A DNA stretch of 30,584 nucleotides from a virus, in IMG/VR virus record IMGVR_UViG_3300047476_001491, positions 1 to 30,584 of that record; one strand, 5' to 3'. Shown here piece after piece: positions 1 through 30,584 of this stretch (positions within the stretch are counted from its first letter, which is position 1; every line of letters starts with the position of its first letter). Both the position numbers and the translations under genes were made by a program. Under the pieces are notes generated by a model. That model was given only the letters and a program-made list of their open reading frames with translations. It searched no databases and was not told the DNA's origin.

Positions 1-724
1 CAGAATATCTTTTAATATCAATACATTTGATAATATTATCAACAAAATCATTTATAGATTCGCAATTTATATTATCTAATATAATCTCTTTATTTTTTTC
101 TAAAAACGAAGTTCTCTTTATTAAATCAGAAATTTCAGAATGAATATAATCATAAGGCCTTTTTTTCTTTTGGAATTCAAAATACTCCGGATTTTTAGTT
201 AAACTTTCAATCCATTTATTTTGTCTTTTATTAAAAATTTCCATCCCTTTTTCCTCACCAAATTTTTTAATACAAATTTCTCTACTAAATGTCCTCTGCC
301 TTTCAGATACTTTTTCTTTTGATTGTTCTTCCGAATAACCTTTTTTAATCCAATACTCCACTCTACTTGTTGTTTTATCGTAAAACAATTCCGGATTTTC
401 TTTTTTTAATTTAGATAGAATATATGAATTATTTTTTTGTTTATTAGAGATGAATTCAGTAATTTCATTAGACTCCCATCCCATACATTCTAAAAATTTC
501 TTATTATAAATTGTTTCAGGATATTTCAGAACTTCCTTCAACCAAGGTCTTATTTGTTTATAGGATACTTTTTCAGTAATATCCATTTTCGCCTTGATTG
601 AAGGGTGTTCTTTTTCCGGAAACTTTCTAAAAAATTGATAAAACTTATTAGTTTTAATAAATTCTTCTAATTCTGGAACGGTTTCCAAATCACACAATAA
701 ACTTTTTCTGTAATATACTTTCAT
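1..724 (-). CDS. Endonuclease-like ORF inside fractured clp gene (C-terminus off left edge)
   Basis: The frame is open from an ATG at 724 to the window edge: 241 codons without a stop, so the 3' end is missing. I recognise no catalytic site in the visible part. Residues about 122-176 hold a basic helical segment (VEYWIKKGYSEEQSKEK, then FGEEKGMEIFNKRQNKW) of a kind I associate with phage homing-endonuclease-like proteins, including the Vsr-like (EDxHD) family. In that family the nuclease core lies nearer the C-terminus, here off the edge. The ORF starts 40 nt after the truncated Clp-intein gene, in a different frame, and has its own ATATTTATA motif upstream. By context it is the homing endonuclease that separates the two halves of a split-intein gene. 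The family call is inference; that the ORF is real is well supported. Confidence 0.6.
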   Translation of the reverse strand, partial: MKVYYRKSLLCDLETVPELEEFIKTNKFYQFFRKFPEKEHPSIKAKMDITEKVSYKQIRPWLKEVLKYPETIYNKKFLECMGWESNEITEFISNKQKNNSYILSKLKKENPELFYDKTTSRVEYWIKKGYSEEQSKEKVSERQRTFSREICIKKFGEEKGMEIFNKRQNKWIESLTKNPEYFEFQKKKRPYDYIHSEISDLIKRTSFLEKNKEIILDNINCESINDFVDNIIKCIDIKRYS

Positions 725-756
725 AGGTTAAACAGGGTTTGGTAAATACCCATACC

Positions 757-765
757 TATAAATAT
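757..765 (-). promoter_or_regulatory. Late-promoter-like motif ATATTTATA before endonuclease ORF
   Basis: On the minus strand ATATTTATA begins at 765, overlapping the TGA stop of the Clp-intein gene, and ends 32 nt before the ATG at 724. It would let the endonuclease ORF be transcribed separately from clp. Confidence 0.4.
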
Positions 766-1064
766 CACATAACTTCTATTTTGTGAAAGTCATTATCAGA
801 AATTTTTTCAATCTCAATCTCAGTATCCGCCAAAACACAACCCGGCTCACCTATAATAATGGGATTGTTTTTCTTCCTCCTTGAAAGGATTTGAGCGATT
901 CTCAATATTTCCCTATCTCTACCGATTACCGGGTCCAACTTTCCTTCTTCCGCAAGTTTATTCAAATCTCTACTGAAATTATCCAAAACGGGCGTGCTAC
1001 TCTCTGAGTTCTGTTTTTGTTTCTTACTCATCATTTTGTCGTCGTCATCCATTAAGTCGTTCAT
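765..1064 (-). CDS. ClpC/ClpA-type AAA+ ATPase N-terminal fragment fused to intein N-fragment
   Basis: The product has 99 residues. Residues 23-75 match the start of the first AAA+ module of ClpC/ClpB unfoldases ([30 protein letters not shown], then [17 protein letters not shown]). The usual ClpC N-terminal repeat domain is absent; a short polar leader rich in Asp and Lys replaces it. The Walker A motif, normally GEPGVGK(S/T), is cut after GEPG (G75). From Cys76 it reads [12 protein letters not shown], which fits intein block A (Cys1, then D-T-x-I). A stop follows 24 residues into the intein. The remaining intein and the rest of the ATPase are not in the window and presumably lie beyond the left edge. 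Without trans-splicing this product cannot bind ATP. A Bacteroidota-type promoter (1081-1111) lies just upstream. A frameshifted ordinary intein is the main alternative. Confidence 0.85.
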
Positions 1065-1080
1065 ATTTCTTTATTTTTAG

Positions 1081-1111
1081 CAAAGGTATATCAAATTTCA
1101 TACAAAACAAA
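1081..1111 (-). promoter_or_regulatory. Bacteroidota-type promoter of the clp gene
   Basis: On the minus strand TTTG (1111-1108) is followed by a 19-nt spacer and TACCTTTG (1088-1081). This fits the Flavobacterium/Bacteroides consensus TTG-N17-23-TAnnTTTG. The predicted transcript starts a few nt before the ATG at 1064, giving a very short A-rich leader without Shine-Dalgarno. This suggests expression by host RNA polymerase. Confidence 0.6.
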
Positions 1112-1118
1112 ACAATTA

Positions 1119-1129
1119 GACAAATTGTC
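1119..1129. promoter_or_regulatory. Inverted repeat GACAA-A-TTGTC, possible operator
   Basis: A perfect 5-bp-arm inverted repeat lies just upstream of the -33 element of the clp promoter, in the divergent clp/hsp20 intergenic region. The half-site GACA is shared with the second repeat at 1147-1161. Confidence 0.35.
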
Positions 1130-1146
1130 GTGAAAAAAATTTATAC

Positions 1147-1161
1147 CTGACATTTTGTCAG
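1147..1161. promoter_or_regulatory. Inverted repeat CTGACA-TTT-TGTCAG, possible operator
   Basis: Perfect 6-bp arms around TTT. A further TGTCA half-site lies at about 1179-1183. The repeat sits about 85 nt before hsp20 and shares GACA/TGTC half-sites with 1119-1129. Too short to be a strong RNA terminator and with no T-run beyond, so a protein-binding site is more likely. Confidence 0.35.
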
Positions 1162-1245
1162 TTTTATATAAAAAACCTGTCATAAATTTGTATTGGCATA
1201 TATTTTGACCTATATTAGCAAAATAAAAATTAAAACACAATAGAT

Positions 1246-1659
1246 ATGATTTACGGAAACAGAGATTTTAACGATTTATTTAACTCATTTTTTTCACAAA
1301 GAATGTCAAGTCCAATATTCTACACAACGACTGACTTTAAGTATGAAGACGATTCTTCCGAAAATTTTACACATTATGAAGTTAATCACACAGATGACGG
1401 AGCATACCTTTTCTTCGAGGCACCCGGGTTTAATAAATCAAACCTCAAAGTAGAAATGGAAGGAAGCCGTATTATTATTGAAGGCAAAAGAAGTTATAAG
1501 TTGAATGGGAAAGAAATATCCAAACCAATATCCAAAAAATTTGAAATCGGAAAAGATTATGACTACTCCCAAATTGAAGCCACAATAGAAGACGGACTAC
1601 TAACCGTGTTCGTTCCCAACTTTAAGAAAGTGGAGAAGAAACGGATTAGTATTCTGTAA
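1246..1659 (+). CDS. Small heat shock protein (Hsp20/alpha-crystallin family)
   Basis: 137 residues. The alpha-crystallin domain spans about 44-127: LFFEAPGFNKSNLKVEMEG, then RIIIEGKR, then the signature EDGLLTVFVP at 115-124. The C-terminal I-x-I motif is present at 134-136 (KRISIL), which in this family docks into neighbouring subunits during oligomer assembly. Such proteins are ATP-independent holdases in the cytoplasm. Hsp20 genes are common in T4-like phages, for example cyanophages. The gene is divergent from the Clp unfoldase gene across a region with two inverted repeats, so the two chaperones may be co-regulated. No ATATTTAT motif is seen upstream, so early or host-driven expression is plausible. 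It ends in a strong terminator. Confidence 0.93.
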   Translation: MIYGNRDFNDLFNSFFSQRMSSPIFYTTTDFKYEDDSSENFTHYEVNHTDDGAYLFFEAPGFNKSNLKVEMEGSRIIIEGKRSYKLNGKEISKPISKKFEIGKDYDYSQIEATIEDGLLTVFVPNFKKVEKKRISIL

Positions 1660-1668
1660 TCAAAATAA

Positions 1669-1698
1669 AACCCTTGACCTTAGGTTGAGGGTTTTTTA
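1669..1698 (+). terminator. Rho-independent terminator after hsp20
   Basis: AACCCTTGACC-TTA-GGTTGAGGGTT forms an 11-bp stem, two pairs of which are G-U, with a 3-nt loop, followed directly by a T-run. It lies 9 nt after the hsp20 stop. Confidence 0.9.
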
Positions 1699-1715
1699 TT
1701 TTATAGAAAAAAAAT

Positions 1716-1958
1716 ATGGCAATCACAAAAGAAGAAATTAAAGGGACTAAAATTATAAATGAGATTCAGTCCTCAAATATTAAATCAACTATCTACGATA
1801 CTGAAACAAAAAATATGATTGTTGAATTTAATAATGGAACAAAATATGAGTATGAGGGAGTACCTCATCAGGAATATACAAAGTTTAGAATGGCAAAATC
1901 ACAGGGAAGTTTTTTTAGTTCTCAGATGGCTAAAAGGTATAAATATAAAAAAGTTTAA
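1716..1958 (+). CDS. KTSC domain protein
   Basis: 80 residues. The pattern is that of the small KTSC domain: IQSSNIKSTIYD, then MIVEFNNGTKYEYEGVP, then FRMAKSQGSFF and a final Y. The domain occurs alone or attached to other proteins in bacteria and phages, and its biochemical role is not established. The start is the ATG after an A-rich leader. The gene follows the hsp20 terminator and precedes a nucleotidyltransferase gene. Confidence 0.85.
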   Translation: MAITKEEIKGTKIINEIQSSNIKSTIYDTETKNMIVEFNNGTKYEYEGVPHQEYTKFRMAKSQGSFFSSQMAKRYKYKKV

Positions 1959-1966
1959 GTTTGTGC

Positions 1967-1974
1967 ATATTTAT
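1967..1974 (+). promoter_or_regulatory. Late-promoter-like motif ATATTTAT
   Basis: Ends 5 nt before the ATG at 1980. If it is a -10 element, the transcript would be nearly leaderless. Confidence 0.35.
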
Positions 1975-1979
1975 TGAGG

Positions 1980-2723
1980 ATGAAAGATTTTAATAAGATC
2001 CTCAATAGTTTTTTAATTAAAGATACTCTCAATCCGAAGATATGGGAGAATCCATCTCATCCCGCCAAAGCAAAAATGAAATATGAGGTTAAATCGGCCT
2101 TATTAAGAATTGCTGACGAATTTATAGAATATTTGGGAGATGATGTTTTTGTTGATGACATCGTATTAACCGGATCCCTATCCAATTTTAATTGGTCGGA
2201 ATATTCAGATTTTGATTTACATATCCTAATTGATTTTTCACAATACGGAAAACAAGGTGAATTATATAAAGAATTGTTTGATCTCAAAAAACAATTATAT
2301 AATGATAAACACGATATAAAAATATTTGGATATGATGTTGAATTATATTCTCAGGATATTGAAGAAGAACATACGGCATCAGGTGTTTATTCGGTAATGG
2401 ATAATGAATGGGTTACAGTTCCGGAAAAAATGGATAAAGATGTCGATCGTGATTTACTCAAGACAAAAATAAAATCTTGGACAAAGAAAATAGATAATGC
2501 GATTGAACTATCCAAGTCAGATGAGGACGGAAAAAAATTAAAAGACCTTAAAACCAAATTAAAGGAATATAGAAAGTGCGGTTTGGAAAAAGGAGGTGAA
2601 TTGGCGTATGAAAATTTGGTTTTCAAATTCCTTAGAAGGTCAGGTCACATTGAAAAATTATTTAACACCCAAAACAAACTTACTGACAAAGAACTATCAA
2701 TCGAGACAGAAAATAAATATTAA
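1980..2723 (+). CDS. Nucleotidyltransferase (DNA polymerase beta superfamily)
   Basis: 247 residues from the ATG at 1980. A TTG two codons upstream (1974) is possible but overlaps the promoter-like motif. The nucleotidyltransferase signature is clear: GSLSNFNWSEYSDFDLHI at 65-82, with GS and the D-x-D pair that binds metal. A third acidic position is likely in YDVELY at 118-123. The C-terminal half is helical and Lys-rich, without a domain I recognise. Proteins of this type are often seen in T4-like phages. The acceptor (RNA, nucleotide or protein) cannot be told from sequence. No partner antitoxin-like gene is adjacent, so a toxin role is not favoured. Confidence 0.8.
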   Translation: MKDFNKILNSFLIKDTLNPKIWENPSHPAKAKMKYEVKSALLRIADEFIEYLGDDVFVDDIVLTGSLSNFNWSEYSDFDLHILIDFSQYGKQGELYKELFDLKKQLYNDKHDIKIFGYDVELYSQDIEEEHTASGVYSVMDNEWVTVPEKMDKDVDRDLLKTKIKSWTKKIDNAIELSKSDEDGKKLKDLKTKLKEYRKCGLEKGGELAYENLVFKFLRRSGHIEKLFNTQNKLTDKELSIETENKY

Positions 2724-2746
2724 ATATAACAATTAAGAATAAAGAT

Positions 2747-2755
2747 ATATTTATA
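2747..2755 (+). promoter_or_regulatory. Late-promoter-like motif ATATTTATA
   Basis: Lies 13 nt before the ATG at 2769 in a very AT-rich stretch. It could drive the block of virion-like genes that follows. Confidence 0.4.
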
Positions 2756-2768
2756 TAATAAAAATATA

Positions 2769-2963
2769 ATGGCACTATACTCGGCGAATACATATTACGA
2801 CTACTCAATTGAGATTTTGGGAGATTTTAGTGGGGGAACTGCGCCAGCAGGTCAAACCGCTCCTCATCCGATTGCGTATTCTGAAAAAAGAAATGCATCT
2901 GGTGATACGGTGATTGATTTGAGCGCAATTGTAATCGGAGGTGTTAATGGATTAAACAATTAA
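2769..2963 (+). CDS. Small protein of unknown function
   Basis: 64 residues and not recognised. The composition is unusual for this genome: rich in Gly, Ala, Ser and Thr, with almost no Lys, and a segment GGTAPAGQTAPHP at 21-33. No signal peptide or membrane helix. Supported as a gene by its own promoter-like motif, the A-rich leader and close fit between neighbours. Such small uncharged proteins next to structural genes are often virion decoration or fibre-associated proteins, but that is inference. Confidence 0.6.
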   Translation: MALYSANTYYDYSIEILGDFSGGTAPAGQTAPHPIAYSEKRNASGDTVIDLSAIVIGGVNGLNN

Positions 2964-2987
2964 AATAAATAAAAAGTTTATAATAAA

Positions 2988-4235
2988 ATGGGAAAGTTAA
3001 AACCAATAGGTAGTGAAAAATTGACAGGTGATGACAAGATTAGAAGAATCATGGAAATCGCCAGATATAATGAAAACTCACCTTCATCATTGAATGAAAC
3101 ATCTAGAACAGAATATGGTTTAAATTTGGCTGACGGAAACAATTATCAAATTGTCAAAGAAAGACAAGGTTATATTATTAAGAAAACCATTTCTGAATCT
3201 GAAACTGATTATATCGAACCGATGAAGAATAGAAAATATTATTCATCATATTCACAAGCATTAAAAAGATTGAATTTACTTGCAGGTGAATTAAATAGAA
3301 TCAACGAGAATGAAGAAGGTATTTCTTTATTTGGAGAACAAAAAAAGTTTGTTTTAAAAACTCCAAAACCGGATCCTGAGACTAGCACACCAGCTGCCGC
3401 AGCACCACCAGCAGCACCACCCCCTGTACCACAACCTGAATTGCCACCATCACCAGACGCAGGTATGCCTGAAGATTTTGGTGATGAGGGAATGCCCGCA
3501 GGTGAAGGTATGCCGGGTGAAATGGGTGATGAAGAAATGGATATCGACATCGAAGGTGGTGAAGAAATACCAGTGGACCAAGAACCATCTGACAAAGAAG
3601 AAAGAGTTTCTTTCAGAACAATTCAAAAGTTAACAGGAAAGTTGACTCAAAAGATTAGAGTTTTAGATAATGAAGAAGGAATGACTTCTGAAAATATCAA
3701 ATATGTTATAAACATGGTTCTTTCTTCTTTGGATTTAAAATCTCTATCTGAAGAAGATAAAGAAGATATCATATCTAAATTTGAAGAAGAATCTGAAGAT
3801 TTGGAAGGTGATGACTTTGGTGGAGAGGACTTGACTGATGATTCTGAAGTTGAAGATATTCAATCAGATATGGATGTTGAAATTCCTGTTGACCAAGAGA
3901 TGGGAGAAAATTATAACGGAGCAATAATTGACAGCATATTTGGTGAATCAAAAATTGATAAAGTTCTTTCAAAATATTTTGAGTTTTCCAAAAAAGAAAT
4001 TATGGAATCTCAAGAAAACAAATTAAGAAGAAAAGAAAGTGCTAAAAGAAGAGCCAACAGTAAAATGAAGATAGTTTCAAATCTTTGTGAAACAAAAGAA
4101 CAACAGTTGGCATCACAAAGATTTTTGGAAGAAAATAGTTCATTTGTTTTTGTTGGAAAAACAAACAAGTCAAACTTGGTTTTTGAGAATAAAAACAGAC
4201 AAATTAAAATAACACCTAATGGACGTGTTCTATGA
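2988..4235 (+). CDS. Acidic, Pro/Ala-rich protein, probably virion-associated
   Basis: 415 residues; family not recognised. Order: a Lys/Arg/Glu-rich N-terminal part (1-125) containing DKIRRIMEIARYNE; a Pro/Ala-rich linker (about 126-160); a very acidic Gly/Met-rich stretch (about 160-205); a predicted helical region; a second acidic stretch (about 265-310); and a basic C-terminal part (about 330-415) with LRRKESAKRRANSK. EIPVDQE occurs twice, near residues 190 and 297, suggesting an internal duplication. The charge pattern resembles phage head core or internal proteins. The ATG follows an A-rich leader, and the stop overlaps the next start by 4 nt (ATGA), suggesting translational coupling. 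Confidence 0.7.
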   Translation: MGKLKPIGSEKLTGDDKIRRIMEIARYNENSPSSLNETSRTEYGLNLADGNNYQIVKERQGYIIKKTISESETDYIEPMKNRKYYSSYSQALKRLNLLAGELNRINENEEGISLFGEQKKFVLKTPKPDPETSTPAAAAPPAAPPPVPQPELPPSPDAGMPEDFGDEGMPAGEGMPGEMGDEEMDIDIEGGEEIPVDQEPSDKEERVSFRTIQKLTGKLTQKIRVLDNEEGMTSENIKYVINMVLSSLDLKSLSEEDKEDIISKFEEESEDLEGDDFGGEDLTDDSEVEDIQSDMDVEIPVDQEMGENYNGAIIDSIFGESKIDKVLSKYFEFSKKEIMESQENKLRRKESAKRRANSKMKIVSNLCETKEQQLASQRFLEENSSFVFVGKTNKSNLVFENKNRQIKITPNGRVL

Positions 4236-4627
4236 GTTATTTGATTTATATAAACGGACTCGGTCCGAATTATAAAGGGGATAATATATATGAATTTATT
4301 TTTTCGGATACTTTGAAAGTTTGGGGTGAATATTGGGAGAGCAAACCTTGTAACCAATACCCACAACCACCAGAGTTAAAATATGTAAAGAAAGTAGGAG
4401 TTTTGAAAAATACCGATGTCGAATTGGAATTGATTCAAAACTCCGATTTTTTTTCTATGATGGACGCAATGGATGACGTTGTGGCTTTAGGATGGGAAAC
4501 CAATGATTCTGATTTTAACAAAAGATTGGTGTTTAGGTTTGGAGAAGATGAAGAAAAAATAAAAGATAAATTATACGAACGAGACATTGTCTTGGAATTT
4601 GAAAAAAAATTAGTATATGAACAGTAA
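4232..4627 (+). CDS. Conserved phage protein of unknown function
   Basis: 131 residues. The compact sequence is Trp- and Tyr-rich with several conserved-looking stretches (EFIFSDTLKVWGEYWESKP, then VKKVGVLKN, then IQNSDFFSMMDAMDDVVALG). I have an impression of similar proteins in T4-like phages but know no function. No membrane segment or known motif. It overlaps the preceding gene by 4 nt and the following gene by 11 nt, so it is translated as part of the same operon leading to the terminase. Confidence 0.75.
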   Translation: MSYLIYINGLGPNYKGDNIYEFIFSDTLKVWGEYWESKPCNQYPQPPELKYVKKVGVLKNTDVELELIQNSDFFSMMDAMDDVVALGWETNDSDFNKRLVFRFGEDEEKIKDKLYERDIVLEFEKKLVYEQ

Positions 4628-5480
4628 ATTAAAAAAATCCATTTTGATTGGTAAAGGTCTCTCAAAACAAACTTTATCAAAACTTAATGAATCTGAAATA
4701 GATGCGATTTATTCAACGATTGTTGAACAAGTAACACAAACCACTAAACAAGTTAAAACGACTAAAATACCACAAGCGACCGCAAGAACTACTGGTGGTG
4801 TTGTTGATGGTATATCTATAAAACAGGACCCAGCAGGGAATATAATCGCAACTCAAACAGAACAGGAGTTAGATGAAGAGTTGGACGATGCAGATGCACT
4901 AGGTGCGTTGTCGATGCAAAATGCGACTGGTCAAGAATTACCTCACGACGCTTCGGATGAGGCTCCAGACGGTATGGATGATGATTCAGATTATGATAGA
5001 AAAATGGTTGGTATGGCAGAATCTAAAAAAACCAAGAAACCAAATCCATACGCAATTTGCACAAGCACATTGGGTAAAGAATTTGGAACAACTAAAAGAA
5101 GTGAATGGACAAAATCTCAAATGAAAAAATATGAGAGATGTAAGGCAGATATTGATGAATCTTTGAAGGAAGGAAAAAAACCTGTATCTTTGTTGGAGAA
5201 TGAAATTCTCAGAATTGTAGAAAAACATTTACCACCAAAAATAACAAAAAAAGACCTTATGATGTATCTATCTGAAGCACCGGCAGTTGCCCCCGCAAAA
5301 CCTCAAACAAAACCAGATGTTAAACCAGGGATTAAACCTGGAACTAAACCAAGACCAAGTCACCCAGGTAAAAATCCATTTCCTGGAGAACACCCGGCAC
5401 CAAAGGCAAGCAGACCCTCACCTGAAAGGGCTAAGAAGGAAGTCATTAATGTAATACTCGATTTAATTAAAAGTAACTAA
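4617..5480 (+). CDS. Protein with Cys-containing module and Pro/Lys linker, unknown function
   Basis: 287 residues. Order: a helical basic N-terminus; a Thr/Gln-rich stretch; an acidic segment (about 85-125); a compact module at about 142-180 with two Cys (NPYAICTSTLGKEFG, then MKKYERCKADI); an amphipathic helix (ENEILRIVEKHLPP, about 194-207); a Lys/Pro-rich linker of repeated KPG-type units (about 225-265); and a C-terminal helix. This modular, partly disordered layout resembles virion-internal or scaffold-associated proteins. Function unknown. It starts inside the 3' end of the preceding gene and ends 1 nt before the next ATG. Confidence 0.72.
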   Translation: MNSKLKKSILIGKGLSKQTLSKLNESEIDAIYSTIVEQVTQTTKQVKTTKIPQATARTTGGVVDGISIKQDPAGNIIATQTEQELDEELDDADALGALSMQNATGQELPHDASDEAPDGMDDDSDYDRKMVGMAESKKTKKPNPYAICTSTLGKEFGTTKRSEWTKSQMKKYERCKADIDESLKEGKKPVSLLENEILRIVEKHLPPKITKKDLMMYLSEAPAVAPAKPQTKPDVKPGIKPGTKPRPSHPGKNPFPGEHPAPKASRPSPERAKKEVINVILDLIKSN

Positions 5481-5481
5481 A

Positions 5482-6753
5482 ATGAAGAAAAGAAATTTCA
5501 GAGAACAAATAGATTATGGGTCTAGAAGGGAAAAAATGGACCCTAAATTGGTTTCAAAACTTGGTGACCCTGAGGGATTATATTCACAGAATCCTGCAAT
5601 GAGAAAAGGAACTAAAGATGTTGAAAGACTAGTTAGTTCAAGATTTCAAAAAGTTGCGGATAAATTAAGTCAAGTTACAGGAATTGAGGATTTATCTTCA
5701 CGACAGGTTCAAGGGATGATATATCAAGAAATGATGTCCAAATTACCCAAGATTATGTCAATAGAAGCAAGACACAAAGATGAACTTGAACAATTGGCGA
5801 TAGAGGCATCATTAGATGAAACTGAAACACCTGAAGGTTGGTATCAAATTGAGGCAAACTTAGGTATGCCGACAACTCAAGGATTTAAAATGGGTGGTGG
5901 AGACGAAGAAGATGGAGACGAGATGGATTTTGATTCTGATTTTGACATAGATGAATTTACAAAAGAAGAACAAGTAGAATTAGAAAAACATAAAAGAAAT
6001 ATTATAAATGCGATAGTTCAAGGTGCGGCAAAAAAAGGACATTATTTGTTCCAAAAACCATCAATAAAATCAGCGTTAGATAGAATTGACCCGTCTCTTT
6101 ATAGAGATTATTTAGGAATCATGGCAATCAATGATTTCATGTATTTCACTATGGAACAGATGATTGAAATGATGAGTCAAACTGGACAGGGTGTTGCAGG
6201 TAAATCTGAACTTGAAGATGCGGACCCAGAAGAACAGGAAGAAGGTATTGATACAAAAATCAAAGCAACAGGATTTATATTCCCAATTTTATGTCACGAA
6301 ATAGTTAAAGGTTTAGAAGAAGCAAAGGCTCGTCATGGGTTACCGCAAGATGCTGAAACTAGAAGAAAGGTATTACAAAAAACTGATACATTGGCGAATG
6401 AACCAATGCAATTGAGAATAGGTCCTGAAATTGTTGAAAAATTAAGGAATGCGTTACCTGATGAAGTTTTTGATGTTGATAATAAAGGACTTTTAAATTG
6501 GTTCCATATTTGTTTGTATAAGAAACCAGCAGAAGAATTTTTACAAATCATAGGCGATATTATATCGTCAGATGAGTCAAAGGTTCAAAGAGGTAAAGAT
6601 GCATTCAAAGAAATTTTAAATGAGGCTTATGAGTTAAAGGATGAGTTTGAAAACTACAAAGAAGAGGAAGGTATTGAAGGAGATGAAGATGATGAAGACG
6701 ATATTAATGACTTTCTCAGGGATTTAGGGATAGAACCCATAAGTGATAATTAA
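5482..6753 (+). CDS. Acidic protein of unknown function preceding the terminase
   Basis: 423 residues, mostly helical. Residues about 20-130 may be coiled-coil. An acidic Asp/Glu-rich run lies at about 146-165. A well-structured central region follows (HYLFQKPSIKSALDRIDPSL, YRDYLGIMAINDFMYFTMEQ), and the C-terminus is very acidic. In T4 the small terminase gene 16 lies directly before gene 17, but this protein is much longer than gp16 (164 residues) and I see no similarity, so that role is not assigned. The gap to the terminase start is 5 nt, so co-expression with packaging genes is likely. Confidence 0.72.
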   Translation: MKKRNFREQIDYGSRREKMDPKLVSKLGDPEGLYSQNPAMRKGTKDVERLVSSRFQKVADKLSQVTGIEDLSSRQVQGMIYQEMMSKLPKIMSIEARHKDELEQLAIEASLDETETPEGWYQIEANLGMPTTQGFKMGGGDEEDGDEMDFDSDFDIDEFTKEEQVELEKHKRNIINAIVQGAAKKGHYLFQKPSIKSALDRIDPSLYRDYLGIMAINDFMYFTMEQMIEMMSQTGQGVAGKSELEDADPEEQEEGIDTKIKATGFIFPILCHEIVKGLEEAKARHGLPQDAETRRKVLQKTDTLANEPMQLRIGPEIVEKLRNALPDEVFDVDNKGLLNWFHICLYKKPAEEFLQIIGDIISSDESKVQRGKDAFKEILNEAYELKDEFENYKEEEGIEGDEDDEDDINDFLRDLGIEPISDN

Positions 6754-6758
6754 GATAT

Positions 6759-8519
6759 GTGAATTCAAAAGAACAATTAATAATAGAAGTTACGAAGTGC
6801 ATGAAGAATACTCCTTATGCACTTCGTACTTATTTACAGACATATGATAATACTGTCTCCAAATATGTCCCATTAGATTTATTTCCGGACCAAATAACTT
6901 TGATTGAAGATTATGAAAATTATAATGAAAATATTGCCTTAAAATACAGACAGGCAGGAGTTTCTACAGTTACGGCAGCATGGGCATCAAAAAGGTTAGT
7001 TTTTGCGAAAAAAAATAAACCTGAGAAAATTCTAATTATTGCAAACAAATTAGACACCGCAGTTGAAATGGCGAATAAAGTTCGTTCATTCACTGAACAA
7101 TGGCCATCTTGGGTTGGTGTAGGATTTTCACAAGAAAAAAATTCACAAAGACATTTTAGATTAACCAACGATTGTGAGGTTAAAGCAGTTGCAACCTCAA
7201 AAGACGCACTTAGAGGTTACACCCCAACCATACTGATATTTGACGAAGCTGCTTATATTGAAGCCGACAGTGACTTTTGGGCGGCTTGTATGGCATCACT
7301 ATCTACGGGCGGTAAAGTAATTGTTGTTTCAACCCCCAACGGATACGACCCAATTTATTATGAAATATATGACCAAGCGTTAAGAAATTATAATAATTTC
7401 AAAATTACTGAAATGTTTTGGTATAGAGACCCAAGATATACCAAAGATTTATATATGGTTAATACTAAAGACCTTGTTCATTTTTTATTGAATCGTGAGG
7501 AATATTCTGATAAAGATATTGTAGACCTTTCTATGGAAAATCCATACGATAGAGATTTGGAAAATGTTAAAAACTTAATCGAACAAGGATATAAGCCGTG
7601 TTCCTCTTGGTTTGAGGGTATGGTTAAAAAACTCAAATTTGACAGACGAAAAGTTGCTCAAGAATTGGAGTGTAACTTTTTAGGTTCAGGTGATAATGTA
7701 TTTGACTCTGAACTAATGCAGAATATTGCCAAAAATCAACTTAGAGAACCACAAGGAAAAATGATGGGTGGGTCTCTTTGGATTTTTAAAGAACCCGAAA
7801 ATGGTCATAAGTATGTTATGGGTGTTGATGTATCTCGTGGGGATTCTGAAGACTTTTCATCTATTGAAATTATAGATTTTGACGAAAGAGAACAAGTATT
7901 TGAATACGTAGGAAAAGTTCCACCTGATGTTTTAGCGGAAATCGCCTATAAGTGGGGTATGTTATATAATGCGTATTGTGTTATTGATTTAACAGGAGGT
8001 ATGGGAGTATCTACGGCAAGAAAAATGCAAGAAATGTCTTATCCGTGTGGATTTTATGTGGATGGGGTAGATACATCAAATAAGTGGAAGTATGACCCAA
8101 AAATGAATGAAAAAATACCTGGATTAAATTTTAATAATAAACGAGTGCAAATAATTTCGGCGTTTGAAGAGGCGGTAAGACACGGGTTTAAAGTTTATTC
8201 AAGTAGGTTATATAATGAAATGAATACGTTTATTTATATAAATGGACGACCAGACCATCAAAAAGGGCATCACGACGATTGTATCATGTCAATTTCTATG
8301 GCATTATATGTTGCGGAAAAATCTTTCCAATCATTAGAAAAAGTTGTTAATCAAACAAAGGCCATGTTAAATTCGTGGTCAACTGTTGTAAATGAAAGTA
8401 AAAATACCTCAGAATACTTCAATCCAATGATTCCTCAAATGGGAAGACAAAATCCGATAAATCAAGGACCAACACGAAAAGATTATGAACAATATGGTTG
8501 GTTATTTGGTGTTAGGTAA
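6759..8519 (+). CDS. 17: Terminase large subunit (T4 gp17-like)
   Basis: 586 residues. The motor that packages DNA into the prohead and cuts the concatemer. N-terminal ATPase: Walker A variant YRQAGVSTV at 63-71, Walker B ILIFDEAA at 158-165, coupling motif VVSTPNG at 189-195. C-terminal RNase H-fold nuclease: GVDVSRGDSEDFSS with D357, CVIDLTGG with D410, and HHDDCIMS with D506/D507 supply the metal-binding acids. The length fits gp17 (610 in T4). The start is GTG at 6759; an ATG at 6757 is in another frame and stops at once. No intein is present. It sits upstream of the portal, as in T4 except that the sheath and tube genes (18, 19) are absent between them. Confidence 0.97.
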   Translation: MNSKEQLIIEVTKCMKNTPYALRTYLQTYDNTVSKYVPLDLFPDQITLIEDYENYNENIALKYRQAGVSTVTAAWASKRLVFAKKNKPEKILIIANKLDTAVEMANKVRSFTEQWPSWVGVGFSQEKNSQRHFRLTNDCEVKAVATSKDALRGYTPTILIFDEAAYIEADSDFWAACMASLSTGGKVIVVSTPNGYDPIYYEIYDQALRNYNNFKITEMFWYRDPRYTKDLYMVNTKDLVHFLLNREEYSDKDIVDLSMENPYDRDLENVKNLIEQGYKPCSSWFEGMVKKLKFDRRKVAQELECNFLGSGDNVFDSELMQNIAKNQLREPQGKMMGGSLWIFKEPENGHKYVMGVDVSRGDSEDFSSIEIIDFDEREQVFEYVGKVPPDVLAEIAYKWGMLYNAYCVIDLTGGMGVSTARKMQEMSYPCGFYVDGVDTSNKWKYDPKMNEKIPGLNFNNKRVQIISAFEEAVRHGFKVYSSRLYNEMNTFIYINGRPDHQKGHHDDCIMSISMALYVAEKSFQSLEKVVNQTKAMLNSWSTVVNESKNTSEYFNPMIPQMGRQNPINQGPTRKDYEQYGWLFGVR

Positions 8520-8543
8520 CTATTTATATTATTGAATAAATAG
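8520..8543 (+). promoter_or_regulatory. Late-promoter-like motif in an inverted pair before portal
   Basis: CTATTTAT (8520-8527) and ATAAATAG (8536-8543) form a perfect 8-bp inverted repeat with an 8-nt spacer, so the motif reads in both directions. It lies between the terminase stop and the portal ATG at 8556. Confidence 0.35.
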
Positions 8544-8555
8544 GTAAATTTTAGC

Positions 8556-10406
8556 ATGGCAGATAAAAATTTAACGGTTTGGCAAAGATTAACCAAAACC
8601 TTTGGTCCTAATTCTCTTCTCGACCAAGATTATCCTACTTTTACATTTGACAAAAAAGAACTTTTAAGGACAAATAATAAACAGGATTACGAAAGAGAAA
8701 AATTACAGGCCCAACAAACATATTTTTTAGCATCACAATGGGCTAAAGTAGAAAATAATTTATATTCCCAAGCAATTTATTATGAGCCGTCGAGATTATC
8801 GGCTCAGTATGATTATGAATCGATGGAGTATACTCCGGAAATATCTGCGGCATTAGACATTTATGCTGAAGAATCGACAACTACAAATGAGGATGGATTC
8901 ATCCTACAGATATATTCAGAGTCAAAAAGAATAAAATCGGTTTTGGCAGATTTATTTAATAACGCTTTGGATATTAATACAAACTTACCAATGTGGACAA
9001 GAAACACATGTAAGTTTGGTGATAATTTTGTTTATCTAAAATTGGACCCTGAAAAAGGAATTGTTGGATGTCAACAACTACCAACAATTGAAATTGAACG
9101 TCATGAGGTTGGAGTTGCAAATAGAATATCAGTAGATATTACTAAAGAATTAGACCAAGATAAAAAAGGACTTCATTTTACTTGGAAAAACAAGAATATG
9201 GAATTCCAATCTTGGGAAATAGCACATTTCCGATTATTGGGTGATGATAGAAAATTACCATACGGAACATCAATGCTCGAAAAGGCGAGAAGAATTTGGA
9301 AACAACTTCTTTTATCTGAAGATGCGATGTTGATATACAGAACTTCAAGAGCACCTGAAAGAAGAATTTTCAAAGTGTTTGTTGGTAATATGAATGATGA
9401 TGATGTTGAAGCATATGTACAACGTGTTGCCAACAAGTTCAAAAGAGAACAAATCGTTGATAGTAAAACAGGTAGTGTTGATATGAGGTTTAACCAAATG
9501 GCGGTTGACCAAGATTTCTTTATCCCTGTTAGGGATCCAGCGGCTCCATCACCAATTGACACATTACCTGGAGCACAAAACCTTTCTGAAATTGCGGATA
9601 TCGAATACATTCAGAAAAAAATGTTGACCGCTCTCCGAGTTCCTAAAGCGTTTTTAGGTTTTGAGGAAGTTGTTGGAGATGGAAAAAATTTAGCACTTCA
9701 AGATATACGATTTGCAAGAACAATAAATCGTATCCAAAAAAGTATGATTGCAGAATTAAATAAGATTGCAATTATACATTTATTTTTATTAGGTTTTGAA
9801 GATGAACTTTCTAATTTCACGTTAGGACTTACAAATCCTTCTACACAAGCAGACTTACTCAAAGTTGATATTTGGAAAGAAAAAGTTTTACTCTATAAAG
9901 ATTTAGTTTCAGACCCAGGTAATGGTATTCAAGCGACTTCATCTACTTGGGCCAAAAAACACATATTCGGATGGTCTGACGAAGAAGTTAAACTTGACTT
10001 ACAACAACAAAGAATTGAAAGAGCCGTTGGTGAAGAATTAAAGGCGACTGCCACAGTTATAACCAAAACAGGAATATTCGATAATTTGGATAAATTATAT
10101 GGTTCCACATCTGGTGCTACAGCACCTGCCGGAGGGGCTGAAGCACCACCTGAAGAAGGTGGTTTAGGAGGATTAGAGTTAGGAGGAGGTGGTGCACCTC
10201 CACCACCGCCGCCACCTGGAGGTGAAGAAGCACCTCCACCGCCACCACCGGCAGAAGGCGGATTAACCCCCGAATCAAAAAATATGAGTTTAAATATATT
10301 ATTAGAAAGTGATATACTTAAAGGAAATACGAATCTTGATTTAGGTGTGGGACAAAAATCTTTAGGAGAAATTTCAAAACAACTGAATAAGTTGTTAAAT
10401 TCATAA
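8556..10406 (+). CDS. 20: Portal vertex protein (T4 gp20-like)
   Basis: 616 residues. Forms the dodecameric ring at the unique head vertex that is the DNA channel and docking site for terminase and neck. Diagnostic segments: EYTPEISAALDIYAEEST near 90; SEDAMLIYRTSRAPERRIF near 255-273, matching the T4 segment EDAVVIYRITRAPDRRVW; DTLPGAQN near 335, matching T4 DTLPGADN; and LTALRVPKAFLG near 356. Unlike T4 gp20, a Gly/Pro-rich low-complexity tail follows (about 519-573, with runs of six to seven Pro), then a short C-terminal helix with ISKQLNKLLNS. The ATG follows an ATATTTAT-like motif by 28 nt. Confidence 0.96.
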   Translation: MADKNLTVWQRLTKTFGPNSLLDQDYPTFTFDKKELLRTNNKQDYEREKLQAQQTYFLASQWAKVENNLYSQAIYYEPSRLSAQYDYESMEYTPEISAALDIYAEESTTTNEDGFILQIYSESKRIKSVLADLFNNALDINTNLPMWTRNTCKFGDNFVYLKLDPEKGIVGCQQLPTIEIERHEVGVANRISVDITKELDQDKKGLHFTWKNKNMEFQSWEIAHFRLLGDDRKLPYGTSMLEKARRIWKQLLLSEDAMLIYRTSRAPERRIFKVFVGNMNDDDVEAYVQRVANKFKREQIVDSKTGSVDMRFNQMAVDQDFFIPVRDPAAPSPIDTLPGAQNLSEIADIEYIQKKMLTALRVPKAFLGFEEVVGDGKNLALQDIRFARTINRIQKSMIAELNKIAIIHLFLLGFEDELSNFTLGLTNPSTQADLLKVDIWKEKVLLYKDLVSDPGNGIQATSSTWAKKHIFGWSDEEVKLDLQQQRIERAVGEELKATATVITKTGIFDNLDKLYGSTSGATAPAGGAEAPPEEGGLGGLELGGGGAPPPPPPPGGEEAPPPPPPAEGGLTPESKNMSLNILLESDILKGNTNLDLGVGQKSLGEISKQLNKLLNS

Positions 10407-10414
10407 TATTTATA
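10406..10414 (+). promoter_or_regulatory. Late-promoter-like motif ATATTTATA
   Basis: Overlaps the last base of the portal stop codon and lies 14 nt before the ATG at 10429, in the clear sequence context ATATTTATAAAAAAAA. Confidence 0.45.
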
Positions 10415-10428
10415 AAAAAAATGTGAGC

Positions 10429-11127
10429 ATGACCTTCGGACAAATTAAAACCAGCATAGAGAATAATCTTTTGGAATCTTATAAGAATGATTCTGATTTC
10501 AAAAAAACTTTGAGGGAATTCAAATCGAATGTATTGAATGATAAAACCATGTCAAAACTATATTCGTTGTATGACCAATTAAGCACACCTCAGAACTTAA
10601 CAGAACAAGAGGCTAAAGATTTTTTAAATGAAGGTATTAATTTGATTCAATCAATCATACCTAAAATTAGAGAAACAAGGTCACTCAACGAGGATTTGGA
10701 TAATAATTACAAAGACATTGATACATTAGTTTACCCGAACAACATTAATATTGCGGAAAGAGTATCAAGTAGAAAAAACATTATATCTGTTTTAACAACT
10801 AAAAAAGAACAAGTTCAAGAATCTATCAACATTCCTTTAACTTCAATGGTTAAAGTTGCAAATCAGACATTGAATAGTTATTTAGAAACTTTGGATGAAT
10901 CTTCCAAGAAAGAATTAATAAAAGTTATATCTGAAGACTCTGAAAAGTTAAAGGTTAAATTTGACGTGTTAAAGGAAATGACTCTTGAGAAGTTAACCAA
11001 AATTAAAGAGCAGGATATTGATGCAGACACCAAAAACAAAGTTTTGGAGACTATTAATAAAATAGAACTCGAAGAATTCAATCAATTAAATTATATTAAG
11101 TTGAAGAACCTAGAAAAATCAATTTGA
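10429..11127 (+). CDS. Helical protein between portal and protease, possible prohead core protein
   Basis: 232 residues from the ATG at 10429; a GTG two codons earlier (10423) is also possible. Almost entirely predicted helix, rich in Lys, Leu, Asn and Glu, with heptad-like stretches in the second half (about 150-230). Family not recognised. In T4 the genes between portal (20) and protease (21) are 67 and 68, small prohead core proteins, so position suggests a core or scaffold role. No sequence similarity to gp67 or gp68 is evident. The 3' end overlaps the bS21 gene on the other strand by 9 nt. Confidence 0.7.
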   Translation: MTFGQIKTSIENNLLESYKNDSDFKKTLREFKSNVLNDKTMSKLYSLYDQLSTPQNLTEQEAKDFLNEGINLIQSIIPKIRETRSLNEDLDNNYKDIDTLVYPNNINIAERVSSRKNIISVLTTKKEQVQESINIPLTSMVKVANQTLNSYLETLDESSKKELIKVISEDSEKLKVKFDVLKEMTLEKLTKIKEQDIDADTKNKVLETINKIELEEFNQLNYIKLKNLEKSI

Positions 11128-11307
11128 TTGTTTCTTTTTTTGTGTGTAAATTGCTTTAAGTATTTGATTCCTTCTCTTGACGGATTTTTTCACATACTCT
11201 TTTCTTTCAACTAACTTTTGAGTTTGTTTAGTTTTAATTACTTTGGATTTCAGAGTTTTCAATGCTCTATCCAAATTTTCCCCATTTTTTACTTCTACTA
11301 TTATCAT
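11119..11307 (-). CDS. rpsU: Ribosomal protein bS21 (phage-encoded)
   Basis: 62 residues from the ATG at 11307 (MIIVEVKNGENLDRALKTL); an upstream TTG would add three residues that do not fit the family. The rest is bS21-like: KTKQTQKLVERKEYV, then KKSVKRRNQILKAIY, a very basic short helical protein of usual length. bS21 binds the 30S subunit near the 3' end of 16S rRNA, and in Bacteroidota it takes part in masking the anti-Shine-Dalgarno. Phage-encoded bS21 is known and probably exchanges with the host protein to favour phage mRNAs. It is the only minus-strand gene in the head module. TATATTTG, a Bacteroidota -7 match without a clear -33 partner, ends 7 nt before the ATG. No Shine-Dalgarno is seen. 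Confidence 0.88.
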   Translation of the reverse strand: MIIVEVKNGENLDRALKTLKSKVIKTKQTQKLVERKEYVKKSVKRRNQILKAIYTQKKKQSN

Positions 11308-11402
11308 ATAATACAAATATATCGAAATTGATTAAAATTTTGACTTATGTGATTTTTTTTATTAAATTTATTTAAAAATAAACAATTTTTTAATGAAAGT
11401 TA

Positions 11403-11855
11403 ATGAAGAAGGGGAAAAGTGTAAAGTTAAACTTATATAGTTCAATTAAGTCAACATATGGGACAGTTGACTCAAAAGATTTGAAATCAATCTTTATAAA
11501 TATACAATCATGGGTCACACCAAAAACAGAACAAGAGAATTGGAAAAGAATTGTGAGTTGTTTATGTAGAGATATAAAATGTTGTGTCAACGACACAATA
11601 AATCGAGAAATATTCAAAGAACAAACAATTGTTGATTTAGATTTAAGAACGAGTGGAATTTGTTTAGGAAAAAAATCTTTTTTTAATTTAGAAATCAACC
11701 TCTATTTGGAAAAAAAAGTCGATTTCAAAAACCACGAGGTAAAAGAAACGATAAAAAAAATTATCAAAAACATTTATAAATACCACATTATCTCCAACAA
11801 ACATTTTGAATTTTCACCATCAAAAAAGGAGTTAGATAATAATCTTTCAATTTAA
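11403..11855 (+). CDS. Conserved hypothetical protein
   Basis: 150 residues; not recognised. Basic, with a central region of alternating hydrophobic residues (TIVDLDLRTSGICLGKKSFF, LEINLYLEKK) suggesting a beta-rich core, and Lys-rich termini. Two Cys pairs or near-pairs (CLCRDIKCC at about 53-61) could bind metal but do not form a known finger. Divergent from the bS21 gene and 24 nt before the protease gene. There is a motif-free A/T-rich leader. The gene is probably real given its length and the fit between neighbours. Confidence 0.65.
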   Translation: MKKGKSVKLNLYSSIKSTYGTVDSKDLKSIFINIQSWVTPKTEQENWKRIVSCLCRDIKCCVNDTINREIFKEQTIVDLDLRTSGICLGKKSFFNLEINLYLEKKVDFKNHEVKETIKKIIKNIYKYHIISNKHFEFSPSKKELDNNLSI

Positions 11856-11858
11856 TAT

Positions 11859-11866
11859 ATATTTAT
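11859..11866 (+). promoter_or_regulatory. Late-promoter-like motif ATATTTAT
   Basis: Lies 13 nt before the ATG of the prohead protease gene. Confidence 0.4.
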
Positions 11867-11879
11867 TTGAAAAGATTAA

Positions 11880-12599
11880 ATGAAAAAGTTAAGAATATTA
11901 GAAGCAAATGAAGTCGGTCACGGTATCCTTATAGAAGAGGACGCAGGTTGGATTTCTCCTAATGATGAAATGAATTCAGTTTTTATAAAAGAATCTAAAA
12001 ATTTAGATTATAGAAATCCATTTGAGTTTTATGCCGTATTACAAAAATACAACACACCAAACCGTAATGGTAGATTCTATCCTGAAAGGATATTAAAAAG
12101 AGAAGCCGAGAATTATAAAAAGATAATCTCTAAAGGTCTCGCAACCTCTGAGTTAAATCACCCTGAATCATCCTTAATTGACCTAGATAGAGTATCTCAC
12201 ATCATTACCGATATATGGTGGGATAAAAATATTTTAATGGGTAAGTTAAAATTATTAACTTCACCAGGTTTTCATGAAAGAGGAATCGTTTCAACCAAAG
12301 GTGACCAAGCAGCCAATTTATTACGTCAAGGAGTTACATTGGGTATCTCGTCAAGAGGTGTAGGCTCATTGAAAAAAGTAGGAGAAAGAAATGAAGTTCA
12401 AGATGATTTTGAACTTATCTGTTTTGACCTAGTATCATCTCCGTCAACACCAGGTGCTTACCTATTTAATGATGTTAATGAAAGAGATAAATACGAAGAA
12501 AATCTCGAGGAAGAAAAAAAGGTTAAACAACAATTTGAATATACTGAAAACAAATCGCTTGATTTAATGAAAAAATTAAACGATTTTTTAGGAAAATAA
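11880..12599 (+). CDS. 21: Prohead core protease (T4 gp21-like serine protease)
   Basis: 239 residues. Degrades the scaffold and trims capsid proteins during head maturation. Family landmarks: NRNGRFYPERIL at 61-72; LNHPESSLIDLDRVSHII at 92-109 with the presumed catalytic His94; GISSRGVGSL at 155-164 with the presumed nucleophile in SS157-158; and FDLVSSPSTPGAYL at 182-195 with the conserved Asp183. The length is close to T4 gp21 (212). The N-terminus reads RILE-A, itself a possible L/I-x-E cleavage site for self-processing. Gene order portal, unknown, protease, DUF-like, scaffold, capsid matches the T4 head cluster. Confidence 0.93.
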   Translation: MKKLRILEANEVGHGILIEEDAGWISPNDEMNSVFIKESKNLDYRNPFEFYAVLQKYNTPNRNGRFYPERILKREAENYKKIISKGLATSELNHPESSLIDLDRVSHIITDIWWDKNILMGKLKLLTSPGFHERGIVSTKGDQAANLLRQGVTLGISSRGVGSLKKVGERNEVQDDFELICFDLVSSPSTPGAYLFNDVNERDKYEENLEEEKKVKQQFEYTENKSLDLMKKLNDFLGK

Positions 12600-12606
12600 T
12601 TTTAAA

Positions 12607-12825
12607 ATGGATATGGACGAAAAGTATTTTGTAGCAAAAGTGACTTATGATCTTCCTGATGATAATACAGGAAAAATCAAAAAAATTAGAGAAGAAAAAC
12701 TTGTGCGGGGGTATTCAGTTACTGATGTCGAGGCTAAAGTAACATCAAGGTATAAAGATTTTGTACATGATTGGAGAATAACTTCGGTGTCGGAAAGTAA
12801 AATTGATGAAGTTTTCGAAAAGTAA
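12607..12825 (+). CDS. Small DUF4494-like protein
   Basis: 72 residues. The layout (YFVAKVTYDLPDD, then KIREEKLVRGYSVTDVEAKV) resembles the small DUF4494 family seen in Bacteroidota and their phages; this is a recollection of pattern, not a search result. Predicted alpha/beta; function unknown. Sits 7 nt after the protease gene and is followed by a strong terminator, so protease and this gene form one transcription unit. Confidence 0.65.
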   Translation: MDMDEKYFVAKVTYDLPDDNTGKIKKIREEKLVRGYSVTDVEAKVTSRYKDFVHDWRITSVSESKIDEVFEK

Positions 12826-12831
12826 TTTTAT

Positions 12832-12863
12832 AAAAAGTGGTCAAATTTGACCACTTTTTTTGT
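12832..12863 (+). terminator. Rho-independent terminator (may act both ways)
   Basis: AAAAAGTGGTCAAATTTGACCACTTTTT is a perfect inverted repeat whose core AGTGGTCAAATTTGACCACT is flanked by A- and T-runs, so it could work on both strands. It lies 6 nt after the stop at 12825. Confidence 0.9.
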
Positions 12864-12871
12864 TTATAGCA

Positions 12872-12879
12872 ATATTTAT
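12872..12879 (+). promoter_or_regulatory. ATATTTAT motif between two terminators
   Basis: The motif lies after the terminator at 12832-12863 and before the one at 12896-12930, with no ORF between them. A transcript from here would be only about 40-50 nt long. Confidence 0.3.
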
Positions 12880-12895
12880 TTGTAAACAAACTATT

Positions 12896-12930
12896 ATCCG
12901 TATTTTATTATACGGATTTTTTTGTTTTTT
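12896..12930 (+). terminator. Second rho-independent terminator
   Basis: ATCCGTAT-TTTATT-ATACGGAT: a perfect 8-bp stem and 6-nt loop followed by TTTTTT-G-TTTTTT. It precedes the scaffold promoter motif at 12935. Confidence 0.85.
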
Positions 12931-12934
12931 CTTG

Positions 12935-12943
12935 ATATTTATA
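12935..12943 (+). promoter_or_regulatory. Late-promoter-like motif ATATTTATA before scaffold/capsid unit
   Basis: Lies directly after a terminator and 21 nt before the scaffold ATG. The major capsid gene has no such motif of its own, so this is the likely promoter for both. Confidence 0.5.
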
Positions 12944-12964
12944 AATTAAATAAAACAAAAGTTA

Positions 12965-14407
12965 ATGCAAGAAAAAAACAATTTAGTTGAAGAGGCACTT
13001 ATTCAAATGAGAAATGTTGAACAAGCAATTGCCGAAAATGCAAAAGGAATACTTCAATCTACAATGAAAGAAGAAATCTCACAACTAGTAAAAGAATCCT
13101 TATCTGAGCAAGACGACGAAGAAATGGATTTTGATTCTGAAACCGATATGGATGATTCAGACCAATCAGATTCTGAAGATTTTGATTCTATGGAATTTGA
13201 TATGGAAGATGAAGAACCTATCGACTTAACCGATGCATCGGACGAAGAAATTCTGAAAGTTTTCAAATCTATGGGAGATGAAGACGGAATAATCGTTAAA
13301 AAAGATGGTGAAGACATTCATTTAAAAGATCAAGACGATGAATATATTATCAAACTTGATGAGTCTTACCACGATGAAGAAGAAGAATTGGACGAAGATG
13401 CAAAAGTTGATAAAATAATCGACGATATTTTTTCCGAAAAATATTCTCACATGGATGAAGAAATGGATGACGAAATGGATGAAGTAGTTTATGAAATTGA
13501 ATTCGATGATGAAGAAGATTTCGAATTTGACGATGAAGATTCTGATGATGAGGAAGATTTTGATTTCGAATTTGATGATGAAGATTCTGATGAAGAGGAA
13601 GATTTCGATTTCGAATTTGATGATGAAGACGAGGAAGAAGAATACGAAGGTTATGTTGAAGAATCATATAATCCAAGAAAAGCGAAAAAAGGAGAACATA
13701 AAGAATCAAAGACAACTATCAAACCAAAAGGTTTGGGAATTGGAAAACCAAAGTTCTCATATAAAAAGACAGATGGAGGATTCGACGAAGACAAACCCGA
13801 AGCGTTTAAAGGTAAAACTAAAGCGATGGGTGTAGGAAAGCCAAAGAAAGATGTTTTCCCTAAAGGTGAAAACACCGATGGTAAAGGTAAGGTTGTGAAA
13901 AAATCAGAAACTAAAGAAGCCGCAAGAACATTAGGAATGGGTAAAGATTTCAGAGAAGGAGGTCTTCCTAAACCAAGAAGTCATTCCAAGTTTAATGCTA
14001 ATATCAAGGAATCTTTAGAATCTGAAGTTAACGTTCTTAGAGAAAAAAATGAGGAATATAGAAAAGCTCTGAATGTTTTCAGAGAGAAACTCAATGAAGT
14101 TGCTGTATTCAATTCTAACTTGGCATACGCAACTCGAATTTTTACAGAACATTCAACTACAAAAAAAGAAAAATTGAATATTCTTAGAAGATTTGACAAT
14201 GTTGAAACATTAAAGGAAAGTAAAAACCTTTATAGGTCAATTAAAGATGAATTGAATAAAACAGAACCTAAATCAATCACAGAATCTGTTGAGACTAAAA
14301 TTAATAAAAGCGTAAGCACTGGGTCATCAACAAATTTGATTGAATCTAAAACTTATGAAAATCCTCAATTTTTAAGAATGAAGGATTTAATGAGTAAAAT
14401 TTCCTAA
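12965..14407 (+). CDS. 22: Prohead core scaffolding protein (gp22-like)
   Basis: 480 residues. Order: a helical N-terminus (1-45); a very acidic region (about 45-230) with stretches of Asp/Glu and a 15-residue tandem repeat at about 186-227; a basic Gly/Lys/Pro-rich linker (about 235-345) in which GLGIGKPK, AMGVGKPK and TLGMGKDF recur; and a helical coiled-coil C-terminal domain (about 350-480) with LREKNEEYRKALNVFREKLN and YATRIFTEHSTTKKEKLNIL. The acidic, coiled-coil nature and position between protease and major capsid gene fit the T4 gp22 scaffold, which the protease degrades to small acidic peptides in the head. It is longer than T4 gp22 (269), mainly because of the acidic and linker regions. 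Confidence 0.85.
   Translation: MQEKNNLVEEALIQMRNVEQAIAENAKGILQSTMKEEISQLVKESLSEQDDEEMDFDSETDMDDSDQSDSEDFDSMEFDMEDEEPIDLTDASDEEILKVFKSMGDEDGIIVKKDGEDIHLKDQDDEYIIKLDESYHDEEEELDEDAKVDKIIDDIFSEKYSHMDEEMDDEMDEVVYEIEFDDEEDFEFDDEDSDDEEDFDFEFDDEDSDEEEDFDFEFDDEDEEEEYEGYVEESYNPRKAKKGEHKESKTTIKPKGLGIGKPKFSYKKTDGGFDEDKPEAFKGKTKAMGVGKPKKDVFPKGENTDGKGKVVKKSETKEAARTLGMGKDFREGGLPKPRSHSKFNANIKESLESEVNVLREKNEEYRKALNVFREKLNEVAVFNSNLAYATRIFTEHSTTKKEKLNILRRFDNVETLKESKNLYRSIKDELNKTEPKSITESVETKINKSVSTGSSTNLIESKTYENPQFLRMKDLMSKIS
13520..13645 (+). repeat. 45-nt tandem repeat in scaffold gene
   Basis: Copies at 13520-13564 and 13565-13609 differ at 3 of 45 positions; a shortened third copy starts at 13610. Each full copy encodes F-E-F-D-D-E-D-S-D-x-E-E-D-F-D. 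The reading frame is kept, and two of the three differences are silent. Confidence 0.9.
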
Positions 14408-14437
14408 AAATAAACTAATAAATTTTAAATTAAAAAA

Positions 14438-16261
14438 ATGGGAGCATTATTAGAATCAGGTCTCGTTGGTAATATAGGATTAAAACACCTTAAAGTTATC
14501 AAAGAAGACACAATTAACAAGTGGGACAAATTAGGTTTCCTTGAAGGTCTGAAAGGACATATGAGAGAAAATGTGGCGCAACTTTATGAAAATCAAGCGT
14601 CATATTTGATTAACGAAGCATCTTCAACATCTGATACAGGTTCTTTTGAAACTGTTGTATTTCCAATTGTTAGGAGAGTATTCTCAAAACTTTTGGCTAA
14701 CGATATCGTTTCAGTACAAGCAATGAACTTACCTATCGGTAAATTGTTCTACTTTGTACCTAATATCCAGAATTATACTGACGCAAGTACACCATCAAAT
14801 GGTATTCATTACCCACCTTATGGTGCACCTGGTGGACCTGCAACACCAAATGAGGGTTATAAGTATAACGAAGGTAGAGATCTTTATGATAGATTCTATG
14901 AAGGTAACGAACCAGCATTAGACCCTCCAGGTCTTTTCGATTATTCTAAGGGAGAATTTTCAGCGATTACAGGTTATGCTGTAACTGCGGTTTGGAATAG
15001 CACTACTTTGAATTTACAAACTTCTGCTTATACTATTAATGAAGGTCCTGATGGAGGTTCATACAGAAAAGTATTACTTATTATGTCAGGTTTTGCACAG
15101 AGTGCCGCAGGTAAATTAATAGGACCTGATGGTAACCCAATTGATACTGAATCGTTCTTATCTGATTTGACAATATATGGTAATACTGCCGATAATGGAA
15201 CTGTTGCTGCTTTAGGTGCAGGTCCGTTCTTATTCAGAGTTGTAACTCAAAGATATGGAAAGGGTATTGTTCAATATGGAAATGCAAATGATACTTCAGT
15301 ATTCCCTAATGATAGAACTGATGGAGGACAATGGGATAATATTTGTACTGTAGATGGTCAAATTTATTTGGAAGTTGACCTTTCTACTCCTACATGTATT
15401 AGCTGTGGTGGTTCTTTAGATGGTTACACAGGTGTAACGTTCTCATCAAATACTGATACCAACAGTGCGTTTATTCCTGTTTACAGACTATACAAAAACT
15501 TAGAATTCGAAGACAGAATTGGTGAAGTTTCTTTCGACCTTATGTCTGTTACAGTTTCAGTTACTGAAAGAAAGTTAAGAGCTCAATGGTCACCTGAAAT
15601 GGCACAAGACGTTGCTGCTTTCCACAATATCGACGCAGAGGCAGAACTTACAGCTTTATTGTCTGAACAAGTTGCGGCTGAAATCGACAGAGAGATTTTG
15701 AGAGACCTTAGAAAAGGCGCAGCTTGGAATCTTAGATGGGATTACAATGGTTGGAAGAGATTAGGTTCAAATGCAGTTCCTTACACTCAAAAAGACTGGA
15801 ACCAAACGTTGATTACTGCAATTAACCAAATTTCGGCTCAGATTCACAAATCTACTTTGAGAGGAGGTGCTAACTGGATCGTTGTTTCTTCAGAAATTAG
15901 TGCGATTTTTGATGACTTGGAATACTTCCACGTATCAAATGCCGCTCCTGAACAAGACCAGTACAATATGGGTATTGAAAGAGTAGGTACTTTGGCAGGT
16001 AGATATCAAGTATATAGAGACCCTTATTTCCCACCTAACCAAGTGTTGTTGGGTCACAAAGGAACATCATTACTTGACACAGGTTATATTTACGCACCAT
16101 ACGTTCCATTACAACTTACACCTACAATGTATAACCCATTCAACTTTACACCAATCAAAGGTATCATGACAAGATACGCGAAAAAAATGGTGAACAACCG
16201 CTTCTATGGCCGGATTACTGTTGATGGTGTTAGAACGTTTGATTTAAGAGAATTGAGATAA
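14438..16261 (+). CDS. 23: Major capsid protein (T4 gp23-like)
   Basis: 607 residues. Forms the hexamers of the head shell after prohead maturation. N-terminal propeptide: helical, with HMRENVAQLYENQASYLINE ending at residue 60. LINE-A fits the L/I-x-E rule of T4 gp21, so cleavage is predicted after E60 (T4 gp23 is cut after E65). Next come FETVVFPIVRRVFSKLLAND at 70-89 and IVSVQAMNLPIGKLFYF at 90-106, the conserved HK97-fold start of the family. The C-terminal part has WSPEMAQDVAAFHNIDAEAE and a final YGRITVDG segment. Longer than T4 gp23 (521), with the extra length in the middle (about 120-350), probably insertion domains. Starts after an A-rich leader. Confidence 0.95.
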   Translation: MGALLESGLVGNIGLKHLKVIKEDTINKWDKLGFLEGLKGHMRENVAQLYENQASYLINEASSTSDTGSFETVVFPIVRRVFSKLLANDIVSVQAMNLPIGKLFYFVPNIQNYTDASTPSNGIHYPPYGAPGGPATPNEGYKYNEGRDLYDRFYEGNEPALDPPGLFDYSKGEFSAITGYAVTAVWNSTTLNLQTSAYTINEGPDGGSYRKVLLIMSGFAQSAAGKLIGPDGNPIDTESFLSDLTIYGNTADNGTVAALGAGPFLFRVVTQRYGKGIVQYGNANDTSVFPNDRTDGGQWDNICTVDGQIYLEVDLSTPTCISCGGSLDGYTGVTFSSNTDTNSAFIPVYRLYKNLEFEDRIGEVSFDLMSVTVSVTERKLRAQWSPEMAQDVAAFHNIDAEAELTALLSEQVAAEIDREILRDLRKGAAWNLRWDYNGWKRLGSNAVPYTQKDWNQTLITAINQISAQIHKSTLRGGANWIVVSSEISAIFDDLEYFHVSNAAPEQDQYNMGIERVGTLAGRYQVYRDPYFPPNQVLLGHKGTSLLDTGYIYAPYVPLQLTPTMYNPFNFTPIKGIMTRYAKKMVNNRFYGRITVDGVRTFDLRELR

Positions 16262-16279
16262 TCGATTTCTTATGAATAC

Positions 16280-16313
16280 AAAAAAAGGGACAATTTATTG
16301 TCCCTTTTTTTTA
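16280..16313 (+). terminator. Rho-independent terminator after major capsid gene
   Basis: AAAAAAAGGGACAAT and ATTGTCCCTTTTTTT pair around a short TT loop, with flanking A- and T-runs that may allow bidirectional action. Confidence 0.92.
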
Positions 16314-16351
16314 TTTCATATTAAATAATAGTTTTTTTGGATTAAAATATT

Positions 16352-16360
16352 ATATTTATA
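16352..16360 (+). promoter_or_regulatory. Late-promoter-like motif ATATTTATA before HNH gene
   Basis: Ends only 3 nt before the HNH ATG. Any transcript starting downstream of the motif would lack the usual leader, so its role for this gene is uncertain. Confidence 0.3.
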
Positions 16361-16363
16361 TAT

Positions 16364-17047
16364 ATGAAGAAATATATCCCATCCCAAGAAGAGATTGAGG
16401 TCATCCTTAAAATGTACAATGAAGATTTACTCGGAAGTCAAACAATTTCAGAAAAAATGGGATTAAATAAACAACAGGTATTGAGAATTCTTAAAGAGAG
16501 TGGTGTTATTTTAGGACCTTCAGGTAGAAGATTCCTTGGTGGTAAAAAAGTTGCCGATAAAAAATATCGTGAAAAAAATAAAGAGAAATTAAGTGACAAT
16601 CATAAAGTTTGGTCTGAAAATAATAGATTCCATTTAAATAATTATCACAAGTCGTGGAGAGAAAAAAATATTTACAAACACAGAGAAAATAAAAGGAATT
16701 ATGAAAAAACACGAAAAAATAATGACCCCATATATAAATTAATAAATAATTTCAGAACTGCGATATATCAAGTATTAAAAGAAAACAATGTTCAAAAAAA
16801 TGGTCATTATTTTGATATTCTTAAATACTCACCAAATGATTTAATTGACCATTTAGAAAGACAATTTACTGATGGTATGACATGGGAAAATTATGGTAAA
16901 TGGCATGTTGACCATATTCAACCAATTTCATCGTTCAATATTAGAGAAATTGGAGATGAAGAATTTATAAAATGTTGGTCTTTAAAGAATTTACAACCAT
17001 TGTGGGGTGAAGACAATATTCGTAAATCTAATAAGATTATAAATTAA
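16364..17047 (+). CDS. Free-standing HNH endonuclease with N-terminal helix-turn-helix
   Basis: 227 residues. N-terminal helix-turn-helix of the resolvase type (QTISEKMGLNKQQVLRILKE at about 26-45), a middle region very rich in Lys, Asn and Arg, and a C-terminal HNH nuclease: WHVDHIQPISSFNI from 180 with H181, D183 and H184, then CWSLKNLQPLWGEDNIRKSN from 204 with N209 and N218. This domain order is common in phage homing endonucleases. The gene sits alone between the capsid terminator and a hairpin cluster, as expected for a mobile endonuclease placed next to, not inside, a conserved gene. Whether it cuts the capsid gene of related phages cannot be told here. Confidence 0.9.
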   Translation: MKKYIPSQEEIEVILKMYNEDLLGSQTISEKMGLNKQQVLRILKESGVILGPSGRRFLGGKKVADKKYREKNKEKLSDNHKVWSENNRFHLNNYHKSWREKNIYKHRENKRNYEKTRKNNDPIYKLINNFRTAIYQVLKENNVQKNGHYFDILKYSPNDLIDHLERQFTDGMTWENYGKWHVDHIQPISSFNIREIGDEEFIKCWSLKNLQPLWGEDNIRKSNKIIN

Positions 17048-17070
17048 TTCTGTTATTATATTAGAAAAAT

Positions 17071-17180
17071 GGGTAGGGTGTTGTATCTGAATCGTTCCTT
17101 CCTACCCTTACTAAATTAGGATTTTCCACCTAATTGGTGTAATTGATTTATTTGTATCTAAATCGTTGACATCAATTACA
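17071..17180 (+). ncRNA. Cluster of three hairpins, candidate structured RNA
   Basis: Stem 1: GGGTAGG (17071-17077) with CCTACCC (17101-17107), 23-nt loop. Stem 2: AATTAGG (17114-17120) with CCTAATT (17129-17135), 8-nt loop. Stem 3: TGTAATTGAT (17138-17147) with ATCAATTACA (17171-17180), 23-nt loop. All stems are perfect. The loops of stems 1 and 3 share TTGTATCTrAATCGTT (17081-17096 and 17152-17167; 15 of 16 identical) although their stems differ entirely. It begins 23 nt after the HNH stop and ends before the promoter-like motif of the next gene. It could be a structured 3' UTR, a separate RNA, or a DNA-level element such as a protein- or nuclease-binding site. No T-run follows, so it is not a simple terminator. 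Confidence 0.4.
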
Positions 17181-17218
17181 TTTAAATTGTAAGACTTATA
17201 ACTATTATAGTTTAATAA

Positions 17219-17227
17219 ATATTTATA
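17219..17227 (+). promoter_or_regulatory. Late-promoter-like motif ATATTTATA
   Basis: Lies 12 nt before the ATG at 17240 in the context AATATTTATAAAAAAAA, nearly the same as at 10406. With the hairpin cluster it fills the 192-nt gap after the HNH gene. Confidence 0.45.
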
Positions 17228-17239
17228 AAAAAAATAGAT

Positions 17240-18355
17240 ATGATAAAACAAACTTGGAATATAAGTAGTTCAGAAAAAGAAAGAATTTTGAGACTTCATA
17301 AGTCGGCAACTCAAAATCAATATTTAATAAAAGAGCAAGAAACAGAGCAACCTGAAACAGATATACAAGGTAAAGTAAAAATAGTTGAAGATGAATTTAC
17401 TTTCAACTTTAATTTTAAATCAGGTCATTGGAGTGTAAATGCTGAAAGTTCTGCAGAAGACGGAACTACAATCGTTGACCAAGTTGCCGGTGTTATCACT
17501 AACCTGAAGAATTTCCTTAGTCAATATCTTTATCCTCAAATTACAAAGATAGATATTGTTTCTGGTGAGTCGGCGGTTACAAATTATGATAGAGAAATTG
17601 AAGGTAAGAACGTAGAATTACCTAAAGGTGAATTGGCAAAAAGAAGAAATGATACACTTAAAAAATTGTTTCAAACTTATTTAAATGATTTAATTAACGC
17701 TGGTTTAATTCAGAAATTACCTGAATTTACAGAAGAAGTGGTTCAGGGAACTGAAACTGAAAAGGGTGAGGCTGCTAATTTGGAACAATTCGTTAAGGTT
17801 ACGATTTCAGTTAGAGGAGTTAAAAAACAAGTGGGTTGTAAATTAGGTGTTGATATAGTTGTTCAATATGATAAAGTTCCTGATACTGACCCAAAATTTC
17901 ACAGATGTAATGATGCGATATTCCAACTTACTTTGAATAATGTTCCTGTTGGAGAGGAGGGTGACCCTGATAGTAGATTTAACTTAAATAATTTCCCACA
18001 TGGTCAATCGGTTAAGAAAAATCTAATAATAAGTCCTACGTTAGCACAAAGAATCCTCGGGACAATGAAAAATCCTGAAGATGAGAATGAACCTATCATT
18101 ATGAGGTTAATATGTAAAACTTTGGGGACATGCCATGATTCACCTATGTTGATGACAATATTTGATAAACAAGGTAATGTCGTTGGAGGTCCATCTTATT
18201 TTGGTGCATCTGATAAAGGTGAAGATAGAATGAAGGCAAATGAATATAGAGAAATCGGTAGTATCAATAAATGTGGTAAAATATTAACAGTTAAAGATTG
18301 GTTTTCCGACACTAAAAAAGAAATAGAGGCGGCGCAATCTACTGAACCTAAATAA
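17240..18355 (+). CDS. Probable virion protein with weak OmpA-like segment
   Basis: 371 residues; family not recognised. The N-terminus (SSSEKERILRLHKSATQNQY, then LIKE-QE) has the look of a removable head-targeting peptide: a basic amphipathic helix followed by an I-x-E site. A segment near 105-155 (ITKIDIVSGESAVTN, then LPKGELAKRRNDTLKKLF) loosely resembles the OmpA-like peptidoglycan-binding fold, but key residues are not certain. The C-terminal half is beta-rich with scattered Cys and includes FNLNNFPHGQSVKKNLII. No signal peptide or membrane helix. Preceded by a strong late-promoter-like motif, so late expression is likely. Confidence 0.7.
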   Translation: MIKQTWNISSSEKERILRLHKSATQNQYLIKEQETEQPETDIQGKVKIVEDEFTFNFNFKSGHWSVNAESSAEDGTTIVDQVAGVITNLKNFLSQYLYPQITKIDIVSGESAVTNYDREIEGKNVELPKGELAKRRNDTLKKLFQTYLNDLINAGLIQKLPEFTEEVVQGTETEKGEAANLEQFVKVTISVRGVKKQVGCKLGVDIVVQYDKVPDTDPKFHRCNDAIFQLTLNNVPVGEEGDPDSRFNLNNFPHGQSVKKNLIISPTLAQRILGTMKNPEDENEPIIMRLICKTLGTCHDSPMLMTIFDKQGNVVGGPSYFGASDKGEDRMKANEYREIGSINKCGKILTVKDWFSDTKKEIEAAQSTEPK

Positions 18356-18371
18356 ATCAATTTGATTTATT
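18351..18371. terminator. AT-rich hairpin between convergent genes
   Basis: AATAAATCAA-T-TTGATTTATT is a perfect inverted repeat that spans the stop codons of the convergent genes ending at 18355 and 18357. It could act as a weak bidirectional terminator, although the stem has only two G-C pairs. Confidence 0.4.
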
Positions 18372-18608
18372 GTTTTGTTCTTTAATTCTTTTTGTTGTCT
18401 CCTCAACTATTTTATCCCATTTTTGGTTAAACTCAATTAAGGACATAACTTTCCCGTTATGGAGGGTGACATACTCAATCGTATCTTGTCTATTACAAAG
18501 ACCGAAAGTTCGTTTTTTTTCAATAACCACACCATCTAAAATTGTAATTCGTTGTGTTCTACAAGAACAAACAATAACAATGAATAAAAACAAGGTTAAT
18601 TTTTTCAT
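18357..18608 (-). CDS. Small lipoprotein
   Basis: 83 residues from the ATG at 18608 (MKKLTLFLFIVIVCSCRTQR); a start nine codons upstream would spoil the signal peptide. Lys-rich n-region, hydrophobic core, and lipobox V-C-S-C with Cys16 as the likely lipidated residue; SC followed by R/K-T-Q is common in Bacteroidota lipoproteins. The mature part is about 67 residues, polar, with a helical basic C-terminus. Possible roles are an outer-membrane spanin subunit or a superinfection-exclusion lipoprotein. No partner gene with a membrane anchor is adjacent, so neither is assigned. Confidence 0.72.
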   Translation of the reverse strand: MKKLTLFLFIVIVCSCRTQRITILDGVVIEKKRTFGLCNRQDTIEYVTLHNGKVMSLIEFNQKWDKIVEETTKRIKEQNNKSN

Positions 18609-18650
18609 TGGTGAATTTTTTGGCAATTTAAGCATTTAAAATAAAATAAG

Positions 18651-18722
18651 AGATTCTGGGGTGATATTTTTTTTAAAATGTATCTGAGGTAACAATTTTA
18701 ATTAAAAATTCACCAGAGTCTT
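18651..18722 (-). repeat. Imperfect inverted repeat in 113-nt gap
   Basis: AGATTCTGGggTGA (18651-18664) pairs with TCACCAGAGTCT (18710-18721) with one mismatch and a 2-nt bulge; the AT-rich inner part can extend the pairing. It starts at the 3' end of the gene at 18722, so on the minus strand it would form a hairpin after that gene. No other feature is seen in 18609-18721. Confidence 0.35.
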
Positions 18723-18946
18723 TAGAATTGGTCCAAATCATTATTATTTAGTATTCTGATAGACTTCGATACTAGTTCAGATTCCAAAAGATTAAAAATT
18801 CCTGATTTATACGCATATTGTAAAGATTGTGTTATAATGTGCTTTGTTTGTTTTTCATCTAAATTATCAATTAGACTTGTTAAATCTTCAGTAGAATAAA
18901 ATGGTATGCTTCCAAATAATACTCCGATAGGTTGTTTTTGCTCCAT
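18722..18946 (-). CDS. Small helical protein of unknown function
   Basis: 74 residues from the ATG at 18946 (MEQKQPIGVLFGSIPFYSTE); a longer reading from further upstream would run through the promoter region and adds an unlikely leader. Mostly helical: DLTSLIDNLDEKQTKHIITQ, then SLQYAYKSGIFNLLESELVS. No known domain. Divergent from the gene at 18973; the ATATTTAT motif at 18951-18958 lies between them and reads ATAAATAT toward this gene, 4 nt before its ATG. Confidence 0.6.
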   Translation of the reverse strand: MEQKQPIGVLFGSIPFYSTEDLTSLIDNLDEKQTKHIITQSLQYAYKSGIFNLLESELVSKSIRILNNNDLDQF

Positions 18947-18950
18947 AATA

Positions 18951-18958
18951 ATATTTAT
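18951..18958 (+). promoter_or_regulatory. ATATTTAT motif between divergent genes
   Basis: Lies 14 nt before the ATG at 18973 on the plus strand and 4 nt before the ATG at 18946 on the minus strand. It reads ATATTTAT only toward the plus-strand gene. Confidence 0.35.
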
Positions 18959-18972
18959 TGATAAAGAAATAT

Positions 18973-19662
18973 ATGAATAAAAAACCAATAAAAGAAGCGA
19001 CAGGTTCTGGAAGTTCAGGAAAATTTAAAACACCTATTGTATTGGCACCTGAAGTTTGGAAGGATAAAGAATTGGCACCATTTACCGAACCTGTTTATTC
19101 ATATACAAATGCGGAACTTGCGTATGAAGAAGCGGATGGTGATTTTAAAGAGAGCCCACAAAAACGAGCGGAAATCGAAAGAAAAACAAAACATGTTTCC
19201 GCTAAAGATGAATATTTAAAACAATTTTATACAGGACAAACAGATGAGGATGGAAACCCCATTAATCAAACTATGAGTGGATTACCAATGAAAGAAGAAT
19301 TATTGAGAGAAGATTTGGCAGTTTGGTTTGGAACCAAGAAAAAACCTAAGGGTAGTAAACAACCTAAGGGTCCGTGGGTTAATATATGTAGGAAAGATAA
19401 AGATGGAAAACATCCTCCGTGTGGAAGACCTGAAGCAGATTCTAAAGGATATCCTAAATGTAGAGCTGCAGGTGTTGCGGGGAAAATGACTGACTCACAG
19501 AAAAAGGCGGCATGCTCACAAAAAAGAAGAGAGGAAAAGAAGGAACCTAAGGTGGGTAAAGGTAATAAACCTACTATGGTCTCATATAAACCAAAAGGGT
19601 CAAAGAACGAATCCTTAACCCTTTTAATTAAAAATATTTTAAGAGAAAATATTAAAGGTTAG
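18973..19662 (+). CDS. DUF5872-like protein, probable virion component
   Basis: 229 residues from the ATG at 18973; a TTG at 18958 would overlap the promoter-like motif. The N-terminus reads MNKKPIKE-ATGSG, a short basic peptide with an I-x-E site like those cut by the prohead protease. The domain at about 117-190 (LREDLAVWFGTKKKPKGSKQ, then PWVNICRKDKDGKHPPCGRP, then YPKCRAAGVAGKMT) has the Cys- and Lys-rich pattern I associate with DUF5872, whose function is not known. A basic linker and a short C-terminal helix (ESLTLLIKNILREN) follow. Convergent with the next gene, overlapping by 4 nt. Confidence 0.75.
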   Translation: MNKKPIKEATGSGSSGKFKTPIVLAPEVWKDKELAPFTEPVYSYTNAELAYEEADGDFKESPQKRAEIERKTKHVSAKDEYLKQFYTGQTDEDGNPINQTMSGLPMKEELLREDLAVWFGTKKKPKGSKQPKGPWVNICRKDKDGKHPPCGRPEADSKGYPKCRAAGVAGKMTDSQKKAACSQKRREEKKEPKVGKGNKPTMVSYKPKGSKNESLTLLIKNILRENIKG

Positions 19663-20123
19663 CAGTAAGGTGCAGAACATTTTTTCTTTCCATCAGTTCC
19701 TGGCATTTTACCTTTACACACTTGAACCGCGTATCCATTTGCGTAAGCACTGGGATAAACCTTAAATTTGGCTTTGGCTGCCGACTTACCCCTAGCACAT
19801 AACTTAGTCCCCGCCTTTTTTCTACCTTCATTTAAATCTTCTTCATAATCAAGATAATCGGATGACTTATTTTTTTCATTCATTATGAAATCGAACACTT
19901 GGTCCATATTTGTTTTTGCCTCACTTATATGGTCATCGGCCCAATCGTGACCATTAGTTAAGATTTCATCAATCATATCTCGGTCCATTTCGAGTAACAT
20001 TTCACATTGTCTTTTTATTTGTTCCAAGTTACTGAAAAACATGTAATTTGTTTGTTCTTGTTCTGACAATACTTTTTTAACTAGTCTATTTATGTCAGAT
20101 TCTTTTAATTTAATTGTTCTCAT
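19659..20123 (-). CDS. Protein with head-targeting-like N-terminus and Cys-rich basic C-terminal module
   Basis: 154 residues. The N-terminal 21 residues (MRTIKLKESDINRLVKKVLS) form a basic amphipathic helix followed by L-S-E, a possible prohead protease site. The middle is acidic and helical. The C-terminal module (about 105-154) is compact and basic with four Cys: GTKLCARGKSAAKAKFKVYP, then ANGYAVQVCKGKMPG and KKCSAPYC. I have seen this module type at the ends of phage and large-virus proteins; function not known. It overlaps the upstream tail-like gene by 4 nt (ATGA), so it is translated as part of the minus-strand structural operon. Confidence 0.72.
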   Translation of the reverse strand: MRTIKLKESDINRLVKKVLSEQEQTNYMFFSNLEQIKRQCEMLLEMDRDMIDEILTNGHDWADDHISEAKTNMDQVFDFIMNEKNKSSDYLDYEEDLNEGRKKAGTKLCARGKSAAKAKFKVYPSAYANGYAVQVCKGKMPGTDGKKKCSAPYC

Positions 20124-21622
20124 TTTTTATTTACGATTTGAAAGGTTAATTCTCTTTTATAAGTATCTTTTTCTCCTGAAGTATTCACTTGAATATCTAC
20201 ATAATATTGATTTGGAATTTTATCTCTCATATCAAAAATAAAATAGTATTCATTTGGGGTTCTATTGATTGGTGTCCAATCTTGGACTTGAACTTCGGTT
20301 GTTCCTTCTTTAACATATACTCTATAAAATGCTGATATATTTTGTAGGAGTTGTTGTCCTGTGTAGGCTTTTTTGATTGTTACACCGACTTTTCGTATAT
20401 CGCTATTCAGTATTTTTTCATTTTGTAGGATTCCATAAAAATCAAATCCAAATTTTTGTGGTTCTTTGGATAAAGGACCGATTTGGATTCCGGCATTATA
20501 TTGTTGTAAAGTAAACTGATTGGTTACATTTGGGATGGCCTCTCCGTTTATTTCTAAATTTGACCAAGTGTCGTAAAACATACAAGGTGTTGGATATCCT
20601 GAAAATCCATTTGGAACAATAACTTCATAGACTCCTTTTGTTATTAGACAGGTTGTTAGATTTGACATTCCTGGAACTATTCCACCATTTCTATCTTCTA
20701 TTGAGACGCTTGGTAAATTATCTAAATTCACCAAATCTCCATTTTGATATACATAAAGGAATAATCTATTTGTTTGGTTTTTCAAGAACAGATTTCTATC
20801 ATCTTGGATTAGGTCATTATAATTGGTTAATAAGTAAGGTTGATAGAAAGTTTGTGTGCTTTTTGAGAAGAATGCAACGCTGTAACTATCGGTAAGTCCT
20901 GTGATGTTCTCAACATCGGGGACATAAGCAATTCCCCAACCTGTGACACCTGTTATTGTTCCGTTTAACACACCATTAATTTCTTCGGTCATATCCATAT
21001 TGATATCCTCATTTCCGAGTTCAAAATGTTGTCTTGTAACTATTGTTAGGTCTGAATAATTAACCGAACCTTCATTTTTGTTGTTGTATATTCCGGGTTG
21101 TGACCAACTTGATATTGTGGTTGTTTGATACCAGTTTGATGGACGGGTTGAGAATGCTCTCTCATCAACATAAGTTAATGGTGTTTGACCTCCTTGACCA
21201 CTATTCTTGGTTAAGTTAAAATCGTTATAATCGTATCCTACACCTTCATCCCAAAGTTGGGGTTCACCGGTGTCTCCTGAAGTTTTTGGGATTCTGAATA
21301 GGATTAAATCAAATGAGGTTGCACGTCTTCGTGAATTGGTCATGAACGTATTTAAAAGTTCATTATCAAAAGAGGATGTGTTTGTCATCTTTAAGGTATG
21401 GGTCATACCTGTTGTGCAACCTGTTGAAATAACTCCTGAACTTATGTTTTCACGCAATAAATCCAAATCCAAATCGAAGATATATCTTGTGTAACCATAG
21501 TTCGGCACAATAAAATCCGATGCACCAAAATTCAATTCAATAACAGGATTCCTTGCAGTGTTGATATAGGAATTCGACGTTATTGTATTGTTCTTATTAA
21601 TATAGGAACGTAAAATTGACAT
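20120..21622 (-). CDS. Large beta-rich structural protein, probable tail or baseplate component
   Basis: 500 residues; family not recognised. Rich in Asn, Thr, Tyr and Gly with few Lys, low in helix, and without signal peptide or membrane segments: the typical composition of phage tail, fibre or baseplate proteins. Begins MSILRSYINKNNTITSNSYI and ends with a probable beta domain (YYFIFDMRDKIPNQYYVDIQ). It is the fifth gene of a minus-strand run that includes the gp5-like protein, and has its own ATATTTAT motif 14 nt upstream. Confidence 0.72.
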   Translation of the reverse strand: MSILRSYINKNNTITSNSYINTARNPVIELNFGASDFIVPNYGYTRYIFDLDLDLLRENISSGVISTGCTTGMTHTLKMTNTSSFDNELLNTFMTNSRRRATSFDLILFRIPKTSGDTGEPQLWDEGVGYDYNDFNLTKNSGQGGQTPLTYVDERAFSTRPSNWYQTTTISSWSQPGIYNNKNEGSVNYSDLTIVTRQHFELGNEDINMDMTEEINGVLNGTITGVTGWGIAYVPDVENITGLTDSYSVAFFSKSTQTFYQPYLLTNYNDLIQDDRNLFLKNQTNRLFLYVYQNGDLVNLDNLPSVSIEDRNGGIVPGMSNLTTCLITKGVYEVIVPNGFSGYPTPCMFYDTWSNLEINGEAIPNVTNQFTLQQYNAGIQIGPLSKEPQKFGFDFYGILQNEKILNSDIRKVGVTIKKAYTGQQLLQNISAFYRVYVKEGTTEVQVQDWTPINRTPNEYYFIFDMRDKIPNQYYVDIQVNTSGEKDTYKRELTFQIVNKK

Positions 21623-21636
21623 CTATTGTTTTTATA

Positions 21637-21644
21637 ATAAATAT
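21637..21644 (-). promoter_or_regulatory. Late-promoter-like motif ATATTTAT
   Basis: Overlaps the stop codon of the gene ending at 21644 and lies 14 nt before the ATG at 21622. Confidence 0.4.
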
Positions 21645-23146
21645 CAATTAATTCGGATATTGGTATTTAAGATTGTATTTGAAGCCCCTTGTAGTTTTGT
21701 AAGTATCTCTGAAGCCTGTGTTCCATCGATTGTTGTTGGAACTGGTGAAACACCAGGATATGGATGACAATGTGTAACCAAGAACCTAACAATTAAGGTT
21801 AATAATTCCATTAATTCCTCACCCCTAACTAAAGAAGATGTTTTTGGTAAAATTTCATCATTAAATTGTTCTTGTGAAATACCGTAGATTGTATTACTGA
21901 AATTTATTTTTCCTTTGCCGGGTATTGAACTTCTATGTGACAATAAGAACAACTTATCTGACCCTAATGCAGATATTGTTGTTTTTTTATACAACGTGTT
22001 TGTTTTAGGAATTTCTCGGGTTACGATGTCCGCAGGTGTCCCAACCTTATCTTGGGTGTATATTAAACCACTACCACCCTTTAAGGCGGGGTATAATTTT
22101 ATTGACGTGAATATCTCAGATAGATTTTTCTGTTCTATACCTGACGTATTCATTGCATCATAAGTGATTTTTGCCGGCCGATAATACATTGGGAATTTAT
22201 CATTTGAATTGGAAAACAACGGTTTCCCATCAAATGATGTGTTTTTACTATTACATCTTTTAATGAAGGCGTTAATGTAATTTATCGCATCTTTTTTACT
22301 TAAAGCAGTAAAATCATCCTTAAATGATAATATTTTTAAATTTTCAGGAACTACACTATTAACCGACATATTATCAGAATTTACTGATATATCAGGTTTT
22401 AATTGATATAAGAAAATTGACCCTGTAAATTTATCTAATGTGTTTTCTGGGTTCAATATTACATATTCAATCAGATAATTAACCAACAATGTTTTTGGAA
22501 CCAACTCCGTTATTTTGGAAGGTGCCGTAGATACCTTTTCTTGGTTAAATGCAGATATTTGAAGAAATCCTCGTTTATTATCAGCAACAGGTAAAACATT
22601 TGGTTCCAAAGTTGCACCAACAAACTTACCTGAACGAATTAAAACTTCATCTTGTTTGACTATAACATCCGAACTACCACGACCTAATAAAGAGTTATCA
22701 CCAGGTTCAGGAAATACTCCCTTGTGAACTTCAAAGTTTGGATATGTTCCATCTTGATTTTTTAGTGGGAGTGGATTTGAAATTTGAATTCCCGTTCCCA
22801 TAAATTTATTCCCACCTTGGTAGTATTGAAACCCTGATGCGGTTGGGGAATAAAACGTGCTTTGTATGTAATATTGATTAATAAATTTGGTCCCAGGATT
22901 GGCATACATCGCCAATACCATCTCATCAACCTTTGGTGTAGAATATAAATAATATGGAATCAATGGGTTGAAGATAAATGGGTCTCTACTTGTCCAAATA
23001 TCTTTTTGCTCATTCCAAGGTGGGTCAGAAATACTTTTTAAAATGTCATCATAATTATCTATTAAACGTCTAGCCCTGATTCTACCCAACATTAAAGGGT
23101 CATCATTATTTAAAACTTGACATTGAAACAGTAACTGACTTTCCAT
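21644..23146 (-). CDS. Probable baseplate hub protein (gp5-like N-terminal OB-fold)
   Basis: 500 residues. The N-terminus (LLFQCQVLNNDDPLMLGRIR, then ARRLIDNY) has the D-P-x-x-L-G-R-I-R-A pattern of the OB-fold found at the start of T4 gp5 and gpV/VgrG-like hub proteins, followed by DPFIFNPLIPYYLYSTPKVD, where such proteins bind their partners. No lysozyme domain or beta-helix repeats are visible. The C-terminal part (LTLIVRFLVTHCHPYPGVSP) is conserved-looking but not assigned. The start overlaps the preceding stop by 1 nt (TAATG). A wedge protein with an OB-fold is an alternative. Confidence 0.55.
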   Translation of the reverse strand: MESQLLFQCQVLNNDDPLMLGRIRARRLIDNYDDILKSISDPPWNEQKDIWTSRDPFIFNPLIPYYLYSTPKVDEMVLAMYANPGTKFINQYYIQSTFYSPTASGFQYYQGGNKFMGTGIQISNPLPLKNQDGTYPNFEVHKGVFPEPGDNSLLGRGSSDVIVKQDEVLIRSGKFVGATLEPNVLPVADNKRGFLQISAFNQEKVSTAPSKITELVPKTLLVNYLIEYVILNPENTLDKFTGSIFLYQLKPDISVNSDNMSVNSVVPENLKILSFKDDFTALSKKDAINYINAFIKRCNSKNTSFDGKPLFSNSNDKFPMYYRPAKITYDAMNTSGIEQKNLSEIFTSIKLYPALKGGSGLIYTQDKVGTPADIVTREIPKTNTLYKKTTISALGSDKLFLLSHRSSIPGKGKINFSNTIYGISQEQFNDEILPKTSSLVRGEELMELLTLIVRFLVTHCHPYPGVSPVPTTIDGTQASEILTKLQGASNTILNTNIRIN

Positions 23147-23349
23147 TATTTTCTATTTTGAAATTCCTTCAAAGTATTATTATACATCAACTCAATATTA
23201 TCAAGATAATAAGTTGAATTTATTATCTTTTGTTTTGTTAATTCAAACTCTTCAGATAATAAATCCATAATTTTAACCAAATCTGAATTTGGTAATTCCT
23301 GAAGATTTTTTTGTTTTTCTATTATGTCCAAATATTCTTCTTCTTTCAT
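23146..23349 (-). CDS. Small helical protein of unknown function
   Basis: 67 residues, predicted entirely helical and acidic (MKEEEYLDIIEKQKNLQELP, then DLVKIMDLLSEEFELTKQKI). Possibly coiled-coil. It sits tightly between two large structural genes: 1-nt gap upstream, 1-nt overlap downstream. It could be an assembly chaperone or small baseplate part; nothing in the sequence decides this. Confidence 0.6.
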   Translation of the reverse strand: MKEEEYLDIIEKQKNLQELPNSDLVKIMDLLSEEFELTKQKIINSTYYLDNIELMYNNTLKEFQNRK

Positions 23350-23350
23350 A

Positions 23351-25411
23351 TTAAAACGATTTTCCCCAACCAGGAACTCCGGCCGCTGTTAAGATTTCGA
23401 CTTTACCATTCTCATCTTTTTCCTTTTCAGACCCAATATTCATTGCAAGTCCAAATAGTGCCATAAAATTTGGAGATCCATCAGGTAATGCCCCTGTTGG
23501 AATTCCGTAAGACTGTAAAACTTGAATCATATTAATTGTTGACCTTTCAGGTGAAGTTCCAGGTAAAAGAGCGGTTAAAGGTAACAATGGCGGAGGTATT
23601 TCTGGTTTAGGTATATTTAATTGACCATTAATTAATCCTAAAATTTGAATTATATTATCTATTAGAGATTTACATTTACGGTAATCATCAATTAATTGTC
23701 CTACTGCCAAAGCCAATTCAACATATCTCAATATTATCCTATATATTTTTTGAACTTTTTCATTCTTAATATCTGATAAAACGACCCTTAAAAGTTTAAT
23801 AATATCTCTCTTTAATATTTGAAACAATGTTTTTAAATACAATGCTCCTATTTCAGAAACTGTATTAACTGTAAAAGTTCTAAATTTTTTCAAAAAATCT
23901 ACACCACTCGTCACAACATTTGATGTTTGATTCGATAAGGTATTAGCAGAACTAGCGAACGTGTTAAAATCCGTAATTGCCTGATTATACGTAGAATCCT
24001 TTTCATTCTGAACAACCGCCAATAACGTAAATATAGGTAAAAGAACCTTTGGAGTTAAAACTCCTGCGGCAACGGCTAATGGTAATTTTTTAATGACAGA
24101 TTGGTTAATCGACAGACTTAAATTTAAGTTTGTTATTCCCTCTTGATTCCATTCAGGATTTTGAGTGATTGTATCAATAATTTTTTCTAATGTTTCAACT
24201 TGTTCACTCAAACTTTGGCCACTTAAACTTTGTCTAAAGTTTACCAATTCTGACACTAAAACATCATTGTTTACGGGTAATTTAACATTACCACAATCCA
24301 CAAATTCAATCACTCCATTTTGGATGTTTGAAATCTCTACCTCAATATTTCTTAAATCAACTTCATTAAGTTCAAAAAAAGCATCGTCAATTCCATCCAG
24401 TTCCGCAACTTTTGCAACACCACTAACATCAATTTCTCTTTTGGAATCAAAACATAATCCTAAAATTCTTTGTAAAATTTTAAAAAATGCAGATTGATTT
24501 GTTAAATTACCTGTCCCTAAATTAGCGGTAACATTCATTGCTCCTGTCAATAAATTAGCAATTTGAGCCCCAATATCAACTGGGTCTACTAAACTAATTG
24601 TGCTATAATAGTCACTTAATAATGTTCCAACTTGGTTTGATGGTTGATTGTTTTGGTCTGTACGATTTAATAAAACGACTCTGAAATAATCACCAGTAAC
24701 TCCGTACTGGTTTGTTGTTGTATATTGGATATCAAAAATGTCTTGTTGTGAACTTCCTCGATAAAAATCTCCAACAATTTCTCGATAAGACTGTCCTTTA
24801 TTTGCCAAAAGTTCATATAGTGCCTTATTCATCGGAAATGGAGTGATACCTCCATATGGTTTATATCCGGGACTATTTGTCACAGGTTCGTCCTCATAAT
24901 AAATTTCACCAAATTTACTACCAGGGTCGTTTTTTAGATTATAAAAAAAATCAATAGAGGAAACTGGTATATAAATCCCTTCTTGAAGAGGTAATAAAGA
25001 CATTGATTGTAATTGTAATGGGTCAATACCAATGTATGTTTGTTCTTGTGAACAACCTAAAGCCTTAATTGCATTTCTTTTAATTATTTCTTGAACTTCA
25101 GGTTGTATTTTAACTGATACCTCTAAAAGTTTTTTTCTTAAATCTTGGATTGTATTAGACCCAGTTCCACTTGTCAGACCAATAAACGTCAATAACTCAT
25201 CCATTGAGGTTGGGACCTCTCTCTGAAATCTTTTTTGTTTCTCTTTAATTTTGTCTAATTGGGATGAAACTTCCGATGTTGCTTTTTGTAACGAATTACC
25301 TGCAGTTTTTTTTAATTCCTTTGCAGATTTAGAAATCTCAACATAACTTTTGATGGCATTAATTTTTGCCTTTGCCTCGTTTGTAGACTGATTTAAATCA
25401 ACTGCTTGCAT
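23351..25411 (-). CDS. Large structural protein, probable tail/baseplate component
   Basis: 686 residues; not recognised. N-terminal 110 residues are helical and Lys/Gln/Ser-rich (probable coiled-coil). A mixed region follows (QEGIYIPVSSIDFFYNLKND, then FPMNKALYELLANKGQSYRE). From about 430 there are long hydrophobic helices, including KKLPLAVAAGVLTPKVLLPI and LRYVELALAVGQLI, which could cross a membrane. A Pro-rich stretch (IPKPEIPPPLLPL) precedes the C-terminus, which ends AAGVPGWGKSF. Size, hydrophobic helices and position beside a hub-like gene would suit a tape-measure or hub protein, but no direct similarity is seen. Confidence 0.7.
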   Translation of the reverse strand: MQAVDLNQSTNEAKAKINAIKSYVEISKSAKELKKTAGNSLQKATSEVSSQLDKIKEKQKRFQREVPTSMDELLTFIGLTSGTGSNTIQDLRKKLLEVSVKIQPEVQEIIKRNAIKALGCSQEQTYIGIDPLQLQSMSLLPLQEGIYIPVSSIDFFYNLKNDPGSKFGEIYYEDEPVTNSPGYKPYGGITPFPMNKALYELLANKGQSYREIVGDFYRGSSQQDIFDIQYTTTNQYGVTGDYFRVVLLNRTDQNNQPSNQVGTLLSDYYSTISLVDPVDIGAQIANLLTGAMNVTANLGTGNLTNQSAFFKILQRILGLCFDSKREIDVSGVAKVAELDGIDDAFFELNEVDLRNIEVEISNIQNGVIEFVDCGNVKLPVNNDVLVSELVNFRQSLSGQSLSEQVETLEKIIDTITQNPEWNQEGITNLNLSLSINQSVIKKLPLAVAAGVLTPKVLLPIFTLLAVVQNEKDSTYNQAITDFNTFASSANTLSNQTSNVVTSGVDFLKKFRTFTVNTVSEIGALYLKTLFQILKRDIIKLLRVVLSDIKNEKVQKIYRIILRYVELALAVGQLIDDYRKCKSLIDNIIQILGLINGQLNIPKPEIPPPLLPLTALLPGTSPERSTINMIQVLQSYGIPTGALPDGSPNFMALFGLAMNIGSEKEKDENGKVEILTAAGVPGWGKSF

Positions 25412-25412
25412 T

Positions 25413-25775
25413 TTATTTCATTTTGTAAGTCTCTTCGCTGGAGACATCTTTCACAATAAGATTTTGTATTAAATCTTCATCTAAATCCGCCAAAGTGAAA
25501 GATTCTTGATTAGAGTTAGACTTTTCCCAAATGCTTGATTGTAATTTAGATAAACTTATTTTTTTATCGACACAATCATTAACAATTTTTTGTTGTTTCT
25601 CTATTACAGGCCCAATAACTTTCATATCGTCTTGGTCCTTTAACATTGTTAACATTTTATTTTGAATCCTTATTGCAGTCTGTCTTTGTTCTACAAGTTC
25701 ATTATATATCTCCTGCATCAAGGATAATATTGAATCTTTAGTAAAATCTATTTGTTTTCTTTGAGGTCTCGGCAT
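25413..25775 (-). CDS. Small coiled-coil protein, unknown function
   Basis: 120 residues. Mostly helix with heptad-like spacing (ILSLMQEIYNELVEQRQTAI, then RIQNKMLTMLKDQDDMKVIG). Acidic C-terminus. Sits 1 nt before the 686-residue structural gene and shares its transcription unit. It begins immediately after an ATATTTAT motif. The role is probably structural or assembly-related, by context only. Confidence 0.65.
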   Translation of the reverse strand: MPRPQRKQIDFTKDSILSLMQEIYNELVEQRQTAIRIQNKMLTMLKDQDDMKVIGPVIEKQQKIVNDCVDKKISLSKLQSSIWEKSNSNQESFTLADLDEDLIQNLIVKDVSSEETYKMK

Positions 25776-25779
25776 ATTA

Positions 25780-25787
25780 ATAAATAT
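25780..25787 (-). promoter_or_regulatory. Late-promoter-like motif ATATTTAT before tail operon
   Basis: Ends 4 nt before the ATG at 25775, in the gap after the sigma factor gene. It is the likely start of the minus-strand tail operon 25775-19659. Confidence 0.4.
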
Positions 25788-25790
25788 TAT

Positions 25791-26540
25791 TTAAACGTTT
25801 TTCATTCTGTTTTGAATTATAATATACAACTTTTTATATCTTTTTATTGAACTCCTTATTTCTTTAGTTGTTAAATTTGTCATTTCTCTCAAAGACAGAA
25901 GAATTACATTTTTATTAAATTTATTATTTTCAGTGCCAGAAAATATTTCCTCGTAGTTGTCAAATAAATCAAAAAGAGCCAAACCTAATTTCTTTTCATT
26001 ATCGTTTAATTGTTCTAAATCAATAAAAGTCTTCAACTCATTAAGATATTCCGTAATCATTTCAGTTGAGTCAAACTTTTCCTCATCTATGGTATATATC
26101 ATATCAGGTCTTTCCTCAAGAGAAGATGATATGTCTTCATATGAAATTTTACGATTTGTCTCTTTTTGGTCTTTAATTATTTGACCCATCAAATAATTTT
26201 TACAAATTGTCCCAAAATATGAATACGCCTTTTTATTTTTAGATGGTTTGAACTTGTCAACCTTCGTCATTAAAAAGGAATGAGTATCTGTATGGATTTC
26301 AATAAAATCCATATCCTTTCGATATAATTTATATCGTCTAATAATAGATGATATCATCTTGTCTAAAGGGCCTCTTAGAAATTCATTATAAATTTTGTTT
26401 TTTTCTTCTGATGTTTTTGCCATCAAAAAATTTATGACGGCATCTTCTTCTCTTACATCAAAATAATTCTCTTTAGTTGATTTTCTACCCCTTTTTTTAG
26501 ATGAAATATCTTCTGTTTTACCAGATAGATTTTCCAGCAT
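25791..26540 (-). CDS. RNA polymerase sigma factor (T4 gp55-like late sigma)
   Basis: 249 residues. The central part has the sigma region 2 layout: FLRGPLDKMISSIIRRYKLY at about 49-68, then a probable core-binding and -10 recognition stretch ending KKAYSYFGTICKNYLMGQII and KDQKETNRKISYE. The C-terminal part is helical with a possible helix-turn-helix (LREMTNLTTKEIRSSIKRYK). A short Lys-rich leader precedes region 2. The protein is longer than T4 gp55 (185). gp55 directs transcription from T4 late promoters with core TATAAATA; here an inverse octamer, ATATTTAT, precedes many genes. The ATG follows the preceding stop directly. Confidence 0.75.
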   Translation of the reverse strand: MLENLSGKTEDISSKKRGRKSTKENYFDVREEDAVINFLMAKTSEEKNKIYNEFLRGPLDKMISSIIRRYKLYRKDMDFIEIHTDTHSFLMTKVDKFKPSKNKKAYSYFGTICKNYLMGQIIKDQKETNRKISYEDISSSLEERPDMIYTIDEEKFDSTEMITEYLNELKTFIDLEQLNDNEKKLGLALFDLFDNYEEIFSGTENNKFNKNVILLSLREMTNLTTKEIRSSIKRYKKLYIIIQNRMKNV

Positions 26541-27347
26541 TTATGCTGTTTCTTGATTATAGTTTATTTCCCTGTCATTGGTGAAAAAATATTCTTTCTT
26601 CGCGGATTGAATCCAAAACTTCACTTCATCTTCAGTCATGACTTCTTCACCATGCTTGTAATTCCAAAAAATTGACCCTTCCCTTAAATTTATATGTTTG
26701 TAACCTAATCTTGGAATTGTCATAATATTTACAGAATTATATGTTAACCTCAGTAAAAATTCATAAATGAATGTTAACTTTATAGATGATTTAAACCCAC
26801 CAAAATCTTCAACCAATTTTTTCTTGAAAACAGAACCTGCGGTTTGAAAATTTTGATAATTTTGTAAAGTTTCATTTGTTAAATATCCTAGTTCTTGTGA
26901 AAAGTTTGCAGCAAATGTTGCCTCATTTGTAAACCCAACAAAAACACCTTTGTCGTTTGTATCTACAACAACAGGTAAAAACATATCAACATTAGGATAT
27001 GATTCAATATATTTTTTTACGTTCTTGAACCAAATTTTGGAATACTCATCATCAAACTCAAATAGAGAAACCCATTCGGATTTTGAGTTCTTAATTCCAT
27101 AATTTATTTGGTCACAATAATTTGGACCTTTATCCCATAATAATTTTTGAACATTTAATTCTCCAAAATCGTAAGAATTAATGAAGTCAACTAAAGATTC
27201 TTCTTGTGTATGGACTATAACCAATTCATTAACTTGCACAAGTTGGTCTTTTATTGATTGAATTGCTTTATCAAAAAATTCTTGAAAGTCTCTTGCTTTC
27301 GATGATTTAATTGGTAAGATGATTGAAACTGGTGTTATATTTTCCAT
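26541..27347 (-). CDS. Glycosyltransferase, family 2-like
   Basis: 268 residues from the ATG at 27347, 1 nt after the stop of the preceding gene; an earlier start would overlap that gene by 65 nt and add a leader unlike the family. GT-A fold pattern: PVSIILPIKSSKARDFQEFF at the N-terminus, QVNELVIVHTQ, WDKGPNYCDQINYGIKNSKS where family members bind the nucleotide sugar, then WVSLFEFDDEYS, where FDDE takes the place of the DxD metal motif. The sugar donor and acceptor are not evident. Next to a GT-B-type gene, so both may act on the same acceptor: DNA, virion glycan or host surface. Confidence 0.78.
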   Translation of the reverse strand: MENITPVSIILPIKSSKARDFQEFFDKAIQSIKDQLVQVNELVIVHTQEESLVDFINSYDFGELNVQKLLWDKGPNYCDQINYGIKNSKSEWVSLFEFDDEYSKIWFKNVKKYIESYPNVDMFLPVVVDTNDKGVFVGFTNEATFAANFSQELGYLTNETLQNYQNFQTAGSVFKKKLVEDFGGFKSSIKLTFIYEFLLRLTYNSVNIMTIPRLGYKHINLREGSIFWNYKHGEEVMTEDEVKFWIQSAKKEYFFTNDREINYNQETA

Positions 27348-27348
27348 A

Positions 27349-28401
27349 TTAATTTTCAGTTTTAGATAATTGCTCTTCGAAAGAATCTGCTCTCTGATTA
27401 AAATACGTATCAAAAAGAGTAATTATTTTTGTTTCGAAAAGGGATTTATTTGAATACATTTCTGATGTCTTTTTCATTTCATCATACAAACCTGGATTGA
27501 TATTGTCCTCAAGCCAATTTTGAATAAAATCCGCAATAACATCAATCATTATAGTTTTATCGTTTATCCACATACCATTTTCATCGCTCATCCATTCAGG
27601 GACTATGTTTGGAATTTTTCCAATAACTGGAACTTCTGATTTCATGGATTCTAATGGAAAGGTCCCAAAACCACAATCATCATCAATCCAAACACTCATA
27701 AAACAATCTCTTAAAGATTTAGCAAATTCAGATTCAGACAATCCTCGTAAATCTCTAAAAGTAAACCATCGGTATTGTGGGAATTTAAGATAAAAGGCTT
27801 TAATGATATTAATAGTATCACTATGGTCTTTTGTATGAATTCCTATTAATGGCATTGGTGGAACTCCCTTAGGGTAGAAGTTTTCGGATATGTAAGGTTC
27901 TACAATATCGAAAGTATTCTGTCTCATTATTTTTTCAATGTATTCCTTTTGTTTGATTGTTGTAGTAATACATTTATAAAATCCAAATTGGCTCCAACTC
28001 TGACCTGGTTGTAATGTTTCTAACATGTAAGCATAAGATTGTGTCAGCACAATTTTAGCACAAGGTAGTTTTTTAACTTGGTCCATAACATAACCAAAAA
28101 TTTCAGGAATAATTAAAAAATCATCAGGAGTCACCTCCAAGTTTTGACCTTCAATTGACTCGTGAGGTAAGTCGTTATATTCGTCGCCTAACCAAGTATT
28201 GACACTTGTATAATCATTACGCTCATGTAATATTATAGGGTTAAATCCATTATTTTTAAGTGTTAGGGCCATTTGGTAAATGTATCTGACAGATGCTTTC
28301 GCATTACCTTTTGTGTCCTGAACCAAAAAATATATTTTTGATTTTTTATCCCTTAAATTTTGTATTGATAACTTAACTTTTTCGTTTAATTCGTTTGCCA
28401 T
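27349..28401 (-). CDS. Glycosyltransferase, GT-B fold (GT4/GT1-like)
   Basis: 350 residues. The N-terminal Rossmann-like half has KIYFLVQDTKGNAKASVRYI. The C-terminal half holds the nucleotide-sugar site: PLIGIHTKDHSDTINIIKAF near 184, then WIDDDCGFGTFPLESMKSEV at 238-257, which corresponds to the conserved acidic motif with the two Glu/Asp spaced by seven (here D-x-GFGTFPLE). No membrane anchor. It lies 3 nt after the 92-residue gene and 1 nt before the family 2-like gene. It is not a close match to T4 alpha- or beta-glucosyltransferase by eye. Confidence 0.8.
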   Translation of the reverse strand: MANELNEKVKLSIQNLRDKKSKIYFLVQDTKGNAKASVRYIYQMALTLKNNGFNPIILHERNDYTSVNTWLGDEYNDLPHESIEGQNLEVTPDDFLIIPEIFGYVMDQVKKLPCAKIVLTQSYAYMLETLQPGQSWSQFGFYKCITTTIKQKEYIEKIMRQNTFDIVEPYISENFYPKGVPPMPLIGIHTKDHSDTINIIKAFYLKFPQYRWFTFRDLRGLSESEFAKSLRDCFMSVWIDDDCGFGTFPLESMKSEVPVIGKIPNIVPEWMSDENGMWINDKTIMIDVIADFIQNWLEDNINPGLYDEMKKTSEMYSNKSLFETKIITLFDTYFNQRADSFEEQLSKTEN

Positions 28402-28404
28402 AGT

Positions 28405-28683
28405 TTAATAGTGATTAATTAATCCTTTATTTAATAGTGTATTAAAAGCAATACCAAATGGTAATGAAGTTTTAGGTGCCGATTTTAAACCAAGTCTTTC
28501 ATCGTAACCTTCCTCATTTTCGGTTAAAATTGTATCTAACAACATTTTAACTAGTTCGAATTTTACCAAATTAATTCTAGCTTCGGTATCACCAGAATCT
28601 ACATAAGTTAAATCATTAATTTCAAGGTATTCTTCAACCTTATCTAAATCAATGAAATAGTTTTCTCCAAGAACATTTATCAT
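28405..28683 (-). CDS. Small conserved phage protein, unknown function
   Basis: 92 residues. Acidic N-terminal half (INVLGENYFIDLDKVEEYLE), a helical middle (LVKFELVKMLLDTILTE) and a conserved-looking end (PFGIAFNTLLNKGLINHY). No known motif. It overlaps the HAD-like gene upstream by 4 nt, which points to translational coupling and perhaps a shared complex. Confidence 0.68.
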   Translation of the reverse strand: MINVLGENYFIDLDKVEEYLEINDLTYVDSGDTEARINLVKFELVKMLLDTILTENEEGYDERLGLKSAPKTSLPFGIAFNTLLNKGLINHY

Positions 28684-29330
28684 AATATACTTTCAATTAC
28701 AGTTTTAAATTCTTTGAATTTAGAAATTTCAAATTCAGTTTTTATATCCTCATTATATGATGTTATATACTTTATAACAATTTTGTTTTCAGGATGATTT
28801 AATAATAAATTAGGATTTGCAGTAAGTAAAATGTCTATTGAATCCCACATTGATTTTATTGTCGATTCGCTGTAAAATTTTACAGTTTCCACCAAACATC
28901 CAAATTTAGAAATAAAAAAAAGTGATGCGGGTTTAGATTTACCAATTTCATCCGACACGATTAAAATATCATGTCTTTCTCTTAAATCTATATAGAAATC
29001 ATTGAAGTCATTCATACTTGAAATTTCCACAGAACCAGCATGACCGAATATTTCCATAGTATGTTCTTTATACATAAAATCATACAATTCGTCATCATTT
29101 CTGAATGCAAAGTGAGAAATTAAATCTAAACTTGTAATATCACTCTTTATTTCATATTTAAACACATCTTCAACTGTAATAGAATCTGATGTATTTCCTG
29201 ACATATCAAGATTAAATTGTTTTTCCGGTACAACATCATAAATGTTGTCTATCAAATTTTTCTCATAAACTTGTTTAAATTTACCAAGAGTATCCCGCAA
29301 AACTCCATTCAATTCAACACCAATCCTCAT
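28680..29330 (-). CDS. HAD-superfamily-like protein with degraded catalytic motifs
   Basis: 216 residues. The outline is that of the NT5C-like HAD phosphatases: RIGVELNGVLRDT at 2-14 in place of motif I, ILIVSDEIGKSKP at 122-134 for motif II and the motif III Lys, and IDILLTANPNLL at 165-176 for motif IV. In an active enzyme motif I is D-x-D-G and motif IV carries acidic residues; here the first Asp is Glu6, the second is Asn8, and motif IV has Thr-Ala. Phosphatase activity by the usual aspartyl-phosphate route is therefore unlikely. A binding or regulatory role is inferred. Overlaps phoH upstream by 4 nt. Confidence 0.7.
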   Translation of the reverse strand: MRIGVELNGVLRDTLGKFKQVYEKNLIDNIYDVVPEKQFNLDMSGNTSDSITVEDVFKYEIKSDITSLDLISHFAFRNDDELYDFMYKEHTMEIFGHAGSVEISSMNDFNDFYIDLRERHDILIVSDEIGKSKPASLFFISKFGCLVETVKFYSESTIKSMWDSIDILLTANPNLLLNHPENKIVIKYITSYNEDIKTEFEISKFKEFKTVIESIL

Positions 29331-30061
29331 TCTTCGTATTTTTTTAGAATTTGAGATATTAATGGGTTTCTTACAACATCTTCAGGGAGAAATTCAAAAG
29401 TCCCTATATCACTCATGTTTTGGAATTTATGTAAAGCGTCCCATAAACCTGTTTGTGTTTTATCTTTATGTCTGTCAAATTGTTCCAAATCACCCGAAAT
29501 GAAAAATTTAGAATTAAACCCAATTCTTGTTAACAATAGTTTCATCTGACTTGGAGTAGAATTTTGAGCCTCCTCAAATATTAATATTGAATTATCAATA
29601 TTCATCCCTCTCATGTAGGCCAAAGCAAAAACTTCAATTGCTTCAATCTCCTTCAATTTTTCTCTTGTTTCCTTACCGATAATTTTGTTCATCAAATAAT
29701 ATGATGGGAAAATATAGGGGTCTAATTTTTCCTCAACTCCTCCAGGTAAACTTCCAAGTTTTTCTTCTGCCTCTACTGCGGGTCTAACTATTATGATTTT
29801 TTCATATGGTGTTTCCGGATCCACTAATAAATCTAGTGCACATTTCATTGCAATATAACTTTTCCCAACACCGGCAGGACCGGAACAGATGGTAATTTGA
29901 TTATTGGCTAATGTTTCATAATAGGTTTTCTGACTATCAGAAAGAAATTTTTGTTTAGTTTTTTTCTTAACTAATGAAGTAATTAGTTGTTTTTTGTTTT
30001 TAACCACAATTTCGTCACTAACTGGAGTTGGGACTGGTTGTTTTCTTGTTGATTTGTTCAT
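29327..30061 (-). CDS. phoH: PhoH-like ATPase
   Basis: 244 residues. P-loop ATPase with Walker A SGPAGVGKSYIA at 60-71, Walker B ILIFEEAQN at 159-167, and the family segments IIIVRPAVEAEEKLGSLPGG at 89-108 and SGDLEQFD near 193. The helicase-like PhoH fold is common in T4-like and other phages, where its role (RNA metabolism or phosphate-related stress) is not settled. A Lys-rich leader of about 40 residues precedes the domain; no N-terminal PIN domain is present. Follows the kinase gene by 8 nt; no ATATTTAT motif upstream. Confidence 0.93.
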   Translation of the reverse strand: MNKSTRKQPVPTPVSDEIVVKNKKQLITSLVKKKTKQKFLSDSQKTYYETLANNQITICSGPAGVGKSYIAMKCALDLLVDPETPYEKIIIVRPAVEAEEKLGSLPGGVEEKLDPYIFPSYYLMNKIIGKETREKLKEIEAIEVFALAYMRGMNIDNSILIFEEAQNSTPSQMKLLLTRIGFNSKFFISGDLEQFDRHKDKTQTGLWDALHKFQNMSDIGTFEFLPEDVVRNPLISQILKKYEE

Positions 30062-30069
30062 TTTTTTAT

Positions 30070-30584
30070 TTAATAAAGATTCGAAATTAATAAATCATAA
30101 TATTTAATACATTTCTCATCATCATGTAAAGGAATTAGAGATAATAATAAACTATTAGTGATTTCTTTTATGTTTATTAGATTTTTATCTGTGTAATTTT
30201 TTAAAATAAAGTTTTCGAATATTTCTAAATTATGTTTTACGTAATTTGTATCGATTTCCTTACCCATCAATATATTATCATAACCAATTAATGATTGATA
30301 TATTTTAGAATAATCATAAAATATATCACCATATATTGTTAACTGATCTCCAACTTTACCCCTCATATCAATCATTTTAAGATTTTTATTAACATCTATT
30401 AATATATTTGTGAAAACAGGATCACCATGTATTATACCAATTCTTCCAAAATCATTTTCTTCGTAATTTTTTAAAAAATTTAATATTTTGTTTTTGGTTT
30501 CATCAAAATTAATATATTCTGAAAAATCATAACTTTTTAATCTATCCTGTATTTTTTCGTAATAATTTGAATAAATGTTAATGT
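30070..30584 (-). CDS. APH/choline-kinase-fold phosphotransferase (N-terminus off right edge)
   Basis: The frame is open to the window edge, so the 5' end is missing; 170 residues are visible. The catalytic core is clear: IGIIHGDPVFTNILIDVNKN contains H-G-D-x5-N, with the catalytic Asp and metal-binding Asn, followed by KMIDMRGKVGDQ with the second metal-binding Asp (D-x-R-G). Next is YGDIFYDYSKIYQSLIGYDN, conserved in phosphotransferases associated with surface polysaccharide genes. The ATG within KMIDMRG is internal and not the true start. The substrate is probably a sugar or amino alcohol; the nearby glycosyltransferases support a role in glycan or modified-base chemistry. Confidence 0.8.
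   Translation of the reverse strand, partial: INIYSNYYEKIQDRLKSYDFSEYINFDETKNKILNFLKNYEENDFGRIGIIHGDPVFTNILIDVNKNLKMIDMRGKVGDQLTIYGDIFYDYSKIYQSLIGYDNILMGKEIDTNYVKHNLEIFENFILKNYTDKNLINIKEITNSLLLSLIPLHDDEKCIKYYDLLISNLY

What the first reader, a model, noticed from the sequence alone, without database searches (positions are those of the whole stretch)
17071..17180. Three consecutive perfect hairpins; two different stems present nearly the same 16-nt loop sequence
Stems of 7, 7 and 10 bp follow one another in 110 nt. The first and third have unrelated stems but loops of the same length (23 nt) carrying TTGTATCTrAATCGTT. Different stems with a kept loop point to selection on a presented single-stranded sequence: an RNA that displays two copies of a binding site for a protein or complementary RNA, or a DNA element recognised by the neighbouring HNH endonuclease. 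I know of no described motif that matches.
Basis: partly seen in the sequence, partly recalled or inferred. Interest (0 to 1): 0.62.

Follow-up and report, generated by a model that had tools for sequence, protein, structure and literature searches.

The report
Phage RNA partner of RNA-cutting enzyme
The three hairpins are a small RNA that lake-type phages, probably infecting Bacteroidota, make from the opposite DNA strand; almost everywhere else it sits head-on against a gene for a small protein resembling RNA-cutting enzymes, which suggests a previously undescribed enzyme-plus-RNA control module (the enzyme gene itself is missing next to this copy).

Summary
In detail: stems of 7, 7 and 10 bp, the outer two with 23-nt loops carrying TTGTATCTrAATCGTT. 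Comparison shows that the functional strand is the MINUS strand: hairpin A, small hairpin, hairpin B, U-tract, i.e. a ~120-nt small RNA ending in an intrinsic terminator. Its loops show ACrAUUhAGAUAC. In related phages the stems covary fully (147/147 cells paired, 7/7 pairs changed on both sides) while the loop core stays fixed, and a Bacteroidota-type -7 box lies at a fixed 25 nt. Genome comparison pointed to one protein (~137 aa) present in 8/9 motif-bearing phages and 0/4 relatives. Of 79 loci fetched by that protein alone, 77 carry the exact core just past its stop codon, convergent; the other two carry a different structured RNA there. The protein has no sequence family; two AlphaFold models resemble RelE/HigB toxins and T4 RegB. 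Single copies of the hairpin also lead GOLLD RNA and tRNA arrays. Best reading: an RNA partner (antitoxin, decoy or cofactor) of a phage RelE/RegB-like endoribonuclease. In this window the enzyme gene is absent next to the array; an HNH gene sits there instead. Function is inferred, not shown. No Rfam family matches.

The parts
17063..17190 (-). predicted small RNA gene (approximate ends): hairpin A, middle hairpin, hairpin B, U-tract
   Evidence: anatomy and homologous arrays; no transcript data
17138..17180 (-). hairpin A: 10-bp AT-rich stem, 23-nt loop with ACGATTTAGATAC at 17154-17166
   Evidence: homologues with unrelated stems
17111..17137 (-). middle hairpin (7 bp, 8-nt loop)
   Evidence: a small middle hairpin of variable stem recurs in many arrays
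17071..17107 (-). hairpin B: 7-bp GC-rich stem, 23-nt loop with ACGATTCAGATAC at 17083-17095
   Evidence: homologues
17063..17070 (-). U-tract (ATTTTTCT) after hairpin B: hairpin B doubles as intrinsic terminator
   Evidence: U-runs at the same place in nearly all two-hairpin relatives
17184..17191 (-). position of the -7 box in relatives (TAnnTTTG, 25 nt before the core); here degenerate TACAATTT
   Evidence: fixed register in relatives; sequence
16364..17047 (+). HNH/endonuclease VII-like gene, convergent neighbour of the array in this window; in relatives it lies between capsid gene and the 137-aa gene
   Evidence: phrog_1035; synteny
14438..16261 (+). T4-like major capsid protein (gp23); 3' of it lies the array in about 45 related loci
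   Evidence: phrog_138; synteny

Best explanation
The element is a phage-encoded small RNA, made from the minus strand, that is the RNA half of a two-part module. The protein half, encoded convergently with its stop codon 8-35 nt from the last hairpin core in relatives, is a ~137-aa protein that most resembles the RelE/RegB group of endoribonucleases. The hairpin loops present ACrAUUhAGAUAC as the sequence this enzyme recognises. I think the RNA holds the enzyme in check or directs it (antitoxin, decoy or cofactor), and that single copies of the same hairpin at the 5' ends of GOLLD RNA and tRNA-array transcripts mark those RNAs for the same enzyme. Shown: RNA-type covariation, strand, fixed promoter register, terminator, near-invariant loop, tight genetic linkage to the protein. 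Inferred: the fold, that the protein cuts RNA, that it binds this loop, and the direction of control. In this window the enzyme gene is not next to the array; it may be elsewhere in the genome or lost.
For: Covariation with fixed loop. -7 box at exactly -25 (two-hairpin type) or -28 (single-hairpin leader type) from the core in nearly all real hairpins. Genome comparison: only one family present in 8/9 motif-bearing and 0/4 motif-free relatives, and it lies beside the arrays (a second family with 0/4, in 5/9, lies elsewhere). 32/32 arrays with the protein have the last core close past its stop, typically 8-25 nt. Test not using the motif: 77 of 79 loci fetched by the protein alone carry the exact core within 260 nt of the stop; the exceptions L590 and L593, and G354, carry another RNA with its own promoter and terminator in the same place. 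Fold: Foldseek in viral models gives the RegB of phage Ec_Makalu_003, E 1.9e-4; second look gives RelE Z 4.8-5.5, HigB2, RegB Z 3.9 and 5.0 over 96-97 residues in two models. Invariant H38 with a conserved R42 aligns with RegB catalytic H48 and R52 (catalytic role of H48 from PMC3014915).
Against: Profile comparison with RegB is not significant (probability about 1%), no Pfam or PHROG family is hit, and Z values near 5 can mean only a common arrangement. The protein is absent from this window and from the 50-kb record of its closest relative, and from several large hairpin-bearing records (G015 176 kb, G327 152 kb, G345 166 kb), though fragments and divergence blur this; G019 has only a weak homologue. 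In G347 a remnant hairpin B persists without the enzyme. No expression, binding or toxicity data exist. Linkage alone does not show that protein and RNA touch.
Confidence: 0.55

Rival explanations
1. 5'-end element of phage non-coding transcripts: the hairpin sits at the transcription start of early promoters and acts in cis on RNA polymerase or RNA stability (like HK022 put antitermination RNA), for GOLLD, tRNA arrays and a short terminated RNA; the linkage to the protein is secondary.
For: Fixed distance to the -7 box; all ten GOLLD-associated single hairpins lie just after a promoter, about 510-670 nt before the GOLLD model start; tRNA-array leaders L002, L032, L085, L108.
Against: The same loop is in hairpin B, far from the promoter and itself a terminator; the two-hairpin RNA ends in a U-tract, so nothing downstream needs antitermination; only 4 of 40 GOLLD loci fetched by GOLLD have the hairpin; 77/79 linkage to one protein is unexplained.
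Confidence: 0.15
2. Trans-acting small RNA that base-pairs through its two near-identical loops with host or phage mRNAs.
For: Two unpaired copies of a nearly invariant 13-mer, own promoter and terminator in relatives, typical of trans-acting small RNAs.
Against: Phage genomes hold no full or 1-2-mismatch complement above chance; host genomes equal the reversed control; no significant pairing with 16S or 23S rRNA. Shorter seeds are not excluded.
Confidence: 0.1
3. Autoregulatory element of the nuclease gene: transcripts from both strands overlap, and the small RNA controls the nuclease mRNA from its 3' side (antisense or transcription collision), without being a protein partner.
For: Convergent arrangement with 8-35 nt between stop codon and hairpin core in nearly all loci.
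Against: Antisense control does not need an invariant loop with freely changing stems; the loop also occurs at unlinked GOLLD and tRNA loci; arrays persist where the nuclease is absent (window, L036, G347).
Confidence: 0.12
4. DNA-level element (operator or nuclease site) whose inverted repeats are incidental.
For: The core near promoters sits in a fixed register.
Against: Stems covary with no conserved DNA sequence, and core copies without a promoter keep the hairpin; the neighbouring HNH gene is mostly absent.
Confidence: 0.03

Closest known systems
Type III toxin-antitoxin systems (ToxIN, CptIN, TenpIN)
   Same: A small endoribonuclease-like protein paired with a small RNA made of repeated structured units and associated with an intrinsic terminator; repeat number varies (1-4 here); more than one RNA class pairs with one protein family.
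   Different: Here the genes converge and the RNA has its own promoter (type III: one operon, RNA upstream; PMC5086642); repeats share only the loop, not the stem; the protein model looks RelE/RegB-like; found in phage genomes; the loop also occurs at GOLLD and tRNA loci.
T4 RegB endoribonuclease (PF10715)
   Same: T4-like phages; similar size; predicted fold and a helix with H-x3-R; RegB recognises a long motif starting GG (GG*AGRAYARAA, PMC3014915) and the loops here read roughly rGGnAACrAUUhAGAUACAA.
   Different: No sequence-level membership; no RNA partner of RegB was found in the searches made; the motif here is absent from phage mRNAs.
RelE/HigB type II toxins
   Same: Among the best-matching solved folds.
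   Different: Those have protein antitoxins in the same operon (established knowledge); no such partner was looked for systematically here.
HK022 put RNA / boxB-type antitermination RNA
   Same: Hairpins with kept loops right after early promoters (recalled).
   Different: Here hairpin B is itself a terminator and the module is linked to a nuclease-like gene (put properties recalled, not tested).
GOLLD RNA (RF02032)
   Same: Found downstream of the single-hairpin type in all ten loci tested.
   Different: A separate RNA; most GOLLD loci lack the hairpin.

Membership tests
Type III toxin-antitoxin | RNA antitoxin and toxin in one operon, RNA upstream of a terminator and the toxin gene | tested here: not met
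   convergent genes, separate promoter
Type III toxin-antitoxin | antitoxin RNA made of tandem nucleotide repeats | tested here: inconclusive
   1-4 hairpins share a 13-nt loop core but not the stems
Type III toxin-antitoxin | toxin neutralised by the RNA | not testable with these tools
   needs co-expression
Type III toxin-antitoxin | ToxN/CptN/TenpN-type protein | tested here: inconclusive
   no Pfam hit; models point to RelE/RegB rows
RegB (PF10715) | sequence match to the family model | tested here: not met
   T4 RegB itself scores 230.8 bits as control
RegB (PF10715) | fold and catalytic histidine | tested here: inconclusive
   RegB 2hx6 Z 3.9 and 5.0 over 96-97 residues, viral Foldseek E 1.9e-4, H38 aligned to H48; second histidine not matched
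RelE superfamily | RelE-like alpha/beta fold | tested here: inconclusive
   among the best rows of both models, Z 4.6-5.5
Any Rfam family | covariance-model match | tested here: not met
   no match at gathering in the window or at E<=10 over 17000-17260
put-type antitermination RNA | suppresses downstream termination in cis | not testable with these tools
   needs transcription assays

The most novel reading that the evidence does not exclude
A previously undescribed phage RNA-protein system in which one loop sequence (ACrAUUhAGAUAC) links a RelE/RegB-like endoribonuclease to several non-coding RNAs of the same phage: a dedicated partner RNA, the GOLLD nanocage RNA and tRNA arrays, so that the enzyme is stored, targeted or used to mature these RNAs during infection.
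Probability: 0.3. Interest if true: 0.88.

Novelty: new variant of a known kind. Interest (0 to 1): 0.72.

Why it matters
[quoted passage not shown] this module would be a concrete candidate for such a partner, and it would be RNA. It defines a new structured RNA family in many uncultured phages (about 45 capsid-linked loci here alone), gives a testable RNA target for an orphan protein family, and ties in GOLLD, whose biological role I understand to be open although its cage-like structure has been solved (PMC12286853, abstract seen).

Tried and rejected
Plus-strand RNA: rejected by promoter register, U-tract and shared leader arrangement. HNH as partner: only in few relatives. Mimic of 16S helix 24 loop (GAUU-AGAUAC, one insertion): as good in 55-86 of 200 shuffled loops. 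Base pairing with rRNA: no better than shuffles. Host-genome copies or complements: at control level. FopS/RbpB small RNAs of Bacteroides: looked up; FopS, deposited in Rfam, has its conserved seed in a single-stranded 5' stretch, not in hairpin loops, and Rfam finds no match here. Closest capsid relatives (79 loci) as a source of loop variants: none carries the element, and large records from this group then served as the negative set. Whether GOLLD implies the hairpin: no, 4 of 40. Host homologues of the protein: only weak partial hits inside long proteins. Solved-structure search by sequence: nothing relevant. Alignment A2 held one mistyped sequence and was replaced by A3; only A3 was used for the counts.

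Full report
What is there. The three hairpins exist as described. The outer two share a 16-mer in 23-nt loops. Rfam finds nothing, even with permissive limits.

Spread of the motif. The 16-mer occurs in more than 120 IMG/VR stretches, often in two to four copies 40-90 nt apart. In viral loci 70 of 109 distinct contexts have complementary arms; among chance hits in bacterial and archaeal genomes 12 of 121 do. Read on the opposite strand the order is constant: Bacteroidota-type promoter (TTTG, about 20 nt, TAnnTTTG; consensus recalled), hairpin A, often a small hairpin, hairpin B, U-run. The -7 box starts exactly 25 nt before the core in the two-hairpin type and 28 nt before it in the single-hairpin type, in nearly all cases. 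So the RNA is made from the minus strand of the window. In the window itself the -7 box is degenerate (TACAATTT in the right register), so its promoter is uncertain.

Structure and loop. On 21 hairpins of equal geometry all 147 cells pair, all 7 pairs have changes on both sides, and the covariation score is 1.167 against 0.286. These hairpins were chosen for having stems and equal loop length, so the percentage paired is biased upward; the number of double changes is the informative part. Stems fall into about 10-12 groups differing at 4 or more of 7 positions. Loop conservation was first imposed by the search patterns; in loci fetched by protein only, the core still holds as ACrAUUhAGAUAC, with hairpin A sometimes ACAAUU and sometimes lost.

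Contexts. (I) The two-hairpin RNA lies 3' of the T4-like major capsid gene in about 45 loci or among tRNA genes. (II) A single hairpin after a promoter precedes GOLLD in all ten loci tested or tRNA arrays. One phage can carry both types (G003, G005, G006, G007). Of 40 GOLLD loci fetched by a GOLLD pattern only 4 have the hairpin.

The protein partner. I compared nine motif-bearing phage records with four motif-free relatives by clustering their reading frames. One family with 8/9 against 0/4 stood out, a ~137-aa protein encoded next to the arrays and convergent with them. In 32 of 32 distinct proteins with an array the last core lies close past the stop, typically 8-25 nt. As a test not using the motif, 79 loci were fetched with the protein profile: 77 have the exact core within 260 nt of the stop. 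The profile was built from loci first found by the motif, and many of the 79 are the same or close phages, so the independent number is smaller (about 30 distinct downstream sequences). Two exceptions, and a 281-kb phage (G354), have a different RNA with its own promoter and GC-rich terminator there; its GGGTTGAACCGAGATTACCC...CTCGG could form a pseudoknot (inference from sequence, not tested).

What the protein is. No Pfam, PHROG or PDB sequence match. AlphaFold models have mean pLDDT 80 and 76. Foldseek against solved structures is weak (HigB2, E 0.06); against viral models E is 3.7e-6 for a Tenacibaculum phage PTm1 protein and 1.9e-4 for a RegB. The second look ranks RelE, HigB and RegB in both models, Z about 5, with RegB giving the longest alignment in model 2 (97 residues). 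Profile comparison with RegB is not significant, but its one aligned stretch puts invariant H38 on RegB H48. I take RelE/RegB-like as likely, not proven.

The window. Gene order in L018, L102, L113 and L309 is capsid, HNH, 137-aa gene, array. In the window and L036 it is capsid, HNH, array, without the 137-aa gene. The array with intact loops therefore outlives linkage to the gene here; G347 shows a further remnant.

Mechanism. An RNA that shows one to four copies of a nearly invariant loop, in near-constant company of a nuclease-like protein, is best explained as that protein's RNA partner. Whether it inhibits, stores or directs the enzyme is open; I favour inhibition or titration by analogy with type III systems. 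Against simple base pairing: the core is at chance in phages apart from the hairpins and at control level in hosts.

Literature. No described system was found in the searches made; the library lacks many subscription papers, so absence is weak evidence.

Noticed in passing
L590, L593 (minus strand, just past the stop of the 2501-2947 gene), L725 (G354:C1 about 202500-202770): A second, unrelated structured RNA (GGGTTGAACCGAGATTACCC...CTCGG...terminator) with its own TAnnTTTG promoter, convergent to the same nuclease-like gene where the double-hairpin RNA is missing.
   Followed up: partly
L578, L580 (296-kb phage): Next to the nuclease-like gene lies a long, complex-looking RNA region of about 200 nt that ends in hairpin B.
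   Followed up: no
window 17220-17227, minus strand: TATAAATA, identical to the T4 late promoter consensus (recalled), about 40 nt before hairpin A; also present in L036. May replace the degenerate host-type promoter, or be chance in AT-rich DNA.
   Followed up: no
window 16279-16311: AAAAAAAGGGACAATTTATTGTCCCTTTTTTT just after the capsid gene: a bidirectional-looking intrinsic terminator.
   Followed up: no
L011, L030, L035, L072, L090, L245, L256, L276, L282, L299: GOLLD RNA with promoters upstream, often in tandem, the first followed by the loop hairpin; five of these loci (L030, L035, L090, L256, L299) also carry a tmRNA gene nearby on the opposite strand.
   Followed up: partly
L002, L254, L303: Large tRNA arrays (more than 20 tRNAs in the fetched stretch of L002 and L254) in phages that carry the hairpin.
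   Followed up: no
LR745206.1 312268-318651 (L598) and LR756508.1 150464-153844 (L614): Huge uncultured phages (635 and 484 kb) with distant homologues of the nuclease-like protein; L598 has no core hairpin nearby.
   Followed up: partly
L002, L032, L085, L108: Single loop hairpin followed by a U-run ahead of tRNA genes: possibly a ~45-nt stand-alone RNA.
   Followed up: no
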